Origin: Ensifer adhaerens
GTDB taxonomy: Bacteria; Pseudomonadota; Alphaproteobacteria; Rhizobiales; Rhizobiaceae
DNA length: 64,000 nucleotides
Assembly (NCBI RefSeq): GCF_002007205.1
Contig: NZ_LAZS01000012.1
Location: 496,001-560,000, forward strand
Reading direction: 5' to 3'
Shown: positions 1 through 64,000 of the stretch, piece by piece
Position numbering within the stretch: the stretch's first letter is position 1
How the letters are laid out: each line of letters starts with the position of its first letter
The notes under the pieces: generated by a model
Seen by the model: only the letters and a program-made list of their open reading frames with translations
Databases searched by the model: none
Told to the model about the DNA's origin: nothing
Position numbers and translations under genes: made by a program

Positions 1-1
1 G

Positions 2-856
2 CTCAGCCTCGGCGGCACCTATGCGCTTCTGGCGCTCGGCCTCGCGGTCGTCTTCTCGATCATGGGGCTCATCAACTTCGCCCATGGCGAGCTGATGACG
101 GCGGCCGGTTATGGCCTTTGCTTCGCACTTCTCCTCGGGCTACCGTTTCCGCTCGCCGTCTGTGCCGCGCTGATGATCGCGATCGTGCTCGCCATGCTGA
201 TGGAACGCATCGCCTTCCGGCCGGTGCGCGGTGCCAGCGGCACGACGCTGCTTCTGACGAGTTTTGCCGTCAGCGCCATCCTGCGCGTCATCTTCCAGAA
301 CTTCATTTCGGCAAGGCCCAAGCCGGTTCCAATGCCCGAGAGTTTCTCCGGCACGATCGAGATCGGCGGTCTGCATCTCGGCCTCATCCAGGGAACCTCG
401 ATCCTTGTCACGATCATCATGCTCGTCGGCCTCAACCTCTTCCTGCGCACCACGGTGCTCGGTCGCGCCATGCGTGCGGCCTCGGAAGATTTCGCCATCG
501 TTCGGCTGATGGGCATCCGCGCCAATGCGGTGGTTGCCACAGCCTTCGCGATCTCCGGTCTGCTTGCCGGTGTCGCCGGTATCCTCTGGGTGGCGCAGCG
601 CGGCAGCGTCGATCCGCTGATGGGCTTCTTGCCCGTACTCAAGGCCTTCATCGCCGCGATCATCGGCGGTCTCGGCAGCCTGTCGGGCGCGGTCGCCGGC
701 GGCTTCCTGCTCGGCTTCATCGAGGTGTTCCTGCAGGCCTATCTGCCGGAAAGCCTGCTCAGCTATCGCGACGCCTTCACTATCCTGCTCGTCATCGGCG
801 TGCTGCTGTTTGCGCCGCAGGGCCTGCTTGCAAAGAAGACCGTCATCAAGCTTTGA
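2..856 (+). CDS. Branched-chain amino acid ABC transporter permease, LivH type (5' end missing)
   Basis: Inner-membrane permease of a hydrophobic amino-acid (LivHMGF-type) importer. The frame is open from base 2, so the true start lies outside the window and 284 residues are visible. The segment GLINFAHGELMTAAGY near residues 22-37 is the characteristic LivH signature, followed by repeated hydrophobic helices and the GGLGSLSGAVAGG loop (about residues 222-234) that contacts the ATPase. The usual neighbours (LivM, LivG, LivF, binding protein) are not downstream, so they must be upstream. The ligand cannot be told from the permease. Family assignment is strong. Confidence 0.9.
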   Translation, partial: LSLGGTYALLALGLAVVFSIMGLINFAHGELMTAAGYGLCFALLLGLPFPLAVCAALMIAIVLAMLMERIAFRPVRGASGTTLLLTSFAVSAILRVIFQNFISARPKPVPMPESFSGTIEIGGLHLGLIQGTSILVTIIMLVGLNLFLRTTVLGRAMRAASEDFAIVRLMGIRANAVVATAFAISGLLAGVAGILWVAQRGSVDPLMGFLPVLKAFIAAIIGGLGSLSGAVAGGFLLGFIEVFLQAYLPESLLSYRDAFTILLVIGVLLFAPQGLLAKKTVIKL

Positions 857-975
857 GAGCGGCGAAGAGCACTGGATGTCGGGACGATTTGCTGTCTTGT
901 CGACTTGGCGGATCATCTCGTCAGATTGACTAATGTGCTACTGAGTAGCAAATTGGGCTCAAAGGAGTTAAACCG

Positions 976-1251
976 ATGAGTGTCAAATCCTCGATCTCGC
1001 TGACCGACCAGCAGGATGCGTTTGCCCGTTCGCTGGTGGAGAGCGGTCGGTACTCCAGCATGAGTTCCGTTCTCCAGCAGGGCCTGGAACTGCTTCGTCA
1101 GAAGACGGAAACTGAGGACGTCGAAACGGCAGCGCTTCGCGAATTGGTTCAGCGGCGATTGAACGGACCGACAATTTCTGCAACCGAGATGGAAAGCCGC
1201 GTTGCGGCAATGATTGAGCGGAAGCGACGGGGGGTTCGTGTGGACCCTTGA
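976..1251 (+). CDS. parD: ParD-family antitoxin
   Basis: Antitoxin of a type II ParDE module, 91 residues. The N-terminal part (SVKSSISLTDQQDAFARSLV) is a ribbon-helix-helix DNA-binding fold that normally dimerises on its own promoter. The charged C-terminal half is the region that wraps the toxin in this family. AAAGGAG at 960-966 is well placed for the ATG. The gene overlaps the toxin gene by 14 bases, so expression is coupled. Autorepression is expected from the family and is not shown here. Confidence 0.88.
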   Translation: MSVKSSISLTDQQDAFARSLVESGRYSSMSSVLQQGLELLRQKTETEDVETAALRELVQRRLNGPTISATEMESRVAAMIERKRRGVRVDP

Positions 1252-1582
1252 ATACTCTGAGGATGCCGCGCGCGATATCGAGCTGATCTTCGATCATCTG
1301 TTCGGCGTCTATGTCGAACTTGGGGACACGCCCGACGAGGCTGTGGAGCGTACCGCCGAGCGGATCCGCAAACTGCATGCCGAAATCGATCGTCTCGTCG
1401 ATACGCCCTATATCGGGACCCTGCGTCCCGATGTTCACCCCGGAATCCGGTTTCTTCGGCGGGACAAGGCGGCTATCTGGTTTCTGTCGATAGAACATAC
1501 CCGCACGATCATTGTCGCGGCAATTTTCTACGGCGCGCAGGACCACATCAGAAACATGCTCGCACGGATGCTGGCGGGGTAA
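1238..1582 (+). CDS. parE: ParE/RelE-fold toxin
   Basis: Toxin partner of the preceding ParD; ParE toxins typically poison DNA gyrase. I start it at GTG 1238 because ACGGGGGG lies about five bases upstream and the protein then begins VWTLEYSEDAARD, as ParE proteins do; a TTG at 1214 is a less likely start. The C-terminal GIRFLRRDKAAIWFL strand and the following RTIIVAAIFYGAQD strand-turn are typical of the RelE/ParE fold. Length, 114 residues, is normal and no frame damage is seen, so the module looks intact. Confidence 0.87.
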   Translation: MWTLEYSEDAARDIELIFDHLFGVYVELGDTPDEAVERTAERIRKLHAEIDRLVDTPYIGTLRPDVHPGIRFLRRDKAAIWFLSIEHTRTIIVAAIFYGAQDHIRNMLARMLAG

Positions 1583-1745
1583 GATCTACAGCCCCGGGGC
1601 CTTCGTCCCCAGCTTGCGCCTTCGCCTGTACCAGAACCCTGAAACGGACGGGCGGGCACACGAGTTCGCCGACAGCATGGCAGACGGCGCAGTTGACGGT
1701 GCTGAGACAGCCTGAAGATGTTGTTGGTTGCCGCCCTCGCAAACC

Positions 1746-1779
1746 GTCCAGGAACCGGCTGTCGTTCCGGCTCCTGGAC
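1746..1779 (-). terminator. Stem-loop after the 1787-3346 gene
   Basis: A 13-bp stem with one mismatch (1746-1758 with 1767-1779) and an 8-base loop lies 8 bp beyond the stop of the minus-strand binding-protein gene, between it and the convergent toxin gene. The T-run after it is weak, so Rho-independent function is an inference. Confidence 0.5.
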
Positions 1780-1786
1780 CAAGGGG

Positions 1787-3346
1787 TTAATCCGCGAAAT
1801 GCGTGAGCCAGTGGCGCGGCTTGTTGTCCGCCAGCTGCGCGACTTTGTCGATCTTGTTGGTCATCACCCAGGCCATGGGCTGCTGGTGCAATGGCAGCAT
1901 GATCATTTCGTCCTTGACCATCTGGAGCGCCTTGGTCTGCAGCTCTAGCCGCTTCGCGCGATCCATTTCGGTCGATGCCTGGGTGATCAGCTTGTCAATG
2001 TCCGGATAGCTCCAGCCACCCCAGTTGAAGACGCCTGCCTTGTCGCTCCGCGTCGCGATCATCTGGAGCAGGATCGAGTAGCTGTCGAGCATGGGCTCGT
2101 TGGCCCAGCCGATGATGTAGACGTCAGACAGGCCACCGGTGCGCTTGGGCGCCTGCGCGGCCGTCGGGCCGATGTCGAGCTGCGGCTTGAAACCGGCGCG
2201 GCTCAGCATGTTGACGATGCTCTGGCAAAGCTCCTCCTCGTTGACATAGGCCTCGTTCGTGCAGACGAGGGTGAACGGAAGATCGCTTGCGCCGGCTTCG
2301 GCGAGCAGCTTCTTCGAGAGTTCGGGATCGAACGGAACCACCGTGTCCAGCGCCTCGACATAGCCCGGAATCTCCGGCGCAATGATCGCGCCCGCCATCC
2401 GCGACTTGCCGCGCATGACCCGCTTCTGGATGAGGTCCTTGTCGAGCGCGTGGGCGACCGCCTGGCGGACACGCAGGTCGTTGAACTTGTTGTCGACGCC
2501 GTCGGCCAGCTTCGGTTTGCGGTTGAAGCCCATCATGATGGTGCGCAGGTCGGTACGCTCCATGACCTTCAGGTCCGGCTGCGCAAGAAGGCGCGGGAGA
2601 TCCTGAGCGGGCGCATTCTCGGTGAAGTCGATCTCGCCCGACAACAGGGCGGCCACGCGCGTCGCGGCCGAGACGATCGGCGTGAACTCGATGCGGTCTA
2701 TGTTGGACTGCGCTTTGTCCCACCACTGGGCGTTCTTGACGAGAATGGTCTTGCTGTCGGGCGTGCGGCTCTCCAGCTTGAACGGGCCCGTGCCGTTGGT
2801 GTGGTAGGTCGCGTATCCTTCGATCTTCTTGCCGACGTCCGTCGGCTTCAGCGAGTTGTTGTCGGCAAGCCAGGTCGCGTCGAAAATGTGGATGTTCGTC
2901 AGGTCGTTCAGGAGCAGCGGATAGGGGCCGACAAGTTCGATATCGATGGTGTGGTCGTCGACCTTCTTCGCCGACTTGTAGGCCGGAAGATTGCCACGCA
3001 GCGGAGACGCCGGATCGCTGACGCGGGTGAGCGAGGCGATCACGTCGTCTGCAGTGAAATCGGCGCCATCGTGGAACTTGACGTCCTTGCGCAGGTGGAA
3101 GCGCCAGACCGTATCCGATACGGTTTCCCAGGAGGTTGCCAGCGCCGGCTCGAGCTTCAGTTCGGCGTCGTAGCGCACAAGACCTTCATAGACGTGGTTC
3201 AGGAAAGAGAGGGTGTAGCTGTCGCCATAGGAATAGGGGTCAAGCGAATAGATGTCCCGCGAAGCGCCCCATTTGAGCGTTTCGGCATGCCCCGCCGTGG
3301 AAAGCGCAGCCGCTATGACGGCCGCGAGGGTCAATTTCTTGAGCAT
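1787..3346 (-). CDS. Peptide/opine-type ABC transporter substrate-binding protein (SBP family 5)
   Basis: Periplasmic binding protein of the DppA/OppA class, 519 residues. It has a clear Sec signal peptide ending near residue 21 (STAGHA). The mature part carries the family-5 features: GASRDIYSLDPYSYGD at the start, NHVYEGLVRYD, and TVWRFHLRKDVKFHDG around residues 85-100. The ligand may be a peptide, an opine or an oligosaccharide, since this class is broad. No permease or ATPase for this class is next to it, so it is an orphan binding protein here. It lies downstream of a GntR regulator gene on the same strand and has a 780-bp upstream gap with operator-like sites. Confidence 0.88.
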   Translation of the reverse strand: MLKKLTLAAVIAAALSTAGHAETLKWGASRDIYSLDPYSYGDSYTLSFLNHVYEGLVRYDAELKLEPALATSWETVSDTVWRFHLRKDVKFHDGADFTADDVIASLTRVSDPASPLRGNLPAYKSAKKVDDHTIDIELVGPYPLLLNDLTNIHIFDATWLADNNSLKPTDVGKKIEGYATYHTNGTGPFKLESRTPDSKTILVKNAQWWDKAQSNIDRIEFTPIVSAATRVAALLSGEIDFTENAPAQDLPRLLAQPDLKVMERTDLRTIMMGFNRKPKLADGVDNKFNDLRVRQAVAHALDKDLIQKRVMRGKSRMAGAIIAPEIPGYVEALDTVVPFDPELSKKLLAEAGASDLPFTLVCTNEAYVNEEELCQSIVNMLSRAGFKPQLDIGPTAAQAPKRTGGLSDVYIIGWANEPMLDSYSILLQMIATRSDKAGVFNWGGWSYPDIDKLITQASTEMDRAKRLELQTKALQMVKDEMIMLPLHQQPMAWVMTNKIDKVAQLADNKPRHWLTHFAD

Positions 3347-3886
3347 TCTGCAGTTCTCCCTGGTTGAGGTTACCTATCCCGTCGAACGGGAATCTCCTTC
3401 TTGTAGGCAAGACGGCTCACAGGCCTTCCGCCTGGTCGTAGATACGGCTGAGCCAGTGGCGCGCTCGGTCGGCGCACACACGACGTGCTCGATTTTTCGT
3501 TCAGCGCACCGCTCGTCTGCCGCCGGTGCGGCGGGTTCATGGTCGGCCCGTCTTTGGGCAGCTTCGGCGTGGCGTTCCAATCGCCGGACGCTTCAAGGCG
3601 TCAGCGTGGAAACTGCACACGTGCGAAAGCTGACGTCTGTCGCAAACGCCGTCTCGTGTTGCTGCCTGTTGCACGCCCGCGCGGGCTCTGCCTCGAGCTC
3701 GCGCGAGGTCAGACGCGGGCGTGGCAACAAAAGATGTCGTGAGAAAATGTCACGCCTGACGGACCGGGGGCCGGCTTGGGTGACCGTCGCCGGAAACCTC
3801 GACGATAGGGTCTTTCAAAGACTTGCATCAACACTGCTCCTCCCCAGGTCCGTGTCTGCTGATCGGGAGCATTGCACATCGTCCGG

Positions 3887-3945
3887 GTTTGTCAACGTCT
3901 TTGTCGACAATATTGCATACGATAATTTGTGAGTTTGTTGACAAC
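3887..3945 (-). promoter_or_regulatory. Candidate operator cluster upstream of the binding-protein gene
   Basis: The 3347-4127 gap contains no convincing gene. Within it an AT-rich patch holds TTGTCGACAA (3901-3910, a perfect palindrome), TTGTTGACAA (3935-3944, one mismatch) and a TTTGTCAACG half copy near 3888. Between the first two lies TTGCATACGATAATT (3913-3927), which resembles TTGTATGATAATT in the 8.1-kb divergent promoter. The neighbouring GntR regulator is the obvious candidate ligand, by inference. Confidence 0.4.
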
Positions 3946-4127
3946 GCGTTGGAGTAGGGCGGCTGCGGTTCGGCGAGGTGTTCAAGCGACCTTGTCGGCA
4001 CGGCCGAGAGATGCGCCCCCGGAGGCCGAGTGTGGATGGAAGGCGATGAGGTGATCAGGCGGCGGAGCGTCCGCTTCGCAACGGTCCGTGACCGGCGCTG
4101 GACCCGGCTTTGCAGTGTAACTGGCGA

Positions 4128-4925
4128 TCACGCCTTGGGCTCCGAATGTGCAATGAGCTCATCGGTGTTTGCCAGTAGTCGCCGCACCGCATTGCGGGCC
4201 GCGTTCGGACGTCGGAGCCGAATGCTCTTCTCGATGTTCTCGTGGAGCTTCAGTGCGTAGACGAAACTATCGTCGTTCCGGGTCACCAGCAGGAAAAGGT
4301 GGTTGAGTGCAGATTCGATCAGTGTCCCGAGCGGGACCAGGAGATCGTTTCCGGAAGCATGCAGAATTGCAAGATGAAAGCGGGTGTCAGCCTGGGTACG
4401 ACCCTGCAGCGTCGTCGCTTGCCCCATATCTCTCAATGCCGCGCTGATTTCGACCATTTGTTCTTCGCTGCGGCGGGCCGCGGCAAGGGCTGTGGCTTCC
4501 GGCTCTATGATGTGGCGAAATTCCTGCACGGTCTTCAGAAACTGGAGCCGGTCCGGTGAGAGCGCGTACCAGCTGAGCACGTCGCGATCGAGCAGGTTCC
4601 AGCGCTCCTTCGGCTCCACCCAACTGCCGATTTTCGGACGCGAGGCGAGCAACCCCTTGGCCATCAATATCTTGATCGCTTCTCTGACCGCAGTGCGACT
4701 GACGTCGAAGATTTCCGTCCATTGCGCCTCGTTCGGCAGGATCGTTCCAGGCGGGTAGTCGCCACGCACGATCCGGAGCCCGATGTCATCGGCAACCGAC
4801 ATGTGAACGCTCGGCCCCGACATGCGCGGTGCATCGAGCCGGCGCGTGGCACGCGCGCCTTCCGCCATGGCTCGCCCGGCGGTTTTTCCTGATCGTTGTT
4901 CAGTCATTTCCTCATTTTCTCGCAA
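4128..4925 (-). CDS. GntR-family transcriptional regulator, FadR/FCD subfamily
   Basis: DNA-binding repressor or activator of about 265 residues. A winged helix-turn-helix covers roughly residues 45-110 (GDYPPGTILPNEAQWTEIF, then DVSRTAVREAIKIL, the recognition helix region). It is followed by an all-helical FCD ligand-binding domain whose histidine-rich helices (FRHIIEPEATALA, RFHLAILHASGN) fit the usual metal/ligand pocket. FCD regulators commonly respond to sugar acids. ATG 4925 is used; ATG 4907 is an alternative. It sits 26 bp beyond an SDR gene on the same strand and is probably the local regulator of the 1.8-10 kb sugar locus. Confidence 0.85.
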   Translation of the reverse strand: MRENEEMTEQRSGKTAGRAMAEGARATRRLDAPRMSGPSVHMSVADDIGLRIVRGDYPPGTILPNEAQWTEIFDVSRTAVREAIKILMAKGLLASRPKIGSWVEPKERWNLLDRDVLSWYALSPDRLQFLKTVQEFRHIIEPEATALAAARRSEEQMVEISAALRDMGQATTLQGRTQADTRFHLAILHASGNDLLVPLGTLIESALNHLFLLVTRNDDSFVYALKLHENIEKSIRLRRPNAARNAVRRLLANTDELIAHSEPKA

Positions 4926-4951
4926 TCTGTAATGCTCGTCCGCGTCTTACG

Positions 4952-5848
4952 TCAGCCGATATCGACATACTTCCGCCAGTTGTGTTCCGGCTGAAAACCG
5001 AGCATCGCGCGCGCTTTGCGATTGGATAAGAGCGTCTCGTATTCGCCGAGTTGCCCCTTGACCGGAACGCCGGGGTAGAAGCGGTCGATCAGTTCCCGCG
5101 TCGGAATGTCGGCGGAGGTATCGTCGCTCGCGGCGTTGAAGACCTGAAACCCGAGGCCGTTCGCCTCCACCGCGCGCAACGTGATCTGGCCGAGGTCGCG
5201 CGCATCGATGTAACTCCAGGCGATGCGCTTGCGGAACCCCGGATCGGCAAACCAGCCGGGGAAGAGACGGTATTCACTGGGCTCGATGACATTGCCAATG
5301 CGCAAGGCATAGATGTCGGCGCCGCTTCTGAGCGCAAAGGCGCGCGCAGTCTTTTCATTGACGACCTTGGAGAGCGCATAGCTGTCCATGGGGTCGACGT
5401 CATAGTCCTCGTCGAGCGGGAAGTAGCTGGGATTGCGCGGCTCATTTGCAAAGACGAGGCCGTAGGTCGTCTCGCTCGATGCGATGACGATCTTGCGGAT
5501 GTCAAGCTTCACCGCCGCCTCGATGACATTGTAGGTGCCCATCACATTGACGCGGAAGAGTTCGTTATCGGGTGCGATCAGGATGCGGGGGATCGCGGCA
5601 AAGTGGACGATCGCATCGATCGGCTGGGGCGCAAGCGACGGGTCGAATTCGTGCAGGCCCGTGTAACTCGACAGCGCGTTGAACACCTGGCCGCTGTCCG
5701 TGATGTCGGTAATGAGCGTGCGCACCTTCGGGTTGTCGAGCGGCCTTGTGTCAAGGTTGAGGACCTGGTGGCCGTGCCCGACGAGGTATTCAACGACATG
5801 GCGGCCCGCCTTGCCGCTGCCTCCGGTGAAGATGATCCGCTTGGTCAT
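4952..5848 (-). CDS. NAD-dependent epimerase/dehydratase-type oxidoreductase (extended SDR)
   Basis: Cytoplasmic Rossmann-fold enzyme of 298 residues. TGGSGKAG at residues 8-15 is the glycine-rich NAD(P) loop and Y157-A-L-S-K161 is the catalytic YxxxK pair. ATG 5848 is preferred because GGAG lies six bases upstream; in-frame ATGs further upstream lack this. Extended SDRs of this sort act on nucleotide sugars or on free sugars and uronates. The adjacent sugar importer and second SDR favour oxidation or isomerisation of an imported sugar, but the substrate is not deducible. Confidence 0.82.
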   Translation of the reverse strand: MTKRIIFTGGSGKAGRHVVEYLVGHGHQVLNLDTRPLDNPKVRTLITDITDSGQVFNALSSYTGLHEFDPSLAPQPIDAIVHFAAIPRILIAPDNELFRVNVMGTYNVIEAAVKLDIRKIVIASSETTYGLVFANEPRNPSYFPLDEDYDVDPMDSYALSKVVNEKTARAFALRSGADIYALRIGNVIEPSEYRLFPGWFADPGFRKRIAWSYIDARDLGQITLRAVEANGLGFQVFNAASDDTSADIPTRELIDRFYPGVPVKGQLGEYETLLSNRKARAMLGFQPEHNWRKYVDIG

Positions 5849-6026
5849 TGCGTTCTCCATGTCTGCAAATTTGGGGACGATTCCTATCGATGATAGTTCG
5901 TCGGAGGGATCTTCCAAGCAGGGTCGTCACAGGATGCCGCGGCCAGCCCGCAAAACTGCTTGCTGGCCACGGTCGCTGGGAACAGGGCGGAGCCGCCGGG
6001 ATACGCGTCAAAGCGCGGCCACTGGC

Positions 6027-7019
6027 TTACTTCTGGATGCAGGTGTCCGCCGTGTCCTTGGTGCATTCGTCGAGACCCGTAAAGACCGGATCGTCCACCG
6101 GCTTTCCGGCGATCAGGTCCAGCATGACCGAAGGCGCCTTGTAGCCCATTTCGAAGGGGCGCTGGCCGACGAGCGCGGTGACCAGACCTTCCTTGGCAAT
6201 CGCCACCTCTTCGCCGATCGTGTCTGCCGCCCCGATGACGAACTCATTCTTGGCAATCTTGTCCGCCATCGGCTTGAACAGATCGCGGTAGGGTTGCGGT
6301 GCGCCGAAGAGCGGCCAACCGCCCATGATACCGAAGGCGTCGAGATCGGGATTGGCGGCGAGAATATCCGTCATAGCCTGCACGCCTTTGGCCCCGTCGT
6401 CATTGGTGAAGACCGGGCAGCCCGCAACCTCCGTCCAGCCGCCTTCACCCTTCAGTTCGGCCAGCCCCTCTTTGCCGGTCAGCACGTCGCGCATGCCCTG
6501 CGCACGCCTGAGAATGTTGTCAGCACCTGGGTTGCCCTCGATCGTGCAGATCTTGCCGCCGTTTGGCTTGGCCTTCTTGATATAGTCTGCGATCCGCGCG
6601 CCCATCGTGTAGTTGTCGGTGCCGAGATAGGTCTTGCGCAGCCCCGCATCTTCCTTGGCGAGGTCGGCATCGAGCGTCATGACCGGAACCGTCGGGTTGG
6701 CGGTCTTCAGCGTCTGGGCAATGAGCTTGGCGTTGGATGGCGAAATGGCGATCGCAGCCGTGCTGGGTTTGCCGAGCATGTCCTGGACGATCTGCGCCTC
6801 GCCGGCCTCGTCCGAGGTCGATGCCGGGCCGGTGTAGAAGCACTCATACTCCGAGCTGGTGTTTTCCTTGTTCCACTTCTGGCAGCCCTGGTTGATGGCT
6901 TCGAAGAACGGGTTGTCGAGGCCCTTGACGACAATGACGAGCTGCTTCTTCTCCTGGGCGTTGGCGGGGCCGGTGGCCAGCGCGAGCGCCGCGACTGCAA
7001 GCACCAATGCTTTCCTCAT
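6027..7019 (-). CDS. Sugar ABC transporter substrate-binding protein (RbsB-like, periplasmic-binding type 1)
   Basis: Periplasmic binding protein of 330 residues with a signal peptide cut near residue 22 (ATGPANA). The mature protein begins QLVIVVKGLDNPFFEAINQG, the usual opening strand and helix of ribose/xylose-type binding proteins, and contains the central PVMTLDADL strand. It is the receptor for the divergently encoded ATPase and permease at 8.2-10 kb. It lies between two SDR genes on the minus strand, consistent with a single transport-and-oxidation unit. TTTATCCTCCC before the start (read in reverse) gives a strong ribosome-binding site. Confidence 0.88.
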   Translation of the reverse strand: MRKALVLAVAALALATGPANAQEKKQLVIVVKGLDNPFFEAINQGCQKWNKENTSSEYECFYTGPASTSDEAGEAQIVQDMLGKPSTAAIAISPSNAKLIAQTLKTANPTVPVMTLDADLAKEDAGLRKTYLGTDNYTMGARIADYIKKAKPNGGKICTIEGNPGADNILRRAQGMRDVLTGKEGLAELKGEGGWTEVAGCPVFTNDDGAKGVQAMTDILAANPDLDAFGIMGGWPLFGAPQPYRDLFKPMADKIAKNEFVIGAADTIGEEVAIAKEGLVTALVGQRPFEMGYKAPSVMLDLIAGKPVDDPVFTGLDECTKDTADTCIQK

Positions 7020-7066
7020 TTTATCCTCCCGTTAGACAAGCGGACAGCCTTTGTCCGCGGCACAAA

Positions 7067-8047
7067 TCAACCGGGGTACCAGACGATGCGAGGATCACTT
7101 GGTGGACGCTCGTATTGCCAGGCCTGGTCGATAAGCTTTTCGAGGTCGTATTCTGGCTGCCAATCCAGCAGGTACTTTGCCTTGCTGTTGTCCATCCAGT
7201 TTGAGTGGAAATGGCTTGGAACGTCGACGGACGGCAGGCCGCGCGTGCGCTTGAGATAGCTTGCGACCTCGCCATAATCGACCGGGCGATCCATCGAGAT
7301 GTTGAAACGCTGGCGCTCCGCACGCGGATTGTCGATCGCGTTCAAAATTGCCGACACGAGATCGCTGACATGAACGAAATTACGCTTGATCGGTCTGCCG
7401 CCGCCATCGCGCAGCAGAGGCACGGCTTGCGCTTCGGCATAGCGCTTGGCTTCGTCGGGGGCAAAGAACGTTTTCCAGTCGGGCCCGCCGAAGACGTCGT
7501 CGCCGAAGGAGAGCGAGTGCTTGAAGTCGTCCTTTTCCATGATCCATGGCGCGCGCAGGCAACAGGCGTTCATCCCGTACTGGACCCCGTACTGCTCGAT
7601 CAACACCTCTTCGAGCACTTTCGAGAGCGCGTAGCATCCGGGATAGGCGCGATGCGGGGTCGCCTCTGTAATCGGTCCCTCGTGGGGATAAAAGAAATGG
7701 CCGACAGCGGCGTCGCCGCCGATCAGAATGAACTGCCGGGCAGTCGGGCTCGCCCTGAACGCTTCGAGCAGCCAGAACAGGCCCTTGACGGTCACATCCA
7801 TGACGTCGGCCGGCGTTTCCTTGCAGGTCGCGAGGTGCACGACGTGGCTCACGCCGGCAACCGCGCTTTCTGCCACGGCGCGATCGGCGATGGACCCCTT
7901 GATGACGGTCAGCCGTTCGGTCGGATCGAGCACACGATTGTGGCAGAGCGCACGTATGCGCGCTTGCGAAAAACGTGACCGGTCAAGCAGCGCTGTCATG
8001 AGGTGCCGCCCGACCTTGCCCGTTGCCCCGGTGACAAGGATAAGCAT
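7067..8047 (-). CDS. NAD-dependent epimerase/dehydratase-type oxidoreductase (extended SDR), second copy
   Basis: A 326-residue extended SDR, only distantly similar to the one at 4952-5848. TGATGKVG at residues 6-13 is the nucleotide loop and Y139-A-L-S-K143 the catalytic pair. It is probably the first gene of the minus-strand unit, followed 47 bp later by the sugar-binding protein. Two non-identical SDRs with one importer suggest two consecutive redox or epimerisation steps on the imported sugar. The substrate is unknown. Confidence 0.82.
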   Translation of the reverse strand: MLILVTGATGKVGRHLMTALLDRSRFSQARIRALCHNRVLDPTERLTVIKGSIADRAVAESAVAGVSHVVHLATCKETPADVMDVTVKGLFWLLEAFRASPTARQFILIGGDAAVGHFFYPHEGPITEATPHRAYPGCYALSKVLEEVLIEQYGVQYGMNACCLRAPWIMEKDDFKHSLSFGDDVFGGPDWKTFFAPDEAKRYAEAQAVPLLRDGGGRPIKRNFVHVSDLVSAILNAIDNPRAERQRFNISMDRPVDYGEVASYLKRTRGLPSVDVPSHFHSNWMDNSKAKYLLDWQPEYDLEKLIDQAWQYERPPSDPRIVWYPG

Positions 8048-8093
8048 GCTTATCTCCCAGCAATAGCTAATATGCGATCGCGTCTTCCGTCAA

Positions 8094-8120
8094 CGGCTAA
8101 TTATCATACAAAACAGGTTT
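8094..8120. promoter_or_regulatory. Candidate operator in the divergent SDR/ABC promoter
   Basis: The 8048-8245 gap separates two divergent transcription units. AATTATCATACAA (8099-8111; reverse strand TTGTATGATAATT) resembles the 3913-3927 site upstream of the binding-protein gene. A TTGTTGACG motif follows near 8134-8142. The shared motif suggests one regulator, plausibly the GntR protein, for both promoters. Confidence 0.35.
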
Positions 8121-8245
8121 ATCGGATGAGAGATTGTTGACGCATTCACGGAGATTTGCGTAAATAAGCCTTCGCTCATTCATGCGGGCGGACTTGCGGT
8201 ATCACGCCTTGGCGAAGGCGGTTGCGCGTCTTGGGAAGGCTTGTC

Positions 8246-8983
8246 GTGCTGCTAGAGCTCAGCAATGTTTCCAAGCATTTCGGGGCCATACAGGCGGTCA
8301 ACGATATTTCGCTGTCGTTTGAGGCCGGGCAGGTTGTCGGCCTGATGGGTGACAACGGCGCCGGCAAGTCGACGCTTGTCAAAATGATCGCAGGCAATTT
8401 CCGTCCGAGCCACGGAACCATGCGCCTCAACGGCAGCGATATCGTCCTGCACCGCCCCATCGAGGCAAGGCAATTCGGTATCGAGATCGTTCACCAGGAT
8501 CTTGCCCTTTGCGACAACCTTTCCGCAGCTGCGAACGTCTTCCTCGGTCGCGAATTGAGGCGCGGTATCGGCCCCTTGCGCGTGCTAGATTACAAGGCAA
8601 TGTACCGCCGCGCCGGCGAGATCTTCAAGGAACTGCGCTCGGAGACCAGACCGCGCGACCTGGTACGGCAGATGTCGGGTGGCCAACGGCAAGCGGTGGC
8701 GATTGCGCGAACGATGATTTCGCAGGCGAAGATCGTCTTGATGGACGAGCCGACAGCGGCAATTTCCGTGCGGCAAGTGGCCGAAGTGCTGCATCTGATC
8801 CGGCAACTGCGTGATCGTGGCATCCTTGTCGTGCTCATCAGCCACCGCATGCCCGACGTCTTCGATGTCGCCGATCGCGTCGTCGTCATGCGCCGGGGCC
8901 GCAAGGTGGCGGACAAACCTATTGCTCAGACCTCGCCGGAGGAGGTGACGGGGCTTATTACTGGTGCCATCGAGGGTGGATGA
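8246..8983 (+). CDS. Sugar ABC transporter ATP-binding protein, single-domain (FrcA-like)
   Basis: Cytoplasmic ATPase of 245 residues. Walker A GDNGAGKST is at residues 35-43, the signature SGGQ at 144-147 and Walker B IVLMDE at 163-168, with a switch histidine in LISHR. GTG 8246 is chosen because GGAAGG sits seven bases upstream. Unlike E. coli RbsA, which has two nucleotide-binding domains in about 500 residues, this protein has only one, so it should work as a homodimer as in fructose-type FrcBCA systems. It is followed by the permease after 47 bp. Confidence 0.9.
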   Translation: MLLELSNVSKHFGAIQAVNDISLSFEAGQVVGLMGDNGAGKSTLVKMIAGNFRPSHGTMRLNGSDIVLHRPIEARQFGIEIVHQDLALCDNLSAAANVFLGRELRRGIGPLRVLDYKAMYRRAGEIFKELRSETRPRDLVRQMSGGQRQAVAIARTMISQAKIVLMDEPTAAISVRQVAEVLHLIRQLRDRGILVVLISHRMPDVFDVADRVVVMRRGRKVADKPIAQTSPEEVTGLITGAIEGG

Positions 8984-9030
8984 GGGGCACGCGAACTCAA
9001 TCTTCTGTACCGGAGGGAATGGGAGGAACG

Positions 9031-10026
9031 ATGGCAACCACGCTGGACCAGACGATCGCCCGCAGGCAGCGTACGCTTGGAGGAGCGATCCTGGGTAGCC
9101 AGACCTTCTGGGTTCTGGTCGCCGTCATCCTCGCATGCCTTTTCTTGTCCTTCGCCACTGACAGCTTCGCCACGGCAAAGAACCTTTACAACATTACCCG
9201 CAACGTTACCTTCGTCGCGATCATCGCGCTCGGCATGACGCTCGTCATCATCACCGGTGGGATCGACCTCTCGGTGGGTTCGGTACTCTGTCTTTGCAGC
9301 ATGGTCCTCGCGGTCACGATGCACGCGGGATACGGCATCGAGACCGGAATCGCCGTCTCGGTTGCAACCGCGCTGTTGATCGGTGCGTTCAACGGCATCC
9401 TCATTGCCTATCTCGGCTTTCCGCCCTTTGTCGTGACCCTCGGCATGCTCTCGGTTGCCCGAAGTTTGGCCATGGTCGCGTCAAACAATACGGTGGTCTT
9501 CGAGTTCGGCCCGGACCACGATAAGCTGCTGGCGCTCGGGGGTGGGTCTGTCTTCGGTATCGCCAACCCGGTGATCTACATGATCGTGCTGGCCCTGCTC
9601 ACCGGTTTTGTGCTGCGCTGGACGCGCATTGGCCGCTACATCTACGCCATCGGCGGTAACGAGAAGGCGGCGATTGCCACGGGCCTCCCCGTGCGCCCCA
9701 TCAAGGTCTGCGTCTACATGATTTCGGCGCTTTCGGCTGGCGTTGCCGGCATCATCCAGACCGGCTGGCTTGGTGCGGTGACCACCAACATCGGCGCCGG
9801 CATGGAGCTGCAGGTCATCGCCGCGGCAGTGATCGGAGGCGCCAATCTCGCTGGCGGCGCCGGCACGGCCTTCGGCGCGCTCGTCGGTGCGGCGCTGATA
9901 GAGGTCATCCGCAACAGCCTCGGCCTTCTGGGCATCAATGCCTTCTGGCAGGGCACTTTTATCGGCAGCGCGACGATTCTCGCGGTCCTTTTTGACCGCA
10001 TTCGCAACTTCCGCCGAAGCGAATAG
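9031..10026 (+). CDS. Sugar ABC transporter permease (RbsC/FrcC-like)
   Basis: Inner-membrane permease of 331 residues with about eight to ten hydrophobic helices. It contains the family hallmarks ALGMTLVIITGGIDLSVGS (about residues 65-83) and GGNEKAAIATGLPV, the cytoplasmic loop that docks the ATPase. ATG 9031 follows GGGAGGAACG, an excellent ribosome-binding site. Together with the preceding ATPase and the 6027-7019 binding protein it forms a complete importer of the carbohydrate CUT2 class. Confidence 0.9.
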   Translation: MATTLDQTIARRQRTLGGAILGSQTFWVLVAVILACLFLSFATDSFATAKNLYNITRNVTFVAIIALGMTLVIITGGIDLSVGSVLCLCSMVLAVTMHAGYGIETGIAVSVATALLIGAFNGILIAYLGFPPFVVTLGMLSVARSLAMVASNNTVVFEFGPDHDKLLALGGGSVFGIANPVIYMIVLALLTGFVLRWTRIGRYIYAIGGNEKAAIATGLPVRPIKVCVYMISALSAGVAGIIQTGWLGAVTTNIGAGMELQVIAAAVIGGANLAGGAGTAFGALVGAALIEVIRNSLGLLGINAFWQGTFIGSATILAVLFDRIRNFRRSE

Positions 10027-10365
10027 CCTCAAGCTCCATGTCCGGTTCGCGCATTGCGGGGCAACAGCGTTGGGCCCGAAGTTTCACCATGCGCGACGAT
10101 ACCGGATCATGTGGCGAAGAACCCCATCGCGCCAGCAATGAAGCAAGTCGTGCAGGATGACGCCGGCCCGCGGCTCGTGATCCAAGTTGGAACGCGATGA
10201 AGTGCGCGAAAGGCCCGCAGTCGCGAACCGTTAAGGTTTCGACCATTGCGCCCGGTTCCCCCCTTTTTTGACCTATAGCAAAAGTCGCGCAGCTCTCTCT
10301 AATGCAATCATAGAGGGCGTTGTGTCTGGTTGAAAAAGTATCTGACGGTTTAGTGCGTCTAACGG
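10027..10365. other. Intergenic gap before the AraC gene; no gene seen
   Basis: No open frame here looks like a gene. The 3' part (about 10262-10345) is AT-richer than the surroundings and is the likely promoter region of the AraC-type gene, but I see no clear -35/-10 pair or operator. Confidence 0.4.
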
Positions 10366-11397
10366 ATGGGCAACGCGCAAATTGCTAGTTTCCACTTCTC
10401 AACAACGGGGGTCGACTCCCCCTTTGATGCGTGGCGATCCCTTCTGAACGTTCTCTTCGACAGCCTGCCCCCGAAAGCGTCTCCAGCGCGTGAGTTTGAA
10501 GCCAATCTTAAAGTCTATCACTTCGACACATTTCTTTTGTGCCGAAGCGTCGCCGTCGGTGGCCGGTATCGACGCACCAAAGAACGTCTTGCCACGGATG
10601 ATCTCGACCATATCGTTATTTCGTGTCTCCTGCGCGGCGGCATAGCGCTGCCCAGCCCGGCCGCCCGACGATTGCGGGCAGGAGACGTGGCGGTGCTCGA
10701 TCTGTCGGCCCCGACGGCTTTCGCCATGTCGGCTGCGGACGGCATGCACCTCATCATGCCGCGCACATTGCTGCCGGCCGCGATGGCGCCGGTGCAGCCC
10801 ATGACGGGTCGCATCCTGGCCCAGGATAGCGCGATGGCAATTTTTATCCGCGGCATTCTCGAGGCGCTGAGCGAAGCGGCGCTGCGCCTCAGCCCAGGCG
10901 AGGTGATCGCCCTCGGGTCGTCGGTCCCCGATCTGCTCGCTTCCTGCCTCGGACCGGCGGGTGAGCCTCCCTCGGTAGGGGCCAGGGGCGACCTTGGACG
11001 GCGGCTGCGGCGGCATATCGAGGAGAACCTGCATCGCAGCGATTTGACTCCTTCCCGGCTGACACACGATCTCCGCGTTTCTCGCAGCCAGCTCTACCGG
11101 CAGTTCGAGAGCAGCGGCGGCGTTGAAGCCTACATTCGTCGTCGCCGTCTCCGGCGCTGCCTGCTCACCCTCTGCGACTCGCGTCACGCCGATCGACGCA
11201 TCGGTGACATCGCTTACGAGATGGGCTTTTCCGACGAGGCCCACTTCAGCCGATTGTTCCGGCGCGCTTTCGGGGTCTCGCCCAGGGGCGCCCGCGCGGC
11301 TGTCCGTCAAGACGGCATCGACCTGGGTGGCCTGTTCCGGCCCTCCGCCGATGGCGCCTCCTTCGGCGACTGGCTAACCGCGCTCGACACCAACTGA
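10366..11397 (+). CDS. AraC-family transcriptional regulator
   Basis: Regulator of 343 residues. The N-terminal 200 residues resemble the AraC-binding-like sensor domain of the group that includes oxygenase and virulence regulators. The C-terminal part (about residues 208-310) has the two helix-turn-helix units: SRLTHDLRVSRSQLYRQF, then IGDIAYEMGFSDEAHFSRLF, the very conserved second motif. It sits just upstream of, and in the same direction as, the RhiA-like/protease cluster and is the likely controller of that cluster by position. The inducer is unknown. Confidence 0.88.
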   Translation: MGNAQIASFHFSTTGVDSPFDAWRSLLNVLFDSLPPKASPAREFEANLKVYHFDTFLLCRSVAVGGRYRRTKERLATDDLDHIVISCLLRGGIALPSPAARRLRAGDVAVLDLSAPTAFAMSAADGMHLIMPRTLLPAAMAPVQPMTGRILAQDSAMAIFIRGILEALSEAALRLSPGEVIALGSSVPDLLASCLGPAGEPPSVGARGDLGRRLRRHIEENLHRSDLTPSRLTHDLRVSRSQLYRQFESSGGVEAYIRRRRLRRCLLTLCDSRHADRRIGDIAYEMGFSDEAHFSRLFRRAFGVSPRGARAAVRQDGIDLGGLFRPSADGASFGDWLTALDTN

Positions 11398-11524
11398 GGC
11401 CACCATCTTGGGACGGTCGTCCAAGTTTTTGGAACACTGATCCACAGACAACCATAAGGGGTAAATGTATCCTTCCCTACACATCAGGCGAGAAGTTCAA
11501 GCCGGACCCCGAAAGGAAAGATGG

Positions 11525-12205
11525 ATGCCGACCTCCACGAAGACCAGTCCCGCCCCCGCGACGAGCAGCCCGCCGCCGGCAGCCGCGGTGCCTTTCGATT
11601 TGACAGTCACGAATGGTTCGACCGTCGCCGGGCGCCAGTGTTTCAGTGTCTTCCCTCTTCCGTTGAACAAGCCCTCGCAAAATCTGCAGACAATCACCGC
11701 CCTGGTGACCGATCCGATGGAACAGGGCGACACGAAAACGCTGACATGGAATGGCGGAAGCGGCGCGCTGGCCTTGTTTGCGTTCGTCAAGGGCGCAAAC
11801 CTCGATGCCGCCGAAAAGACCCCGGTCGCGCTGGGAGATACTGTTGTCGTCGCCTGGGCCGACGGTGCGTTCACCGTCAGCCCCGCGGCCGGCGGTCCGG
11901 CCGGCGCGATCGAGGCAACCTTCGCAGCAGGCGTCCCGGCGGACAGCCAGATCGGGCTGGTGGTCGGCCCTGCACCGATCCTTGTCCCTGTCCCGGTGGG
12001 ACTATCGTCGCTAACGCTCGAGCCAGACCTCTCGCAGACCGTGACGGTCGTCTTCGGCACGGCCTTCCAGCTTCCTGAACCCGACGAATGGGACCGCAGT
12101 CAGGCGGCAACCGTGACTTTCAAACAGGACACGGCGACGACCAGTCCAACCGCCGTCGCAAAGATCGTAGCCAACCTGGACAACAAGATCGTCCAGATCG
12201 GCTGA
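11525..12205 (+). CDS. Diverged RhiA-like protein with a Pro/Ala/Ser-rich N-terminus
   Basis: A 226-residue protein without signal peptide. The first 25 residues are rich in Pro, Ala, Ser and Thr. After this, FDLTVTNGSTVAGRQCFSVF matches in pattern the opening strands YSLTCLNNSQLHGSFAVF and YRLTCVNNSKLHGNFALF of the next two genes. The C-terminal TVTVVFGTAF segment corresponds to their YWVLFGNLE and CWVVFGNYA segments. It is therefore the most diverged member of three tandem homologues, probably a beta-sandwich. ATG 11525 follows AGGAAAG at normal spacing. The exact function is unknown. Confidence 0.65.
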   Translation: MPTSTKTSPAPATSSPPPAAAVPFDLTVTNGSTVAGRQCFSVFPLPLNKPSQNLQTITALVTDPMEQGDTKTLTWNGGSGALALFAFVKGANLDAAEKTPVALGDTVVVAWADGAFTVSPAAGGPAGAIEATFAAGVPADSQIGLVVGPAPILVPVPVGLSSLTLEPDLSQTVTVVFGTAFQLPEPDEWDRSQAATVTFKQDTATTSPTAVAKIVANLDNKIVQIG

Positions 12206-12241
12206 TCCTTCAACAAGCTTGCCCGGCACCCGCCTTCCCTG

Positions 12242-12322
12242 GCCGGGCATTCCCTCGCCGTTTGCTTCCTCCCATGGACGGCGAGGGCGGCCCGGCACCG
12301 TTTCAGCCCCGGAGACGGTGCC
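12242..12322 (+). other. Two overlapping hairpins between RhiA-like genes 1 and 2
   Basis: Hairpin 1 pairs 12252-12261 with 12278-12287 (10 bp, perfect) and 12242-12248 with 12290-12296. Hairpin 2 pairs 12294-12301 with 12315-12322 (8 bp, perfect). They share bases 12294-12296, so full formation of one trims the other. There is no T-run, so processing, stabilisation or attenuation are all possible. Confidence 0.45.
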
Positions 12323-12374
12323 GGCCATCATTTCGCAATTCCGGGCGCGATTCCCCAACGAAAGGCACACTAAG

Positions 12375-12983
12375 ATGACGTCGTACTCCCTGACATGCCT
12401 CAACAACTCTCAACTGCACGGCAGCTTCGCCGTGTTCCAGAAGGCCCCGCCGATGACCGTTCCCGGAAACGTGTTTTCACTGGCGTGGTTTGCCCGGCCG
12501 GCAGCGCCGGGAAGTCGTGTGACCTTCACCTGGAACCTCGACTACAGCTTCGTCTGGTCGGAGACCGGATTGCTTCAGCCGGGCATCAACTTCTCGGCGA
12601 CGCAGGTGATCGGGGCAGATCCGAACGGCCAGAACCTCGTCCAGCTCACGCAGGACAGCTGGGGTGCCACGACCTTTGCCAATCCGAGCGTCAACGGTGC
12701 CCTGGGCTCGCTGACCATCCAGCAACTGTCCAATGTCGTGCCCAACCGTACTTCCGTCGGCATCGGCATGGCCGGTTCAGGCACCTTCGCCGTGCAGGCA
12801 GCACCGAACATGACGGCGGTCTTCACGCCACATCCGAACTACTGGGTGCTGTTCGGCAATCTGGAGACGGGTGACGTCATCGACGTCGAGGACGTGACCG
12901 GCTCCGTCGAGGTCACCTATGGCGGCGCGCTGACGTCGCGGACCGCAACACTCGGCCTCGACAACCTGATCTCGGTTGCCTGA
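12375..12983 (+). CDS. RhiA-like protein (rhizosphere-expressed protein family)
   Basis: A 202-residue protein without signal peptide or membrane segment. It begins SYSLTCLNNSQLHGSFAVFQ and continues with FSLAWFARPAAPGS and DYSFVWSETG, a pattern I associate with proteins annotated as RhiA, the abundant quorum-regulated rhizosphere protein first described in Rhizobium leguminosarum. Late motifs are SVGIGMAGSGTF and HPNYWVLFGN. The biochemical role of RhiA is not established. It is the middle member of a tandem set of three and its nearest relative is the next gene. The match rests on recalled sequence pattern, so the name needs a profile search. Confidence 0.65.
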   Translation: MTSYSLTCLNNSQLHGSFAVFQKAPPMTVPGNVFSLAWFARPAAPGSRVTFTWNLDYSFVWSETGLLQPGINFSATQVIGADPNGQNLVQLTQDSWGATTFANPSVNGALGSLTIQQLSNVVPNRTSVGIGMAGSGTFAVQAAPNMTAVFTPHPNYWVLFGNLETGDVIDVEDVTGSVEVTYGGALTSRTATLGLDNLISVA

Positions 12984-12991
12984 TGTCGCCC

Positions 12992-13016
12992 GACGGCGGC
13001 GGTAGCCGCCGCCGTC
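12992..13016 (+). other. Perfect 11-bp hairpin between RhiA-like genes 2 and 3
   Basis: 12992-13002 pairs perfectly with 13006-13016 around a 3-base TAG loop, 9 bp after the stop of gene 2 and 31 bp before the start of gene 3. The stem is almost all G+C and is followed by a C/T-rich stretch, not a T-run. It could be a terminator, or an mRNA-stabilising or processing element that lets gene 2 be made in excess. Confidence 0.55.
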
Positions 13017-13046
13017 CCCCTCTCTCCAACACGACAGGAGAATGCA

Positions 13047-13688
13047 ATGCCGGAGTACAGACTGACCTGCGTCAACAACTCAAAGCTGCATGGCAATTTC
13101 GCGCTTTTCCAAGTTCCGCCCCAGGCGCCGACGCCGACGCGCCTGACCAGCGTCGCCTGGCTCGCCCGGCCGGCGGCACCCGGCACACAGGTGCGCTTCT
13201 CCTGGTCCACGGAAGTCGGCTTCATCTGGGGTGAACGCGGCACGTTCGGCGGGCGCTCGACGTTCACCGCCTACCAATACGTCGCCGCCGACGCCGATCG
13301 CGAAAATCTCATCGACTTCACGGCCGACAGCTTCGGAGCGCCGGCGCTTCAGAATCTGCGTACGGGCGGTGCGCAAGGAACCCTAAGCATCCGTCAGCTC
13401 AGCGGCACGTTCGATTTTCCGGTTCATCTCGGTATCGCGATCGGTAGATCACCTGTCTACACCGTTGATTTCACTCCGAATGTCTTGAGTACTTTCATCC
13501 CGCATCGTCATCGCTGCTGGGTCGTGTTCGGCAACTACGCCGTCGGCGAGACGATCGACGTGGAAGCGCTCACCAACACGCAGGCCGTTGATTTCAGCAC
13601 GACCTCGCCCGCGCAACGTGTCGTGCTGACACCGGAAAACATCCTGCAGCAGGCCGCGGGGCAGCAGAGCGATCCGCCTTTCAGTTGA
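13047..13688 (+). CDS. RhiA-like protein, third tandem homologue
   Basis: A 213-residue homologue of the preceding protein. Shared blocks are YRLTCVNNSKLHGNFALFQ, the VAWLARPAAPGTQVRFSW block, the VGFIWGERG block, LGIAIGRSPVYTVDF, and CWVVFGNYAVGETIDVE near residue 165. The C-terminus adds about 20 polar residues. ACAGGAG lies upstream of ATG 13047. It has no signal peptide, so it would be cytosolic or exported by a non-Sec route. The same-strand order and the following protease gene suggest a functional unit, but no function can be assigned. Confidence 0.65.
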   Translation: MPEYRLTCVNNSKLHGNFALFQVPPQAPTPTRLTSVAWLARPAAPGTQVRFSWSTEVGFIWGERGTFGGRSTFTAYQYVAADADRENLIDFTADSFGAPALQNLRTGGAQGTLSIRQLSGTFDFPVHLGIAIGRSPVYTVDFTPNVLSTFIPHRHRCWVVFGNYAVGETIDVEALTNTQAVDFSTTSPAQRVVLTPENILQQAAGQQSDPPFS

Positions 13689-13766
13689 AAGCCGGGCGGT
13701 CTGCAGGACGCCCACACCGCACCACAGACATGGCGGGCGGCGTGATTTCGTCCACCGCCAAGACAT

Positions 13767-13843
13767 GTCCGGCGACATGCGTCACCGGTCAGCGCTCCTT
13801 GCATGCGCGGGAAAGCGCTCCCCCAATGAGAAAGGAAATCATC
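13767..13843 (+). repeat. Duplicated 5' leader, copy 1
   Basis: The 77 bases upstream of the protease start are clearly similar to 14587-14664 upstream of the next gene. Both begin GTCCGGCG(A/G)CATGCG, share CGGTCA(G/C)CGCTC, then TCCCCCA, and end GAAAGGAAA just before CATCATG or TCATCATG. The duplication covers the ribosome-binding site. Confidence 0.7.
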
Positions 13844-14386
13844 ATGGAAGAAGACGTTGCCAATCCTCCGGTCTTGGTCGCACAGGAAACCGGCGCGTGG
13901 TGTTTCGCCGCCGCCGAGGTCATGGTTCGCGCCTATCGCAACCTCTCGGCGATGTCACAATATGCCATTGCCCGCCGCAACACGCTGTCGCTTGCGGCGC
14001 TGGACCCCAACGTGCAGGAAGAATGGGCGTTGGCGCAAACCCTCGACGCCTCGGTGACGCCGCCGCAGCGGGAAGACGACGGAGCCAATCTGGCCAGCCA
14101 GGCCGTACAAATGGTGCGAACGCAGTGGAATGCGTTCGACATGGTTTCGACGGGCGGTCGGTTCGTCGAAAATCTCACAGCAGATCTCGTGCGTGGCGAG
14201 ATCGACCACGACCGGATCTTCGTCATCGGCACGGCGATCCACTACTACGTCGTCTACGGATACTCCGACAATGGCAACACCATGAAGCTCCTCGATCCCT
14301 GGCCAGTCGGCAAGGGTGGGCTGACCGGTACGAAGACGTTGCAGAGCTTTCTAGCTCTGGACGGACACGTCACGATTTTCTTCTAG
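13844..14386 (+). CDS. Papain-fold cysteine protease-like protein, AvrRpt2/C39-like
   Basis: A 180-residue protein. QETGAWCFAAAEVMV places a cysteine at residue 20, six residues after Gln14 as in papain-fold oxyanion holes. AIHYYVVYGYSDNG provides His133 and KLLDPWPVGKGG provides Asp151. The His-to-Asp spacing of 18 and the DPWP motif match the AvrRpt2-like papain family, whose members include a plant-pathogen effector that cleaves host RIN4. No signal peptide or type III signal is apparent. It is encoded directly after the RhiA-like genes. Target and export route are unknown; the catalytic triad looks intact. Confidence 0.72.
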   Translation: MEEDVANPPVLVAQETGAWCFAAAEVMVRAYRNLSAMSQYAIARRNTLSLAALDPNVQEEWALAQTLDASVTPPQREDDGANLASQAVQMVRTQWNAFDMVSTGGRFVENLTADLVRGEIDHDRIFVIGTAIHYYVVYGYSDNGNTMKLLDPWPVGKGGLTGTKTLQSFLALDGHVTIFF

Positions 14387-14586
14387 CCGAGACCAGCGCC
14401 GGTTGCCGTCGATCGCTCGGATCCTTGCGATATCCCTGAGCGCTGACGACTGCGAAGGCAAGTTCAGACGCAACTGACTTGATCCGCCGCAGGACCGGCC
14501 CGGGCGAGACGGCCTGAATGGCCGCGGCGTCCACCTTTCAACACTCCCAACACGGCACACGGCGCGACTACGCCGAGCCACAGCAG

Positions 14587-14664
14587 GTCCGGCGGCATGC
14601 GCCTCCGGTCACCGCTCTCCGCTTGTCGCGAGAGACGTTCCCCCATAGCGAAAGGAAAGCCATC
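14587..14664 (+). repeat. Duplicated 5' leader, copy 2
   Basis: Second copy of the leader described at 13767-13843, ending at the ATG of the secreted-protein gene. The two downstream proteins are not related, so only the leader appears duplicated. Confidence 0.7.
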
Positions 14665-15222
14665 ATGCAGTTTCCCAAACTTCACTCAGGCATCCATGCG
14701 GCAAAGCTCGCTATCGTTGCGATCTTCGTCGCCATAGGTCCCGCGCATGCTTATTCGGTCTATCGCGCTGTCGACGCGGACCCCAGCGGGGTGGTGGTAT
14801 GGACCAAAGTCAACTTCGGTGTAAGCGGAAAGCCGATTTCGACCCTCTCTTTCTTCCACTACGCCAGCGACGAAGAGGCAGCCAAGAACGCGAAGACGGG
14901 TAAAGGCTTACCCGCACAATGCCTCGTCAAGGTCGACCTCGGCGAAATTGACCCGTCCAAGGGAGACGAGGCGCAAGTTGGCAATGCCGATGTCAAATTC
15001 GAGGCTGCTTCCACCGATCTGCCAAAGCCCTTCCCCTGGACGATCGTTTTCGACGACAAGCCGCCAGGCCATTGGAGCATCGCACGGGCAGAGATGACGT
15101 CTTCGAGTTCCAACACTGCGGCAAGCAGAGTGGCTGCTGCTGGGTTCAAGGCTCTCGCGATCACGGCCGACACCGGCGTTACCGTCATCAACGGCACGCT
15201 CAACAACTGCCGAGCGCAATAG
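14665..15222 (+). CDS. Secreted protein of unknown function
   Basis: A 185-residue protein with a convincing Sec signal peptide: a basic start, then AAKLAIVAIFVAIGPAHA ending near residue 30. The mature part has two cysteines far apart (about residues 79 and 183) and an Ala/Ser-rich segment around residues 148-160. No family recognised. It shares its 5' leader with the protease gene and is followed by a strong terminator, so it closes the AraC/RhiA-like/protease cluster. It could be a periplasmic partner of that system. Confidence 0.7.
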   Translation: MQFPKLHSGIHAAKLAIVAIFVAIGPAHAYSVYRAVDADPSGVVVWTKVNFGVSGKPISTLSFFHYASDEEAAKNAKTGKGLPAQCLVKVDLGEIDPSKGDEAQVGNADVKFEAASTDLPKPFPWTIVFDDKPPGHWSIARAEMTSSSSNTAASRVAAAGFKALAITADTGVTVINGTLNNCRAQ

Positions 15223-15268
15223 ACGGTTGGTAGTAAAGCCCTTAAATTGACGAGCAGAAACAGCTTCC

Positions 15269-15297
15269 GCCGCCGGTCTCCATGTCCGGCGGCTTTT
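15269..15297 (+). terminator. Rho-independent terminator
   Basis: A perfect 8-bp GC stem (15269-15276 with 15286-15293), a 9-base loop and then TTTT. It lies 46 bp after the secreted-protein stop and just before the ribosome-binding site of the next gene, which must therefore rely on readthrough or its own promoter. Confidence 0.8.
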
Positions 15298-15311
15298 CGT
15301 GGGAGAATGAC

Positions 15312-15959
15312 ATGGCGGTGCTTCATCACGCCTTTCGCTGCCCGATCACACCCGCCTTCGAGGAGGCGGTGCAGGATGTGCTGTCAGCCTGGGAGGCAGG
15401 CGATCGGGAAACCCTTTCGGCGATAGCGCTTGACCGATATGGGGCGCTCGGTGAGCGGGAAGATCTCCACGCCGCCTTCCACCTCGGGCCCGACGGTGCC
15501 GCGCCGTCCTGGCTGCAGCCGCAATTCGTCAGCCCGGGGCTCGCCGCCCTGGTCGTTCTCGCCGAACACTTTGTACCCCTGCCGTCATTGAGTGCCAGCA
15601 ACGATACGAACCACTACCGGCTCGCCACGCACCTGCCGACACTTGGCTGGACGACCGGCGAGATAGACACCCTGATCCACGGCCAGCCGATCGAGGTGAT
15701 GCTGCAGGAATATGCAGACCCTGCAGTTCCCCTGACGCAGGGAGGCTTCCGCCACACCGGGGGATGGACCGCCGGGCGGATCGGACGAACACTGGCCCCG
15801 CGCCTCGACCAGCTTACCCTCGTTCCTCCTCCTCAAGCCGACGAAGTGGCACACGTAGCGTGGCGCTTGCTCGACGAAACCGATGCAATCAACGATGCAC
15901 GCGCGATGCTGGCCGCGGTGCGTGACGACGACTGGCTCGTCATGGCTATCACCCATTGA
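15312..15959 (+). CDS. Protein of unknown function
   Basis: A 215-residue soluble acidic protein with no signal peptide or membrane helix. ATG 15312 is preferred over ATG 15282 because GGGAGA lies five bases upstream, and because the earlier ATG falls inside the terminator. It is rich in Leu and Ala with several Trp (SWLQPQF, LGWTTGEID, GGWTAGRIG) and ends WLVMAITH. No motif recognised. The position after a terminator leaves it unclear whether it belongs with the protease cluster. Confidence 0.6.
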   Translation: MAVLHHAFRCPITPAFEEAVQDVLSAWEAGDRETLSAIALDRYGALGEREDLHAAFHLGPDGAAPSWLQPQFVSPGLAALVVLAEHFVPLPSLSASNDTNHYRLATHLPTLGWTTGEIDTLIHGQPIEVMLQEYADPAVPLTQGGFRHTGGWTAGRIGRTLAPRLDQLTLVPPPQADEVAHVAWRLLDETDAINDARAMLAAVRDDDWLVMAITH

Positions 15960-16218
15960 CGACGAGGATGCGAAAGCCGGAGGCGCTCCCGGTCTGTGCC
16001 TGCAAGGTCGCATAATGCCTCGATCGGAACCTGCTGGAAGGTATTTGTGCAGACTTGGTAAGTAGGCCGATCATGCCGAACTGCCCGGGGCTCACGGCCG
16101 CTACGACCATCGCCAAATTCGGCTATGTGGCTACACCGACCTGCGGCTAAACCGTCTTATGCCCCCGTTGGACCGTGTCGACGGACCGCACCGCAGGTGC
16201 ACCGACATCGCCTTCGCT
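15960..16218. other. Convergent gap, no gene seen
   Basis: About 260 bp between the convergent 15312-15959 and 16219-17862 genes. I see no open frame, repeat or clear terminator. Confidence 0.4.
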
Positions 16219-17862
16219 CTACATCTTACTCATAGTGATAACCCCTGAGCAGCCGCTGCCTGCCCCGGTCCCTCTGAACCTACCGGACCCTTTACCTGCC
16301 TTGATCATTCCCGTCACGGTGTTACCTCCTTTCCTTCCCTTATGGATGAAGGTGTGGGCAATGTTGACGGTTCCGTTGCTGGAGATTTTTCCGGAGAAAC
16401 CAGAGCTCGACGATACGACGCCGTTTCTTACGTAGAGGGTTGTCGAGAGTTCGCGCCAGTCGCCACAATTCGTCTTTGCACGTCGTATCAAATTCCAGGT
16501 GCCGTCGAAGGCACTCAGGCCGGGCGCCACGCAGCGGTTGTCGCGAGCCTCCATTCCGTTACCGCAGACGAGCGGGCAGACACGATTGCCGATCGCTTTC
16601 AACCCGTTCAAGAGTTCCTCGGACGGGGCGAGCGAGGCAAGCTCGAGCCCCTTGTGTTCGGCATATGCTTGCAGGGCCTTCCGGCTGCTGTCGCCCCATT
16701 TGCCGTCGACCCGGGCAAGGCATCCGATGCGCGCTAGTTCCCTTTGGGTGGCGAATGCGAGTTCGCCGGCAGGCATGTTGCCGGCTATCGAACCTGATGT
16801 CTGTGCCCTGTTGGCCGGTTCGAGTGCGGCGACGTCGGTCGGGCTGGCGCCGCCTTCGCCGGTTACGGCCTGCTTGGCATCCGGCTTCGCCTGCAGCGCT
16901 GACTTGCTTTCCTTTTCGCGCTCCGCGATTGCCGCGATTTTCAATTTCGCAAGCGTTCCGAATGCCCCATTGGGGTATTCCTGGAGGTAGGCCTCAAAGA
17001 AGCTACTTGTGGTCAAATCCTTAATCGAGTTCCAATATGCAAGCTCCACGGCTCTGTCCGTATCTGTCGTCGCCGGCGCACTTGCTGCCGTGTCCGCAGC
17101 GGGGGATGGATTGAGAACGACGGGGCCCGTCAGGGATGAACTGTCCCAGGGAACCTGTTTGCCATCAGTGGCCTGCAAGACAGTGCGACGCACTGCAATG
17201 AGGTCATCCGTTATGCTCTGCCCAGGCGTGCCGAGGTGTTTCAGCAACGCCGTCGTGAACGGCGAGTTCCTGTCGGCTCCGTCAAGCGCAACGTTTCCGG
17301 GCTGGGTTGCGAACGCTATCAGCGAGCCCACGCCGGTATCGAGTTTCGCCAAGCCCCGCCCTACGACCACGGATCGGGTTCCCATGGAGCGGGCCAATGT
17401 CGCGGCAAGTGGATTGTCGCGACAGGCGTCCAGGAACACCAGGTTGACCCTGGCGTTACGCTCCATGGCGGAGAGCACAAGCTCCACCGGTAACGCCTCG
17501 AAATCCAAATCGTTGTTTGAACGAAGCTGCGCGTCGACGGGGATCATGTAGTTGCCGCCGTTTACCTGCAGCCCGTGACCGGCATAGAAAAAGAGCGCCA
17601 CGTCGACGCCTTCGACTTTGCCGACAAACTCGCGGATCGACCGACGCATTCCCGTCAGGTCGAGGTCCCGGCCGGTCACCACCACGAACCCCAGCCCCGT
17701 CAGTTTTGATGCCATGTCGCTGGCGTCATTCTGAGGATTGGCAAGCTGCGGCGCATGCTGATAGGCCGAGTTTCCAATAACCAGCGCGACACGCTTTTCG
17801 GCCCAGGCGTAGGAGCTTAGAAAAAGGAGCGAGAGCACAACGGCCGCACGAAGGTAATGCAT
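16219..17862 (-). CDS. Secreted caspase-family (C14-like) protein with C-terminal peptidoglycan-binding-like region
   Basis: A 547-residue exported protein. ATG 17862 gives a clean signal peptide (HYLRAAVVLSLLFLSSYAWA). The mature start KRVALVIGNSAYQHAPQLAN is the caspase-like p20 opening. The catalytic dyad is His96 in FFYAGHG and Cys147 in FLDACRDNP. Residues about 395-440 (IGCLARVDGKWGDSSRKALQAY) resemble a PG_binding_1-type repeat. The last 90 residues are unlike known domains to me. Periplasmic metacaspase-like proteins are common in rhizobia; substrates are mostly unknown. The small gene upstream is probably in the same operon. Confidence 0.82.
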   Translation of the reverse strand: MHYLRAAVVLSLLFLSSYAWAEKRVALVIGNSAYQHAPQLANPQNDASDMASKLTGLGFVVVTGRDLDLTGMRRSIREFVGKVEGVDVALFFYAGHGLQVNGGNYMIPVDAQLRSNNDLDFEALPVELVLSAMERNARVNLVFLDACRDNPLAATLARSMGTRSVVVGRGLAKLDTGVGSLIAFATQPGNVALDGADRNSPFTTALLKHLGTPGQSITDDLIAVRRTVLQATDGKQVPWDSSSLTGPVVLNPSPAADTAASAPATTDTDRAVELAYWNSIKDLTTSSFFEAYLQEYPNGAFGTLAKLKIAAIAEREKESKSALQAKPDAKQAVTGEGGASPTDVAALEPANRAQTSGSIAGNMPAGELAFATQRELARIGCLARVDGKWGDSSRKALQAYAEHKGLELASLAPSEELLNGLKAIGNRVCPLVCGNGMEARDNRCVAPGLSAFDGTWNLIRRAKTNCGDWRELSTTLYVRNGVVSSSSGFSGKISSNGTVNIAHTFIHKGRKGGNTVTGMIKAGKGSGRFRGTGAGSGCSGVITMSKM

Positions 17863-17875
17863 AGGAACCAGCCCG

Positions 17876-18058
17876 TTACCGCCATTTCGGTGTGCGCTGC
17901 GCATTATTCAGGAGTTCGCGGGCTGTGGCGAACATACCAAACAGGCTTGTAAGGCGACGTTCCTCTTCCTCGCAGAGGCGGTGTCGTTGGCAGAAGTCAT
18001 GGACGGACCAGACCTTCGTGGCAGCGTCGGTTTCGAGCTTTTCGGCAAAGCGTTCCAT
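17876..18058 (-). CDS. Small conserved-looking hypothetical protein
   Basis: A 60-residue basic/acidic soluble protein starting MERFAEKLETDAATKVWSVH. AGGGAGGT at the correct distance from ATG 18058 makes translation likely. The segment VWSVHDFCQRHRLCEEEERR has two cysteines eight residues apart and a helix-turn-helix-like polarity, but no family is recognised. It precedes the caspase-like gene by 13 bp on the same strand. Confidence 0.62.
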   Translation of the reverse strand: MERFAEKLETDAATKVWSVHDFCQRHRLCEEEERRLTSLFGMFATARELLNNAQRTPKWR

Positions 18059-18323
18059 GCTTACCTCCCTGCGCACCTCCATTTTACTAAAGTCTAATGT
18101 AATTGGAAATAAACTGGGACATAGCCCAATCCGGCTAAAGCGATCCCCGGCGCTCATCCTCGCGACGGTTGGTCCTGGGTAAGGCATGGGGTCGAACTGG
18201 CTCGAAACCGCCGTCTAGTTCTCTCGCCTAAGATTTTGGGATGTCTCGACGTCATTCTCATCTGACTCTGGCTGTACGAGGTGGCGCCCGCCAATGCCTT
18301 TTTGTGTTTCGCGCGGTTTCGAT

Positions 18324-18350
18324 TTGACAATATACGTACGTATGTATATT
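18324..18350 (+). promoter_or_regulatory. TetR promoter with overlapping palindromic operator
   Basis: TTGACA at 18324-18329 and TATATT at 18345-18350 form a plausible promoter with a short 15-bp spacer. Between them ATACGTACGTAT (18332-18343) is a perfect palindrome, extended imperfectly to ATATAC...GTATAT. The placement between -35 and -10, 37 bp before the TetR start, is typical of autorepression. The rest of the 18059-18386 gap shows nothing. Confidence 0.65.
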
Positions 18351-18386
18351 TAACAATGGGAACTTGATATCTGACCGCGAGGCGCC

Positions 18387-18998
18387 ATGAAGACGAACGA
18401 CAAGAGGAAAGAGCGCGGCGACCGCGCCCGGGCGAACATTCTGCATCATGCCACCCAGATTGCCTCGGTCGAAGGGCTGGAAGGGCTGACATTCGGGCGG
18501 GTCGCTGCGGATGCCGGGGTGGCAAAAGGCAACGTTCAGGTGCTTTTTGGCGATCGGGAAGCCCTGCAACTGGCGACGATCGAGAACGGTGTCGCGCTCT
18601 ATTGCGCAACGGTTGTTGGCCCCGCCATGGCACGGCCGGCGGCGATCGAGCGGCTGATCGCTCTGGTTGAGGGATGGTACACATTCGTGGAGCAAAGAAC
18701 ATTGCCCGGCGGTTGCCTGGTTCACGCGCTCAGCAGCGAGTACCGCACTCGTCCGGGCGAGATCCGCGACCGGGTCGAACATCACCGGGCCGAGGCGAGG
18801 CAGCGCATCGTCGACTTGGCGAACGAGGCCGCGGGAGCAGGAGACCTGCAAGCCGGCATCGATGTCGAGCTGCTTGCTTTCGAGCTTACCTCCTACCAGG
18901 CATCGGCCAATGTGGCAGCGCTCATGGGGGATGAAGCGCAGTTCGAACTGGCGCGCCGTGCGTCGAGGCAGCGCCTTGCCGCGGCGCGGGGTGTGTGA
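18387..18998 (+). CDS. TetR/AcrR-family repressor
   Basis: A 203-residue regulator. Residues 14-60 hold the TetR helix-turn-helix (ANILHHATQIASVEGLEGLT, then VAADAGVAKGNVQVLFGDRE, with the typical GNVQVLFGDRE recognition end). The C-terminal region resembles TetR_C domains of efflux regulators. It overlaps the next gene, and the operator-like palindrome upstream suggests self-control. By context it regulates the PNPOx-like and MFS genes in response to an unknown small molecule. Confidence 0.88.
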   Translation: MKTNDKRKERGDRARANILHHATQIASVEGLEGLTFGRVAADAGVAKGNVQVLFGDREALQLATIENGVALYCATVVGPAMARPAAIERLIALVEGWYTFVEQRTLPGGCLVHALSSEYRTRPGEIRDRVEHHRAEARQRIVDLANEAAGAGDLQAGIDVELLAFELTSYQASANVAALMGDEAQFELARRASRQRLAAARGV

Positions 18999-19870
18999 TG
19001 GTCAGTGACCCTTTTCACGCTGGAGAACAAGAACTCCAGCGCCTGTTTGGCGTTCGTGACCAACTGGCGGGGTCGCGAGCGATACAGGCAAGCTTGCCGC
19101 CCGGCTTTGCGGCCTTCCTTGCGGAGCTGCACTATGTCGTGCTGGCCGTGCCCGACCGGAAGGGACGCATCTGGGTTACGATGGTTTTCGGTCGCCCCGG
19201 CTTTCTGAGCGCGCCAAGTGCCCTGCAAATGCGCGTAGAGACACTCCCGGACCCCGCAGACCCAGTAGCCTGTGGCGTCGTCGAAGGCGCTCCGATCGCA
19301 GTCCTTGCAATCGACCTTTCGACCCGGCGGCGCATCCGGATCAACGGCAGTATAGGTTCCGTGCGCCAAGGCGGCTTCGTCGTCAACGTGCGGCAAGCCT
19401 TTGGGAATTGCCCGCAATACATTCGTCCAAGGAATGTCGAAGAGACGACCGCAACAACCGGCGCCACAGTCCGGACGATGGTTGATACGGCTGCTGCCCA
19501 GCGCGTCGTCGCTGACGCCGACACGTTTTTCGTCGCCACCCGCTCCTCGTCCGATGCAAGCGGCGACATGGATGTTTCCCACCGCGGCGGTCCGGCGGGC
19601 TTTGTCCGGTGGGACGGCGACTGTCTGCTCTGGCCGGAGTACCGAGGAAATCTCTACTTCAACACACTCGGCAACCTTCTCGTGGATCCTGCCTGCGGTC
19701 TGTTGTTTCCGGATTTTAGCACCGGCGAATTGCTGTTCCTGACGGGACAGGCCGTGCTCGAAGGTTTCGACGGTAGGCTGAGGCGCTCCCATGAGGGCGC
19801 TCCGATGAACGGACTTGTTCGCTTCAAGCCGGACGGTTTGATGAGCCGCGCCGCGTTGTTGCGCCCGTAG
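18998..19870 (+). CDS. Pyridoxamine-phosphate-oxidase-like FMN-binding split-barrel protein
   Basis: A 290-residue protein, translationally coupled to TetR (the ATG overlaps the TGA). The C-terminal half carries split-barrel hallmarks: AADADTFFVATRSS, DVSHRGGPAGFV, then NLYFNTLGNLLVDPACGLLFPDF. The last block matches proteins of the PNPOx-like group that bind FMN or F420 and often detoxify reactive compounds. The N-terminal 150 residues form a second, weaker split-barrel-like part. A role in reducing or inactivating the compound sensed by TetR is an inference. Confidence 0.75.
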   Translation: MVSDPFHAGEQELQRLFGVRDQLAGSRAIQASLPPGFAAFLAELHYVVLAVPDRKGRIWVTMVFGRPGFLSAPSALQMRVETLPDPADPVACGVVEGAPIAVLAIDLSTRRRIRINGSIGSVRQGGFVVNVRQAFGNCPQYIRPRNVEETTATTGATVRTMVDTAAAQRVVADADTFFVATRSSSDASGDMDVSHRGGPAGFVRWDGDCLLWPEYRGNLYFNTLGNLLVDPACGLLFPDFSTGELLFLTGQAVLEGFDGRLRRSHEGAPMNGLVRFKPDGLMSRAALLRP

Positions 19871-19942
19871 GTCGATCCGATCCCAGTTTTTCAATCAATC
19901 TTGGCGCCAGTCGTGACACGGCCGCGCCGGAAAGGTCCCGTT

Positions 19943-21154
19943 ATGGTCAATGCCACGCTGCAAACGCCGCATGAGGTCGATCAGCCGCAGGCGACAAATC
20001 AATGGCTTTCGGTGTCGATGCTTGCCTTCGGTGTCTTTGTCGTTGGAACCGGCGAGTTCGTTCTGGCGGGTCTGTTGCCGCTCCTCAGCAGTTCCCTGCG
20101 CATTTCACCATCCGTCGCAGGGCAAGTCATCACGATCTTCGCTCTGACTTGCGCGATTGCGGGTCCGGCCCTGGTCGCCTTGACCGGCCATTGGCAGCGC
20201 CGAACCGTTCTCGTCGTCGCGGCCATTGTCTATCTCGCAGGAAGTGCCTGGACCGCGCTTGCGCCGAGCTACGCGATGGTTTTGATCGGCCAGGTCGTGG
20301 CCGCACTTGGCGTCGGCTTGTTCGTGCCGACCGCCACTGTGACAGCGGCCGCGCTGGTCTCGGCCGCGCATAGGGGGCGGGCCATCGCCGTGGTCGTCAG
20401 CGGCTTTACTGCCGCGACGGCGCTTGGAGCGCCTCTCGGTACGGCTTTTGGCGGGGTGTTCGGCTGGCGATCGACTCTGTGGCTGGCAACCGGGCTGGCC
20501 GCAATCGGCGTCGTCGGCACCTTCGTCGTCATCCCTCGGAAAACCAGCATCGCGGCAACAACGGGAGTACGGCAGCAGTTGCGGCTCCTGTGCGAACCGC
20601 CGATCGTCGCCGCCCTGGGCGTGACCCTCCTGGCTTTCACGGCAGTCTACATGCCCTACACTTACATGGGCGTCATCTTTGAGAAGGCCACCGAAGGAAA
20701 CAGCGCCTATCTTGCTGGCCTCATGACGACGCTCGGCGTGGTCGGCATGATCGGCAACCTGGGCGCCGGCATGCTCGCGGATCGTATTGGCGGCCCCAAG
20801 GTCGTGGCAATCGCCTTGCTTTGGTTAATCGTCAGCATGCTGATCCTGCCCCTGACGACCGGGAACATGACCTTAGCGTTCGCAATGATTGCCTTCTACG
20901 GGATCGCCGCCTTTGCGATCACCACGCCGCAACAACACCGCTTGATCTCGCTGAAGCCCGACGCCGCCGGTGTTTTGGTCTCGCTCAATCAGGCAATCCT
21001 CTACCTTGCCATCGCGCTGTCTGGCTCGATCGGCGGCCTTGGAATCGAGTGGGGAGGCTCGGACAATCTTGGTTTCGTGGCGTCTGCCCTGGCGGCCATG
21101 GCGTTGCTGTTGTCGATTTCGATGAAATCGACGCGCGTTTTACACCGCGAGTAG
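19943..21154 (+). CDS. MFS transporter, drug/arabinose efflux DHA1 type
   Basis: A 403-residue membrane protein with twelve predicted helices. VGTGEFVLAGLLPLLSSSL in helix 1 is characteristic of the AraJ/YdhP/purine-efflux DHA1 group. GWRSTLWLATGLAAIGVVGT marks helix 6, and the loop LADRIGGPKVVAI in the second half is an MFS motif-A copy. ATG 19943 is chosen as the first start giving the standard N-terminus. Located after TetR and the PNPOx-like gene, it probably exports the toxic compound or its product. Confidence 0.88.
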   Translation: MVNATLQTPHEVDQPQATNQWLSVSMLAFGVFVVGTGEFVLAGLLPLLSSSLRISPSVAGQVITIFALTCAIAGPALVALTGHWQRRTVLVVAAIVYLAGSAWTALAPSYAMVLIGQVVAALGVGLFVPTATVTAAALVSAAHRGRAIAVVVSGFTAATALGAPLGTAFGGVFGWRSTLWLATGLAAIGVVGTFVVIPRKTSIAATTGVRQQLRLLCEPPIVAALGVTLLAFTAVYMPYTYMGVIFEKATEGNSAYLAGLMTTLGVVGMIGNLGAGMLADRIGGPKVVAIALLWLIVSMLILPLTTGNMTLAFAMIAFYGIAAFAITTPQQHRLISLKPDAAGVLVSLNQAILYLAIALSGSIGGLGIEWGGSDNLGFVASALAAMALLLSISMKSTRVLHRE

Positions 21155-21218
21155 GGCGCTGAGGAACAGGCTCCAATTGTATGGCAGCGAGGCTTTCCCA
21201 ATCCGGTCGCAAGAGGCC

Positions 21219-21278
21219 TAGCAAAGCTGATTGCAAAACACAATCAGCTTTGCTAGATGCTGATTGCGTTTTGCAATC
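21219..21278. repeat. Nested inverted repeats: perfect 15-bp palindrome plus partial copy
   Basis: 21219-21233 pairs perfectly with 21241-21255 across a 7-base loop. The adjacent GATTGC (21262-21267) pairs with GCAATC (21273-21278), and GCTGATTGC is repeated directly at 21226 and 21259. It lies between the MFS stop and the SRPBCC start. It may terminate the MFS operon or serve as an operator. There is no T-run. Confidence 0.55.
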
Positions 21279-21311
21279 GGTATGGGCGTCGACGTGCTCG
21301 AAGGATGATCA

Positions 21312-21788
21312 ATGGAGCGAGTAGTGGATTATGAAATCGGGCATAGGACGCTCGTGTTCGAACGGCATTGCGAGGCTCCGGTGAAACGGGTGTTCGCAGC
21401 GTTTGCGGATCCGGTTATCCGTGCCAAATGGAGCGCACCGTCCGACGGTGCCGCATTTATCTATGACGCGGCCGACTTTCGCGAGGGCGGGGAAGACCGG
21501 TTCCGCTGCGGCTCAAAGGAGAACCCGCAATATACCGGACGCACGACCTACATCTCGATAATTCCGGATACACTCGTGGTCAGCAATGAGGTCGTCGAAG
21601 CCGGCGGTCGCAAGCTGATGTCGAGCCTGATTACAACGGAGTTGAAGGCGAATGGTGATGTGACAACGATCAAGATGACTGTGCAGGTGACCTCCCTGTT
21701 CGGCGACCGGATGATTGTGGGGACCGATATCGGAAACAATGCCGCCCTCGATAATTTGGTTGAGCATCTGGCCCGACCGGCTGGTTGA
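21312..21788 (+). CDS. SRPBCC (AHSA1-like) domain protein
   Basis: A 158-residue START/Bet v1-fold protein. The opening ERHCEAPVKRVFAAFADP followed by KWSAPSDGAAFIYDAADFREGG is the AHSA1-type pattern seen in small stress or ArsR-associated proteins. The fold binds hydrophobic ligands; the ligand is unknown. An ArsR partner, frequent for this family, is absent. No neighbouring gene clearly cooperates with it. Confidence 0.8.
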   Translation: MERVVDYEIGHRTLVFERHCEAPVKRVFAAFADPVIRAKWSAPSDGAAFIYDAADFREGGEDRFRCGSKENPQYTGRTTYISIIPDTLVVSNEVVEAGGRKLMSSLITTELKANGDVTTIKMTVQVTSLFGDRMIVGTDIGNNAALDNLVEHLARPAG

Positions 21789-21970
21789 TAAACTCGCCCT
21801 GGCCATCTTCCAGGAATGGCCGTGGTAAACTGCGGCGCGGTTCCGTTGGCGGTTGTTTGGATTAGCTCAAACTCATACTGGACAGTCCGCAATAACTTGA
21901 CTAGTACACTCATGATATTTCATGGCCATTGCCCCCGGATCGGCGGCGTGGCCGGTCAAAGGAGTGATCT

Positions 21971-23038
21971 ATGTCGAGCCGCCTCGGGACCCCTATTGCC
22001 TTGGCATTGTCCCTTTCGATATTCGCGCCAGCAGCGGCGCATGCGGAATCCTCGTTCCTCGACCACCGCGGCAAGAAGATCACTTTTGCCAAACCGCCGG
22101 AGCGCGTCGTCACCATCGTCCGATCGGCACCGATCATCTATCGCGCCGTCGATGAGAAGGCCGACAGCATCGTCGGCATGAACAAGGATTCGCTGACGCG
22201 CTATTTCACCAAGGGCATTTATGCCGAGATGCTGCCGGAAATGGCCAAGATCAACGCCAGCGCGGCGCAGGACGGCTTCGTGCCGAATGTCGAGGCGATC
22301 CTGGCCGAAAAGCCCGATGTAGTGATCCAGTGGGCCCAGGACGAAAAGCTGATCGAGCCGCTGGAGCGCGTCGGCCTGACCGTCGTCGGCTGGCAATGCT
22401 GCTCGGAACAGGATCGTCTCGACTACGTTACGCTCAGCGGTTACATGACCGGCCGCAACGATCGCGCCCAGGCGATCCTCAAGGCTCAGTCCGAGACCTT
22501 GAAGGCGCTCGACGAAAAGGTCGGCAAGCTCGACAAGTCGACGCTTCCCTCAGTCCTTCACATCGACAAGGTGGGCGACCAGATCCAGGTCATCGCCAAC
22601 GGCTCGCAGGACCTGTCGCTGAGCGGAGTGACCAATCCGGCGGCCGACAACACCGGCGAGTGGTGGCGAACGGTCGACTTCGAGCAGCTCCTCGTCTGGA
22701 ACCCGGACATCATCATCATCCCGGCTTACGCCACCGATCTCGAGCCCAAGACCTTCTTCGACAATCCGGTCCTGGCCAGCCTGAAGGCGGTGAAAGAAAA
22801 GCGGGTGTACAAGCAGCCGGTGTTCGCTCGTACGCCCGATGCGCCAGAGATCTTCCTGACATCGGAATGGCTCGCCGCAATCGCCCATGGCGCCGACTTT
22901 GCGCCGGAATTCCAGAAGCAGATCGTCGGTACCTACAGGCTGATCTACGGCGCCGAGCTGACGGCCGAACAGGTCAAGGCCATCCTCGAAACCGAAAGCA
23001 ATGCGCCGGCGAACAAATATGTCGAGCTCTTCCGCTAA
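21971..23038 (+). CDS. Iron/cobalamin-type ABC transporter substrate-binding protein (FecB/BtuF-like)
   Basis: Periplasmic protein of 355 residues. The signal peptide ends near residue 25 (PAAAHA). DHRGKKITFAKPPERVVTIV is the standard first block of helical-backbone metal receptors, and FVPNVEAILAEKPDVVIQWA the second. AAAGGAG precedes ATG 21971. It overlaps the permease gene by 20 bases, starting a four-gene coupled operon. The ligand may be a siderophore, haem, cobalamin or other chelate. No Fur-box was recognised in the 21789-21970 gap. Confidence 0.88.
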   Translation: MSSRLGTPIALALSLSIFAPAAAHAESSFLDHRGKKITFAKPPERVVTIVRSAPIIYRAVDEKADSIVGMNKDSLTRYFTKGIYAEMLPEMAKINASAAQDGFVPNVEAILAEKPDVVIQWAQDEKLIEPLERVGLTVVGWQCCSEQDRLDYVTLSGYMTGRNDRAQAILKAQSETLKALDEKVGKLDKSTLPSVLHIDKVGDQIQVIANGSQDLSLSGVTNPAADNTGEWWRTVDFEQLLVWNPDIIIIPAYATDLEPKTFFDNPVLASLKAVKEKRVYKQPVFARTPDAPEIFLTSEWLAAIAHGADFAPEFQKQIVGTYRLIYGAELTAEQVKAILETESNAPANKYVELFR

Positions 23039-24101
23039 GGCTTCGGCAGGAAGAACGACGACAGGGGCGGTCGGGCGGAAACTCGGTTCCGGTTTCGTCT
23101 TGCCCGCCCTGGTCTGTCTTCTCGTCGCCGTGACCCTCTATTCGGTGACGATCGGGCGCTACGATCTGTCGGTCGCAGACGTCACCTATATCCTGATCGA
23201 CAACGTCCATCCGATCGTCACGCCCTATTGGGATCCGGTGCAGGAGGTCGTGGTCGAGCAGGTCCGGGTGCCACGTATCCTCGCCGCCATCATCATTGGC
23301 TTCGGCCTCTCGATTTCAGGAGCGGCGCTGCAGGGGCTCTTCCGCAATCCCCTCGTGGATCCCGGCATCATCGGGGTTACGTCGGGCGCGGGGTTCGGCG
23401 GCACGCTGGCGATCCTTCTGGGATTGCAGGGCTATCTGCTTTTGACGATGGCCTTCCTCTTCGGCATTGGCAGCGTCTTTCTCGTCAAGTTGCTGTCGAC
23501 GGTACGCGGGCGCACCAGCATGCTGACGCTGGTGCTCGCCGGCGTGGTCATATCGGCGTTTTTCTCTGCCGCCATTTCCATCGCAAAGCTGCTCGCCGAT
23601 CCCTTTCAGAAACTGCCCGCGATCACCTACTGGCTGATGGGCAGCATCGCCTCCAGCAACTATCTGGACGTGCTGCTCGTGGCGGCGGCGGTGGTCCCCT
23701 CGGCGGTCGCGATCTACCTCCTGCGTTTCCAGATCAACATTTTGTCGCTGGGCGAGGAAAAGGCTCGCGCCCTCGGAGCCAGGGTCGTCCTGGTGCAATG
23801 GATCGTGCTGGTCGCCTCCGCCCTGATTTCCGCCGGCGTTGTCGCGACCTCGGGCATCATTGGCTGGGTCGGCCTCGTGATCCCACATGTCGCCCGCGCC
23901 CTTGTCGGTGCCGATCACCAGCGGCTCCTGCCGGTCTCCGGCGTGATGGGCGCCATCTACCTGCTGCTCGTCGACGACCTGGCACGGACGGTGACCACGG
24001 CCGAGATCCCGCTCGGCATCATCACCGCGCTGATCGGCGTTCCGGTCTTTGCCGTCATCCTGCGACGGCTGCATGCGAAAGGAGGCTGGTCCAGTGATTG
24101 A
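23019..24101 (+). CDS. FecCD/BtuC-family ABC permease
   Basis: A 360-residue inner-membrane permease with about ten helices. Family marks are RVPRILAAIIIGFGLSISGA, LQGLFRNPLVDPGIIGVTSGAG and the ATPase-coupling segment GEEKARALGARV near residue 245, then GIIGWVGLVIPHVARALVG. ATG 23019 overlaps the upstream stop; an earlier ATG at 23001 is possible. It pairs with the next ATPase gene, which it overlaps by 8 bases. Confidence 0.92.
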   Translation: MSSSSAKASAGRTTTGAVGRKLGSGFVLPALVCLLVAVTLYSVTIGRYDLSVADVTYILIDNVHPIVTPYWDPVQEVVVEQVRVPRILAAIIIGFGLSISGAALQGLFRNPLVDPGIIGVTSGAGFGGTLAILLGLQGYLLLTMAFLFGIGSVFLVKLLSTVRGRTSMLTLVLAGVVISAFFSAAISIAKLLADPFQKLPAITYWLMGSIASSNYLDVLLVAAAVVPSAVAIYLLRFQINILSLGEEKARALGARVVLVQWIVLVASALISAGVVATSGIIGWVGLVIPHVARALVGADHQRLLPVSGVMGAIYLLLVDDLARTVTTAEIPLGIITALIGVPVFAVILRRLHAKGGWSSD

Positions 24102-24852
24102 GGCAAGCGACCTCACCGTCGAGCGCGGCGGCAAGATCATCCTTGAGAGCTATAGCCTTTGCCTGGAGCGCGCCCGCATCCTTGCGGTGCTCGGGGCAAA
24201 CGGCGTCGGCAAGACCACGCTGATCAACACATTGATCGGCATCCTCAAGCCGAAATCAGGACGACTTTCGATCGACGGCCCCGTGGGTTTCGTACCCCAA
24301 CTCTTCGAGGTACCTTTCGCCTACTCCGCCCTCGATATTGCCCTGATGGGACGGGCACGTCACCTCGGGCTTTTTGGTGCACCCGGCCGGAAAGACTATG
24401 AGATCGTGCGCCACTACTTCCACCTCCTCGGCATCGAACATTTCGAGCCGCAAGCGTTCAACGCGCTGAGCGGCGGCCAGCGCCAGCTGGTGATGATTGC
24501 CCAGGCGCTGGCGTCTGAATGCGAGTTGCTGGTGCTCGACGAGCCCTGTGCGGCCCTCGATTACAAGAACCAGGACAAGGTTCTCGCCCTTCTCGAACAC
24601 CTCAGGGATGAACACGCCATGACGATCGTGTTTTCAACCCACATGCCGCAGCACGCCGTGGAAATTGCCACCGACGCTCTGCTGATGCTGAGCGGCTCGG
24701 ATTATGTCTGCGGACCGACGGCCGATGCGCTCAGCGCCGAAAATCTGTCGACACTCTACGATCTGCCGATCGCGCGAGCGGATTTTATGGGGCTATCGAA
24801 GCACACCTACGCACCGGTGTTCCGCCACGATGGAGGCAGCCTCAATGGCTGA
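24094..24852 (+). CDS. FecE/FepC-type ABC ATP-binding protein
   Basis: A 252-residue ATPase. Walker A GANGVGKTT lies near residues 33-41, the signature LSGGQRQLV near 125-133 and Walker B LLVLDEP near 146-152, with the switch histidine in FSTHM. GTG 24094 is set by AAAGGAGG located eight bases upstream. It completes the FecBCD-like importer and overlaps the next gene by 8 bases. Confidence 0.92.
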   Translation: MIEASDLTVERGGKIILESYSLCLERARILAVLGANGVGKTTLINTLIGILKPKSGRLSIDGPVGFVPQLFEVPFAYSALDIALMGRARHLGLFGAPGRKDYEIVRHYFHLLGIEHFEPQAFNALSGGQRQLVMIAQALASECELLVLDEPCAALDYKNQDKVLALLEHLRDEHAMTIVFSTHMPQHAVEIATDALLMLSGSDYVCGPTADALSAENLSTLYDLPIARADFMGLSKHTYAPVFRHDGGSLNG

Positions 24853-26143
24853 TGCAAAGACGTCCCGAAAGGGCATCGCCTATATTCATTGGGGCAACAG
24901 CTGGCAGCTCAGAAGCTTCCAGGATTTCCGCCACTACATCGATGACGTCATCTACATCCACGATCTGCCGAAGGTCGATCTGACGCCTTACGCCGCCGTC
25001 GTCATGCCGGATGCGATGGACGCAGCCGCAGTCCTTCCGCATGCGCCGCAGCTGAATGCCTATCTTAAGCAGGGTGGCTTTCTCATCGTCTTCCTGCAGG
25101 GGCACGCCGACTGGCTCGACATTCCCGGCCTTGAATGGTCGCCCGGAAACTGCCGTGACTGGTTGTGGTGGACGAAGGGCGAGACGCTGGAGATCAGCCT
25201 CTCCGCGCCTGCGCACCCGATTGCGCAGAGCATCCCGCTGTCGCACATGAGCTGGCATTGGGGCGGGTCCTACAATGTTCCGCAAGGGGCGCGCTCCATC
25301 GTCGAGATCGATGACGGGGGCGGCAGCTTGTTTCTCGACTTTCCGTCCCTGGCGAACGGTGGGCGGCTGCTGCTCGCAACGCTCGACCCGCATTCGCACA
25401 ACGGCCAGCGCTTCATGCCGGCGACGACCCGCTTTCTGCGGTCCTTCTATCCCTGGCTCAACCGCGAGCTCGGCATAAAAAGGCCCGAAAGAAACCGCTT
25501 CACCTATCTGCAGTGCTCGCATGTGCCGTCGGAGTGGCACCCGGAATGGATCGAGCAGAGCCTTGGCGCGGCAGGCTTCGAAATCGAGTTCGCCCCCCTC
25601 TATCAGCTTGGATTCGAGCTGCTTGAGCGGACCGATACGCTCTATATTCCGAGCAGCCACGACGAATTCTTCCTGAAGAGCCGGGCGGAGGATCTGCTCG
25701 CCTACCTGGCGCGCGGCGGAAACCTGATCATCTGCGCCGAACCGTGCCAGCCGTGGCTCCCCTTCATGACGCCGTTTCACGCCGTCGCTCCGCGTCCCTT
25801 CTCAAACATCAAGGTTCGCATCCGCGACGACCGTTTCCAGATCTTCTCCGATCTCGGCGAAGGCTTCGACGGCTGGCAGGGAATCTTTGGCCAGTACGCG
25901 CGGGGATGGAGCGATCCGCCGCCCGGGGCAATCTGGCTGACCGACGTCGGTCCAGAGAACGACCCGAAACCGGCCGACTGGCTCTGGCAATACCCGACGC
26001 GCGATGGGCGAGGCGGATACGTCTTCATGCACAATGGCGACAACATGACCCGCTATCCGGATCATGGTCCGAAAAAGGAGGCGCTCATCGCCAACATCGC
26101 GACCGCGCTCAGAAAGCTCTCGACCGGCGAGCTGCTGTTCTAA
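24845..26143 (+). CDS. Protein of unknown function coupled to a metal-chelate importer
   Basis: A 432-residue soluble protein, translationally coupled to the ATPase gene (ATG 24845 inside its end; GGAGG eight bases upstream). The N-terminal half (DLTPYAAVVMPDAMDAAAVL, then LKQGGFLIVFLQGHADWLDI) and a second unit (TLYIPSSHDEFFLKSRAEDL, then LARGGNLIICAEP) each resemble class I glutamine-amidotransferase-like or ThuA-like Rossmann folds. These typically have a line such as LxxYVxxGGxLVxxxG. It is unusually rich in Trp. No catalytic cysteine is in an obvious nucleophile elbow. A role in handling the imported chelate is an inference from the operon. Confidence 0.7.
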   Translation: MADAKTSRKGIAYIHWGNSWQLRSFQDFRHYIDDVIYIHDLPKVDLTPYAAVVMPDAMDAAAVLPHAPQLNAYLKQGGFLIVFLQGHADWLDIPGLEWSPGNCRDWLWWTKGETLEISLSAPAHPIAQSIPLSHMSWHWGGSYNVPQGARSIVEIDDGGGSLFLDFPSLANGGRLLLATLDPHSHNGQRFMPATTRFLRSFYPWLNRELGIKRPERNRFTYLQCSHVPSEWHPEWIEQSLGAAGFEIEFAPLYQLGFELLERTDTLYIPSSHDEFFLKSRAEDLLAYLARGGNLIICAEPCQPWLPFMTPFHAVAPRPFSNIKVRIRDDRFQIFSDLGEGFDGWQGIFGQYARGWSDPPPGAIWLTDVGPENDPKPADWLWQYPTRDGRGGYVFMHNGDNMTRYPDHGPKKEALIANIATALRKLSTGELLF

Positions 26144-26172
26144 ACGGCGGCAGGCCCGGTGGCGCCGGTTCG

Positions 26173-26634
26173 TCAAGTTCGCTTGTCGCGCTCGGATGCT
26201 GCCTGTTCCAGGCGCATCTGGCGCAGCATGTTTCGCCCCGCGATCACCATCTCAAACAGGAACGCCACGAGCGACCCGATGAGCGAAAGGATCGCACTGC
26301 CGAAGAACCAGAAGAGATTTTCTTCGCGAAAGCCGAACTCAAGCGCGCCGGCGAGCAGGTTGAGAATGGCGCAGCCCGTGCAGATGGCGGCCAGTGTCCC
26401 CAGGGCGACCGCAATCTCCAGCGCGAACGTGCGCCGGCGCAGGTAGTCGAGCTGCATGCGTCTCGCTTCGCTCTGTTCTTCCTTCTCCCCGATCTCGTTC
26501 ACCCGATCCGAGACCCTGCCGAGACGCGTCGCGTAAACACTGACGAAGCCCGCCGTACCGGCCAGCAGGAAGACAGGCGCCAGGGAAGTCTGGATGATCG
26601 AGGCAAGATCAACGACGGTTGACGGCGGCTCCAT
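26173..26634 (-). CDS. DUF2721 membrane protein
   Basis: A 153-residue protein with about three transmembrane helices. The pattern PSTVVDLASIIQTSLAPVFLLAG, GRVSDRVNEI, LRRRTFALEIAVALGT and AILSLIGSLVAFLFEM is that of DUF2721. ATG 26634 gives the family N-terminus. Function unknown. It is convergent with the metal-importer operon and divergent from a small GSR-type gene. Confidence 0.82.
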   Translation of the reverse strand: MEPPSTVVDLASIIQTSLAPVFLLAGTAGFVSVYATRLGRVSDRVNEIGEKEEQSEARRMQLDYLRRRTFALEIAVALGTLAAICTGCAILNLLAGALEFGFREENLFWFFGSAILSLIGSLVAFLFEMVIAGRNMLRQMRLEQAASERDKRT

Positions 26635-26892
26635 GGATGCCCTGACCAGCTTCGGTTGCGCGATTGCGGTGGCATTGTAGTAATTTTGGCCGGCGCGGGA
26701 ACAGAGAATTCGGCGGCGGGTCGCGTTCACCCGCGTCGGCGAGTAGGACGCAAGCCGCCGGTGCCGGAGGCATTTTAGGTTTCGCTCTACGGTTGAGTAA
26801 GTTGGTCAACGCCCGGCTCCCGCGAAAGCCATGCCCGCGTGGCAGCAATTGACGGCATAGGACGATGCGCGTGCGAATGTCGCAACCGGTTG

Positions 26893-26917
26893 GGAACCGC
26901 ACGCATTTCCGCCCGTT
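26893..26917 (+). promoter_or_regulatory. GSR (EcfG/RpoE2-type) promoter
   Basis: GGAAC (26893-26897), 16 bp, CGTT (26914-26917): an exact match to the alphaproteobacterial general-stress consensus. Only five bases separate it from ATGATG at 26923. Confidence 0.7.
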
Positions 26918-26922
26918 CTAGT

Positions 26923-27126
26923 ATGATGACCGGCATACTCAAAACCCATGAACGGAAGCTGGTCGCAATCCTCCGCGCTTCCGCCAGATTGCATTTTGCG
27001 GATGTCGAACAGGCAGACGCCGAAGTTGAGCGGGTGTTGCGTTTGGCAATCAGAGAAGCCGAGGAAGGGCGCTCCCGACTTGATAGGAAACGGTGGCTTC
27101 TTCGCATGATGCATGTGCCATCGTGA
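26923..27126 (+). CDS. Small basic protein, probable leaderless GSR gene
   Basis: A 67-residue, very basic, probably helical protein (KTHERKLVAILRASARLHFA, ending WLLRMMHVPS). No ribosome-binding site is present. However, an exact GSR promoter ends five bases before two consecutive ATG codons, so the transcript would start at or next to the ATG. No family recognised. Without the promoter I would not have called it. Confidence 0.5.
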   Translation: MMTGILKTHERKLVAILRASARLHFADVEQADAEVERVLRLAIREAEEGRSRLDRKRWLLRMMHVPS

Positions 27127-27176
27127 CATCTGCTTGAGCCGTCAGGTCACTGCCACCGTCGCTTCAGCAGGCAGAC

Positions 27177-27554
27177 CTATTGCTTGGCAGTAGCGGCTCT
27201 TTGCATCAGAATCTGCATTTCTTCAAACCGGCGCCTGCGTTCGCCATCCTCCTGGTCCGTGGCATAGCAAATTCTTGAGACGCAAAAGCGAAGTATCTTG
27301 ATCGGCGCTTTGGCCTGGTCGAATTGACAGTCGAACGTATCCGACATCTCAGGTCTCTTCGTGTCGGCCCTCTCGGAGTATTTGAACCGGACACCCGGCG
27401 GCTTGATTTCAGGAAAGGACTGCACGACACCGACATTCAAGGTGTCAGTCATGAAGAAGTTCTTTGCGACGGTTACGCAGGCTGACTCAAGATCGGGGCT
27501 CTGGGCGAAGGCCGATCCCGCCAGGAGGCATGCGGTAAGTGGAAGCCATTTCAT
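27177..27554 (-). CDS. Secreted protein of unknown function
   Basis: A 125-residue protein with a short signal peptide (KWLPLTACLLAGSAFA, cut near residue 17). The mature protein has four cysteines (in ESACVTV, TFDCQFD, RFCVSRICYATD), consistent with periplasmic disulfides. GAAGGAG precedes ATG 27554. A GSR-type promoter lies 48-72 bp upstream. No family recognised. Confidence 0.68.
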   Translation of the reverse strand: MKWLPLTACLLAGSAFAQSPDLESACVTVAKNFFMTDTLNVGVVQSFPEIKPPGVRFKYSERADTKRPEMSDTFDCQFDQAKAPIKILRFCVSRICYATDQEDGERRRRFEEMQILMQRAATAKQ

Positions 27555-27601
27555 TCGTGCACTCCTTCCCTGAAGGGCCTGCCCCAAAAGGGGCCTCCGT
27601 C

Positions 27602-27626
27602 AACCCGAAAGAGAGGGAAATGTTCC
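27602..27626 (-). promoter_or_regulatory. GSR promoter for the 27177-27554 gene
   Basis: Reading the minus strand: GGAAC (27626-27622), 16 bp, GGTT (27605-27602). Confidence 0.65.
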
Positions 27627-27641
27627 GGTTCGCGCAAGAGA

Positions 27642-28511
27642 TTATGCCGAGTGAACGCGGATCAGGAAGGCTGCAATCAATTTGACCACCTCGTCGAGAT
27701 GTGTTTCGAGCAGCCAATGCCCTCCCTCAAGCAGGTGGAGTTCGGCGTCCGGGAGATCGCGCAAATAGGCTCTCGCTGAAATTTCCGGCATGTAATGGTC
27801 GTTCGGTCCCCATACGATCAAAGTCGGCGGTTGGTGGCTGCGCAGGTACCTGCGATGCTCAGGAAACCAGGGTCTGTTTTCCTTCAGCCCGGCGATCAGG
27901 TCGATGGCGATCTCCTTGCGGCGCGGTGTTAGGAGCGACCAATGCAACTGCCACAAGTCCGGTGGGATGGCATCGGCGAGGTCCGCCGGAAGATCGTTGA
28001 GAAACTCTTCGCGAAAGCCCTCTTCGGTCACCGCGCTTGCCAGTCTTTGTTTCATTTCGGCTGGAGGTAGCGACCAAAGCGCCTCGATATCGGCATACTT
28101 GGGGCCAAGGGCGTCTTCATAGGGAATGTCGCCATTCTGGATAATCAAGCCGACGATGCGATTGGGGTTTCGAATGGCCAATCTTGCTCCGATTGGCGAC
28201 CCGAAATCGTGCAGGTAGAGGACAAACCGGTCCAGGTTCATCGCGTCGACAAAGGCCTCGAGCCAGGCGGCGTAGCCGTCAAAACTGTAGTCGAAATCAT
28301 CAGGAGTTGCGCTGTAGCCGGCGCCGGGGAAATCCGGTGCGAGCAATCTCCAGCGGTCGGCAAGACGCGGCATCAGGTTGCGAAATTCATAAGAGGAGCA
28401 TGGATATCCGTGCGGCAGCAGAACCGCAGGGGCGTCTGCCCGGCCAGCCTCGCGAACAAAAGTATCGATGCCGGCGACTACGGCACGATGATGTCGAACC
28501 AGGTTATCCAT
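27642..28511 (-). CDS. Alpha/beta hydrolase, epoxide-hydrolase/haloalkane-dehalogenase type
   Basis: A 289-residue cytoplasmic hydrolase. HGYPCSSYEFRNLMPRLADRW is the oxyanion-hole loop. LYLHDFGSPIGARLA has an aspartate nucleophile (HDFG), as in epoxide hydrolases and dehalogenases, not the GxSxG serine. IVWGPNDHYM supplies the acid region and EGGHWLLETH the histidine. Its GSR-type promoter suggests detoxification of reactive metabolites during stress. Substrate unknown. Confidence 0.85.
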   Translation of the reverse strand: MDNLVRHHRAVVAGIDTFVREAGRADAPAVLLPHGYPCSSYEFRNLMPRLADRWRLLAPDFPGAGYSATPDDFDYSFDGYAAWLEAFVDAMNLDRFVLYLHDFGSPIGARLAIRNPNRIVGLIIQNGDIPYEDALGPKYADIEALWSLPPAEMKQRLASAVTEEGFREEFLNDLPADLADAIPPDLWQLHWSLLTPRRKEIAIDLIAGLKENRPWFPEHRRYLRSHQPPTLIVWGPNDHYMPEISARAYLRDLPDAELHLLEGGHWLLETHLDEVVKLIAAFLIRVHSA

Positions 28512-28557
28512 AGAGAGCCTCGTATCATTTGCGTCCTTCAGGCGGTGTACGAAGCGA

Positions 28558-28582
28558 AACGGTGCAGAGCAGCGTGAGTTCC
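28558..28582 (-). promoter_or_regulatory. GSR promoter for the alpha/beta hydrolase
   Basis: Minus strand: GGAAC (28582-28578), 16 bp, CGTT (28561-28558), an exact consensus 47 bp before the start codon. Confidence 0.72.
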
Positions 28583-28639
28583 ACCACGGCGCGTCGGTGA
28601 CGACCTATCCGGGCGACGCGCTTCAGAGCGAAAATGCGC

Positions 28640-29917
28640 CTAATCGACAAACTCCACGACGACGCCAGGCTTGACCATTCCTGCCAGTTCCTCGGCGTCC
28701 CAGTTCGTCAGCCTGACGCATCCGTGCGAACCGGATTTGTCGATCAGGGAGGGCTCCGGCGTGCCGTGGATGCCATAGGTTGGCTGCGAAAGGTCGATCC
28801 AGACGCTGCCGACTGGATTGTTGGGACCGCCGGGCAGTGTCATGATCTTCTTGTTTGCCCCTTGCCGGAAGTTGATCTTGGGATTGTAGGTGTATGGCGG
28901 CATGCGAGCGACGCCTTTGACCTTCTGCGTGCCTGAAGGAGAAGGGGTTTCCTCGCTCCCTATGGTGGCGGGATAGGCTGCAACGAGTGTCCCGTCGTCG
29001 GCAAATGCGAGTAGGCGTCTCGTTTGCTTGTGCGCCTCGATGCGCTTGACGGACCCCTGCCTCGGAGTGCCGGGGTTCGCTACCCAAACTGTTCTCCCGG
29101 GCTCAAATGTTGCGTTCGAGTTGAGCTCCGTAAGGAGATCGGTGTCCATGTGGAAGCGTTCGGCGAGCTTTTCGATGATGCTCGTGTAGCCGAGCCGGTC
29201 CATCTTGGCCTGCTTTGCGTAGTCTTTCGGTATAGCTGGGACCAGGCCTTCGGCGTCATCCTCGGAAATGACATAGGGCTCAAGCGCCGGCCGCGGGTCG
29301 GAAAGTCGGGCGATCACATCATCATCCAGTTTCCCGTCTATGGGCAGATTCTCCATTGCCTCGAACGCAGCAATCGCTTTAGCGACGTTCTCGCCGTCGT
29401 ACCCGTCGATAACACCAGGAGACGTGCCCGCCCGATCGAGAAGCACCTGAAGCCGCGCAATCGCGGGGTCCGGGTCGCGGCCGGATGCTTCCGCCGGGAC
29501 CTTCGGTTGTTGTGCTGGAGTAACCATAATCGCAGCATTGTTGATGTCTTCCGGTCGAAGCGTTTGACCTTGCGCAGCCACTTGGGAGCCGAGAAGCAGA
29601 AGGGCGGTAACGGCGATTTCGTTCCTTCGCATCCAGTTGCTCATTCCTGCACCTCGTGCTCGAGCGAACGGGAGCGGTTTGTGTCGAAAGGAAATGACAG
29701 CGGGCGACGATTTGCGAGGGGGGCGGGTTTGAAATCGCAACGGAGACGCCGGCATCCAACCTGCATGGACGGGAGGCGTGCGTACTTCGTCGGGGTTGGG
29801 AGTTCGTTTTTCGTCGGGCAACGCGTCGGGATCGGGTTCTTCGATCGGCGGTGGTTCCCGGTTTGGCTTTGGTGCTGGCGGATCCTTGCCGTCAGGTCTG
29901 GGCGGGTTCGAACTCAT
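28640..29917 (-). CDS. L,D-transpeptidase (YkuD domain) with an unusual N-terminal Pro-rich extension
   Basis: Periplasmic cell-wall cross-linking enzyme. The C-terminal YkuD domain has HGTPEP and SGSHGCVRLTN, with catalytic Cys near residue 400 of 425. Before it is a peptidoglycan-binding-like region and a LysM-like linker. A normal signal peptide (MRRNEIAVTALLLLGSQVAAQ) starts at about residue 95, which would fit a start at 29647. However, the frame is open back to ATG 29917, preceded by GGAGGAAGGA and a GSR promoter. The extra 90 residues begin with a Pro/Asp/Glu-rich segment. Either two starts are used or a small Pro-rich gene has fused in frame. Confidence 0.85.
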   Translation of the reverse strand: MSSNPPRPDGKDPPAPKPNREPPPIEEPDPDALPDEKRTPNPDEVRTPPVHAGWMPASPLRFQTRPPRKSSPAVISFRHKPLPFARARGAGMSNWMRRNEIAVTALLLLGSQVAAQGQTLRPEDINNAAIMVTPAQQPKVPAEASGRDPDPAIARLQVLLDRAGTSPGVIDGYDGENVAKAIAAFEAMENLPIDGKLDDDVIARLSDPRPALEPYVISEDDAEGLVPAIPKDYAKQAKMDRLGYTSIIEKLAERFHMDTDLLTELNSNATFEPGRTVWVANPGTPRQGSVKRIEAHKQTRRLLAFADDGTLVAAYPATIGSEETPSPSGTQKVKGVARMPPYTYNPKINFRQGANKKIMTLPGGPNNPVGSVWIDLSQPTYGIHGTPEPSLIDKSGSHGCVRLTNWDAEELAGMVKPGVVVEFVD

Positions 29918-29950
29918 GTGGCCAGGCTCCTTCCTCCCTCTTCGATGCCA

Positions 29951-29976
29951 AACCGCGTGCTCTACCGATTGGTTCC
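29951..29976 (-). promoter_or_regulatory. GSR promoter for the Pro-rich/L,D-transpeptidase gene
   Basis: Minus strand: GGAAC (29976-29972), 17 bp, GGTT (29954-29951). It lies 34 bp before ATG 29917, supporting that start. Confidence 0.62.
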
Positions 29977-30137
29977 AAGCGGTTAGGACGGGACGGCTCC
30001 GCCTGTCCGAACCGCATGTCGCCCAATAAACGAGGAGAAAACGGATGCCCCAGGCTCATTTCTGCACCAGGACAAAGTTGCCGATGGCAGCCTGAGCCGA
30101 TTTAACAAGCTTGTCGATCACGCCTAGCGTATCGAAA

Positions 30138-30158
30138 TCGGCCCCGAGCGGGGGCCGA
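30138..30158 (-). terminator. Terminator after the glycine-zipper stress gene
   Basis: A perfect 8-bp GC stem (30138-30145 with 30151-30158), 5-base loop. On the minus strand it is followed by TTTCG. It is 52 bp after the 30211-30810 stop. Confidence 0.6.
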
Positions 30159-30210
30159 AATCGACTTTTCGGGCTGCGTGACGAACGCTTTGCGGCCCTC
30201 TTGGTTCGCG

Positions 30211-30810
30211 TCAAAGCCGATAGCGAAGGCGCTCTTTTTCGATCTCCTCGGGAGTGTAGGGATCGAGCCCTTCGTCGAAGCGTGTCCAACCCTGCTCAAC
30301 GTAGGACGCGCGACGTTGCTCGGGATCTACCCAGCTGCCCCGGCGTAGAACGGCCTGGGCGTCCGCGTAGAGGCTCTCGTCAACCCGGGCGGTGACGACG
30401 GCGCCACCGCGGCGCACGCCCTCGGCATAGACATGGGCATGTGCCTCGGGCACGCCGGAGTCGGTCATCGCGCCGATCAGTCCCCCCGCAGCGCCGCCGG
30501 CGACTGCACCGGCTGCAGCACCGGCTGCCGTAGCGGCGAGCCAGCCCGCCGCCACCACGGGTCCGACACCGGGAATGGCCATGACGCCAAGCCCGGTCAA
30601 TAGACCGCCGATGCCGCCAACGGCAGCGCCCAAACCTGCGCCTGTGCCTGCCCCTTCGGCGGCATCGCTTTCGTTTGCGCTCGCATACCGATCGCCAACA
30701 TTGTTCGACACGATGCTAATGTCTTTCGACGGAACGCCTCGGTCTTCGAGTGCGCTGACTGCGGCGCGAGCGTCGCCATAATCATCAAAAAGCCCAGTAA
30801 CGGTCTTCAT
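30211..30810 (-). CDS. General stress protein 17M-like / glycine-zipper protein
   Basis: A 199-residue protein. The first 45 residues (TVTGLFDDYGDARAAVSALE, then GVPSKDISIVSNN) match the YflT/GSP17M domain of stress proteins. The centre is a Gly/Ala-zipper (GAGTGAGLGAAVGGIGGLLTG) typical of membrane-associated stress proteins. The last 60 residues are polar, with EGVRRGGAVVTARV. It follows the PepSY gene by 20 bp, so it is likely co-transcribed from that GSR promoter. Confidence 0.78.
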   Translation of the reverse strand: MKTVTGLFDDYGDARAAVSALEDRGVPSKDISIVSNNVGDRYASANESDAAEGAGTGAGLGAAVGGIGGLLTGLGVMAIPGVGPVVAAGWLAATAAGAAAGAVAGGAAGGLIGAMTDSGVPEAHAHVYAEGVRRGGAVVTARVDESLYADAQAVLRRGSWVDPEQRRASYVEQGWTRFDEGLDPYTPEEIEKERLRYRL

Positions 30811-30830
30811 CGGTGGTCTCCTTGGGTGGG

Positions 30831-31151
30831 TCAGTTGGCAACAATGTTGCCCTGATAGTCGAGTGCAACCGCAACGGACTTTCCGTCCTTCATCGCGGCC
30901 GCGCGCCAGACGCCCTTGTCGTCGAGCTTAAGCCCGGTCACTTCGGTGTAACCGGCTTCGGTGAGGCGATCCTTTACCTGCGCCTCAGTAAAGCTGTTGG
31001 CGCCTGCGACCGGTGCCGTTGGGTTGGTCGTGTCCGGCGTCGCGACTGCAGGCGTATCACCATCTGCAGTTGCAGGAGGCGATGAGGTCTGCGCGAGCGC
31101 GCCAAGAGTCGATGCGCCGAGGAATACCGCGGCGAGCAGCACATTTTTCAT
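30831..31151 (-). CDS. Secreted PepSY-domain protein
   Basis: A 106-residue periplasmic protein. The signal peptide (KNVLLAAVFLGASTLGALAQ) is followed by a Pro/Ala/Thr-rich linker. The C-terminal PepSY fold is FTEAQVKDRLTEAGYTEVTG, then LDDKGVWRAAAMKDGKSVAV. PepSY domains are protease-inhibitor-like and frequent in stress regulons. AAGGAA precedes ATG 31151. First gene of a two-gene unit. Confidence 0.82.
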   Translation of the reverse strand: MKNVLLAAVFLGASTLGALAQTSSPPATADGDTPAVATPDTTNPTAPVAGANSFTEAQVKDRLTEAGYTEVTGLKLDDKGVWRAAAMKDGKSVAVALDYQGNIVAN

Positions 31152-31194
31152 GATGTTCGGTTCCTTGTTCTCAGCCCGTGAAAGGCAGTCGTCC

Positions 31195-31219
31195 AACTCG
31201 GCTTGTCGTTTTTGGTTCC
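31195..31219 (-). promoter_or_regulatory. GSR promoter for the PepSY/GSP17M-like pair
   Basis: Minus strand: GGAAC (31219-31215), 16 bp, AGTT (31198-31195), 44 bp before the PepSY start. Confidence 0.62.
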
Positions 31220-31456
31220 TGAGTTTTGTTGATCAGCGCTTGCCTCCAACGCATCATTCACCGACGCCATTTGACAGCCCCGGAGCGGCGCGCGGCGCGC
31301 CTGCTGCGGTGTCGTGCATCTCCGCCGGTAGGTTGAAAGGATCCAGACCGGAAGCTCTTGTCCCGATCATTAGGGTGAAGAAATCCGGTCTGCGATCGTC
31401 GGAGGGAGGTCCAGGAACCTGCGCAAGGCAGATTTCAAGGGCTCACCGAAACGCGG

Positions 31457-31708
31457 TTACATGGCGTCCATACCCTTAATGGCATTGTCGAGATGCGACG
31501 TGCACTTTTCCATGTCATTGGCCATCATGGCATCTTTCGCCATCGCCAGTTCCTTCGTCGACTCGACCTTCTTTGCACCGTCGGAGATCTGAGCGACCTG
31601 CTGTTCCGCCTTGGCCATGGAGGCTTCATCGCAGACGACTTTCTGCTGTGCGAGGGCTGGGCTGGCAAATGCCGCGACGAGGGCGAGTGTAGCGATCGAT
31701 TTTAACAT
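31457..31708 (-). CDS. Small secreted helical protein
   Basis: An 83-residue precursor: signal peptide LKSIATLALVAAFASPALAQ, then about 62 mature residues rich in Lys, Ala and Met, with two cysteines (KVVCDEAS and MEKCTSH). The rest is probably helical. No named family recognised. An exact GSR promoter lies 50 bp upstream. Confidence 0.72.
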   Translation of the reverse strand: MLKSIATLALVAAFASPALAQQKVVCDEASMAKAEQQVAQISDGAKKVESTKELAMAKDAMMANDMEKCTSHLDNAIKGMDAM

Positions 31709-31757
31709 TGTGATTGTTCTCCATTGGCCGATACTGCACCGGCCTCCACGGTGATTG

Positions 31758-31782
31758 AACGGCACAAGCACGGATCTGTTCC
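31758..31782 (-). promoter_or_regulatory. GSR promoter for the small secreted protein
   Basis: Minus strand: GGAAC (31782-31778), 16 bp, CGTT (31761-31758), exact consensus. Confidence 0.72.
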
Positions 31783-31816
31783 CTCGGCCTGCGACCGAAA
31801 AGAGAAGTTTTTTCAA

Positions 31817-31841
31817 GGAACTTCCACAAGTTTTCTGCGTT
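31817..31841 (+). promoter_or_regulatory. GSR promoter directed to the LtrA gene
   Basis: GGAAC (31817-31821), 16 bp, CGTT (31838-31841), exact consensus on the plus strand, 194 bp before the LtrA start. It is back to back with the 31758-31782 promoter. The remainder of the 31709-32035 gap shows no gene. Confidence 0.65.
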
Positions 31842-32035
31842 TGATGCGCGCGCAGCTCCTGGCGAAAGCTGCGCGCGAAGTTGCCTGGCAAAGAGGCTGG
31901 TGATCGCAGGCGTGGGCCTCGGCTCCAGTTCTTTCGAGCGGTTGCAAATGGGCGACGGACGACGTGTCCAGACGCTCGGCGCGCCTGAACAGGTTTTTGC
32001 CGCCTTGCGCAAAGAGACGGGAGGGAGCTTGAGAC

Positions 32036-33226
32036 ATGAAGACACGGCCCGGTCAAAAACGATGGACCCGCGACCAGGACAGCGAGAACTCCAAGGCCAG
32101 CTTCCCTGAACTGTTCTTCGATCTGGTCTTCGTGTTCGCCCTCATCCAACTCTCCCATACGCTCGCCGACGATTTCACGTCAGCAACCGTTGGCGAGGCG
32201 TTTCTGTTGATCCTTGCGATCTGGTGGCTCTGGATCAACACGACCTGGGTCACGAACCTTCTGGACCCGGACAGCGTTCCGGTTCGCTCCATGCTCTTTG
32301 CGCTGATGTTTGCGAGCATTCTCATGGCGATCGCGCTCCCGGAAGCGTTTGGCGAGCACGCTCTTGCCTTCGCAATCATCTATGCCGCCATCCAGGTCGG
32401 GCGCTCGGTCTTTGCCTGGCTCGCATTCCGCGGCGAGGACGAAGAGACCGCAATGACCTTTCTTCGCGTAACCCTGTGGGCGCTAGCTACAGGGGGGCTC
32501 TGGGTTGCCGGCGCGTTTTTGGGTTTTGAGGCGAGGCTTGTTACCTGGGCGGCGGCGATTGCACTTGAATACGCAGGCCCTCTCGTCCGCTACTGGGTCC
32601 CTGGACTTGGAAGCGCGCGCAGGGAAACCCTCATTCTGTCCGGCGAGCATCTGGCCGAACGCTGCGCCCTTTTCGTCATCATCTGTCTTGGCGAAACCAT
32701 TCTCACAACCGGCCGGAACACCGTCGAGCACATGGACGCCGATCTGACATTCCCGGTCTTCGGCAGCGCTTTCGCGAGCACTGTCGCGATGTGGTGGATC
32801 TATTTTCACAAAGGGCAGGAGGAGGCGGCAGAAAAGGCGGAAAGGACGTCGAGGCCGGAGGCGGTCGCTCACAATCTGTTCACCTACGGGCATCTTCCGA
32901 TCGTCGCCGGGATCATTCTGACGGCCGTGGGTCAGGACTTCTCCCTGTCGCATGCGGAAGAGGACGCCACGTTGAAAACCGCGTCGGTCGTGATCGGTGG
33001 TCCGGCTCTTTTTCTCTGCGGCAACATATGGGTGAAGCTCGCCGCTGCGAACCGGTTGCCGTTGTCTCACTTGGCCGGTCTCATCGCGCTTGCGTTGCTG
33101 CTGGCTGTGTTCTCGTACGTTTCGACCTACACGCTCAGTTTTGGCGCGACAGCAAGCCTCCTTATCGCTTCGACATGGGACTATGCGGTCGTTCGCTGGC
33201 CTTTGAGCCGAAATGCCGGACCCTAG
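32036..33226 (+). CDS. Low-temperature-requirement A (LtrA) family membrane protein
   Basis: A 396-residue protein with about ten to twelve transmembrane helices. SFPELFFDLVFVFALIQLSH is the defining LtrA N-terminal motif. SGEHLAERCALFVIICLGETIL around residue 205 is the other conserved block. The molecular function of LtrA proteins is unknown; the original Listeria gene affects growth in the cold. GAGGGAG upstream of ATG 32036 supports the start. Confidence 0.88.
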   Translation: MKTRPGQKRWTRDQDSENSKASFPELFFDLVFVFALIQLSHTLADDFTSATVGEAFLLILAIWWLWINTTWVTNLLDPDSVPVRSMLFALMFASILMAIALPEAFGEHALAFAIIYAAIQVGRSVFAWLAFRGEDEETAMTFLRVTLWALATGGLWVAGAFLGFEARLVTWAAAIALEYAGPLVRYWVPGLGSARRETLILSGEHLAERCALFVIICLGETILTTGRNTVEHMDADLTFPVFGSAFASTVAMWWIYFHKGQEEAAEKAERTSRPEAVAHNLFTYGHLPIVAGIILTAVGQDFSLSHAEEDATLKTASVVIGGPALFLCGNIWVKLAAANRLPLSHLAGLIALALLLAVFSYVSTYTLSFGATASLLIASTWDYAVVRWPLSRNAGP

Positions 33227-33440
33227 CATTGCCGGGGCTGATGGAGAACCTCAGGATTTTTCCACGTTCTCCTTTTGGCCAACCCAATGGCAGTCGAGCA
33301 CCTGACCCCTCCGGCCCGCGATCGCCTGGGCGGCACATCCACGGCGCCACCCACCGATGACCTTTTTGCGCATCAAAAGGACAACGGTGCCAATACCATC
33401 TGGTGATGGAGGCTGGCCGGCTCAACTGGCAAAGAATATC

Positions 33441-33465
33441 GGAACAACTGGCAGATTGCGTCGTT
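33441..33465 (+). promoter_or_regulatory. GSR promoter for CsbD
   Basis: GGAAC (33441-33445), 16 bp, CGTT (33462-33465), exact consensus, 39 bp before the CsbD start. The remaining 33227-33440 gap shows no gene. Confidence 0.72.
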
Positions 33466-33504
33466 CTGGACGTGTATCCGAAACAAACGCAAGGAGCATT
33501 TGCC

Positions 33505-33711
33505 ATGGATTGGAATCGCGTCGAAGGCAACTGGAAGCAGATCAAGGGTAAGGTCAAGGAACAGTGGGGCAAGCTCACGGATGATGACCTCGATCAGATC
33601 AACGGCAAGCGCGAGCAGCTCGAAGGCAAGATCCAGGAGCGCTATGGTTATGCCAAGGACCAGGCCAAGAAAGACGTCGACGACTGGTACGGAAACCAGC
33701 GTTTCCACTAA
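33505..33711 (+). CDS. CsbD-family stress protein
   Basis: A 68-residue, highly charged cytoplasmic protein. DWNRVEGNWKQIKGKVKEQWG, then KLTDDDLDQINGKREQLEGKI and DDWYGNQ are the full CsbD pattern. CsbD proteins are among the most strongly induced small proteins of bacterial general stress responses; their function is unclear. AAGGAG precedes ATG 33505. A degenerate second copy is at 37489-37720. Confidence 0.93.
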   Translation: MDWNRVEGNWKQIKGKVKEQWGKLTDDDLDQINGKREQLEGKIQERYGYAKDQAKKDVDDWYGNQRFH

Positions 33712-33722
33712 CTGATCGACAG

Positions 33723-33770
33723 GCCTCTCGCTCCAGGTCGCCGGCAGTCGGCGGGCCTGGAGCGAGAGGC
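33723..33770 (+). terminator. Long stem-loop after CsbD
   Basis: A perfect 15-bp stem (33723-33737 with 33756-33770) enclosing a second GC stem, 11 bp after the CsbD stop and followed by a C/T-rich stretch. The strong hairpin should terminate or protect the CsbD transcript. Confidence 0.72.
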
Positions 33771-34051
33771 GTCCCTTCTCTCCCGTCAGCGCCGTGCGAC
33801 AGCAAAAGTGGCACGCCGCTGATGCGGACCTACCAATCCGACATTTGCACTCGTCCTGGCAGGCGGCCATCAGAGAGCGGAGCAACTGGTCGACGACCTG
33901 GTCCCGACCAGGCTGCCCTCAACGCCGCCAGCGATCCATCGTGAGCGCGACATTTATCCCTTTGTTCTTTGGCGACCGGGATCGCGAGATTGCTTTTCAT
34001 CAATCGGCTTTTCACAGAGGCGCGCTGGCAAGGCGAGACCGCCCGAACCGT

Positions 34052-34076
34052 GGAACGATAAGGCCAGGAGCGCATT
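34052..34076 (+). promoter_or_regulatory. GSR promoter for the ATP-grasp gene
   Basis: GGAAC (34052-34056), 16 bp, CATT (34073-34076), i.e. GGAAC-N18-TT. It lies 82 bp before the start. The 33771-34051 stretch shows no gene. Confidence 0.55.
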
Positions 34077-34158
34077 GTCTGGGTTAGGTGCGCAATCTAG
34101 GTGGCCGGATGGATTTTGGCCGCCATTTGTCATGCTGGACACCCTAAAGGAGAGAAAG

Positions 34159-35202
34159 ATGCGCATAGGATTTTTCGTCAACTCCATCGAGGCGGAGACA
34201 GCGACATTCACAACGACGGGATTGGCCTTTGCTGCGGTCGTTCGCGGGCACGATGTCTGCTACGTCACGCCTGATGACTTTGTGCTGCGGCCTGATGATC
34301 GTCTCTTTGTCAAACGCCGCGTGCCCCCGTCGAAACGCTTCCGGAAGGCCGAAAGCCTCCACTCGGCATTGCAGGCCGAAGCGGAAGTCGAAGTCGTCGA
34401 TGTGACGGAGCTGGACGTGATCTTTCTTCGAAACGATCCCTCGCTGGACGCGGCCGATCGGCCCTGGGCCGCCAATGTGGGGGCGATGTTCGGTCGGCTG
34501 GCGGCCGAGCGCGGCGTGATCGTGATCAACGATCCTGGCGGCCTCGCACTTGCTCAGAACAAACTTTATTTCCAGGATTTCCCCAGAGCGGTTCGACCAG
34601 AAACGCTTATTTCAAAAAGCATCGAGGAGATCCGCGACTTCGTCGATGCCCACTCCGACGGCGTCATCCTCAAGCCGCTCCAGGGGTCGGGTGGAAAGCA
34701 TGTTTTCAAGATAGGTACACCCGAGGAAGCTAATCTCAACCAGATTTTCGAGGCCGTGAGCGGCGAGGGGTATCTGATTGCGCAGAGCTATCTGCCGGCG
34801 GCCACGCAAGGCGATATTCGGCTGTTCCTGATGAATGGGCGCCCGCTGGAGAAGGAAGGCGTTTATGCCGCGATGCGGCGCGTGCCTGCCAAAGGCGAAG
34901 TGCGGTCCAACATTCACGCCAGCGGGACCGCTGCTCGTGTAGATATCACACCACAGATCCTTGAGATCGCCGAGATGGTAAGGCCGAAGCTGATTGAGGA
35001 CGGCATGTTCCTCGTTGGGCTTGATATCGTGGGAGACAAGATTCTGGAGATCAACGTCTTCACGCCAGGCGGTCTCGGCTCGATGCACGAACTTTACAAG
35101 GTCGATTTCGCCGCAGCCGTCATCGAGGCGATCGAACGGAAAATTACGCAGCGGACCGTCTACGACGGGCGGATCGGAAACAGTGTTCTGGCCACCCTCT
35201 AG
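34159..35202 (+). CDS. Glutathione-synthetase-like ATP-grasp protein
   Basis: A 347-residue cytoplasmic ligase-like enzyme. RIGFFVNSIEAETATFTTTGLA is the GshB-type N-terminal domain. NDPGGLALAQNKLYFQDF, then GVILKPLQGSGGKHVFKI (ATP-grasp lysine and glycine-rich loop) and DKILEINVFTPGGLGSM (metal-binding Glu-Asn near residue 300) follow the glutathione synthetase pattern. The length is slightly more than GshB (about 315). It may be a second glutathione synthetase or make a related peptide. GSR control points to redox stress. AAGGAG is upstream of ATG 34159. Confidence 0.85.
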   Translation: MRIGFFVNSIEAETATFTTTGLAFAAVVRGHDVCYVTPDDFVLRPDDRLFVKRRVPPSKRFRKAESLHSALQAEAEVEVVDVTELDVIFLRNDPSLDAADRPWAANVGAMFGRLAAERGVIVINDPGGLALAQNKLYFQDFPRAVRPETLISKSIEEIRDFVDAHSDGVILKPLQGSGGKHVFKIGTPEEANLNQIFEAVSGEGYLIAQSYLPAATQGDIRLFLMNGRPLEKEGVYAAMRRVPAKGEVRSNIHASGTAARVDITPQILEIAEMVRPKLIEDGMFLVGLDIVGDKILEINVFTPGGLGSMHELYKVDFAAAVIEAIERKITQRTVYDGRIGNSVLATL

Positions 35203-35212
35203 TTCCCTGCTT

Positions 35213-35239
35213 CGGAGGATTGGGGAAACCAATCCTCCG
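35213..35239. terminator. Terminator between convergent genes
   Basis: A perfect 11-bp stem (35213-35223 with 35229-35239) and a 5-base loop, 11 bp after the ATP-grasp stop and 33 bp from the convergent stop at 35272. It could act in both directions. Confidence 0.68.
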
Positions 35240-35271
35240 GGGCGCGTGCCACCAATGGCCGACCGAGTGGA

Positions 35272-35718
35272 CTATGAGATCACGCCGATAAGCGTGATGG
35301 TGCCTGTTTCATCGCCGTCCCAATAGCTGACTTGCGATGCGCGAACCTTGATCAACAGGATGCCCGGGGTGTCGATCCCTTGCGGAAACCATCGCTCAAG
35401 GTCGCTCACCCAATGCGTGGCGAGCGCCTCCTTGTCCTCGACAAGTGATGCTTCGCCTTCGATTGCAATGAACATGCCGGGCTTGCCGAGCAAACTTGGA
35501 CTAGCGGTATAAGTCAGGCCGACCTGCGGGTCGGCTTTGATGTCGGCAATCTTGCTCGACTGATCGTAACAGAAAAACCACGTATCTCCGTCGTATTCCA
35601 CCTCGCCGTTGTTGCTCATCGGGCGGCTGCTTATCGTGCCATCCGCTTTCTTCGTCGAGAGCATTCCGAAATCGATGCTCTTCAGTTCCTTGGAGATGTC
35701 ACTCAGAGTCAGGCTCAT
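35272..35718 (-). CDS. Pyridoxamine-5'-phosphate-oxidase-family general stress protein (GSP26-like)
   Basis: A 148-residue split-barrel flavin-binding-type protein. FGMLSTKKADGTISSRPMSNN, YDGDTWFFCYDQSSKIADI and the IEGEASLVEDKEALATHWV block match the GSP26 group. The C-terminal TPGILLIKVRASQVSYWDG is the typical strand before the end. Found widely in GSR regulons; the physiological substrate is unknown. A GSR promoter lies 33 bp upstream. Confidence 0.87.
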   Translation of the reverse strand: MSLTLSDISKELKSIDFGMLSTKKADGTISSRPMSNNGEVEYDGDTWFFCYDQSSKIADIKADPQVGLTYTASPSLLGKPGMFIAIEGEASLVEDKEALATHWVSDLERWFPQGIDTPGILLIKVRASQVSYWDGDETGTITLIGVIS

Positions 35719-35750
35719 TGTCGTGTTTCCTTTTGGCGACTGCTGGTCTT

Positions 35751-35775
35751 AACCGGGGCCGCTCAAAGAGGTTCC
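35751..35775 (-). promoter_or_regulatory. GSR promoter for the GSP26-like gene
   Basis: Minus strand: GGAAC (35775-35771), 16 bp, GGTT (35754-35751). Confidence 0.65.
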
Positions 35776-35807
35776 CCGGCTTTCCAAACAATGCCGCTGG
35801 CCATGTG

Positions 35808-36215
35808 CTACGGTTCGCTGAAACCGGTGGCAAAAATCCGGGATCGCCCCTTGGGATCGTTGCGAAAGATCAGACCAGCACGCGTCCTGGAATGCATCGG
35901 GACATAGTCGAGCGTAATCTCGACCGTTTCGACGACAGTGTTTCCGGAGATGACCTCGCCGCGCACCACGACATCGGCGGCAGTCTGGTCGGCAGCGTTC
36001 TCGACGTCGAACATGACCAGATATCCGCCGTCCCGGTTTGCGCTGCTGATCGTTTGGACCGACAGATCGGGGGCTCCGTCGCTCTGCGTCGCAGCTTCGA
36101 AACTGACCCACCCGATCAGCACGATGACACCGATGGCTGATACCGACCCGGTGAGCCATTCGATCCAGTGCCCTCCACCTTTTTCAACCGAGCGGGATTT
36201 TGACGATTTCGCCAT
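35808..36215 (-). CDS. TIGR02588-family protein
   Basis: A 135-residue protein with one N-terminal membrane anchor (WLTGSVSAIGVIVLIGWVSF) and a periplasmic beta-rich domain (PDLSVQTISSANRDGGYLVM, then VENAADQTAADVVVRGEV). This is the partner family always found next to TIGR02587 membrane proteins, as here with a 7-bp gap. Function unknown. Confidence 0.82.
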   Translation of the reverse strand: MAKSSKSRSVEKGGGHWIEWLTGSVSAIGVIVLIGWVSFEAATQSDGAPDLSVQTISSANRDGGYLVMFDVENAADQTAADVVVRGEVISGNTVVETVEITLDYVPMHSRTRAGLIFRNDPKGRSRIFATGFSEP

Positions 36216-36222
36216 GGGTCAC

Positions 36223-37086
36223 CTAGAGAATGAGCCGCGCTGCTGCGGCGCCGATCGAGCTTGGAAAAGCAAGCACCACGGTACTCATGATCGCCTGGGT
36301 AAGTTCGATGCCGTCGAGCCGATGGAACGTCCAGAGACAGAAGAAGCTGATCGCGAAGGCAACGGCGTAGCCTGGGAGGGTGAAGCGGATCAGGGCATGC
36401 CAAACGGGTGTGCCTTCTTCCAGCTCGTGTCCGCCGAGGAAGGAAAGCGCATAGACGAACCCATGCATCAACACGATGGATGCAATGATGAGCGCGATTG
36501 CGTGCCAAGGTGACATCTTGAAGGAAATCAGGATCATTTCCTCGGTCGGAGCGACATTCAGTCCAAGAAACAGGGCGCCGACGGCCATCATGAAAAGCTC
36601 ACTGCCGTAGCCGGTTTGCGTATCATCGTCGACGGGGTCCTGTGCGTCCTCATCATCATTATCATCGTCGCGCCGACCCAGTTCGCTGCGACCAAGCAAG
36701 GCACCGATGCTGGCTGGGACCGTCTGGATGGCGATCATGCCTGCCGCCTCTGGCATAGCCTGCTCGACGCTGAGAACGCCTATGGCAGACAGCACGAACG
36801 CGCTCGCCAGCAAGCCCAGGAAATAGGCGATGCTGGCATCACGCACGGCTTCGTGCCAGGTCGCGACGTTTTCGAACCCGATGCGGCGCGCTAGGAGGAT
36901 GAGCAAAGGGATGTTGACCAACAGCAGCAGAAGCAGCCTCGAGCGGTCGATGTAGAGCCCGAGTTCCCACATTTCCATCGTCAGAAACATAGGCAACGCA
37001 AAGAGGAGAGCACCGGCCAACCCCCGCGCCAATCCTTTGGTAAAACGACGATGGTCGAAGTCAACGCGCGTCTGGTCGATCGCCAT
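36223..37086 (-). CDS. TIGR02587-family membrane protein
   Basis: A 287-residue integral membrane protein with seven or eight helices. FTKGLARGLAGALLFALPMF opens the protein, and the loop after residue 145 is strikingly acidic (RRDDDNDDEDAQDPVDDD). NVAPTEEMILISFKMSPWHA is the conserved block. Its co-occurrence with TIGR02588 is a family feature. An exact GSR promoter lies 29-53 bp upstream. Function unknown. Confidence 0.85.
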   Translation of the reverse strand: MAIDQTRVDFDHRRFTKGLARGLAGALLFALPMFLTMEMWELGLYIDRSRLLLLLLVNIPLLILLARRIGFENVATWHEAVRDASIAYFLGLLASAFVLSAIGVLSVEQAMPEAAGMIAIQTVPASIGALLGRSELGRRDDDNDDEDAQDPVDDDTQTGYGSELFMMAVGALFLGLNVAPTEEMILISFKMSPWHAIALIIASIVLMHGFVYALSFLGGHELEEGTPVWHALIRFTLPGYAVAFAISFFCLWTFHRLDGIELTQAIMSTVVLAFPSSIGAAAARLIL

Positions 37087-37114
37087 GCCTGGCCCCTTTC
37101 GGCTGCCACCTCAT

Positions 37115-37139
37115 AACGTCGACAGGCTCGGCAAGTTCC
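37115..37139 (-). promoter_or_regulatory. GSR promoter for TIGR02587/TIGR02588
   Basis: Minus strand: GGAAC (37139-37135), 16 bp, CGTT (37118-37115), exact consensus. Its -35 is only 10 bp from the -35 of the opposite promoter at 37150. Confidence 0.72.
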
Positions 37140-37149
37140 TGCCCCGAGC

Positions 37150-37174
37150 GGAACAAGGCGCCGATCACATGGTT
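37150..37174 (+). promoter_or_regulatory. GSR promoter for the BON-like gene
   Basis: GGAAC (37150-37154), 16 bp, GGTT (37171-37174), 23 bp before the start codon. Confidence 0.68.
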
Positions 37175-37197
37175 GGGGCAGGAAAAGGAGGCTTTCG

Positions 37198-37467
37198 ATG
37201 GTCTTGATCCTACCGGAATTCAATCACCGAGGTCGTGAGGGATCTGTCATCTCTGGCCTCATTGCAGCGATTAAGTCTGCCTTGAATGCGCAGACGTCAC
37301 TGGAGACGAGAAACCTCACATTCAGAGTGCTTGGAAACAGCGTCGTTATTGAAGGAACGGTCGATCTGCCAGGCGCAGCGGACGTTGTTCAAAGCCTTGC
37401 GGAGAATCTCGCCGGTCCGGGCCGCATAATTGTCAGGGTCAGTTGTCCGCGCGGTCAAGCCGGATGA
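37198..37467 (+). CDS. BON-domain-like small protein
   Basis: An 89-residue protein. The strand-helix pattern NLTFRVLGNSVVIEGTVDL, then ADVVQSLAENLAG and GRIIVRVSC is that of a BON domain, a phospholipid- or ligand-binding module found in osmotic-shock proteins. There is no signal peptide, so it would be cytoplasmic, unlike OsmY. AAAGGAGG precedes ATG 37198. Confidence 0.7.
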   Translation: MVLILPEFNHRGREGSVISGLIAAIKSALNAQTSLETRNLTFRVLGNSVVIEGTVDLPGAADVVQSLAENLAGPGRIIVRVSCPRGQAG

Positions 37468-37488
37468 CAATCGACCGAGGCGCCGTGC

Positions 37489-37720
37489 CTACCGGTCAAA
37501 TGCCTGACGATCGTACCAGTCATCCGCCTCCCGGCGAATGCGGTTCTTCTCGATCCCATAGACCTCCTGGATTCTGCCTTCGAGCTGTTTGCGATTGCAG
37601 CGTTGGTTCCCACCGCATGGTCTGCGACAGTTCAGCAAGGGGCGCGGCCAGAGTCTGCCGTTGCTGAAACGCTTCGTGGCCGGGTGCAAAAGGCAACCGT
37701 GTCTTCCAGTTGAGACGATG
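37489..37720 (-). pseudogene. Degenerate CsbD gene
   Basis: The minus-strand frame ending at 37489 reads QLEGRIQEVYGIEKNRIRRE then ADDWYDRQ, clearly the CsbD C-terminal half (compare QLEGKIQERYG and DDWYGNQ in the intact gene at 33505-33711). Upstream, the matching N-terminal half is not in the same frame; only a NWK-like remnant is recognisable near 37712. The gene is therefore frameshifted or eroded. It has no GSR promoter that I can see. Confidence 0.7.
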
Positions 37721-37743
37721 CAAAGCTCTGCCTGGCCTGGTCG

Positions 37744-37986
37744 TCAGAGGCTTATGCTACGCTCCCGCATGTGTTGATCGAGATTGGACCGGGTTGGACC
37801 GAACCGGACGAAGATGTCGCGGGCTTCCATGGGCGTAAGGCCGTATCTGGCGATGAACTCCGCCAGGTCATAGTGGCCCCGATAAATGACTTCCGCGGGA
37901 TCGACGACTCTGGCGCGAACGCGTCTCGGGATAGCCTGTCCATCGCGCTGCTTGGCTTCGCGCGACGCGGGTTGGTTCTCTTTCAT
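37744..37986 (-). CDS. Small hypothetical protein, possibly DUF3606-like
   Basis: An 80-residue very basic protein. The N-terminal 30 residues are polar and probably disordered. The C-terminal half (HYDLAEFIARYGLTPMEARD) looks like a short two-helix unit recalling DUF3606, but I am not certain. AAAGGGAGA is upstream of ATG 37986. A weaker GSR site faces it. Confidence 0.65.
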   Translation of the reverse strand: MKENQPASREAKQRDGQAIPRRVRARVVDPAEVIYRGHYDLAEFIARYGLTPMEARDIFVRFGPTRSNLDQHMRERSISL

Positions 37987-38060
37987 TTTGGTCTCCCTTT
38001 TGGCGCTATCGCCGCTCCGCCGGAACCAATGCCGAAGCGAAAGCCGCGCGCCTGCAAGCC

Positions 38061-38086
38061 AAGTCTTCCAAACCGCATTTTGTTCC
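38061..38086 (-). promoter_or_regulatory. Weak GSR promoter for the 37744-37986 gene
   Basis: Minus strand: GGAAC (38086-38082), 19 bp, TT (38062-38061). Fits GGAAC-N19-TT but not the fuller nGTT form. Confidence 0.42.
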
Positions 38087-38091
38087 CGAGC

Positions 38092-38116
38092 GGAACCTTT
38101 GCACCTCGATGAAGTT
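38092..38116 (+). promoter_or_regulatory. GSR promoter for the DUF892 gene
   Basis: GGAAC (38092-38096), 16 bp, AGTT (38113-38116). With the opposite site it forms GTTCCCGAGCGGAAC (38082-38096), -35 elements only 5 bp apart. Confidence 0.65.
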
Positions 38117-38150
38117 GGAGCGGCTTCACCAGCCCGCAAAGGAGGTTGTT

Positions 38151-38642
38151 ATGCCAGAAAAGACGCTTGAAACGCTGTTTCATGATGGCCTGAAGGACAT
38201 CTACTATGCTGAACGGCAGATATTGAAAGCACTGCCGAAAATGGCTCGTGCAGCGCAACTGCCGGACAGCAAGGCTGCGTTCGAAAAGCACCGGGACGAA
38301 ACGGAAGTCCATGTGGAGCGCTTACTGCAGGTCTTCGAAATTTTCGGCAAGCGCGCCCAGGGAAAGACCTGCGAGGCCATTCAGGGCATTATCGCAGAGG
38401 GCGAAGAGATCATGGAGGAGTTCAAGGGGAGCCCGGCACTTGACGCGGGCCTTATTTCGTCGGCCCAAGCGGTCGAGCACTATGAAATTTCTCGCTATGG
38501 CACCTTGAAGACCTGGGCCAAACAGCTCGGGCTGCAGGAGGCCGTGTCGCTTCTCGACCAGACCCTTCAGGAAGAAGGCGCCACCGACAAGGCCCTCAGC
38601 AAGCTTGCGGTGACGGCTGCGAACATCAAGGCCGCCGCCTGA
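38151..38642 (+). CDS. DUF892 (YciE/YciF-like) ferritin-fold protein
   Basis: A 163-residue four-helix-bundle protein. EKTLETLFHDGLKDIYYAER is the YciE-type start. EKHRDETEVHVERLLQVFE and AVEHYEISRYGTLKTWAKQ contain the Glu/His residues of the di-iron-like site. It belongs to general-stress sets in many proteobacteria; function not settled. AAAGGAGG precedes ATG 38151. Confidence 0.92.
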   Translation: MPEKTLETLFHDGLKDIYYAERQILKALPKMARAAQLPDSKAAFEKHRDETEVHVERLLQVFEIFGKRAQGKTCEAIQGIIAEGEEIMEEFKGSPALDAGLISSAQAVEHYEISRYGTLKTWAKQLGLQEAVSLLDQTLQEEGATDKALSKLAVTAANIKAAA

Positions 38643-38650
38643 TCGCATTG

Positions 38651-38686
38651 GACGCTTGAAGGAGGGGTTTCTTCTTCAAGCGTCCA
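38651..38686 (+). terminator. Terminator after DUF892
   Basis: A perfect 12-bp stem (38651-38662 with 38675-38686), 12-base loop, 8 bp after the stop codon. Confidence 0.7.
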
Positions 38687-38793
38687 TGTCGCCTTCTCGA
38701 ACGACAGCTTCAATTCTGGAGGGCGCGAGAAAGCAATCGCGTGTGGCCGAGGGCAGATGGTGAGGACCGTGGATGTGGGCTTGCCTCTTGAGC

Positions 38794-39006
38794 TTAATCG
38801 ATCCTGCCCATCAGGGCGGTGCCGAGGCTACCCAAGGCAAAGGAGGCGCCGAACGCAAAGCCCTGCAGCGTAAAGGCCAGCGGGTCGATCACACCGGTAT
38901 GGCCCAGAGCATGCGGATTAAGGACAACGATCACCAATGCTGTCAGGGTGCCGATGATGAACCCTGAAAACATATGCCAAATCACAAATCGCACGAGCTT
39001 TGGCAC
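38794..39006 (-). CDS. Small two-helix membrane protein
   Basis: A 70-residue protein from GTG 39006, with GAGG seven bases upstream. Two hydrophobic helices (IWHMFSGFIIGTLTALVIVV and LQGFAFGASFALGSLGTALM) flank a short loop. No family recognised. A weak GGAAC-N18-TT site lies about 140 bp upstream (39144-39168); I do not count it as firm. The 39007-39221 gap shows no other gene. Confidence 0.6.
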   Translation of the reverse strand: MPKLVRFVIWHMFSGFIIGTLTALVIVVLNPHALGHTGVIDPLAFTLQGFAFGASFALGSLGTALMGRID

Positions 39007-39221
39007 TTCGCCACCTCGTTTCTGATCGCGCTATCCGGCCCTGGTCTTCGGGGCCCGCTGAGGCACTGCCATTTTTCTGGGCCGGATGACGTCGGTTCGA
39101 TCCAATCCGTTCGCTTCGGACCTGCCGTAGCGAATCCATGTCCAATCGAGCTTTCTCGCGTTTGTTCCGTAATTCCTTGCAAGCGGGGCCGAGGGCCGAA
39201 GACCATCGGCCTTCCCTTGCG

Positions 39222-40220
39222 CTAGGTCTCGAGAAACCGCAGCAGGTGAAGTTCGTCCGCACGCAGTCCTGCGATGGGCCGCGACCTGCCTCGCCGTTTT
39301 CTCGTGGATAAGGTCGCGTCTCGATCCGAAAGCGCCAGGATGGCAGGGTGGATATAGCTCTTGCGACAGACCGCTTTCGTATTGTGCAGGACTTCCGAGG
39401 CCGCTTCACACATCTGCTTGATCGTGGGCCGGGTACCATTGTTCAACGCCTGGCGTGCAGCGGCGAAGGCCGCGACGCTTCCGGCCCATGTCCTGAAGGT
39501 CTTTGCCGAGATCGGGGCTGCGGAGATATCGGCGAGGTAACGGTTGAAGCGGCCGGAATCGATCGGTTGGGGGCGGCCGTCGGCGCCGATGGATACGAAA
39601 AGTTCCCGCCCGGGAAGGTCCGAGATTTCCTCTAGAACGCGTTGCAGGCGGGGATTTCTAAGGCGCCGTCTGATACGGCGTCCGCCCTTTCCCTTGAAGT
39701 CCAATTCGATGCAATCCGGCCGGATCTTGAGATGGCGCTTCAGAAGCGTTGCGGCACCATAGGTTCCGTTCTCCTTCGCATAGGTCGGATTGCCGATGCG
39801 AAGCGGCTCGTGGTCGAGAAGGGCGGCAAGCGCCGCAAGCACCGTTGTTGCGGCCTCGGCATTCCCTTCCATTTGCCGCCGGATCCTTCGACGTATCCGC
39901 GGCAGCACCCTGGCGAAGGCTGACAGCTGTTCGAATTTCTCGTGATTGCGCATCTGCTGCCACGCATCGTGATAGCGGTACTGCTTCCTGCCACGGACAT
40001 CATAACCGGTTGCCTGCAGGTGGCCATTTTCGTTGGTGCAGATCCATACGCGCTCGTAGGCCGGCGGCAATCCGAGCGCCTCGATCCGGGCGATGATCTC
40101 GGGATCTTTCAGCACCGAGCCGTCCGGACGCCGATAACGAAAGCCCTTTTGAAGGCGCGTTCGGCTGAAACCCGGCTCCATATCGGAGACATAGACAAGC
40201 TCGTCGCCGGCCGATCGCAT
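39222..40220 (-). CDS. DNA topoisomerase IB (poxvirus/bacterial type)
   Basis: A 332-residue type IB topoisomerase. ELVYVSDMEPGFSRTRLQKGF begins the N-terminal domain. ALGLPPAYERVWICTNENGH and LQATGYDVRGRKQYRYHDAW are the classical conserved blocks. CRKSYIHPAIL near residue 300 holds the catalytic tyrosine. It relaxes supercoils via a 3'-phosphotyrosine. ATG 40220 is used; TTG 40238 is possible. It immediately follows the DUF3309 gene and so should share its GSR promoter, as in other rhizobial stress regulons. Confidence 0.92.
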   Translation of the reverse strand: MRSAGDELVYVSDMEPGFSRTRLQKGFRYRRPDGSVLKDPEIIARIEALGLPPAYERVWICTNENGHLQATGYDVRGRKQYRYHDAWQQMRNHEKFEQLSAFARVLPRIRRRIRRQMEGNAEAATTVLAALAALLDHEPLRIGNPTYAKENGTYGAATLLKRHLKIRPDCIELDFKGKGGRRIRRRLRNPRLQRVLEEISDLPGRELFVSIGADGRPQPIDSGRFNRYLADISAAPISAKTFRTWAGSVAAFAAARQALNNGTRPTIKQMCEAASEVLHNTKAVCRKSYIHPAILALSDRDATLSTRKRRGRSRPIAGLRADELHLLRFLET

Positions 40221-40238
40221 GGCCTTGGCCGCATCCAA

Positions 40239-40394
40239 TCAGATACGCCCCATCAACAGGAGGACGAGGAGGACGACGACGACCACGCCGAGCAGTCCGG
40301 AGGGACCGTAGCCCCATCCCGACGAGTGCGGCCAGGCCGGGAACGCACCGACCAGCAGCAGTATGACGATGATCAACAGTACAGTTCCGAGCAT
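40239..40394 (-). CDS. DUF3309 small membrane protein
   Basis: A 51-residue protein: LGTVLLIIVILLLVGAFPAW, then PHSSGWGYGPSG and a second hydrophobic helix. This is the DUF3309 pattern. AAAGGAG precedes ATG 40394. It is first in an operon with topoisomerase IB, 42 bp from a GSR promoter. Function unknown. Confidence 0.88.
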   Translation of the reverse strand: MLGTVLLIIVILLLVGAFPAWPHSSGWGYGPSGLLGVVVVVLLVLLLMGRI

Positions 40395-40435
40395 GGACCG
40401 CTCCTTTGGTTGCTTTAAGCTATCGCTTTCGACCA

Positions 40436-40460
40436 AACCTTTGGCGACGAGGAATGTTCC
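40436..40460 (-). promoter_or_regulatory. GSR promoter for DUF3309-topoisomerase IB
   Basis: Minus strand: GGAAC (40460-40456), 16 bp, GGTT (40439-40436). Confidence 0.68.
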
Positions 40461-40479
40461 GAAGCGGGCTGAAACGTGA

Positions 40480-40504
40480 GGAACCATTGTCGTCGATGAG
40501 TGTT
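40480..40504 (+). promoter_or_regulatory. GSR promoter for the NepR-motif/receiver pair
   Basis: GGAAC (40480-40484), 16 bp, TGTT (40501-40504), 32 bp before ATG 40537. Confidence 0.62.
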
Positions 40505-40536
40505 CTGCCGAAAACCAGAGTTTCTGGGAGTTGGCG

Positions 40537-40998
40537 ATGAGACCCGCGCGCGTTATTGCGGTTCTGGCGATCTTGATACCGCCTCCTGTTACAGTGCAGC
40601 GCCGCTGCGGACCGACCCTGCCGGCCGGGGATCGACGGTTTGCGCGGTTCGCCCTGTGCCTTGCTACGGAAGGAGAACCGGTTGGCTTCCACCTGCACAA
40701 GGACTATCCTTTCAGTTGTCCCGCCGTCGAAGGCGACGGGAAACGCGCGACGAATGGACGGGCTGGAACGAGGATGGCTTCGGACAAGAAGACGAGCGAC
40801 GACGAGAGTTTGATGGCGCCCCATGCCACGGGCGATGTCGTTGGTGCCGAAATCGACGATATACCGGATCGTCTGCTGATACTCGCAAACAGGCTGCAAA
40901 GAGCGCTCGGTACGCGCCGAGTTGCCGAGACTGCCGAACGCCCAGCGCTTCAGGACGAATCGAGGCGACCAGTGAAGCGGACAGGGGATGAGAAATGA
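40537..40998 (+). CDS. Protein with NepR-like motif (possible anti-sigma factor)
   Basis: From ATG 40537 (GGGAG seven bases upstream, promoter 32 bp upstream) the frame encodes 153 residues. The first 79 are Arg/Pro-rich and unlike any family. The last 74 could be made alone from ATG 40774. They contain DDIPDRLLILANRLQRAL, which resembles the helical PDRLLDLLxRLD motif with which NepR anti-sigma factors clasp EcfG. The gene is translationally coupled (ATGA overlap) to a receiver protein with a sigma-like tail, the type of partner that binds NepR. Anti-sigma function is inferred from motif and context only. Confidence 0.5.
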   Translation: MRPARVIAVLAILIPPPVTVQRRCGPTLPAGDRRFARFALCLATEGEPVGFHLHKDYPFSCPAVEGDGKRATNGRAGTRMASDKKTSDDESLMAPHATGDVVGAEIDDIPDRLLILANRLQRALGTRRVAETAERPALQDESRRPVKRTGDEK

Positions 40999-41609
40999 CG
41001 CGCGGCCTGCAGCATCTGCGGGTATTGGTTGCCGAGGATGAATTCATCGTCGCAAATGACATTGCGCTGTTGCTGGAGGAGGCGGGCGCGACCATCATCG
41101 GCCCCACGCCTACTGTTCGAGAGACGCTGAAGAGCCTTTCCATCGCGGATGATATCCAAGTCGCTGTTCTCGACATCAATCTGAACGGCGAGCTTATTTA
41201 TCCGGTCGCCGACGAGCTTGCGCGCCGTCAGGTACCGCTCATATTCTTCAGCGGATACGATTCTCTAAGTCTTCCAGAGCGTTTCAGTTCTGCCGCGCGC
41301 CTCAGCAAATGTCTTGGTTCCGCGGAGCTTGTGAGCGCCGTCTTTGAACAACACCTCCAGAATCTGTCTATTCTGACGCCGGTCGGTTCGCCCTTCCATG
41401 AACAGAGTATTGTCGACCTCGTTCCGGGGCTTCGTCTGAGGGCACGGAGGCTGATGGGGGATATGGTAGCTGCCGACGGTCTGGTCGAGCGCACGCTTGA
41501 GCGGGCCATTGTTCTGGCACCCCTCAGGTGCAGGTCACAATCGCTTGCGGAATGGCTCCACGCATTGATGGAAGTCATCCATAGCGAAAGCCCGTACGGT
41601 CCAAATTGA
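40995..41609 (+). CDS. Response regulator: N-terminal receiver plus C-terminal ECF sigma-region-2-like domain
   Basis: A 204-residue protein. Residues 8-120 are a receiver: acidic pocket E14-D15, phosphoacceptor D60 in AVLDINLNGE, and FFSGYD at 84-89, the FATGUY-type motif of stress receivers. Residues 138-198 (SIVDLVPGLRLRARRLMGDM, then DGLVERTLERAI) align with region 2 of the sigma factor at 43627-44145 (QVVDLIPALRAFARTFVSSS, DDLVQETLFRAL). PhyR anti-anti-sigma factors carry sigma2-sigma4 first and the receiver last; here the order is reversed and sigma4 is absent. It overlaps the upstream NepR-motif gene. Confidence 0.75.
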   Translation: MTRGLQHLRVLVAEDEFIVANDIALLLEEAGATIIGPTPTVRETLKSLSIADDIQVAVLDINLNGELIYPVADELARRQVPLIFFSGYDSLSLPERFSSAARLSKCLGSAELVSAVFEQHLQNLSILTPVGSPFHEQSIVDLVPGLRLRARRLMGDMVAADGLVERTLERAIVLAPLRCRSQSLAEWLHALMEVIHSESPYGPN

Positions 41610-41687
41610 GCCGGCCGCGACTGGATGCCTTACTTCATCCAGAAACCCACGGGCCGAGGCAACGAAGTGCAAAAGTCCCGATGGCGC

Positions 41688-41936
41688 TCAGTTCGGCCTC
41701 GGTTCTGTAACAGTGGGCTGAACACTTCCGCCGGCAGCCGGCTGTCTATCCTCTCTGTCTTGGCTCCATTCGACAATGCCCCAGACAACGAAAGCAAGCG
41801 CCAGACTTGCGGCAAGAACCAGGAAAATGCGCGCACCCATTCCTGCCTGCCGCGCCTCGCTGGCGGAGAAAGTGGTTCGCTCGGAATCGTGGGTCGCAGA
41901 CAGCGGCTCGCCCCGCTCGTCCAGTCTTTCTGCCAT
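41688..41936 (-). CDS. Small single-pass membrane protein
   Basis: An 82-residue protein. A polar N-terminus (AERLDERGEPLSATHDSERT), one helix (ARIFLVLAASLALAFVVWGI) and a polar Pro-rich tail. No family recognised. Ribosome-binding GGAG lies upstream and a GSR promoter 65 bp before the start, so the gene is likely real. Confidence 0.65.
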   Translation of the reverse strand: MAERLDERGEPLSATHDSERTTFSASEARQAGMGARIFLVLAASLALAFVVWGIVEWSQDREDRQPAAGGSVQPTVTEPRPN

Positions 41937-42000
41937 TGCACCTGCTCCATCGCGTGGTTTGTCCCTCCAGCCATTCCGCGGCCTCAGGTCGTAAGATCCA

Positions 42001-42025
42001 ACCTCTACGGAAGGAGTTGGTTCCC
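42001..42025 (-). promoter_or_regulatory. GSR promoter for the 41688-41936 gene
   Basis: Minus strand: GGAAC (42025-42021), 16 bp, GGTT (42004-42001). Confidence 0.65.
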
Positions 42026-42084
42026 AGCTTCGTTGTGGTGTCGGCTGTTGCGATTGCCGCAGAGGCTTGATCGTGCTTGACCGC

Positions 42085-42157
<73 letters not shown>

Positions 42158-42210
42158 CGACACGAAATGATCATGCGACGGGCGAGAGCAGCTCTCCTGT
42201 CAATCAGGAC

Positions 42211-42235
42211 GGAACAAATCTTGGACTCCTCGGTT
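42211..42235 (+). promoter_or_regulatory. GSR promoter for the DUF2934-CBS-HD operon
   Basis: GGAAC (42211-42215), 16 bp, GGTT (42232-42235), 34 bp before the start codon. Confidence 0.68.
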
Positions 42236-42269
42236 TGCAAGGCAAATCCACCACGGAGAGCACATCGTC

Positions 42270-42494
42270 ATGGATGACAAGGAAGAACGTATTCGCCGCC
42301 GTGCCCACACCATCTGGGAGAGTGAAGGGCGGCCCTTCGGCGAGGAAAAGCGGCACTGGGAACAGGCTCGCAGAGAGCTTGAGGAAGACGGGTCATCCGG
42401 TGCCGGCTCGGGCGAGGGGGAAGGCACTGGAACGATCGTGGCGCCGGCAACTGCTCCGCACGGCAAAGCTTATCGCGGAGCCGACGAAGGCTGA
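42270..42494 (+). CDS. DUF2934 protein
   Basis: A 74-residue acidic protein. EERIRRRAHTIWESEGRPFG followed by EKRHWEQARREL is the DUF2934 motif (a short helical unit common in rhizobial stress genes). The tail is Gly/Ser/Glu-rich and probably disordered. First gene of a three-gene unit, 17 bp before the CBS gene. Confidence 0.85.
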   Translation: MDDKEERIRRRAHTIWESEGRPFGEEKRHWEQARRELEEDGSSGAGSGEGEGTGTIVAPATAPHGKAYRGADEG

Positions 42495-42511
42495 ATGGAA
42501 GGAATGGATCA

Positions 42512-42949
42512 ATGCGCATTGCCGAAATCATGACCAGAGACGTGCATGTAGCGAGCCCGGACGACCTGGTTCAGGACATCGCACGAGAAATGGCTGACAC
42601 CGATATCGGGTTCCTGCCCGTGGGCCAAAACGACCGCCTTGTCGGCATGATAACGGACCGCGACATCGTGGTACGTTGCGTGGCGGCCGGTCGTGACGGG
42701 AAAACGCGCTTGGGCGACATCATGACGACCGATGTTAGGTACTGCTTCGACGATGATGAATTGTCGGAGGTCGCGCGCCACATGGGAGACGAGCAGATCA
42801 GGCGCATGCCGGTCGTCAACCACGACAAGCGCCTGGTCGGCGTCGTGTCTCTCGCAGACGCGGCGCGGGGAGACTCGGACCTTGCCGGCGTTGGGCTCAA
42901 AGGAGTGACGATGCCAGGCGGCGCCCACAATCAAAGGCCGCCGCAGTGA
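42512..42949 (+). CDS. Tandem CBS-domain protein
   Basis: A 145-residue protein made of two CBS domains: IMTRDVHVASPDDLVQDIAR with GFLPVGQNDRLVGMITDRDI, then IMTTDVRYCFDDDELSEVAR with RRMPVVNHDKRLVGVVSLAD. Such pairs bind adenosine nucleotides and sense energy state. Stand-alone CBS proteins are frequent in stress regulons. It overlaps the following HD-domain gene, so the two are co-translated and could interact. Confidence 0.92.
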   Translation: MRIAEIMTRDVHVASPDDLVQDIAREMADTDIGFLPVGQNDRLVGMITDRDIVVRCVAAGRDGKTRLGDIMTTDVRYCFDDDELSEVARHMGDEQIRRMPVVNHDKRLVGVVSLADAARGDSDLAGVGLKGVTMPGGAHNQRPPQ

Positions 42950-43605
42950 CCGATACTCGCGATAGCCGGCTCTCGTCGTGGCGTTCCCCTGATCCCTTGT
43001 CACCGGCCGAAGAATGCGCATGGGCGCGGGAAGTTGCCGCCCATGCGCACGCTGGTCAGCGTGACAAGGCAGGCGAACCTTACTTCAGCCATTGCCAGAG
43101 GGTTGCGGACGCTGTTGTCGGAGAGAAAGCCAAGACTGTCGCTTTCCTTCACGACGTCGTGGAGAAATCTCCGGGCTGGACGCTCGAGAGATTGAAGGAT
43201 GTTGGCTTTTCCCCGGAAGTTATCATCGCCGTCCAGGCCCTGACACGTCAGCCCGGAGAGACGAAGGACGCCTTGACGCTCCGCGCCGTTCCAAATCCCC
43301 TCAGTGTGGTGGTGAAACGTGCGGACCTTCAGGACAATCTCGCACAAGTGAAGCGCTTGGGCAGGAGCGACGCCGAGTATCGACGCAGGCTGAACCTGTT
43401 GGACCAAGCCTTACAGGAGAACATTGCCCTTCATGATCCTCGCGACGCAGGCCTGGCTAGGTCACGATCGGCTCTCTCGCCTGGCGACAAGAACGATGCT
43501 CGCGTTACCAAGGTTGTCGCGACGGCGGCTTTGGCGGTTGTCTCTGCCATTCTTCTCGGCGCAGCCGCGCTTGCGGTCTGGACCGAGCTGTTTGATGGGC
43601 GATAA
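42946..43605 (+). CDS. SpoT/MESH1-like HD-domain protein with C-terminal membrane anchor
   Basis: A 219-residue protein from GTG 42946, whose GTGA overlaps the CBS stop. AHAHAGQRDKAGEPYFSHCQ, LHDVVEKSPGW (HD at 69-70) and VVVKRADLQDN (Asp127) reproduce the metal-binding pattern of ppGpp hydrolase domains (small alarmone hydrolases). No synthetase or regulatory domain is present. Residues about 189-211 form a single hydrophobic helix, so it is probably membrane-tethered. Alarmone hydrolysis is inferred; another phosphohydrolase activity is possible. Confidence 0.72.
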   Translation: MTDTRDSRLSSWRSPDPLSPAEECAWAREVAAHAHAGQRDKAGEPYFSHCQRVADAVVGEKAKTVAFLHDVVEKSPGWTLERLKDVGFSPEVIIAVQALTRQPGETKDALTLRAVPNPLSVVVKRADLQDNLAQVKRLGRSDAEYRRRLNLLDQALQENIALHDPRDAGLARSRSALSPGDKNDARVTKVVATAALAVVSAILLGAAALAVWTELFDGR

Positions 43606-43626
43606 CTGCCGAGCCCAGTTACGGTA

Positions 43627-44145
43627 TCAGGGAACTGGAACTCCGCTCATTTGGCAGGCAAGCTCGTCGCGCGCTCGGCTGAGCCGGCTTTTGATCGTGC
43701 CCACCGCGCAGTCGCAGATGTCGGCGGCCTCCTTGTAGCTCAGGCCATATCCGGCAACCAGGATGAGCACCTCCCGGTGATCGGCTGCCAGAGTGTCGAG
43801 CGCTCTGCGAAGTTCGGCGTTCAAGACGCACCAATCCTGCGGTGCCGGCATCGGGATCGGCAGCTCGGCGCAGTCAATTGTGCCGGGAGACTCGCGCCGA
43901 CGCAGCTTGTACTGCGTGCGGAAAGCATTGTGCATGATGGTGAAGAGCCAGGACTTGAGATTGGTTCCGGCCCGGAAACCATCAATCCCGCGCAATGCCC
44001 GAAAGAGCGTTTCTTGCACCAGATCGTCGACTTCGAAGCTCGACGAAACGAATGTGCGGGCGAAGGCGCGAAGCGCTGGAATAAGGTCAACAACCTGGGT
44101 CTCCAGCGGCGGAGACCGCTGGTCGGTTTCGTGAACAGAAGGCAT
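43627..44145 (-). CDS. ECF sigma factor, candidate EcfG/RpoE2-type general stress sigma
   Basis: A 172-residue two-domain sigma factor. Region 2: VDLIPALRAFARTFVSSSFE, VDDLVQETLFRALRG, GTNLKSWLFTIMHNAFRTQY. Region 4: ALDTLAADHREVLILVAGYG, LSYKEAADICDCAVGTIKSR. There is no fused extension. Its own GGAAC promoter, the many GGAAC promoters around it and the two HWE kinases upstream suggest it belongs to the general stress group, though paralogues of the main EcfG are common in rhizobia. Confidence 0.88.
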   Translation of the reverse strand: MPSVHETDQRSPPLETQVVDLIPALRAFARTFVSSSFEVDDLVQETLFRALRGIDGFRAGTNLKSWLFTIMHNAFRTQYKLRRRESPGTIDCAELPIPMPAPQDWCVLNAELRRALDTLAADHREVLILVAGYGLSYKEAADICDCAVGTIKSRLSRARDELACQMSGVPVP

Positions 44146-44186
44146 TGAAACTTGCCTTTCGCAATGGCTGAACGTGCTCTCCTAAC

Positions 44187-44211
44187 AATGCGCCGCCGCC
44201 ATTTAAGTTCC
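44187..44211 (-). promoter_or_regulatory. GSR promoter for the sigma factor gene (autoregulation)
   Basis: Minus strand: GGAAC (44211-44207), 16 bp, CATT (44190-44187), i.e. GGAAC-N18-TT, 41 bp before the start. The rest of the 44146-44342 gap holds nothing obvious. Confidence 0.6.
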
Positions 44212-44342
44212 CGCTACAATGCGGCCTGATGCAACGCATTGATCGCCGGTCCTCATTCGCATCGCTCCCAAAGAACGGTGTGCAACCGGTCATTGACGAA
44301 GAGTGGTGCGGACGTCCGCCATGGTTTCGTCTCGCCGGACGG

Positions 44343-46376
44343 CTACAGCCGGTCTTTGGGAACCGTGAGGCGAATGACAAGTCCGTCCGGGTGCCACTGA
44401 CGGAGGATCTTTCCACCGAATTGCCTTTCGATGGTCAGCTTGGCGAGCTTGGTGCCGAAGCCTTCGGCTTCGGTTTCCGACACCGACGGGCCGCCACGTT
44501 CGGTCCAGATCAGCTCCAGCGCCCCTCCTTGATCGATACACTCAAGATCGAGATAGCCAGTGTCTGTCGACAGGGCGCCATATTTGGCAGCGTTGGTGGC
44601 GAACTCGTGCACGACGAGCGAAAAGCCTGTAATAGCAGCGCGGGAGATGTCCAGATCGCTTCCTCGGGTTGTTATCCGGCGCAGGCCCACGCCGGTCTCG
44701 CCGTCATACGGAGACAGCAAGGTCGCAAGCAGCGGCTGCAGGCTGGCCCGGCCATCACCGGGGCCGTTTGTACTCTGCGTCGGCAAGGTCAGCACATGGG
44801 CCCGTGCCAGTGACCCCAATCGTGCGACAACGGCCGTTGCGAGTTCATCGACCGATGCCGCTGACTTGGCGCTCAGCGACACCACGCTGCTGGATACCAT
44901 GAACAGGTTCTTGACCCGGTGCGCCATCTCCTGGATCAACAGGTCCTTCTGTTGTTCGGCCTGTTTGCGCTCGCTGATGTCGCGCGCAATCTTCGAGGCG
45001 CCGATAACCACGCCGGCGTTGTCACGGATCGGCGAAATTCTGAGCGAGATCGGTATCAGCACTCCGTCCTTGCGCTGGCGCAGCGTTTCAAAATGATCGA
45101 CTCGGTTGCCGGCGCGTACTTGCTCCAGGAATTCCAGTTCCTCGCCCTGGCGATCGCTGGGGATCAAAAGCGTGACAGGCCTTCCAACGGCTTCCTCGAC
45201 CGTATAGCCGTAGAGCCGCTCGGCTCCGGCGTTCCAACTGGTGATGACGCCGTCCAGGTCCATCGAAAGAATTGCGTCCTCCGACGACTCGACGATCGCA
45301 GCAAGCTGATGAGCCGCATGCTCGGCCTTGCGGCGGACGGTGACCTCGTGCGCGGCTGCCTTGAGCAAATGGGCGTTGTCGATCGCGATTGCGGCATGGG
45401 CGGCGATCGAGGTCACTGCGTCCTCCGCGTCGGCGGCAAAGATGCCGGGCTGATCGTGACCGAAGAACAACCCACCATGTACCTCGCCCGAGCGCGAAAC
45501 CACCGGAACTGCCAGATAGCTGACAACTGGCAGATGTCCTTCCGGCATGCCGAAATGCGGCGCCGATCTGCCATAGCGTGGGTCGGCCCGGATATCATTC
45601 GAGCGCACAACGCCCAAACCGCGGAACGTCGGGTCGAACACGGCGGTGTTGCGGGGCAGTTGGAACTTCTCGAAAGCCGCGCGGGACGCCCCCGAAAGAG
45701 CGTAAAGGGTGTATCGCTCGCCTTGCGGGTCAACGAGATTATAGAAGAAGGCCCCAAATTTAGCACCGGCGATTTCGGTTGCCGCGTCCGTCACCGCCTG
45801 GACGATATGGTCAAGGTCGAGACTGCTCGCGATCGTCTTGGCAATCCGATCGACCGCCTCCAGCCGGCGTTCCGCCGCCTTGCGCTGCGAGATGTCGAGA
45901 ATGCTGACATAGGCGCGTTCGTGGTGTGCGCCCTCGAACGTGATCGTGAATACCACGTCCAGTCGCCGCCCTCGAAGGGTGCGCAGAACGGTATCGCCCC
46001 CGAAACGCCGTCGTCCCTCCCAGATCGTTACCAGCTCCTCAAGGAAAATCGGTGCCGTCTCGGGGAGGAAGACGTTTGAGAGCGAGCGCAGCAACTCGTC
46101 TTTCTCGGCGGCCTCGAATAGTTCGACCGTGAACGGGTTGACGTCGACTATACGCACGCTCGCAATCGCTTCGTCCAAACGGTCGGGATATGTCGCCAGG
46201 TAGGCGCGCAGATCCTCGACGCCCTCTGATCGAAACGCGTGCAGGAGCTCGGAGACGCCGGAAAAATCCTGCTCCCACACCGCTACACCGGCATACTCAA
46301 AGATATCGCGGAACCTCGTTTCGCTCTCGCGGAAGTCCTGTTCAGATGCCTTGGGATCGCTGATTTCAACCAGCAT
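44343..46376 (-). CDS. PAS-GAF-PAS sensor histidine kinase of the HWE family
   Basis: A 677-residue soluble kinase. Residues about 15-170 form a PAS domain, 170-345 a GAF domain (RIAKTIASSLDLDHIVQAVT, AAHAAIAIDNAHLLKAAAHE), and 355-475 a second PAS (IVESSEDAILSMDLDGVITS). The kinase core has the phosphoacceptor His486 in EMAHRVKN, the N-box VVHEFATNAAKYGAL and WTERGG, which defines HWE kinases. HWE/HisKA2 kinases feed PhyR-type regulators of the stress response. No GSR promoter directly precedes it; it follows the hybrid kinase gene after 144 bp. Confidence 0.9.
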   Translation of the reverse strand: MLVEISDPKASEQDFRESETRFRDIFEYAGVAVWEQDFSGVSELLHAFRSEGVEDLRAYLATYPDRLDEAIASVRIVDVNPFTVELFEAAEKDELLRSLSNVFLPETAPIFLEELVTIWEGRRRFGGDTVLRTLRGRRLDVVFTITFEGAHHERAYVSILDISQRKAAERRLEAVDRIAKTIASSLDLDHIVQAVTDAATEIAGAKFGAFFYNLVDPQGERYTLYALSGASRAAFEKFQLPRNTAVFDPTFRGLGVVRSNDIRADPRYGRSAPHFGMPEGHLPVVSYLAVPVVSRSGEVHGGLFFGHDQPGIFAADAEDAVTSIAAHAAIAIDNAHLLKAAAHEVTVRRKAEHAAHQLAAIVESSEDAILSMDLDGVITSWNAGAERLYGYTVEEAVGRPVTLLIPSDRQGEELEFLEQVRAGNRVDHFETLRQRKDGVLIPISLRISPIRDNAGVVIGASKIARDISERKQAEQQKDLLIQEMAHRVKNLFMVSSSVVSLSAKSAASVDELATAVVARLGSLARAHVLTLPTQSTNGPGDGRASLQPLLATLLSPYDGETGVGLRRITTRGSDLDISRAAITGFSLVVHEFATNAAKYGALSTDTGYLDLECIDQGGALELIWTERGGPSVSETEAEGFGTKLAKLTIERQFGGKILRQWHPDGLVIRLTVPKDRL

Positions 46377-46520
46377 TTTTCACCGCTCCCACGAACTCCG
46401 GTTAAACAGCATCGTCGACGCAGGCACAAATCGCGGCAGGGGATCCCTGCGCAACGCAGAGCCTACAAAAGGTACCTCAAGCAAGAACAAATACAATCCA
46501 CAAGGCTGCCAGGCGTTCGA

Positions 46521-49500
46521 TCAATGACGCAGTCGGTGGACCGCATTGGTCCTGGTAACAAGCAGCGCTGCGGCTTCGATCAATTGCTGCGAGGTAAACG
46601 GCTTCATGAGCAGTCTCGCATCGGTAAAGCCCGCAGGCAGCGCTTCACGGCCGTAGCCCGTGACGAAGACGAAAGGAATCTTCTTCTCGGTCAGGGCGGC
46701 TGCAATCTCCTCGACCGATTGTCCGTGCAAATTGGCGTCAACCATCGCCCCATCCAGTTGTTCCTGGTCGATGATGCGCAAGGCATCCCCTATCGTCGAT
46801 GCCGGCCCTGCGACTTGCGCATGCTGTTCCTCAAGTACCGCGGCGATCTCGAAGGCAATCAGGGGCTCATCCTCGATAACCGCGAATGTTTTGCCATCGA
46901 TGCTCGCAACAGAGGACGCGGCAGTCTGTGGAGAGCCATTCGAAACAGGGTCTGCAAATTCTGCTGCGTTGCTCGCATCAGGTTCCAGGGGAAGGACGAT
47001 CTCCCAACGCATGCCCTCGGCCTCGACGGAGCGATGCGCGCGGCCCCCTCCGCTGCTTAGAACCTGTTCGATCAGTTTGGTCCCGAATCCCTGGGCGACG
47101 GGTGATCTTATGGATGGACCGCCGCGTTCCCGCCAATCAAGGCAAAGCGTACCATCGTTCAGCGTCCAATCGATCGAGACCGTGCCGGCGCGCGTCGACA
47201 GCGAACCATATTTGACGGCATTGGTGCCGAGCTCGTGCAACATCATGGCCATGTGCTGCGCCGTTTGCGGATCGAGGCTGATTGGCGGGCCGGATGCTAC
47301 CACCCGGTCATCGTCGACCGTCCCGGGCAGCAATTGGTCATGAATGATATCGTCAAGATCCGCGCCCTCCCAGCCAGTGCGGGTCAGAAGCGAGTGCATT
47401 CTAGACATCGATTGCAGGCGCCCGCTAAAGCTCTCGGCAAAGGTGGCAGGGTCCTTGGCAGAACGCAGCGTTTGTCGCGCGATGGCCTGAACCGACGCAA
47501 GCATGTTCTTGACCCGGTGGCTGAGTTCGCTCAGCAGGAGCTGCTGTGTCTCTTCTGAGCGCTTGCGATCGGTAATGTCTCGCGCGGCGCCAAACCACTC
47601 CACAACTTCTCCGTCGCTACCCAGAAGCGGTATGGCCCGCGAATGGGTCCAGCCAAGACTTCCGTCAACGAGAATAACCCGGTGGTCTACCTCGAACACG
47701 GCCTTGTTCCGAATGGCATCCTCGATGGTCGTCAGGATATGCGCCTGATCGGCGGCAGGGATGTATCTCTCGAGCCAACTGTCGCTTGGATCCTCAGTGT
47801 CAGCGACGAAATCCTTGCCTTGCAGATACCGCATCTCGCGCCAATCGGGGCTCATGCGATAGACGATGTCAGAGCTCGCTGTGACGAAGGCCCGGAACCG
47901 CTCTTCGCTTGCGCGCAAACGCTCTGCCGCTTTGGTTCGGTGGTGAGACATTTTGAGATGCGCCTCAACACGCGCCAGCAACTCGCGCGCGCTGAAGGGC
48001 TTGATCATGTAGTCGTCGGCGCCTGCCTGCATGCCCTCGATTCGGCTTTCCTCACCGGCGCGCGCTGACAGAACGATGATCGGAATGGTGGTTGTCTGCG
48101 GCTCCGAACGCAGCCTTTTGAGCAATTCCAGTCCATCAAACCCCGGCATCATGACGTCCGTGAGGATGAGGTCTGGTCTCTGAGACGCGATCGCGGCGAG
48201 CGCGGCCTCCCCATGGCCGACTACCGTAAGATCGTACTGGGCACCAAGCAGGCGACGCAGGTAGTCGCGCATGTCGGCGTTGTCATCCACCACCAACAGG
48301 GAATGGCGGCGGCCGTTGCGGGCTTGCGTCAGGTGGGCGGCTGGCTCGACCTCGGGCAGTTCGGCGTCCCGGCGGGAATCGGGTAGCCACCGAAGGGCCT
48401 CTTCCACAAAGGGAGAAATGCCAATTGCGGTTGACGGGCGACTTTCACTTGTTCCGGTTTGATCGACTGCCAGGTGGCCACTTCCTCTTGGGATGCTGAC
48501 CCTTAGGGTCGTGCCTTTGCCCAGATGGCTGTCGGCCGAAACCGTCCCACCGTGAAGTTTTACCAGCTCCTGAACGAAAGCCAGTCCGATGCCGGATCCT
48601 TCCCGACTGCGTCCTTCGGCGCCTTCGACGCGATGGAACCGCTCGAAAAGGCGGGGCATTTCTTCGGCCGGGATACCGATACCCGTATCGCGGACAGCAA
48701 GCACGAAGTTGTCTGCATTGGCGGTCAACTTGACGGCGATCTCTCCTTCCAATGTGAACTTGAATGCATTGGAGAGGAGATTGAGCACGATCTTTTCCCA
48801 CATCTGGCGATCAACATGGGCCGCTTCGGGAAGCGGTGGTGTATCGACGGTCAAACGCAAGCCGGCTTTTTCCGTTGCAGAGCGAAATGCACTCGCAAGT
48901 TCCGCCGTTGCCGCGGCAAGATCTGTCGGCTCAAAATGCGCCTGCAGCCGACCCGCCTCGATGCGTGAGAATTCAAGCAGCGTGTTCACCAGCTTAAGCA
49001 GGCGAAGGGAGTTGCGATGCGCGATAAGGAGCCGTTCGCGGTCGTCGGGTGGCTGGTTACCACGGGCCAGGAGGTCTTCGATGTGGCCGAGCATCAGCGT
49101 CAGCGGCGTGCGAAACTCATGACTGACATTCGAAAAGAACACGGTCTTTGCTCGGTCGATTTCCGCAAGAGCCTCTGCGCGCTTACGCTCTTCTTCATAG
49201 GACTGAGCATTCGTTATCGCACTGGCGACCTGTGCTTTCATGAGCTGCAAGAAATCATAGTAATGTTCGTCAAGTTTTAGCCGTGGATTGATGCCGGCGA
49301 CTAAGTAACCGGCAGCTTCAGGCGCATTGGCAGCGGCAAGCGGCAGCACGATTGCGGTGTCCGGCAGATCGAGGGGGCGCTCGCCTGCCAATGCCTGGAA
49401 ACGCGAGCCCAGATCATTGACGACGCGTGGTGCCAACGTCATGTCAAAGTGCCAGCTTTTGCCGCGATCGGCTTGCCCCAAAGAGACCGTTTGCGGGCAC

Positions 49501-50219
49501 AGTGCGTCGTCATGCACCAAACCGGCCACCCCTGAAAGCCGTGCTCGTTTGCGATCGGGGTCGAGAAGATAGAGAAGCGCGAAGGGGACATCCCTTTCGT
49601 GTTTCGCCAGTGTCTCGGCTGCGATCATGCAAGCCTCTGCCGGCGTCCGCGCATCGCCTGAGCGAGAGGCCAGATCGCGAAGGACAACGATCCGGCGTTC
49701 TCCAATGACCTTTTCGGTAATCTCGGTCACGGTGGCGAGGACGCCGCCGATGCCGTTCTCCGCAACGTCGTCAGGAACGGGGCTGTAGGCGATGGTGAAA
49801 TGGGTCTCTTCGAGAAAACCGTGCCGGTTGATCTCGAGCTCGATGTCGTCGTTCCAGGTCGGAGGGCCGCCATTGAAGGGGGTATCGATCAACGGTTTCA
49901 GAATATGCCAGATCTCGCTCCAGCATTCGCTGACCGGTTTGCCGAGTGCCCAGGAGTGCTTGGCTCCGAGCACCGGCCGATAGGCATCATTATAGATTGA
50001 AACATATTGCGGCCCCCACCACAGCAACAGCGGAAAGCGGTTTACCAACAGGAAGCGGATCATAATCCGCAGCGTCGGGGACCATTGCTCCATGGCCCCA
50101 AGTGCTGTCCGCGACCAGTCGAAGTCCTGAATCAGCATTTCCATCTCGCCATGGCCGACAGGCCATGACGCTTCGATGGGCAGCAGGTCCCCGTCGGACG
50201 TGTTTGTGGCGTCTGACAT
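46521..50219 (-). CDS. Hybrid sensor kinase with both HisKA and HWE kinase modules and two receivers
   Basis: A 1232-residue multi-domain protein. Order: PAS-like sensor (1-160), GAF-like (185-345), HisKA (FFSNVSHEFRTPLTLML) and HATPase (LNLLSNAFKF), receiver 1 (LLVVDDNADMRDYLRRLL, LILTDVMMPGFDG), PAS, HWE kinase (ELSHRVKNMLASVQAIARQT, MMLHELGTNAVKYGSLS, WRERGGPSI), receiver 2 (FAVIEDEPLIAFEIAAVLEE, VFVTGYGREALP, FATGUY type). Two autophosphorylation systems in one chain are unusual and imply an internal relay. An exact GSR promoter lies 36 bp upstream, suggesting positive feedback. Confidence 0.9.
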   Translation of the reverse strand: MSDATNTSDGDLLPIEASWPVGHGEMEMLIQDFDWSRTALGAMEQWSPTLRIMIRFLLVNRFPLLLWWGPQYVSIYNDAYRPVLGAKHSWALGKPVSECWSEIWHILKPLIDTPFNGGPPTWNDDIELEINRHGFLEETHFTIAYSPVPDDVAENGIGGVLATVTEITEKVIGERRIVVLRDLASRSGDARTPAEACMIAAETLAKHERDVPFALLYLLDPDRKRARLSGVAGLVHDDALCPQTVSLGQADRGKSWHFDMTLAPRVVNDLGSRFQALAGERPLDLPDTAIVLPLAAANAPEAAGYLVAGINPRLKLDEHYYDFLQLMKAQVASAITNAQSYEEERKRAEALAEIDRAKTVFFSNVSHEFRTPLTLMLGHIEDLLARGNQPPDDRERLLIAHRNSLRLLKLVNTLLEFSRIEAGRLQAHFEPTDLAAATAELASAFRSATEKAGLRLTVDTPPLPEAAHVDRQMWEKIVLNLLSNAFKFTLEGEIAVKLTANADNFVLAVRDTGIGIPAEEMPRLFERFHRVEGAEGRSREGSGIGLAFVQELVKLHGGTVSADSHLGKGTTLRVSIPRGSGHLAVDQTGTSESRPSTAIGISPFVEEALRWLPDSRRDAELPEVEPAAHLTQARNGRRHSLLVVDDNADMRDYLRRLLGAQYDLTVVGHGEAALAAIASQRPDLILTDVMMPGFDGLELLKRLRSEPQTTTIPIIVLSARAGEESRIEGMQAGADDYMIKPFSARELLARVEAHLKMSHHRTKAAERLRASEERFRAFVTASSDIVYRMSPDWREMRYLQGKDFVADTEDPSDSWLERYIPAADQAHILTTIEDAIRNKAVFEVDHRVILVDGSLGWTHSRAIPLLGSDGEVVEWFGAARDITDRKRSEETQQLLLSELSHRVKNMLASVQAIARQTLRSAKDPATFAESFSGRLQSMSRMHSLLTRTGWEGADLDDIIHDQLLPGTVDDDRVVASGPPISLDPQTAQHMAMMLHELGTNAVKYGSLSTRAGTVSIDWTLNDGTLCLDWRERGGPSIRSPVAQGFGTKLIEQVLSSGGGRAHRSVEAEGMRWEIVLPLEPDASNAAEFADPVSNGSPQTAASSVASIDGKTFAVIEDEPLIAFEIAAVLEEQHAQVAGPASTIGDALRIIDQEQLDGAMVDANLHGQSVEEIAAALTEKKIPFVFVTGYGREALPAGFTDARLLMKPFTSQQLIEAAALLVTRTNAVHRLRH

Positions 50220-50255
50220 GGCACGGATCCCCGATAGCTTCGCTCAGGCTTGCTA

Positions 50256-50280
50256 AACGCTCCGCCTTGAAAACAGTTCC
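50256..50280 (-). promoter_or_regulatory. GSR promoter for the hybrid kinase
   Basis: Minus strand: GGAAC (50280-50276), 16 bp, CGTT (50259-50256), exact consensus. Confidence 0.72.
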
Positions 50281-50358
50281 TTTTCGCGATTTTCCAGACC
50301 GGATGAAGTTCGGCGCGGGTCGCCGCCTTCGGGTTCTTTCTCAATGCCACCATTTCTT

Positions 50359-51216
50359 CTAGGACCGAATGGCATCGAGGACGGCCTGTATGAGCCGGCC
50401 CGAGGGCAGGTTCTGAGGTCTGATTAGCCCGATCTCGCGGCACGGGGCGTTGCGCAACGGAAGGCGCGCAACCCGCAGGTTGTCGAACAGGGACGAACGC
50501 CAGTCCGGCATCAGCGATACGCCCAGCCCAGCCTCGACCATCACCGATATCGCTTCGAGCGCGTCAAGCTCCAGCCATTCGCGCGGAAGGATGCGCTGGG
50601 ACTGAAGATAGGTATCGGCAAGCCGGCCGCCCCAGTTACTCCTGTCGTATCGAATGAAAGGTTGTTCGCGAAGCAAGCGATCGGCGGGAATGTGCGCGAG
50701 ATCAATCGGTGCCAGCACTACGAACGGCTCCGATCGGATCAGTTCCCAGCTTAGCGTCTTGGGGATGGGGAAGGGCGGTTTGACCAGGATCGCCGCGTCG
50801 ATCTTCTCCTCCACGACGCTGTTATAAAGTTCGGCCGATGTGCCTGGCAGCAGGAAGATGTCGACGCCCGGCGTCTTGTCGAAAACCCGCCGCAAGGCAT
50901 TCGGAAGCAGGCCGGTCAGAACCGTGGAGATGGCGCCGAGCCGGAGTTCTCCGAATGCCTGGTCGTCGTGCGCCAGGCCTTTCAACTGCCTGACTTCGGC
51001 CAGAACGCGCCGGCTCTTTTCCAGGATGGCGACGCCCGCTTCGGTTGGCTTCACCCGCCGACCTGATCGCGCGAGCAGAGGCAGTCCGATCTCGTCTTCC
51101 AACGCCTGAATACGTTGCGCTACCGCGGCTGGCGTCACGCCCATGCGCCGTGACGCCTCAGCCAGAGAGCCATGCTGAACCACAGCCAGAAAAGTTTCGA
51201 GAAAGCGGGTTTCCAT
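50359..51216 (-). CDS. LysR-family transcriptional regulator
   Basis: A 285-residue regulator. The frame is open further upstream but the real start is ATG 51216, giving the standard ETRFLETFLAVVQHGSLAEA helix-turn-helix start. The recognition helix is in VTPAAVAQRIQALEDEIGLP. Residues 90-285 form the periplasmic-binding-like effector domain. It is divergent from the SDR-RraA-DapA operon (93-bp gap) and very likely controls it. Effector unknown. Confidence 0.9.
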   Translation of the reverse strand: METRFLETFLAVVQHGSLAEASRRMGVTPAAVAQRIQALEDEIGLPLLARSGRRVKPTEAGVAILEKSRRVLAEVRQLKGLAHDDQAFGELRLGAISTVLTGLLPNALRRVFDKTPGVDIFLLPGTSAELYNSVVEEKIDAAILVKPPFPIPKTLSWELIRSEPFVVLAPIDLAHIPADRLLREQPFIRYDRSNWGGRLADTYLQSQRILPREWLELDALEAISVMVEAGLGVSLMPDWRSSLFDNLRVARLPLRNAPCREIGLIRPQNLPSGRLIQAVLDAIRS

Positions 51217-51309
51217 CGTTAGTTTTTCTATCGTCTGAAGGGATAAAAAGGAAGGTTTTTCTTCCGTTTTGGCCTTGTCATAGTGGCGCGAATGCAAGAG
51301 GAGGAAGAG

Positions 51310-52095
51310 TTGGATCTTCAGTTGAACAGCAAGACGGCGCTCGTATTCGGCGCCGGTGGTGGGCTTGGCGGCGCAATCGCAAGGTCGCTCGCGGCCGAGG
51401 GCGCTTCCGTCGTCGTCGCCGACATCCACGAAGAAAGCGCCAAGGCGACCGCGGACAAAATCAGGGCCGAGGGTGGCAAGGCCATTCCGCTCACCTGGGA
51501 TATCGGCGACCTGTCCCTGATTGGTCAGAAGCTCGATGCCATAAAGACCGCCTTCGGACCGGTCGACATCCTCGTCAACAACACCGGCGGCCCACCGCCG
51601 ACGCCCGCCGCGGGACAGTCGCCCGACGATTGGTCGAAATACTTCGACCTCATGGTCCGGTCGGTGATCGCGGTCACCGACGCGGTGCTGCCGGGCATGC
51701 GCGCGCGCAAATGGGGGCGCATTATCACCTCCACGTCTTCCGGTGTCGTCGCGCCGATTGCAAATCTCGGGATATCGAACAGCCTGCGCCTGGCTTTGGT
51801 CGGCTGGTCGAAAACCTTGGCGCGCGAGGTTGGGCGCGACGGAATCACCGCCAACATCGTCTTGCCGGGGCGCATCGCCACGGGGCGGATCGTCTTTCTG
51901 GACGAGCAGAAGGCCAAGCGCGAGAACCGGCCGGTTGCCGATGTCACCGCCGAAAGCACCGGATCGATCCCGGTCGGCCGCTATGGCGAACCGAAGGAAT
52001 ATGGCGACACCGTCACCTTCCTTGCTAGCCCCCGCGCATCCTACATCACCGGCTCCGTCATTCGCGTCGATGGCGGCCTGATCAACAGCATCTGA
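51310..52095 (+). CDS. SDR-family oxidoreductase
   Basis: A 261-residue classical short-chain dehydrogenase. TTG 51310 is chosen because AGGAGG lies six bases upstream and the product begins DLQLNSKTALVFGAGGGLGG. GAGGGLGGAI is the cofactor loop, NNTGG the structural motif and SGxxGxYxxxK-like positions follow STSSGVV. The usual catalytic tyrosine before SNSLRLALVGWSK is replaced (ISNSLRLALVGWSK has no YxxxK), so catalysis may be altered. First gene of a three-gene catabolic operon. Confidence 0.83.
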   Translation: MDLQLNSKTALVFGAGGGLGGAIARSLAAEGASVVVADIHEESAKATADKIRAEGGKAIPLTWDIGDLSLIGQKLDAIKTAFGPVDILVNNTGGPPPTPAAGQSPDDWSKYFDLMVRSVIAVTDAVLPGMRARKWGRIITSTSSGVVAPIANLGISNSLRLALVGWSKTLAREVGRDGITANIVLPGRIATGRIVFLDEQKAKRENRPVADVTAESTGSIPVGRYGEPKEYGDTVTFLASPRASYITGSVIRVDGGLINSI

Positions 52096-52112
52096 TCTGT
52101 GCGAGGTCTCCC

Positions 52113-52820
52113 ATGACACTTGAGCCTCAAGTCGTTGAAATCCTGAAGGGCGTGTCCACTGCGACGCTCACGACCGTTCTCCTGAAAAAAGGACTTCGCA
52201 ACGTCTGGATCCGTGGCACGAAGCCACTGAAGCCCGGTCAGGGACGCGTTGTCGGCAAGGCATTCACGCTGCGCTTCATCCCCGCTCGCGAGGACCTCGC
52301 CACGCCAGCGAGTTGGGCATCGCCGATCTCCACCCGGGCGGCGATCGAAGCGATGCCGGAGGGGTGCGTTGCCGTTGCCGACGCGATGGGCGTCAACGAT
52401 GCCGGCATCTTCGGCGACATCCTGTGCGCCCGGATGGCGAAACTGAAAGTCGCCGGCCTCGTCACCGACGGCATGATGCGGGACGCCGAAGGCGTGCTGG
52501 CGAGCGGCATGAAGGTGTGGTGCAATGGCATCGCGGCCCCGCCTTCCGTCGCAGGCCTGACCTTCGTCGGATGGCAAGAGCCGATCAATTGCGGCGGCGT
52601 CGCCGTTCTGCCTGATGATATTGTCGTGGTCGACGACGACGGTGCAGTCCTTGTCCCGGCGGCTTTTCTCGGTGAGGTCCTCGCCGAGGCGCCCGAGCAG
52701 GAGCGCATGGAGGCCTGGATCATGAGCGAAGTGGACCGGGGGGTGCCGCTTCCCGGTCTTTACCCGATGAACGCAGAAACGAAGGCCCGCTACGAGGCCT
52801 GGAAGGAAAGCCAGAAATGA
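52113..52820 (+). CDS. RraA-family protein (HMG/CHA-aldolase-like)
   Basis: A 235-residue protein. VSTATLTTVLLKKGLRNVWI is the RraA N-terminal helix. VAVADAMGVNDAGIFGDILC and GLVTDGMMRDAEGVLASGM contain the Arg-Asp pair typical of 4-hydroxy-4-methyl-2-oxoglutarate aldolases and 4-carboxy-4-hydroxy-2-oxoadipate aldolases. VVVDDDGAVLVP closes the fold. With the neighbouring SDR and DapA-type aldolase/dehydratase it suggests breakdown of a branched or hydroxylated keto acid. It overlaps the next gene by 4 bases. Confidence 0.87.
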   Translation: MTLEPQVVEILKGVSTATLTTVLLKKGLRNVWIRGTKPLKPGQGRVVGKAFTLRFIPAREDLATPASWASPISTRAAIEAMPEGCVAVADAMGVNDAGIFGDILCARMAKLKVAGLVTDGMMRDAEGVLASGMKVWCNGIAAPPSVAGLTFVGWQEPINCGGVAVLPDDIVVVDDDGAVLVPAAFLGEVLAEAPEQERMEAWIMSEVDRGVPLPGLYPMNAETKARYEAWKESQK

Positions 52821-53743
52821 CGTTCAGCACGCAATCCAAGGGCGTCTACGCCATCGCGACGACACCGTTTCACGATGACGGCTCGATCGACTTCACTTCG
52901 CTCGACCGGCTGACGGATTTTTACGAGGAGAGTGGTTGCACCGGCGTCACGATCCTCGGGATCATGGGTGAGGCCCCGAAGCTCGAACCGGAGGAAAGCC
53001 GGGCTATCGTCAAGCGTGTGGTCTCACGATCCAAGATCCCGGTCATCGTCGGGGTCTCCGCGCCGGGCTTTGCCAGCATGCGCTCGTTGGCGCGTGTGTC
53101 GATGGACATGGGTGCTGCCGGCGTGATGATCGCTCCGCCACCTGCCCTGCGCGCGGATGATCAGATCATCAACTATTTCGCCGGCGCGGTCGAAGCCGTC
53201 GGCGAAGATGTGCCGTGGGTTCTGCAGGATTACCCGCTGACCCTTACGGTGGTCATGACTCCAGGCGTCATCGCGAAGATCGTCACCAACCACCCGTCCT
53301 GCCTGATGTTGAAGCACGAGGACTGGCCCGGCCTGGAGAAGATCTCGAAGCTCAGGGCCATGCAGAAGACGGGAGAACTTCGCGACTTTTCCATCCTCTG
53401 CGGCAACGGCGGCCTTTTCCTCGACTTCGAGCCGGAACGAGGTGCTGACGGCGCCATGACCGGCTACGGCTTCCCGGACATGCTCACCGAACTGAATGGG
53501 CTGTTTGCCGCCGGGAAGAGGGATGAGGCGCACGATCTCTTCGACGCGCACCTGCCGTTGATCCGTTACGAGCAACAGCTCGGGATCGGCCTTGCCATTC
53601 GCAAGCACGTTCTGAAGCGTCGCGGGATCATCACTTCCGACGCACAACGCAAGCCGGCCCAGATGCTGAGCCCGACAGCGCGCGCGGAAGTGGACTATCT
53701 GCTTGCCCGCCTCGCGAGATACGACAAGCGCGCGGCTCTCTAG
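52817..53743 (+). CDS. Dihydrodipicolinate synthase (DapA)/N-acetylneuraminate lyase-family enzyme
   Basis: A 308-residue TIM-barrel lyase or dehydratase. GVYAIATTPFHDDGSIDFTS is the usual start. GCTGVTILGIMGEAPKLEPE matches the family substrate loop with GE in place of the more common GE/GT pair. QDYPL has the catalytic tyrosine and LMLKHEDWPG the Schiff-base lysine. It is not the biosynthetic DapA, given the operon. It may be a keto-deoxy sugar-acid aldolase or dehydratase. Confidence 0.88.
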   Translation: MTFSTQSKGVYAIATTPFHDDGSIDFTSLDRLTDFYEESGCTGVTILGIMGEAPKLEPEESRAIVKRVVSRSKIPVIVGVSAPGFASMRSLARVSMDMGAAGVMIAPPPALRADDQIINYFAGAVEAVGEDVPWVLQDYPLTLTVVMTPGVIAKIVTNHPSCLMLKHEDWPGLEKISKLRAMQKTGELRDFSILCGNGGLFLDFEPERGADGAMTGYGFPDMLTELNGLFAAGKRDEAHDLFDAHLPLIRYEQQLGIGLAIRKHVLKRRGIITSDAQRKPAQMLSPTARAEVDYLLARLARYDKRAAL

Positions 53744-53787
53744 GCGTTTCTTCCGCCTGGTCCCGTCCGTCCCTGATCTACAGCGCC

Positions 53788-53881
53788 GCGCGTCTTATCA
53801 GACGCGCAAAGGTCGCTGTAGAAATTTGAATTGCTGCATGTTTTTGTCCTTTAATCGGCTACGATTAAAGGAAACATGCAG
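53788..53881. repeat. Rhizobial intergenic palindromic repeat (two stem-loops)
   Basis: Stem 1: 53788-53795 with 53800-53807 (8 bp). Stem 2: 53847-53857 with 53862-53872 (11 bp), extended by 53834-53842 with 53873-53881 (9 bp) after a 4-base bulge. The layout and sequence recall the palindromic intergenic elements spread through Rhizobiaceae genomes (RIME-like). It follows the DapA stop and could terminate that operon. No gene in 53744-54014. Confidence 0.6.
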
Positions 53882-54014
53882 TAGAGCGGCGGACGGGTTT
53901 TGAAAGGTCGCCCCGTTCTGCGACTTTTCACTGCGGTCTGTGCTCACGCTCGCGAGCCTGATACTCTGGCATTGCCGATTGTCGAATACACCTGTTGCAG
54001 AACGAGGTTTGACG

Positions 54015-54137
54015 ATGCAGGGCCAGGAAACCTTCCTTGAAAGAACTTTGCGTATCGGCGTGATCGTTGCGGTCGCGATCCTGCTGGCGGCGATCCAGTA
54101 CGTGGTGTCGTCGCGAGGCCTCTATCCCGTTTTCTGA
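54015..54137 (+). CDS. Small single-helix membrane protein
   Basis: A 40-residue protein: QGQETFLERTLRIGVIVAVA, continuing into a hydrophobic helix and a short tail SSRGLYPVF. GAGG lies upstream of ATG 54015. Short proteins of this form occur in rhizobial genomes, but I recognise no named family. Coding is plausible, not certain. Confidence 0.5.
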   Translation: MQGQETFLERTLRIGVIVAVAILLAAIQYVVSSRGLYPVF

Positions 54138-54189
54138 GACCGCATCTAACTCCTGGAGTTGATGAGACGATCGGTCACTGCTGGCGAAC

Positions 54190-54215
54190 CCCGCCGCCCA
54201 GCAATGGACGGCGGG
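54190..54215 (-). terminator. Possible terminator after the aldehyde dehydrogenase gene
   Basis: A 7-bp GC stem (54190-54196 with 54209-54215), 12-base loop, 15 bp beyond the minus-strand stop at 54230. No strong T-run. Confidence 0.42.
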
Positions 54216-54229
54216 TCTCATGCTCACAC

Positions 54230-55663
54230 CTATGCCGACGTGTAGGCCGTCTTGACGGTTGTGTAGAACTCGGCGGCGTAGCGCCCCTGCTCGCGCGAGC
54301 CGTGCGACGAGCCCTTGCGGCCGCCGAAGGGCACGTGGAAATCGACGCCCGCGGTCGGCAGGTTGACCATCACCATGCCGGCTTCGGCATTGCGCTTGAA
54401 ATGGGTCGCGTGCTTGAGGCTGGTGGTGGCGATGCCCGAGGACAGACCGAACGGCGTGTCGTTGGCGACGCTGAGCGCCTCATCGTAGTCCTTGACGCGG
54501 ATGACGGATGCGACCGGCCCGAAGATCTCTTCCCGGCTGATGCGCATGGCGTTCGTCGCTTCGGTAAACAGCGCCGGCTGCAGATAGAAGCCGGGCGTGT
54601 CGCGCTTCAAAAGCTCGCCGCCGAAGGCGAGCTTGGCGCCCTCCTGGCGGCCGATGGCGATATAGTCGGTGTCCTGGTTGAGCTGGCTCTGATCGACCAC
54701 CGGACCGATCTGGGTGCCGGCCTTCAAGGCATCGTCGATGACAAGCCCCTTCATCCGTTCGCCCATCGCGGCGACGAAGCGATCGTGAATGCCCTCGGTG
54801 ACGATGAAGCGCGACGACGCGGTGCAGCGCTGGCCGGTGGAGAAGAAGGCGGAGTTGACCGCCGCCTCGACCGCAACCGAAAGATCGGCATCGTCGAGCA
54901 CGACGAAGGGGTTCTTGCCGCCCATTTCCAGCTGGTATTTGCGATTGTGCTCGACCGAGGCGAGCGCCACGCGTTTGCCGGTGCCGGTCGAGCCGGTGAA
55001 GGTGATGGCGTGGATGTCCGGGCTGTCGAGCATCGCCTGGCCGACGACCGAGCCTTTGCCCATGACGAGGTTCAAGACACCCTTCGGCAGACCGGCACGA
55101 TGGAGAATGTCGACGATGGCCCAGGAACTGCCGGGCACCAGTTCGGCCGGTTTGAAGACGACGGTGTTGCCGTAGCAGAGCGCCGGCGCGATCTTCCAGG
55201 CGGGAATGGCGATCGGGAAGTTCCAGGGCGTGATGATACCAACGACGCCGACCGGCTCGCGGGTGATCTCGACGCCGATGTTGGGCCGCGCCGACGGCAG
55301 CACTTCGCCCGCCAACCGCAGGCACTCGCCGGCAAAGAAGTCGAAGATCTGGCCGGCGCGCACGGTCTCGCCGATGCCTTCAGCGAGCGTCTTGCCTTCC
55401 TCGCGCGACAAGAGCCTTCCGAGTTCGTCCTTGCGCGCAAGGATCTCGTCGGCGGTCTTTCTTAGGATCGCGTGACGCTCGAGGATGCCCGAGCGTGACC
55501 ACGCCGGAAACGCCGCCTTGGCTGCAGCGATCGCCAGACGCGCATCGTCGGCCGACGCACGGGCATATTCGCCGACCACGTCGTTGGTGTCGGACGGGTT
55601 GATGTTGCGGAACGCTTCGCCACCGGCGATCCATTCCCCATCGATCAGGTTTTTCTGCACCAT
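54230..55663 (-). CDS. NAD(P)-dependent aldehyde dehydrogenase (semialdehyde dehydrogenase type)
   Basis: A 477-residue enzyme. IITPWNFPIAIPAWKIAPAL is the cofactor/substrate-access block. FTGSTGTGKRV binds NAD. QLEMGGKNPFVVLDDAD carries the general-base glutamate and STGQRCTASSRF the catalytic cysteine. The overall pattern resembles alpha-ketoglutaric-semialdehyde and succinate-semialdehyde dehydrogenases. GGAGGATAGAT precedes ATG 55663. It is divergent from the NMT1/TauT-type importer and shares its operator region, so it probably oxidises an aldehyde from the imported substrate. Confidence 0.9.
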   Translation of the reverse strand: MVQKNLIDGEWIAGGEAFRNINPSDTNDVVGEYARASADDARLAIAAAKAAFPAWSRSGILERHAILRKTADEILARKDELGRLLSREEGKTLAEGIGETVRAGQIFDFFAGECLRLAGEVLPSARPNIGVEITREPVGVVGIITPWNFPIAIPAWKIAPALCYGNTVVFKPAELVPGSSWAIVDILHRAGLPKGVLNLVMGKGSVVGQAMLDSPDIHAITFTGSTGTGKRVALASVEHNRKYQLEMGGKNPFVVLDDADLSVAVEAAVNSAFFSTGQRCTASSRFIVTEGIHDRFVAAMGERMKGLVIDDALKAGTQIGPVVDQSQLNQDTDYIAIGRQEGAKLAFGGELLKRDTPGFYLQPALFTEATNAMRISREEIFGPVASVIRVKDYDEALSVANDTPFGLSSGIATTSLKHATHFKRNAEAGMVMVNLPTAGVDFHVPFGGRKGSSHGSREQGRYAAEFYTTVKTAYTSA

Positions 55664-55754
55664 ATCTATCCTCCGCGGCGCTCAGACTTTGATGATGCCT
55701 TCGCTTATCGGATGCGAGCGAGCCCGCACAAAGAACAATCTTTAGACCCCGCCA

Positions 55755-55805
55755 TTGCCGAAACGGCAAACCTGATTGCCAATCCGAGCGTTGCCGTATC
55801 GGCAA
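55755..55805. promoter_or_regulatory. Twin TTGCCG-N3-CGGCAA operators in the divergent promoter
   Basis: TTGCCGAAACGGCAA (55755-55769) and TTGCCGTATCGGCAA (55791-55805) are perfect palindromes apart from their 3-base centres, 36 bp centre to centre. TTGCC appears again between them. Each contains a T-N11-A pattern typical of LysR sites. The LysR regulator at 61999-62922 is the likely ligand. Otherwise the 55664-55883 gap holds no gene. Confidence 0.7.
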
Positions 55806-55883
55806 TACCAACCGCTAAAAATTGTGCTTTATGAGATGCCAAATTCCATCATCATCGCTCCCATAACAAGCAAGGGGAACGAT

Positions 55884-56918
55884 ATGTCTCGTTTTATGAT
55901 GAACCGCCGAGGGTTCCTTTCGAATGCGGCCGCAATGGGCGCGATTGCTGCGACCCATAGCCTTATCAATGTTTCACCCGGCCTGACTGCCGACAGCACC
56001 ACGATCCGCATGCAGCTCGGTTGGCTGCCTTCCAATGGGCTTCTCGGAGAGCTCGTAGCCCGCAAGAAGGGCTACTACGCCGAGAAGGGCATCGAACTCG
56101 AAATCGTGCCCGGCGGACCGAATGTCGATGGTGTGGCGGGCGTTGCCGTCGGCCAGTCGACCATCGGTCAGATTTCCTCAAGCCCCTCGGTGATGCTCGC
56201 CCGTTCGGCCGGCGCGCCGATCAAGGCATTCGCGGCCGGCTACCAGAAACATCCCTTCGCCTACTTCTCCCGCAAGGCAAATCCGATCGCCAAGCCACAG
56301 GACATGGTCGGCAAGACGATCGCCGCGATCCCGACCTCGGTCATTCTTCTGCGCGCGCTTCTCGCCAAGAACGGGATCTCGGAAGACCAGGTCAAGATCG
56401 TCAACATGGGCTCGGACATGAACCAGCTCGTCACCGGCCAGGCCGATGCGGTCTGTGGCTGGCTGACCAACGTCAACGCCCTGAAGGTTCTGGGCGACGA
56501 CCGGGTCGATCTGACGCTCTGGGACGGCGGTATCCGCCTCTACGCCAACGTCTACTACACCACCGACGACCAGTTGCAAAATCACGCGGACCATCTCGCG
56601 GCCTTCGTCTCCGGGTCGGCACGGGGATGGGGTTATGCCCGCGACAACCAGGAAGAGGCCGTCGACATCCTGCTCGAATCCTACCCGAACCTCGACAAGG
56701 CGAGCGAGCTTGAGGCCATCGGGCCGCTGATGAAGTTCGTGTTCAACGAGACCACCGCCACCGAGGGGTGGGGCGGTATGGACCGGGCAAACTGGGAAGA
56801 GCAGATCAAGACCTATGCGGACCTCGGCCAGTTCACCGGCCCCGTCCCCAAAGCCGACGACGTCTACACGATGGCGATCCTGGATGCGACCGCCGATGTC
56901 CGCAAGAGCGTAGGGTAA
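55884..56918 (+). CDS. ABC transporter substrate-binding protein, NMT1/SsuA/TauA type
   Basis: A 344-residue exported protein with a twin-arginine-like start (MNRRGFLSNAAAMGAIAATH). The mature protein has MQLGWLPSNGLLGELVARKK, GYYAEKGIELEIVPGG and the VAVGQSTIGQISSSP block, typical of receptors for sulfonates, hydroxymethylpyrimidine precursors or aromatic/heterocyclic compounds. AAGGGGAAC precedes ATG 55884. It is followed by its ATPase after 4 bases. Confidence 0.88.
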   Translation: MSRFMMNRRGFLSNAAAMGAIAATHSLINVSPGLTADSTTIRMQLGWLPSNGLLGELVARKKGYYAEKGIELEIVPGGPNVDGVAGVAVGQSTIGQISSSPSVMLARSAGAPIKAFAAGYQKHPFAYFSRKANPIAKPQDMVGKTIAAIPTSVILLRALLAKNGISEDQVKIVNMGSDMNQLVTGQADAVCGWLTNVNALKVLGDDRVDLTLWDGGIRLYANVYYTTDDQLQNHADHLAAFVSGSARGWGYARDNQEEAVDILLESYPNLDKASELEAIGPLMKFVFNETTATEGWGGMDRANWEEQIKTYADLGQFTGPVPKADDVYTMAILDATADVRKSVG

Positions 56919-56922
56919 GGCG

Positions 56923-57726
56923 ATGCTGGAAACGCTTAACAGGGCCAGTCAGGCGCAGGTCGGCAACTCCGCCGTGTCGGTGAAGAACCTTCATATCCGC
57001 TTCGGCGCGGACGATTCCGGCTTCACTGCACTCTCCGACGTCTCGGTCGAGATACCGGCCGGCTCGCTCGTGACCATGCTTGGCCCGTCCGGCTGCGGCA
57101 AGTCGACCTTGTTGCGAACGGTGGCCGATCTCGTGCACATCACCGACGGTTCGGTGTCCGTGCATGGCCAGACGCCGCGCAAGGCGCGCGAAGGCCGCGA
57201 TTTCGCTTTCGTCTTCCAGGAAGCGACGCTGCTGCCGTGGCGCAACGTGATCGACAACGTGCGTCTCCCCCTGCTGGTGGGCAAACGCGAGGCGGGCGCG
57301 ACCTATGCCGACCCGGAAGAGCTTCTGGCCCTCGTGGGCTTGAAGGGGCGCGAGAAGTCGATGCCGCACGAATTGTCGGGCGGCCAGCGCCAGCGCGTGG
57401 CGATCGCCCGCGCGCTGGTGACCCGCCCGCGTATTCTGCTGATGGACGAGCCTTTCGGTGCGCTCGACGAGATCACGCGCGACAAGCTGAACGAAGAACT
57501 GCTGCGTCTCTGGCAGGAAACCGGCACGACGATCCTTTTCGTCACCCACTCGATCCCCGAGGCCGTCTTCCTCGGTCAACATGTGTTGATGCTCGCCGCC
57601 CATCCCGGCCGCGTCAAAGAGTTCATGAAGGTCGACTTGCCCTATCCGCGATCCTTGGCGATGCGCGACACGGTCGAGTTCATCCAGGTTACCGCCCACC
57701 TGCGCAAACTTTTGGGAGAATGCTGA
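56923..57726 (+). CDS. ABC transporter ATP-binding protein, NitT/TauT family
   Basis: A 267-residue ATPase. Walker A GPSGCGKST is near residues 53-61, the signature LSGGQRQRVAIARALVTRPR near 151-170, and Walker B ILLMDEPFGALDEITR next, then the switch FVTHSIPEAV. This combination, especially DEPFGALD, is typical of NitT/TauT importers. It overlaps the permease by one base. Confidence 0.93.
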   Translation: MLETLNRASQAQVGNSAVSVKNLHIRFGADDSGFTALSDVSVEIPAGSLVTMLGPSGCGKSTLLRTVADLVHITDGSVSVHGQTPRKAREGRDFAFVFQEATLLPWRNVIDNVRLPLLVGKREAGATYADPEELLALVGLKGREKSMPHELSGGQRQRVAIARALVTRPRILLMDEPFGALDEITRDKLNEELLRLWQETGTTILFVTHSIPEAVFLGQHVLMLAAHPGRVKEFMKVDLPYPRSLAMRDTVEFIQVTAHLRKLLGEC

Positions 57727-58562
57727 TGGCGAATGCCCTTCCTTCAGAGGCGGAAGGCCGCGCCTTGACCGACGGCAGCCGGTTCCGGATACTCGATGGC
57801 CTTGCCGCTGCGATCCTGCGGCATCTGCCAGCAACGCTCGCGATCCTCGGCTGCATCCTCTTGTGGCAACTCGTTGTCTGGGGCTTTTCGGTGCCAACCT
57901 TCATGGCGCCGGGGCCGGTCGACGTCATCAAGGCCTTCGGCGAAAATGCCGGCGTCTTGTGGACGAACTTCTGGCCGACGCTGATGGAGGCGGTTCTCGG
58001 CTTCATCTTCGGCAATGTCATCGCTGTCCTTCTGGCGGTCTGGTTCGTCTACAGTCCGCTTGCGGAGCGCGCCTTCTATCCGATCGCCGTCATCATCAAG
58101 TCGATCCCGATCATCGCGCTTGCGCCGATCCTGGTGCTGCTCGTCGGCAACGGTATCGCACCGAAGATCATCATTGCAGGCCTGATCTGCTTCTTCCCGA
58201 CGCTGGTCAACATGGTGCAGGGACTGAAGTCTGCGAGCCCCGCAATGCTCGATCTGATGCGCATCCTGTCTGCCAGCAACTCCGAGATTTTCTGGAAGGT
58301 TCGCCTGCCGGGCTCGCTGCCTTTCCTTTTCGCCGCCCTGAAGATTGCGGCAACCAGCAGCGTGATGGGTGCGATCGTCGCCGAGTGGATCGGCTCCAGC
58401 TACGGTCTCGGTGCGCTGATCATCGAGGCGACCTACAATTTCCGCTCGCCGCTGCTTTACGCGACGGTGGTGATTGCGGCCTCGCTTGCCGTGGTTCTCT
58501 TCTTTGCCGTCTCCTATGCGGAATCGAAGATCGTCCGCTGGAAACCGACGACGGACCACTGA
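57726..58562 (+). CDS. ABC transporter permease, NitT/TauT family
   Basis: A 278-residue inner-membrane permease with six helices. The EAA-type loop is in DLMRILSASNSEIFWKVRLP GSLPFLFAAL. IAVLLAVWFVYSPLAERAFY and IIKSIPIIALAPILVLLVG are the family helices. The N-terminal 35 residues are cytoplasmic. ATG 57726 overlaps the preceding TGA. It completes the importer; the substrate may be the compound processed by the following enzymes. Confidence 0.92.
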   Translation: MANALPSEAEGRALTDGSRFRILDGLAAAILRHLPATLAILGCILLWQLVVWGFSVPTFMAPGPVDVIKAFGENAGVLWTNFWPTLMEAVLGFIFGNVIAVLLAVWFVYSPLAERAFYPIAVIIKSIPIIALAPILVLLVGNGIAPKIIIAGLICFFPTLVNMVQGLKSASPAMLDLMRILSASNSEIFWKVRLPGSLPFLFAALKIAATSSVMGAIVAEWIGSSYGLGALIIEATYNFRSPLLYATVVIAASLAVVLFFAVSYAESKIVRWKPTTDH

Positions 58563-58675
58563 CCCCCAAACCCTTTGCTGCCGGACCTGGATAACCGGGT
58601 CCGGTCCACCGACGAAGTCACTGGCTGTGAGCTCCTCACATTTCGCCGGACACTTCCCCTATGGAGGAAACAACT

Positions 58676-60031
58676 ATGGAAACAATCAGAGAACCCCTGC
58701 GCAATGCCCGGATCGTCGACCGCTCGGACGTCGTCGTCGTCGGCGGTGGACCGGCTGGGATCTCCGCCGCGGTTTCGGCGGCACGCACCGGAGCCAGCGT
58801 CACGCTTATCGAACGCTATCCCTATGTCGGTGGCCTTGCCGCAGGCGGTATGGTTCTGGTGCTCGACGACATGGTCAACGGCGTCGAAATCACCGTGCGT
58901 GGCATCTGCATGGAAATGATCGAACGGATGAAGACGCTCGGCCTTTGCGTCACGCCGACGGATGGCGACCGCCAGCTCGATATTCGCGATACGCCGGAAG
59001 CCTGGCAAAGATGGGCGCGCTGGGGCCTGTTCGACTTCCACACGCCGTCTGCGCCGCACCCGATCTGCTATGCGGCCGCCTTCGATCCGGACGCCTTCAA
59101 GCGCGTCTCCTATGACATCCTGCGCGAATCCGGCGTGAAGCTCAGGACCCATAGCTGGTTCTCCTCGGCGATCCTCGAGAACGGCACGATCAAGGGTGTG
59201 GTTTGCCAGACGAAATCCGGCCGCGAGGCCATCATGGGCGACGTCGTCATCGACGCCTCGGGCGACCTCGACGTTGCGGCCGATGCCGGCGCCCAGCATA
59301 CGGACGGCAATTTCATCCTGACGACGGTTTCCCGCTGGGGGGGCATCGACACAGAAGCCGCCGAGCGCTTCGAATTTGAGGAACCCGAAAAGTTCAAGGC
59401 AATCGACCACGAGGCCAAGCGTCTGATTGGCGGTTGCTGGTCGTTCTGGTGGTTGAAGACCCCGCTGCCGGGCGTCATCTGGCTCAACTGCCCGCACATG
59501 CCGAAGCTCTCTGGCCTCCGTGTCGAAGACTTAACCTATGCGGAACTCGAGGGCCGTGGCCGCATTGCCCGCCTGCTCGACTTCGCCCGCGCCAACCTGC
59601 CGGGCTTCGAAAATGCCCATGTGATCGACTTTGCGCCGCAGACGGGCGTGCGCCAGTCGCGACTGCTCCAGGGCGAATATGTCGTCACCAAGGACGACGT
59701 GATGAACCGCCAGCACTTCACCGACACAGTGTGCCGTGGCCGCGACTACTACACGCCCTATAGGGCCATGCTACCCAAGGAGGTCGATCAGTTGATCGTC
59801 GCAGGCCGGCATTATTCCGCGACCATTCAGGCGCAAAAATCGAGCCGCGAGATCCCGCCCTGCATGGCGATGGGCGAGGCGGCCGGTGTTGCCGCCACCG
59901 TCGCGCTCAATGCCGGCGTCAAGGTGCGAGACGCCGACGTCAAGGCGATCCAGAAGCAGCTGCGGGCGCAGGGTGCCGATCCCGGCGACGTACCATCCGA
60001 AAATGCAACCTATCTGGAGGCCGCAGAATGA
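58676..60031 (+). CDS. FAD-dependent oxidoreductase
   Basis: A 451-residue flavoprotein. GGGPAGISAAVSAARTGA at about residues 23-40 is the FAD-binding dinucleotide fold and IDASGDLDVAADAGA the second FAD motif. The pattern resembles FAD-dependent proteins of the GidA/FixC-like or FAD_oxidored group that act on small organic acids. The C-terminal IPPCMAMGEAAGVAATVAL motif contacts the flavin. ATG 58676 is preferred over 58661 because GGAGG lies seven bases upstream. It overlaps the CoA-transferase gene by 4 bases. Confidence 0.86.
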   Translation: METIREPLRNARIVDRSDVVVVGGGPAGISAAVSAARTGASVTLIERYPYVGGLAAGGMVLVLDDMVNGVEITVRGICMEMIERMKTLGLCVTPTDGDRQLDIRDTPEAWQRWARWGLFDFHTPSAPHPICYAAAFDPDAFKRVSYDILRESGVKLRTHSWFSSAILENGTIKGVVCQTKSGREAIMGDVVIDASGDLDVAADAGAQHTDGNFILTTVSRWGGIDTEAAERFEFEEPEKFKAIDHEAKRLIGGCWSFWWLKTPLPGVIWLNCPHMPKLSGLRVEDLTYAELEGRGRIARLLDFARANLPGFENAHVIDFAPQTGVRQSRLLQGEYVVTKDDVMNRQHFTDTVCRGRDYYTPYRAMLPKEVDQLIVAGRHYSATIQAQKSSREIPPCMAMGEAAGVAATVALNAGVKVRDADVKAIQKQLRAQGADPGDVPSENATYLEAAE

Positions 60032-61185
60032 CGTCTCTTCCCCTCGACGGTATCCGCGTCGTCGACTTTACCCAGGTCATGCTTGGCCCGTGCTGCACGC
60101 AGATGCTGGCCGATTACGGCGCCGAGGTCATCAAGGTCGAAAAGGCCAAGATCGGCGACCTCTCGCGCTGGTCGCTGGGCTCCGACCCGGATGGCCTCAA
60201 CAATCCGGTTTTCTCCTCGCTCAACCGCAACAAGAAGAGCCTTGCACTCGACCTCAAGCAGGACGAGGCGCGGGCAGCCGTCCGCGCGCTGATCGACACT
60301 GCCGACGTGGTCGTCAACAATTTCCGTCCTGACGTCATGGAGCGCATGGGTTTCGGCTATGAAGAGCTGAAGCGGACAAACCCACGGCTGATCTACGCCG
60401 TCGGCACGGGCTTCGGCCTCGAAGGCCCCTACCGGCACAAGGGCGGGCAGGACATCTTGGCGCAGGCGCTTTCGGGCGTCATGCGGCGCAAGTCCGATGC
60501 GAGCCACCCGCTGTCGATCTACGCGACGCCGCTTGCCGACTACTCAGCCGGCATGCACCTGGTGCAGGGCATCCTGCTTGCCTTGTTGCATCGCGAGAAG
60601 ACCGGCCACGGCCAGCAGGTGGCGGTCAGCCTCTACAGCTCCATGCTCGCCATGCAGATGCAGGAAGGCACCACGCACATGATGCGGGAAAAGGACCTGA
60701 ACTGGGGCGCCTTCCCGCTGACGGGCGTGTTCGAAACCACCGATGGCGCCATCGTCATGGTCGGCGCCTTCAAGCAGAATCCGCTGCGCGACATCTGCAA
60801 TGCCCTTGAGATCGAGGACCTGTCCCTCCAGCCGCAGTTTGCGGATTTCGACGCGCAGATGCAGCGCCGTCCGGAACTGCAGCAGGTCTTCCGCGAGGCG
60901 TTCGCAAAGAACAGCAGCGCCCATTGGCTCGGCCGCTTGGAACAGGTGGATATTCTCTGCGCGCCGGTACGCTCGCTTCCCGAAGCGCTGGATGACGAAC
61001 AGACGACGATCAACGGCATGATCCTGGACGCGGGAGAGACGAAGGCCGGTCCGATCCGGCTGGTCGGTTCGCCAATCGACATGTCGGCGGCGACCGTGAC
61101 GGTGCGCATCGCCCCGCCGAAGCTCGGCGAGCACAACGACGAGATTCTTTCGGGGCTCTCGGTTCGTCAGGGAGATGCGGCATGA
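60028..61185 (+). CDS. CaiB/BaiF-family (class III) CoA-transferase
   Basis: A 385-residue CoA-transferase. DGIRVVDFTQVMLGPCCTQM is the standard start. The ADYGAEVIKVEKAKIGDLSR block binds CoA. Asp171 in PLADYSAGMHLV fits the catalytic aspartate position of formyl-CoA transferases. GHGQQVAVSLYSSML is conserved. It would activate an acid to a CoA thioester, feeding the enoyl-CoA hydratase encoded next (4-base overlap). Confidence 0.92.
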   Translation: MTSLPLDGIRVVDFTQVMLGPCCTQMLADYGAEVIKVEKAKIGDLSRWSLGSDPDGLNNPVFSSLNRNKKSLALDLKQDEARAAVRALIDTADVVVNNFRPDVMERMGFGYEELKRTNPRLIYAVGTGFGLEGPYRHKGGQDILAQALSGVMRRKSDASHPLSIYATPLADYSAGMHLVQGILLALLHREKTGHGQQVAVSLYSSMLAMQMQEGTTHMMREKDLNWGAFPLTGVFETTDGAIVMVGAFKQNPLRDICNALEIEDLSLQPQFADFDAQMQRRPELQQVFREAFAKNSSAHWLGRLEQVDILCAPVRSLPEALDDEQTTINGMILDAGETKAGPIRLVGSPIDMSAATVTVRIAPPKLGEHNDEILSGLSVRQGDAA

Positions 61186-61955
61186 GCGTCACCTTCGTCG
61201 TAGAGGATAGGGTCGCAAGCGTCACCCTCAACCGTCCGGAGCGGATGAACGCGGTGGACGCGGCCACCGAACGCGAACTGGAGGCGGTCTGGGAAGAGAT
61301 CGAAGCGCGCGACGACATCAGTTGCGTCGTCTTGACGGGCGCCGGCGAACGGGCGTTCTGCGCCGGGGCGGATCTGAAGGGGGCTGAAAAGACCGGCCTT
61401 GATTACTGGACCGAAAGCCGGCCGAACGGCTTTGGAGGACTGGCCTTTCGCCGCTCGCTGGATGTCCCCGTCATAGCCAGGGTCAATGGCTATGCGCTCG
61501 GTGGTGGGTTCGAGATGGTTCTCGGCTGCGATATCGTCATAGCTTCGACGGAGGCGGCCTTCGGCCTGCCTGAGGCTCGCGTCGGGCGTCTGCCGCTCGA
61601 TGGCGGCATGGTGCTTCTTCAGCGCAGGATCCCGCACAACCTCGCCATGGGTGTGCTGTTGACCGGTCGGCGGTTCTCGGCCGCCGAGATGCACGCCTTC
61701 GGCATCGTCAACGAACTGGCCGAACCGGGCGAGCTCGATGCTGCCGTCTCCCGCTGGGTGAAGGAAATCGTCGCCTGTGCGCCGCTCTCGCTCCGCGCCA
61801 TCAAGCAGACGGTCAATCGCACCGGACATCTGTCTCCGGCGGAGGCCCAGGGATTGCGCACGCCCGCGCTTGTGAAGGCGCTGAACAGTGAGGACGCGCT
61901 GGAAGGTGTCCGCGCTTTTCAGGAGAAGCGCGCGCCCGTTTGGAGGGGACGGTGA
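61182..61955 (+). CDS. Enoyl-CoA hydratase/isomerase-family protein
   Basis: A 257-residue crotonase-fold enzyme. GAGERAFCAGADLKGAE and the NGYALGGGFEMVLGCDIVIA block form the oxyanion hole. FGLPEARVGRLPLDGGMVLL carries the catalytic glutamate position. It overlaps the CoA-transferase gene. It presumably hydrates or rearranges the CoA ester made there. Exact reaction unknown. Confidence 0.92.
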   Translation: MSVTFVVEDRVASVTLNRPERMNAVDAATERELEAVWEEIEARDDISCVVLTGAGERAFCAGADLKGAEKTGLDYWTESRPNGFGGLAFRRSLDVPVIARVNGYALGGGFEMVLGCDIVIASTEAAFGLPEARVGRLPLDGGMVLLQRRIPHNLAMGVLLTGRRFSAAEMHAFGIVNELAEPGELDAAVSRWVKEIVACAPLSLRAIKQTVNRTGHLSPAEAQGLRTPALVKALNSEDALEGVRAFQEKRAPVWRGR

Positions 61956-61998
61956 GCGTGTTATAGGTCGGGGCCCAGGGGAGGAGGGATCCAATCGA

Positions 61999-62922
61999 AT
62001 GCACGCCAGCATCCTGAAATACTTCGTCTCGGTCGCGCGATCCGGGTCCATTCGCAAGGCCTCCGAGGAGCTTCATGTCGCATCCTCGGCGGTCAGCCGG
62101 CAGATCAAGAAACTGGAGGACGAGCTCGGGATCGCGCTCTTCGAGCGGCTCTCGAATGGCCTGAGGCTGACTGTTGCCGGGGAAAACGTGCTACGCCACG
62201 CGCGGGTGACGCTTGAGAATTTCGAACTGCTGCGCAGCGACCTCGGCGCTTTGCAGGGCAAGAAAACCGGTCGTGTGCAGATGTCCTGTCTCGACAGCCT
62301 GGCGATCCAGTTCCTGCCGGACATGGTCAATGCGTTCCACCGCATCCATCCCGGCGTGAGCTTTCACATCCACACGGCCGGTCACGGCAACATCAGCAGT
62401 CTGGTCGCCGAGGGCGATGTCGATATGGGGCTGACCTTCGATCTGGCCCGGCCTGATGATACCGAGATGCTCTTTCGCGTGCCGATGCCGCTGATGGCCT
62501 TCGTCGGCCGGGAACACCCGCTGGCCAGGCAGCGGCAGGTTTCGCTTGCCGAATGCGCCCAGTACGATCTCCTGCTCCAACTCGACACGCAACCGATACG
62601 CTCGCTGATCGAGATCGAACTTTCGGTCTTCGAACGGACCGGGCGGCCCTTTGTGCTGTCGAACAGCCAGATGATGCTCAAGCCGTTTATCCTCTCCGGT
62701 CAGGGCGTGGCTTTCTTCACGCCGATCGGTTTCCTCGCCGAGATCAGGTCGGGCGATCTCGTCGCCATACCGCTCTCCGGTTCGCGCCTTCAGAACCTCC
62801 ATATCGGGATCCTGGTGCAGCGACGCCGGCAGCGTACGCATGCGGCGGAAGCCGTCATCGAATTCGTCGGCGCGGAACTGCAGAAGTTCAGCGACCAGAT
62901 CATGGAGGCAATTCAGCCGTGA
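61999..62922 (+). CDS. LysR-family transcriptional regulator
   Basis: A 307-residue regulator. HASILKYFVSVARSGSIRKA and ASEELHVASSAVSRQIKKLE form the helix-turn-helix. The effector domain follows to residue 300. ATG 61999 is used because upstream in-frame sequence overlaps the hydratase gene. It lies at the end of the importer/CoA-enzyme genes and overlaps the amidohydrolase gene, so it may autoregulate the whole locus. The twin palindromes at 55755-55805 are its best candidate sites. Confidence 0.9.
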   Translation: MHASILKYFVSVARSGSIRKASEELHVASSAVSRQIKKLEDELGIALFERLSNGLRLTVAGENVLRHARVTLENFELLRSDLGALQGKKTGRVQMSCLDSLAIQFLPDMVNAFHRIHPGVSFHIHTAGHGNISSLVAEGDVDMGLTFDLARPDDTEMLFRVPMPLMAFVGREHPLARQRQVSLAECAQYDLLLQLDTQPIRSLIEIELSVFERTGRPFVLSNSQMMLKPFILSGQGVAFFTPIGFLAEIRSGDLVAIPLSGSRLQNLHIGILVQRRRQRTHAAEAVIEFVGAELQKFSDQIMEAIQP

Positions 62923-64000
62923 GCGCAGCAGCCATTCCAGGCAGACGTCTCTTGCGTCCCGGCCACGAGGCCGCAAGGCGCGAGCCAAACCTCTTGGACC
63001 ATTTGCCGGAGGGCGCCTCGTGGACGGCGATCCCCGCCGGTGCTCTCCTGATGCCGCCGCCCGTCAACGCGCACGATCACGGCTATGGCATTCGAACGCT
63101 CGATTTCGGCAATGTCGACGACGCCCTGGAAGTGTGGATCCCGGGACTTCGGCTCCGGCCGCGAACCGACCCCTATCTGGAAGCGTTGGTGGCGTTCTCA
63201 AGGCTGGCCCAAACGGGTGTCGGCGCGACCATGCATTGCCACAATTCTCTCAATGTCGACCGTCTCGTCGACGAGGCTGGCGCCGTCATGCGTGCGGCGC
63301 GCGACGTGGGAATACGGCTTGCGATTTCCTGTCCGCTTCTCGACCATGATCCGTGGGCCTATGACGGCGGGCCCGAGCGATTGCGGCCGTATCTCGATCC
63401 GGCAGACTGGGACGAACTCAGTGCCTCGATCCCCAGATATGCGTCGCCCTCGGTCCAGATTGCGGCGGCCGACGCGGTCGCTGCAGCCAATGCCAGCCCG
63501 TTGATCGACGTACAGTACGGGCCGATCGGGCCGCAATGGTGCTCCAATGCACTGCTCGAAGCGATCGCCGAGGCCTCTCATGCAACCGGCCGGCGGATTC
63601 ACATGCATCTCCTTGAAAGCCCGAGGCAGAGGCAGTGGCTGGATCGGCGCTTTCCGCAAGGGGTTGTCCGGTATCTCGACGAGATCGGCTTCCTCTCGCC
63701 CCGCCTTGCCGTTGCCCATGGCGTCCAACTGCGAGTGGATGAGCTGGAGTTGCTGGCTGCGCGGGGCGTGCAACTCGTGTCGAACCCGTCGGCGAACTTG
63801 AGGCTGCTTTCGGGCGTGGCGCCGGTCGCCGCCATACCTGCAAGCGGTCCCGCTTTCGCTTTCGGTCTCGATGGCACGGGGTTTGACGACGACCAGGATC
63901 TCTGGCGCGAATTGCGCCTCGCCCATCTGCTGCATGGCGGCCGCGGCTTGTCGCGGACCTTTACGGCAGGACGCGTCTTCGATGCGGCGATCCATGTCGG
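62919..64000 (+). CDS. Amidohydrolase-family metal-dependent hydrolase (3' end beyond the window)
   Basis: Open from GTG 62919, whose GTGA overlaps the LysR stop, to the window edge (about 360 residues). PPPVNAHDHGYG places His52 and His54 of the metal-binding HxH motif. HMHLLES near residue 228, VAHGVQ near 265, SNPSANL and FGLDGTGFDD supply the other metal and acid ligands. This is the pattern of cytosine deaminase/SsnA/TrzN-type amidohydrolases. It probably deaminates or opens a nitrogen heterocycle related to the imported substrate; this is inference. Confidence 0.82.
   Translation, partial: MSAAAIPGRRLLRPGHEAARREPNLLDHLPEGASWTAIPAGALLMPPPVNAHDHGYGIRTLDFGNVDDALEVWIPGLRLRPRTDPYLEALVAFSRLAQTGVGATMHCHNSLNVDRLVDEAGAVMRAARDVGIRLAISCPLLDHDPWAYDGGPERLRPYLDPADWDELSASIPRYASPSVQIAAADAVAAANASPLIDVQYGPIGPQWCSNALLEAIAEASHATGRRIHMHLLESPRQRQWLDRRFPQGVVRYLDEIGFLSPRLAVAHGVQLRVDELELLAARGVQLVSNPSANLRLLSGVAPVAAIPASGPAFAFGLDGTGFDDDQDLWRELRLAHLLHGGRGLSRTFTAGRVFDAAIHV

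Follow-up and report, generated by a model that had tools for sequence, protein, structure and literature searches.

A receiver-sigma2 response regulator and its NepR-like neighbour in Ensifer adhaerens: a candidate partner switch of reduced form

We describe a pair of adjacent genes of Ensifer adhaerens which we read, with a probability of roughly 0.6, as a reduced and divergent partner switch of the PhyR-NepR-EcfG type. The stretch of DNA analysed, 64,000 nucleotides in length, is called the window below. On its forward strand, a gene at 40774..40998 encodes a small NepR-like protein of 74 aa with the core DDIPDRLLILANRLQRAL, and a second gene at 40995..41609 encodes a response regulator of 204 aa, in which a receiver is followed by a sigma70 region-2-like domain. 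The start of the second gene overlaps the stop of the first via ATGA at 40995-40998, an overlap already reported in the original prediction for this DNA and found to be genuine. That prediction had suggested a variant anti-sigma/anti-anti-sigma switch. The idea is supported, since both homologies hold in profile tests, relatives keep the pair, and the sigma singled out earlier is a recurrent neighbour of such loci. The window pair is one instance of a family running across several alphaproteobacterial families.

Architecture of the response regulator

The receiver domain spans residues 8-120 (41016..41354, forward strand), with the phospho-acceptor D60 encoded at 41172-41174. In the window protein Response_reg matches residues 10-100 with E 6e-5, under the Pfam cut-off. 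The closest PDB relatives of the receiver are FATGUY receivers, namely 2lpm (E 7.6e-16), which we take to be Sma0114, and SdrG (5ieb, E 1.1e-8), and on these matches the FATGUY-type receiver proposed at residues 8-120 stands. E14, D15, D60 and K105 are invariant in 20/20 divergent family sequences, and at position 86, 12 of the 20 have T and 8 have S. Thus a phospho-Asp and a FATGUY-class receiver, as looked for in a PhyR-like protein, are both present in the family (D60 and K105 in 20/20, T/S at 86). The window protein deviates from the FATGUY/KP pattern by S86, within the motif FFSGYD, and by C106 after the conserved Lys. When the receiver was searched in its own genome, the second-best match after itself was the C-terminal receiver of the kinase at 46521-50219 (E 1.5e-13). 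This resemblance to a hybrid HisKA/HWE kinase points to a possible phospho-relay.

What is the domain behind the receiver? The sigma70 region-2-like domain covers residues 139-198 (41409..41588, forward strand). PF22029 (PhyR_sigma2) matches residues 141-192 of the window protein with E 1.6e-4 and 22.0 bits, under the 27-bit cut-off. Among 17 scanned relatives the cut-off is exceeded in six (P0022, P0027, P0029 and those of E. canadensis, K. vulgare and Roseivivax), nine score below it, and the two from Tistrella and genome G092 have no Pfam match at E<=0.01. The window ECF is matched with 43.5 bits (E 4e-14) by a profile built on the C-termini of the family itself, in agreement with the earlier alignment of the tail with region 2 of this ECF 2 kb away. 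The same profile gives 36.7-53.4 bits to ECFs near such genes, 25.5 to the genome's canonical EcfG, and 14.6 and 10.9 to its two PhyRs. Searched against PDB, the 20-row family profile matches sigma chains at positions 126-198 (5uxx_A E 2.9e-7, 1h3l_A E 7e-7, SigH 5.5e-4). The AlphaFold2 model places three predicted helices at 139-153, 157-177 and 184-198, with a block pLDDT of 83-91 over residues 141-200; the whole-protein model has pLDDT 77.8 and pTM 0.52, and the C-terminal model alone (74 aa) pLDDT 71.7. The best 50 of 1607 Foldseek matches to the whole model are nearly all receivers or receiver-containing proteins, PhyR 9by5 ranking 43rd with 125 aligned columns; sigma factors are absent from these 50, and the tail is not informed by this search. 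No sigma4 family matches the protein at E<=10, and only six residues follow the last helix. PhyR is arranged as sigma2-sigma4-receiver, whereas here the receiver (8-120) precedes sigma2 (139-198) and sigma4 is missing, so that the reversed and truncated order given in the original prediction agrees with the domain search.

Is the tail a working sigma domain? Residues were compared in 37 receiver-sigma2, 34 near-ECF, 20 EcfG and 16 PhyR rows, including a few duplicates. The sigma2 scaffold is mostly common to mimics and sigmas (P144, L146, R147, A150, R151, D161, L163, V164, W187, L188). Three positions of region 2, D162, Q165 and N194, are presumably in contact with RNA polymerase and DNA. D162 is found in 100% of the 34 near-ECF rows but is R in 72% of the 37 receiver rows; Q165 is likewise 100% in near ECFs but E in 97% of receiver-sigma2 rows; N194, again 100% in near ECFs, is mixed in receiver-sigma2 rows. 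In PhyR the same three positions are lost, with other letters. A sigma2 domain with lost RNAP/DNA residues, the other feature of a PhyR-like protein, is therefore found in the family, the window protein itself scoring under the PF22029 cut-off. Judged from these alignments, the C-terminus is a sigma2 mimic rather than a working sigma. The receiver-sigma2 proteins also share a short conserved end (window 41594-41606), where the last residue is N/H/S in 35/37 rows and the penultimate one L in 21/37.

The small NepR-like gene

The start of the small gene had been placed at 40537, within an open frame from 40480. This start is doubtful and was rejected. In L006-L009, four related loci, the protein is conserved from the ATG equivalent to 40774, with the pattern (V/I)DD(V/I)PDRLLILANRLQ(K/R)AL; the upstream extension is broken in frame in L006 and unrelated by eye in L008 and L009. 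The start was therefore shifted, and the small gene probably begins at 40774. The segment 40537-40773 of the window encodes an in-frame hydrophobic peptide, MRPARVIAVLAILIPPP, which is similar in L007 and not, by eye, in L006, L008 and L009; it may be a leader peptide or chance. The ATGA overlap occurs in the window and in L009, and gaps of about 19, 50 and 9 nt are seen in L006, L007 and L008.

The 74-aa window protein has no Pfam hit, and no NepR was found for it in Pfam/NCBIfam scans, so its link to NepR has to be drawn through its family. Of the NepR-type helix predicted in the upstream product, the part that stands is the one based on family profiles. An eight-protein profile matches 65 of 394 Rhizobiaceae genomes at E<=0.01, with at most 15 candidates per genome scored; the weak end of these matches may be chance. 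The better-scoring distant members show ..LL.EIE.E.VPDRLLELA..LQ.AL..R, a NepR pattern. When the whole family was aligned with NepR by hhalign, the score was 33.1 (E 4e-6), whereas 200 column shuffles gave no more than 18.3, and the 15 wide rows alone scored 39.4 in an alignment over 39 columns. The ten Ensifer-type rows alone align weakly (score 22.2, probability 22.7%) and to NepR columns 44-66 only, which argues that the Ensifer form keeps the second helix; by these alignments, the second NepR helix is the only one recognisable in the Ensifer small protein.

The NepR model PF18557 is touched by 4/10 scanned family members (E 0.12, 0.0011, 0.003 and 0.0019), all below the cut-off. The K. vulgare small protein is the fullest NepR match of those scanned (E 4e-4, profile positions 2-27 of 35), and the best PF18557 score among scanned relatives is 20.4 bits versus a cut-off of 25.7. 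In PDB searches with the small family the NepR chains of 5uxx and 4qic come first, but with E 0.26-1. A canonical NepR profile run on 38 loci gave ten matches at E<=1, which comprise nine candidate small genes and an unrelated window ORF (52771-52875); the window small protein was not found by it. A profile from members not beside such receivers does find the window small gene, at E 5.5e-7. Taken by their profiles, the small proteins are a NepR-like family unclaimed by curated models in our scans.

Linkage and distribution

How tight is the association of the two genes? A linkage profile was built from 13 small proteins not beside a receiver-sigma2 gene, though originally found with seeds that were. 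On the 12,320 ORFs of 38 receiver-sigma2 loci it gave 25 matches at E<=1, all of which are candidate small genes; 20 of them lie no more than 1.2 kb from the receiver gene, the other five at 3.5-5.4 kb. Note that 19.9% of the ORFs lie within 1.2 kb, which gives a binomial p of 2e-10 for 20/25. With one locus that is present twice (L008 = L214) counted once, 19/24 are near (p 7e-10), and at E<=0.01 there are 17 near among 22. The weakest three matches are those of Paracoccus (E 0.057), K. vulgare (0.12) and Tistrella (0.33). Counted by genome, the small gene is present in 17/26 receiver-sigma2 genomes versus 48/368 others (p 7e-9, inflated by seed genomes), and without the seven seed genomes in 10/19 versus 48/368 (p 9e-5); phylogeny is ignored in both tests. 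At 13 of the 38 loci no small gene was found in the stretch examined (L195-L198, L202, L205, L207-L211, L218, L221), so the pair is not obligatory. Conversely, 48 of the 65 small-gene genomes have no detected receiver-sigma2 protein, which means that those genomes must rely on some other antagonist.

At least 20 of the 38 stretches contain an ECF like the window's (E<=1e-20), and at least 14 contain an HWE kinase; both counts are lower bounds because the stretches are only 3.6 to 64 kb long, and the neighbouring ECFs, at 111-382 bits, may in part belong to other ECF groups. For example in G092 (L212), sigma, small gene, receiver-sigma2 and HWE kinase stand in line on one strand. Sigma, small and receiver-sigma2 genes occur together in varied orientations in K. 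vulgare (L215), Shinella (L220), G157 (L204), G160 (L203) and G408 (L229), and in Ensifer the sigma lies 1.5-5.6 kb from the pair on the other strand. Among 20 small-gene-centred stretches, the small gene is tail to tail with such an ECF in five (L177, L184, L186, L187, L192). A small-family member of S. meliloti (L216 3561-3719) is also tail to tail with an RpoE5-like sigma; no receiver-sigma2 gene was found in that 6.5 kb stretch, where the sigma itself is the only match to the profile. In G105 (L194 8642-10114) the small gene is divergent from a plain FATGUY receiver and an ECF, with no sigma2 tail. The tail may thus be an addition in part of a wider system, and the L194 cluster may be the ancestral form of the module.

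The window protein has 37 matches, of which 29 reach beyond the receiver (P0001-P0029; P0028 partly) and eight cover the receiver only. By eye, P0028, an Ensifer-type relative, seems to have a frameshift within the receiver and a truncated sigma2. A Rhizobiaceae search at E<=1e-25 matched at least 78 of 394 genomes, mostly in the receiver only. Matches reaching the end of sigma2 were found in at least 26 of the 394 genomes, under eight genus codes, and with the small genes linked to them this bears out the conservation that the original prediction had called for. In a class-wide search such matches appear in at least 4 of 385 genomes (the own genome, G426, G653, G408). In both genome searches no more than eight candidates per genome were scored. 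Further cases were found by tblastn on plasmids of Mesorhizobium, Shinella, Martelella, Tistrella, Paracoccus, Roseivivax and Ketogulonicigenium. More distant matches in L013, L026 and L035, with 23-29% identity, extend up to residues 179-203.

Sigma factor and kinases of the window

The proposed target is an RpoE5-like ECF sigma at 43627..44145 on the reverse strand, in which sigma2 and sigma4 are both present (Sigma70_r2 and Sigma70_r4_2 matches). By tblastn it is 71.5-72.1% identical to sigmas on large plasmids of S. meliloti/kummerowiae, the S. meliloti one being on pSymB, and 49% identical to the R. etli homologue. This close kinship to a classified member puts it in ECF15 (RpoE5/EcfG2-like). 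The S. meliloti relative is not named in its record; we infer from its replicon, its neighbours and PMC6180224 that it is rpoE5. RpoE5 is classed as ECF15, with little known of its control, and an unannotated RsiA-like ORF is described beside S. meliloti rpoE5, opposite the neighbour SMb21687 (PMC6180224). This ORF and the small family of L216 are very probably the same family. A NepR-like ORF beside S. meliloti rpoE5 is therefore already published (PMC6180224), but the Ensifer gene has a different position, ahead of the receiver gene. For R. etli ecfG2, PMC3892343 reports that no anti-sigma or response-regulator gene lies nearby, and we found no small-family match in the NXC12 locus L225. A CBS-domain gene lies near the RpoE5-like sigma both in the window (42512-42949) and on S. 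meliloti pSymB (L216 1319-1795).

Two kinases are encoded on the reverse strand of the window. One, at 44343..46376, is an HWE histidine kinase with GAF and PAS (HWE_HK 43.1 bits) and a candidate phospho-donor; the other, at 46521..50219, is the hybrid kinase mentioned above, with HisKA, HWE_HK (94.3 bits) and two receiver stretches. The genome also encodes two NepR and two canonical PhyR proteins above the cut-off, so that the module would work alongside the usual general stress response.

Proposed mechanism and alternatives

How could the pair work? Starting from the domain content, the homology, the conserved linkage, the lost sigma-typical residues and the kinases present, all observed above, we propose a series of binding and phosphotransfer steps and a sigma target by analogy with PhyR-NepR-EcfG. 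At rest, the small one-helix NepR relative would keep the RpoE5-like ECF15 sigma (43627-44145) inactive. Under stress an HWE kinase would lead to phosphorylation of the receiver at D60. Phosphorylation would expose the C-terminal sigma2 look-alike, which has kept its scaffold and would no longer be able to serve RNA polymerase; the exposed look-alike would capture the small protein, and the sigma factor would be set free. The pair may have a decoy or competition role, as suggested in the original prediction, and the simplest candidate for the partner sigma is the ECF 2 kb away, instead of PhyR's targets only. In the related case of CnrY, two helices embrace sigma2 and sigma4 of CnrH, and the structure superimposes on PhyR-NepR (PMC4598750). 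If the second NepR helix is what touches sigma2, mimic and inhibitor would have lost matching halves.

Could the pair instead tune the canonical general stress response? The receiver-sigma2 protein might compete with PhyR for the two NepRs, or the small protein might occupy PhyR as an anti-anti-anti-sigma. We think this unlikely, though it has real points in its favour: the genome holds the two NepR and two canonical PhyR genes to be tuned, 13/38 receiver loci have no small gene nearby, and M. extorquens has two NepR paralogues that bind PhyR, one of them with an EcfG-type promoter, and for which no sigma binding was found (PMC4814048). However, the small gene is linked to receiver-sigma2 and often to ECFs like the window's, and the mimic's sigma2 profile scores these near ECFs (36.7-53.4 bits) well above EcfG (25.5) and the PhyRs (14.6 and 10.9). 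A split-sigma or blocking role (cf. SigO-RsoA), in which the sigma2 domain would target RNA polymerase or the sigma itself and the small protein would be a separate regulator, is improbable. Split sigma2/sigma4 proteins do exist (PMC8103513) and the sigma2 scaffold is well kept here, but the residues that never vary in near ECFs (D162, Q165, N194) are lost from most of the family or from all of it, as they are from PhyR, and the linkage of a NepR-like gene would be left unexplained.

We give slightly less credit still to the pair being a decaying remnant of a duplicated stress locus, now without function. The patchy spread (at least 26/394 Rhizobiaceae genomes), the degenerate FATGUY motif and the apparent frameshift of P0028 would fit such decay, but the phospho-site residues are invariant in 20/20 divergent sequences and the architecture is kept in at least six named genera beyond Ensifer. 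Finally, an ANTAR-like three-helix RNA-binding tail, as in a receiver-ANTAR antiterminator, is hardly credible, since the top Foldseek match of the whole model, Rv1626, presumably a receiver with an ANTAR domain, aligns with an rmsd of 13.4 over 200 columns, and no ANTAR family matches the protein at E<=10 while sigma2 families and sigma chains do.

Origin and relation to known systems

Did the partner switch proposed here arise from PhyR or apart from it? In the sigma2 tree the tails form one clade (100/96) and the PhyR sigma2 domains another (100/99), and the branch that joins the tails to ECFs like the window's is weak (60/72). A common sigma2 clade with PhyR is not rejected by the AU test (p 0.475). 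In the receiver tree, these receivers are mixed with single-domain FATGUY receivers, while PhyR receivers form a separate 100/100 clade; a joint receiver clade with PhyR is not rejected either (p 0.139). Judging from the scores, an independent origin may be the likelier one. A larger scenario, which we offer tentatively and with some doubt, is a second, independently evolved sigma-mimic switch, in which a FATGUY receiver took only region 2 of an RpoE5-like sigma and the partner shrank to the single matching NepR helix, so that a half-pair of one sigma domain and one anti-sigma helix would control orphan ECF15 sigmas in parallel to PhyR-NepR. An origin of the mimic separate from that of PhyR would mean that the same trick was invented twice.

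The receiver-sigma2 protein resembles PhyR in several respects: its receiver is of the FATGUY class, the sigma look-alike joined to it lacks the three near-invariant sigma residues that PhyR lacks too, and its gene is often linked to genes for a NepR-type protein, an HWE kinase and an ECF sigma. It differs, besides its domain order, in a tail that is nearer by score to ECFs like the window's. The small proteins share with NepR (PF18557) their small, soluble nature and a helix of the E.[IV]P(D/E)R..(D/E)L...L type. They differ in a first helix that appears weak, and is not recognisable in Ensifer, in scores below the PF18557 cut-off in all scans, and in an LQ.AL..R extension at the end. The ATGA overlap of the window small gene with the next gene also has a parallel in Sphingopyxis, where nepR2 overlaps ecfG1 by 4 bp (PMC7083833). 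Sma0114, SdrG and MrrA are FATGUY single-domain receivers and, unlike the receiver-sigma2 protein, have no output domain; SdrG and MrrA are phosphorylated by HWE/HisKA2 kinases (PMC5964349). The proposed target belongs to the class of non-canonical EcfG/RpoE5 (ECF15) sigmas, such as R. etli EcfG2. No description of a receiver-sigma2 protein or of a minimal NepR was found in the titles and abstract openings of the open-licence PMC papers that our searches listed.

In 2013, two or more EcfG-type sigmas were present in half of the completed alphaproteobacterial genomes, and there was no satisfactory explanation for the additional, non-canonical copies (PMC3892343). Some of these extra sigmas now gain a candidate anti-sigma family, mostly hypothetical or unannotated in the records seen, and a subset of them gains a dedicated candidate antagonist under phospho-control. 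The recurring pairs in other bacterial families may help explain the control of 'orphan' stress sigmas. Sigma mimicry cut to one domain and one helix would also be a minimal system for receiver gating of a sigma look-alike.

Candidate promoters

A GGAAC-type stress promoter had been predicted in front of the pair. The site is present at 40480..40504 on the forward strand as GGAAC-N16-TGTT, found by pattern scan as a candidate EcfG-type promoter; its -10 is a relaxed match only, of a kind seen in 6.5% of random stretches, and it lies 294 nt before ATG 40774. With the overlapping genes behind this relaxed site, the stress response may itself feed the switch. The small gene of L006 has a strict GGAAC-N16-CGTT upstream, that of L007 a relaxed match. 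Over all loci, a relaxed GGAAC-N15-18-[CGT]GTT within about 300 bp upstream was found for 11/39 small genes (random 6.5%), 7/45 receiver genes (5.0%) and 11/33 ECF genes (8.0%), and a strict GGAAC-N16/17-CGTT for 3/39 (random 1.4%), 5/45 (1.2%) and 10/33 (2.0%), respectively; the 45 receiver genes include eight that are receiver-only, and some sites are counted for both genes of a pair. The same scan found no GGAAC-type site upstream of the window ECF. A long CT/TC dinucleotide repeat was also observed in the window at about 42085-42154.
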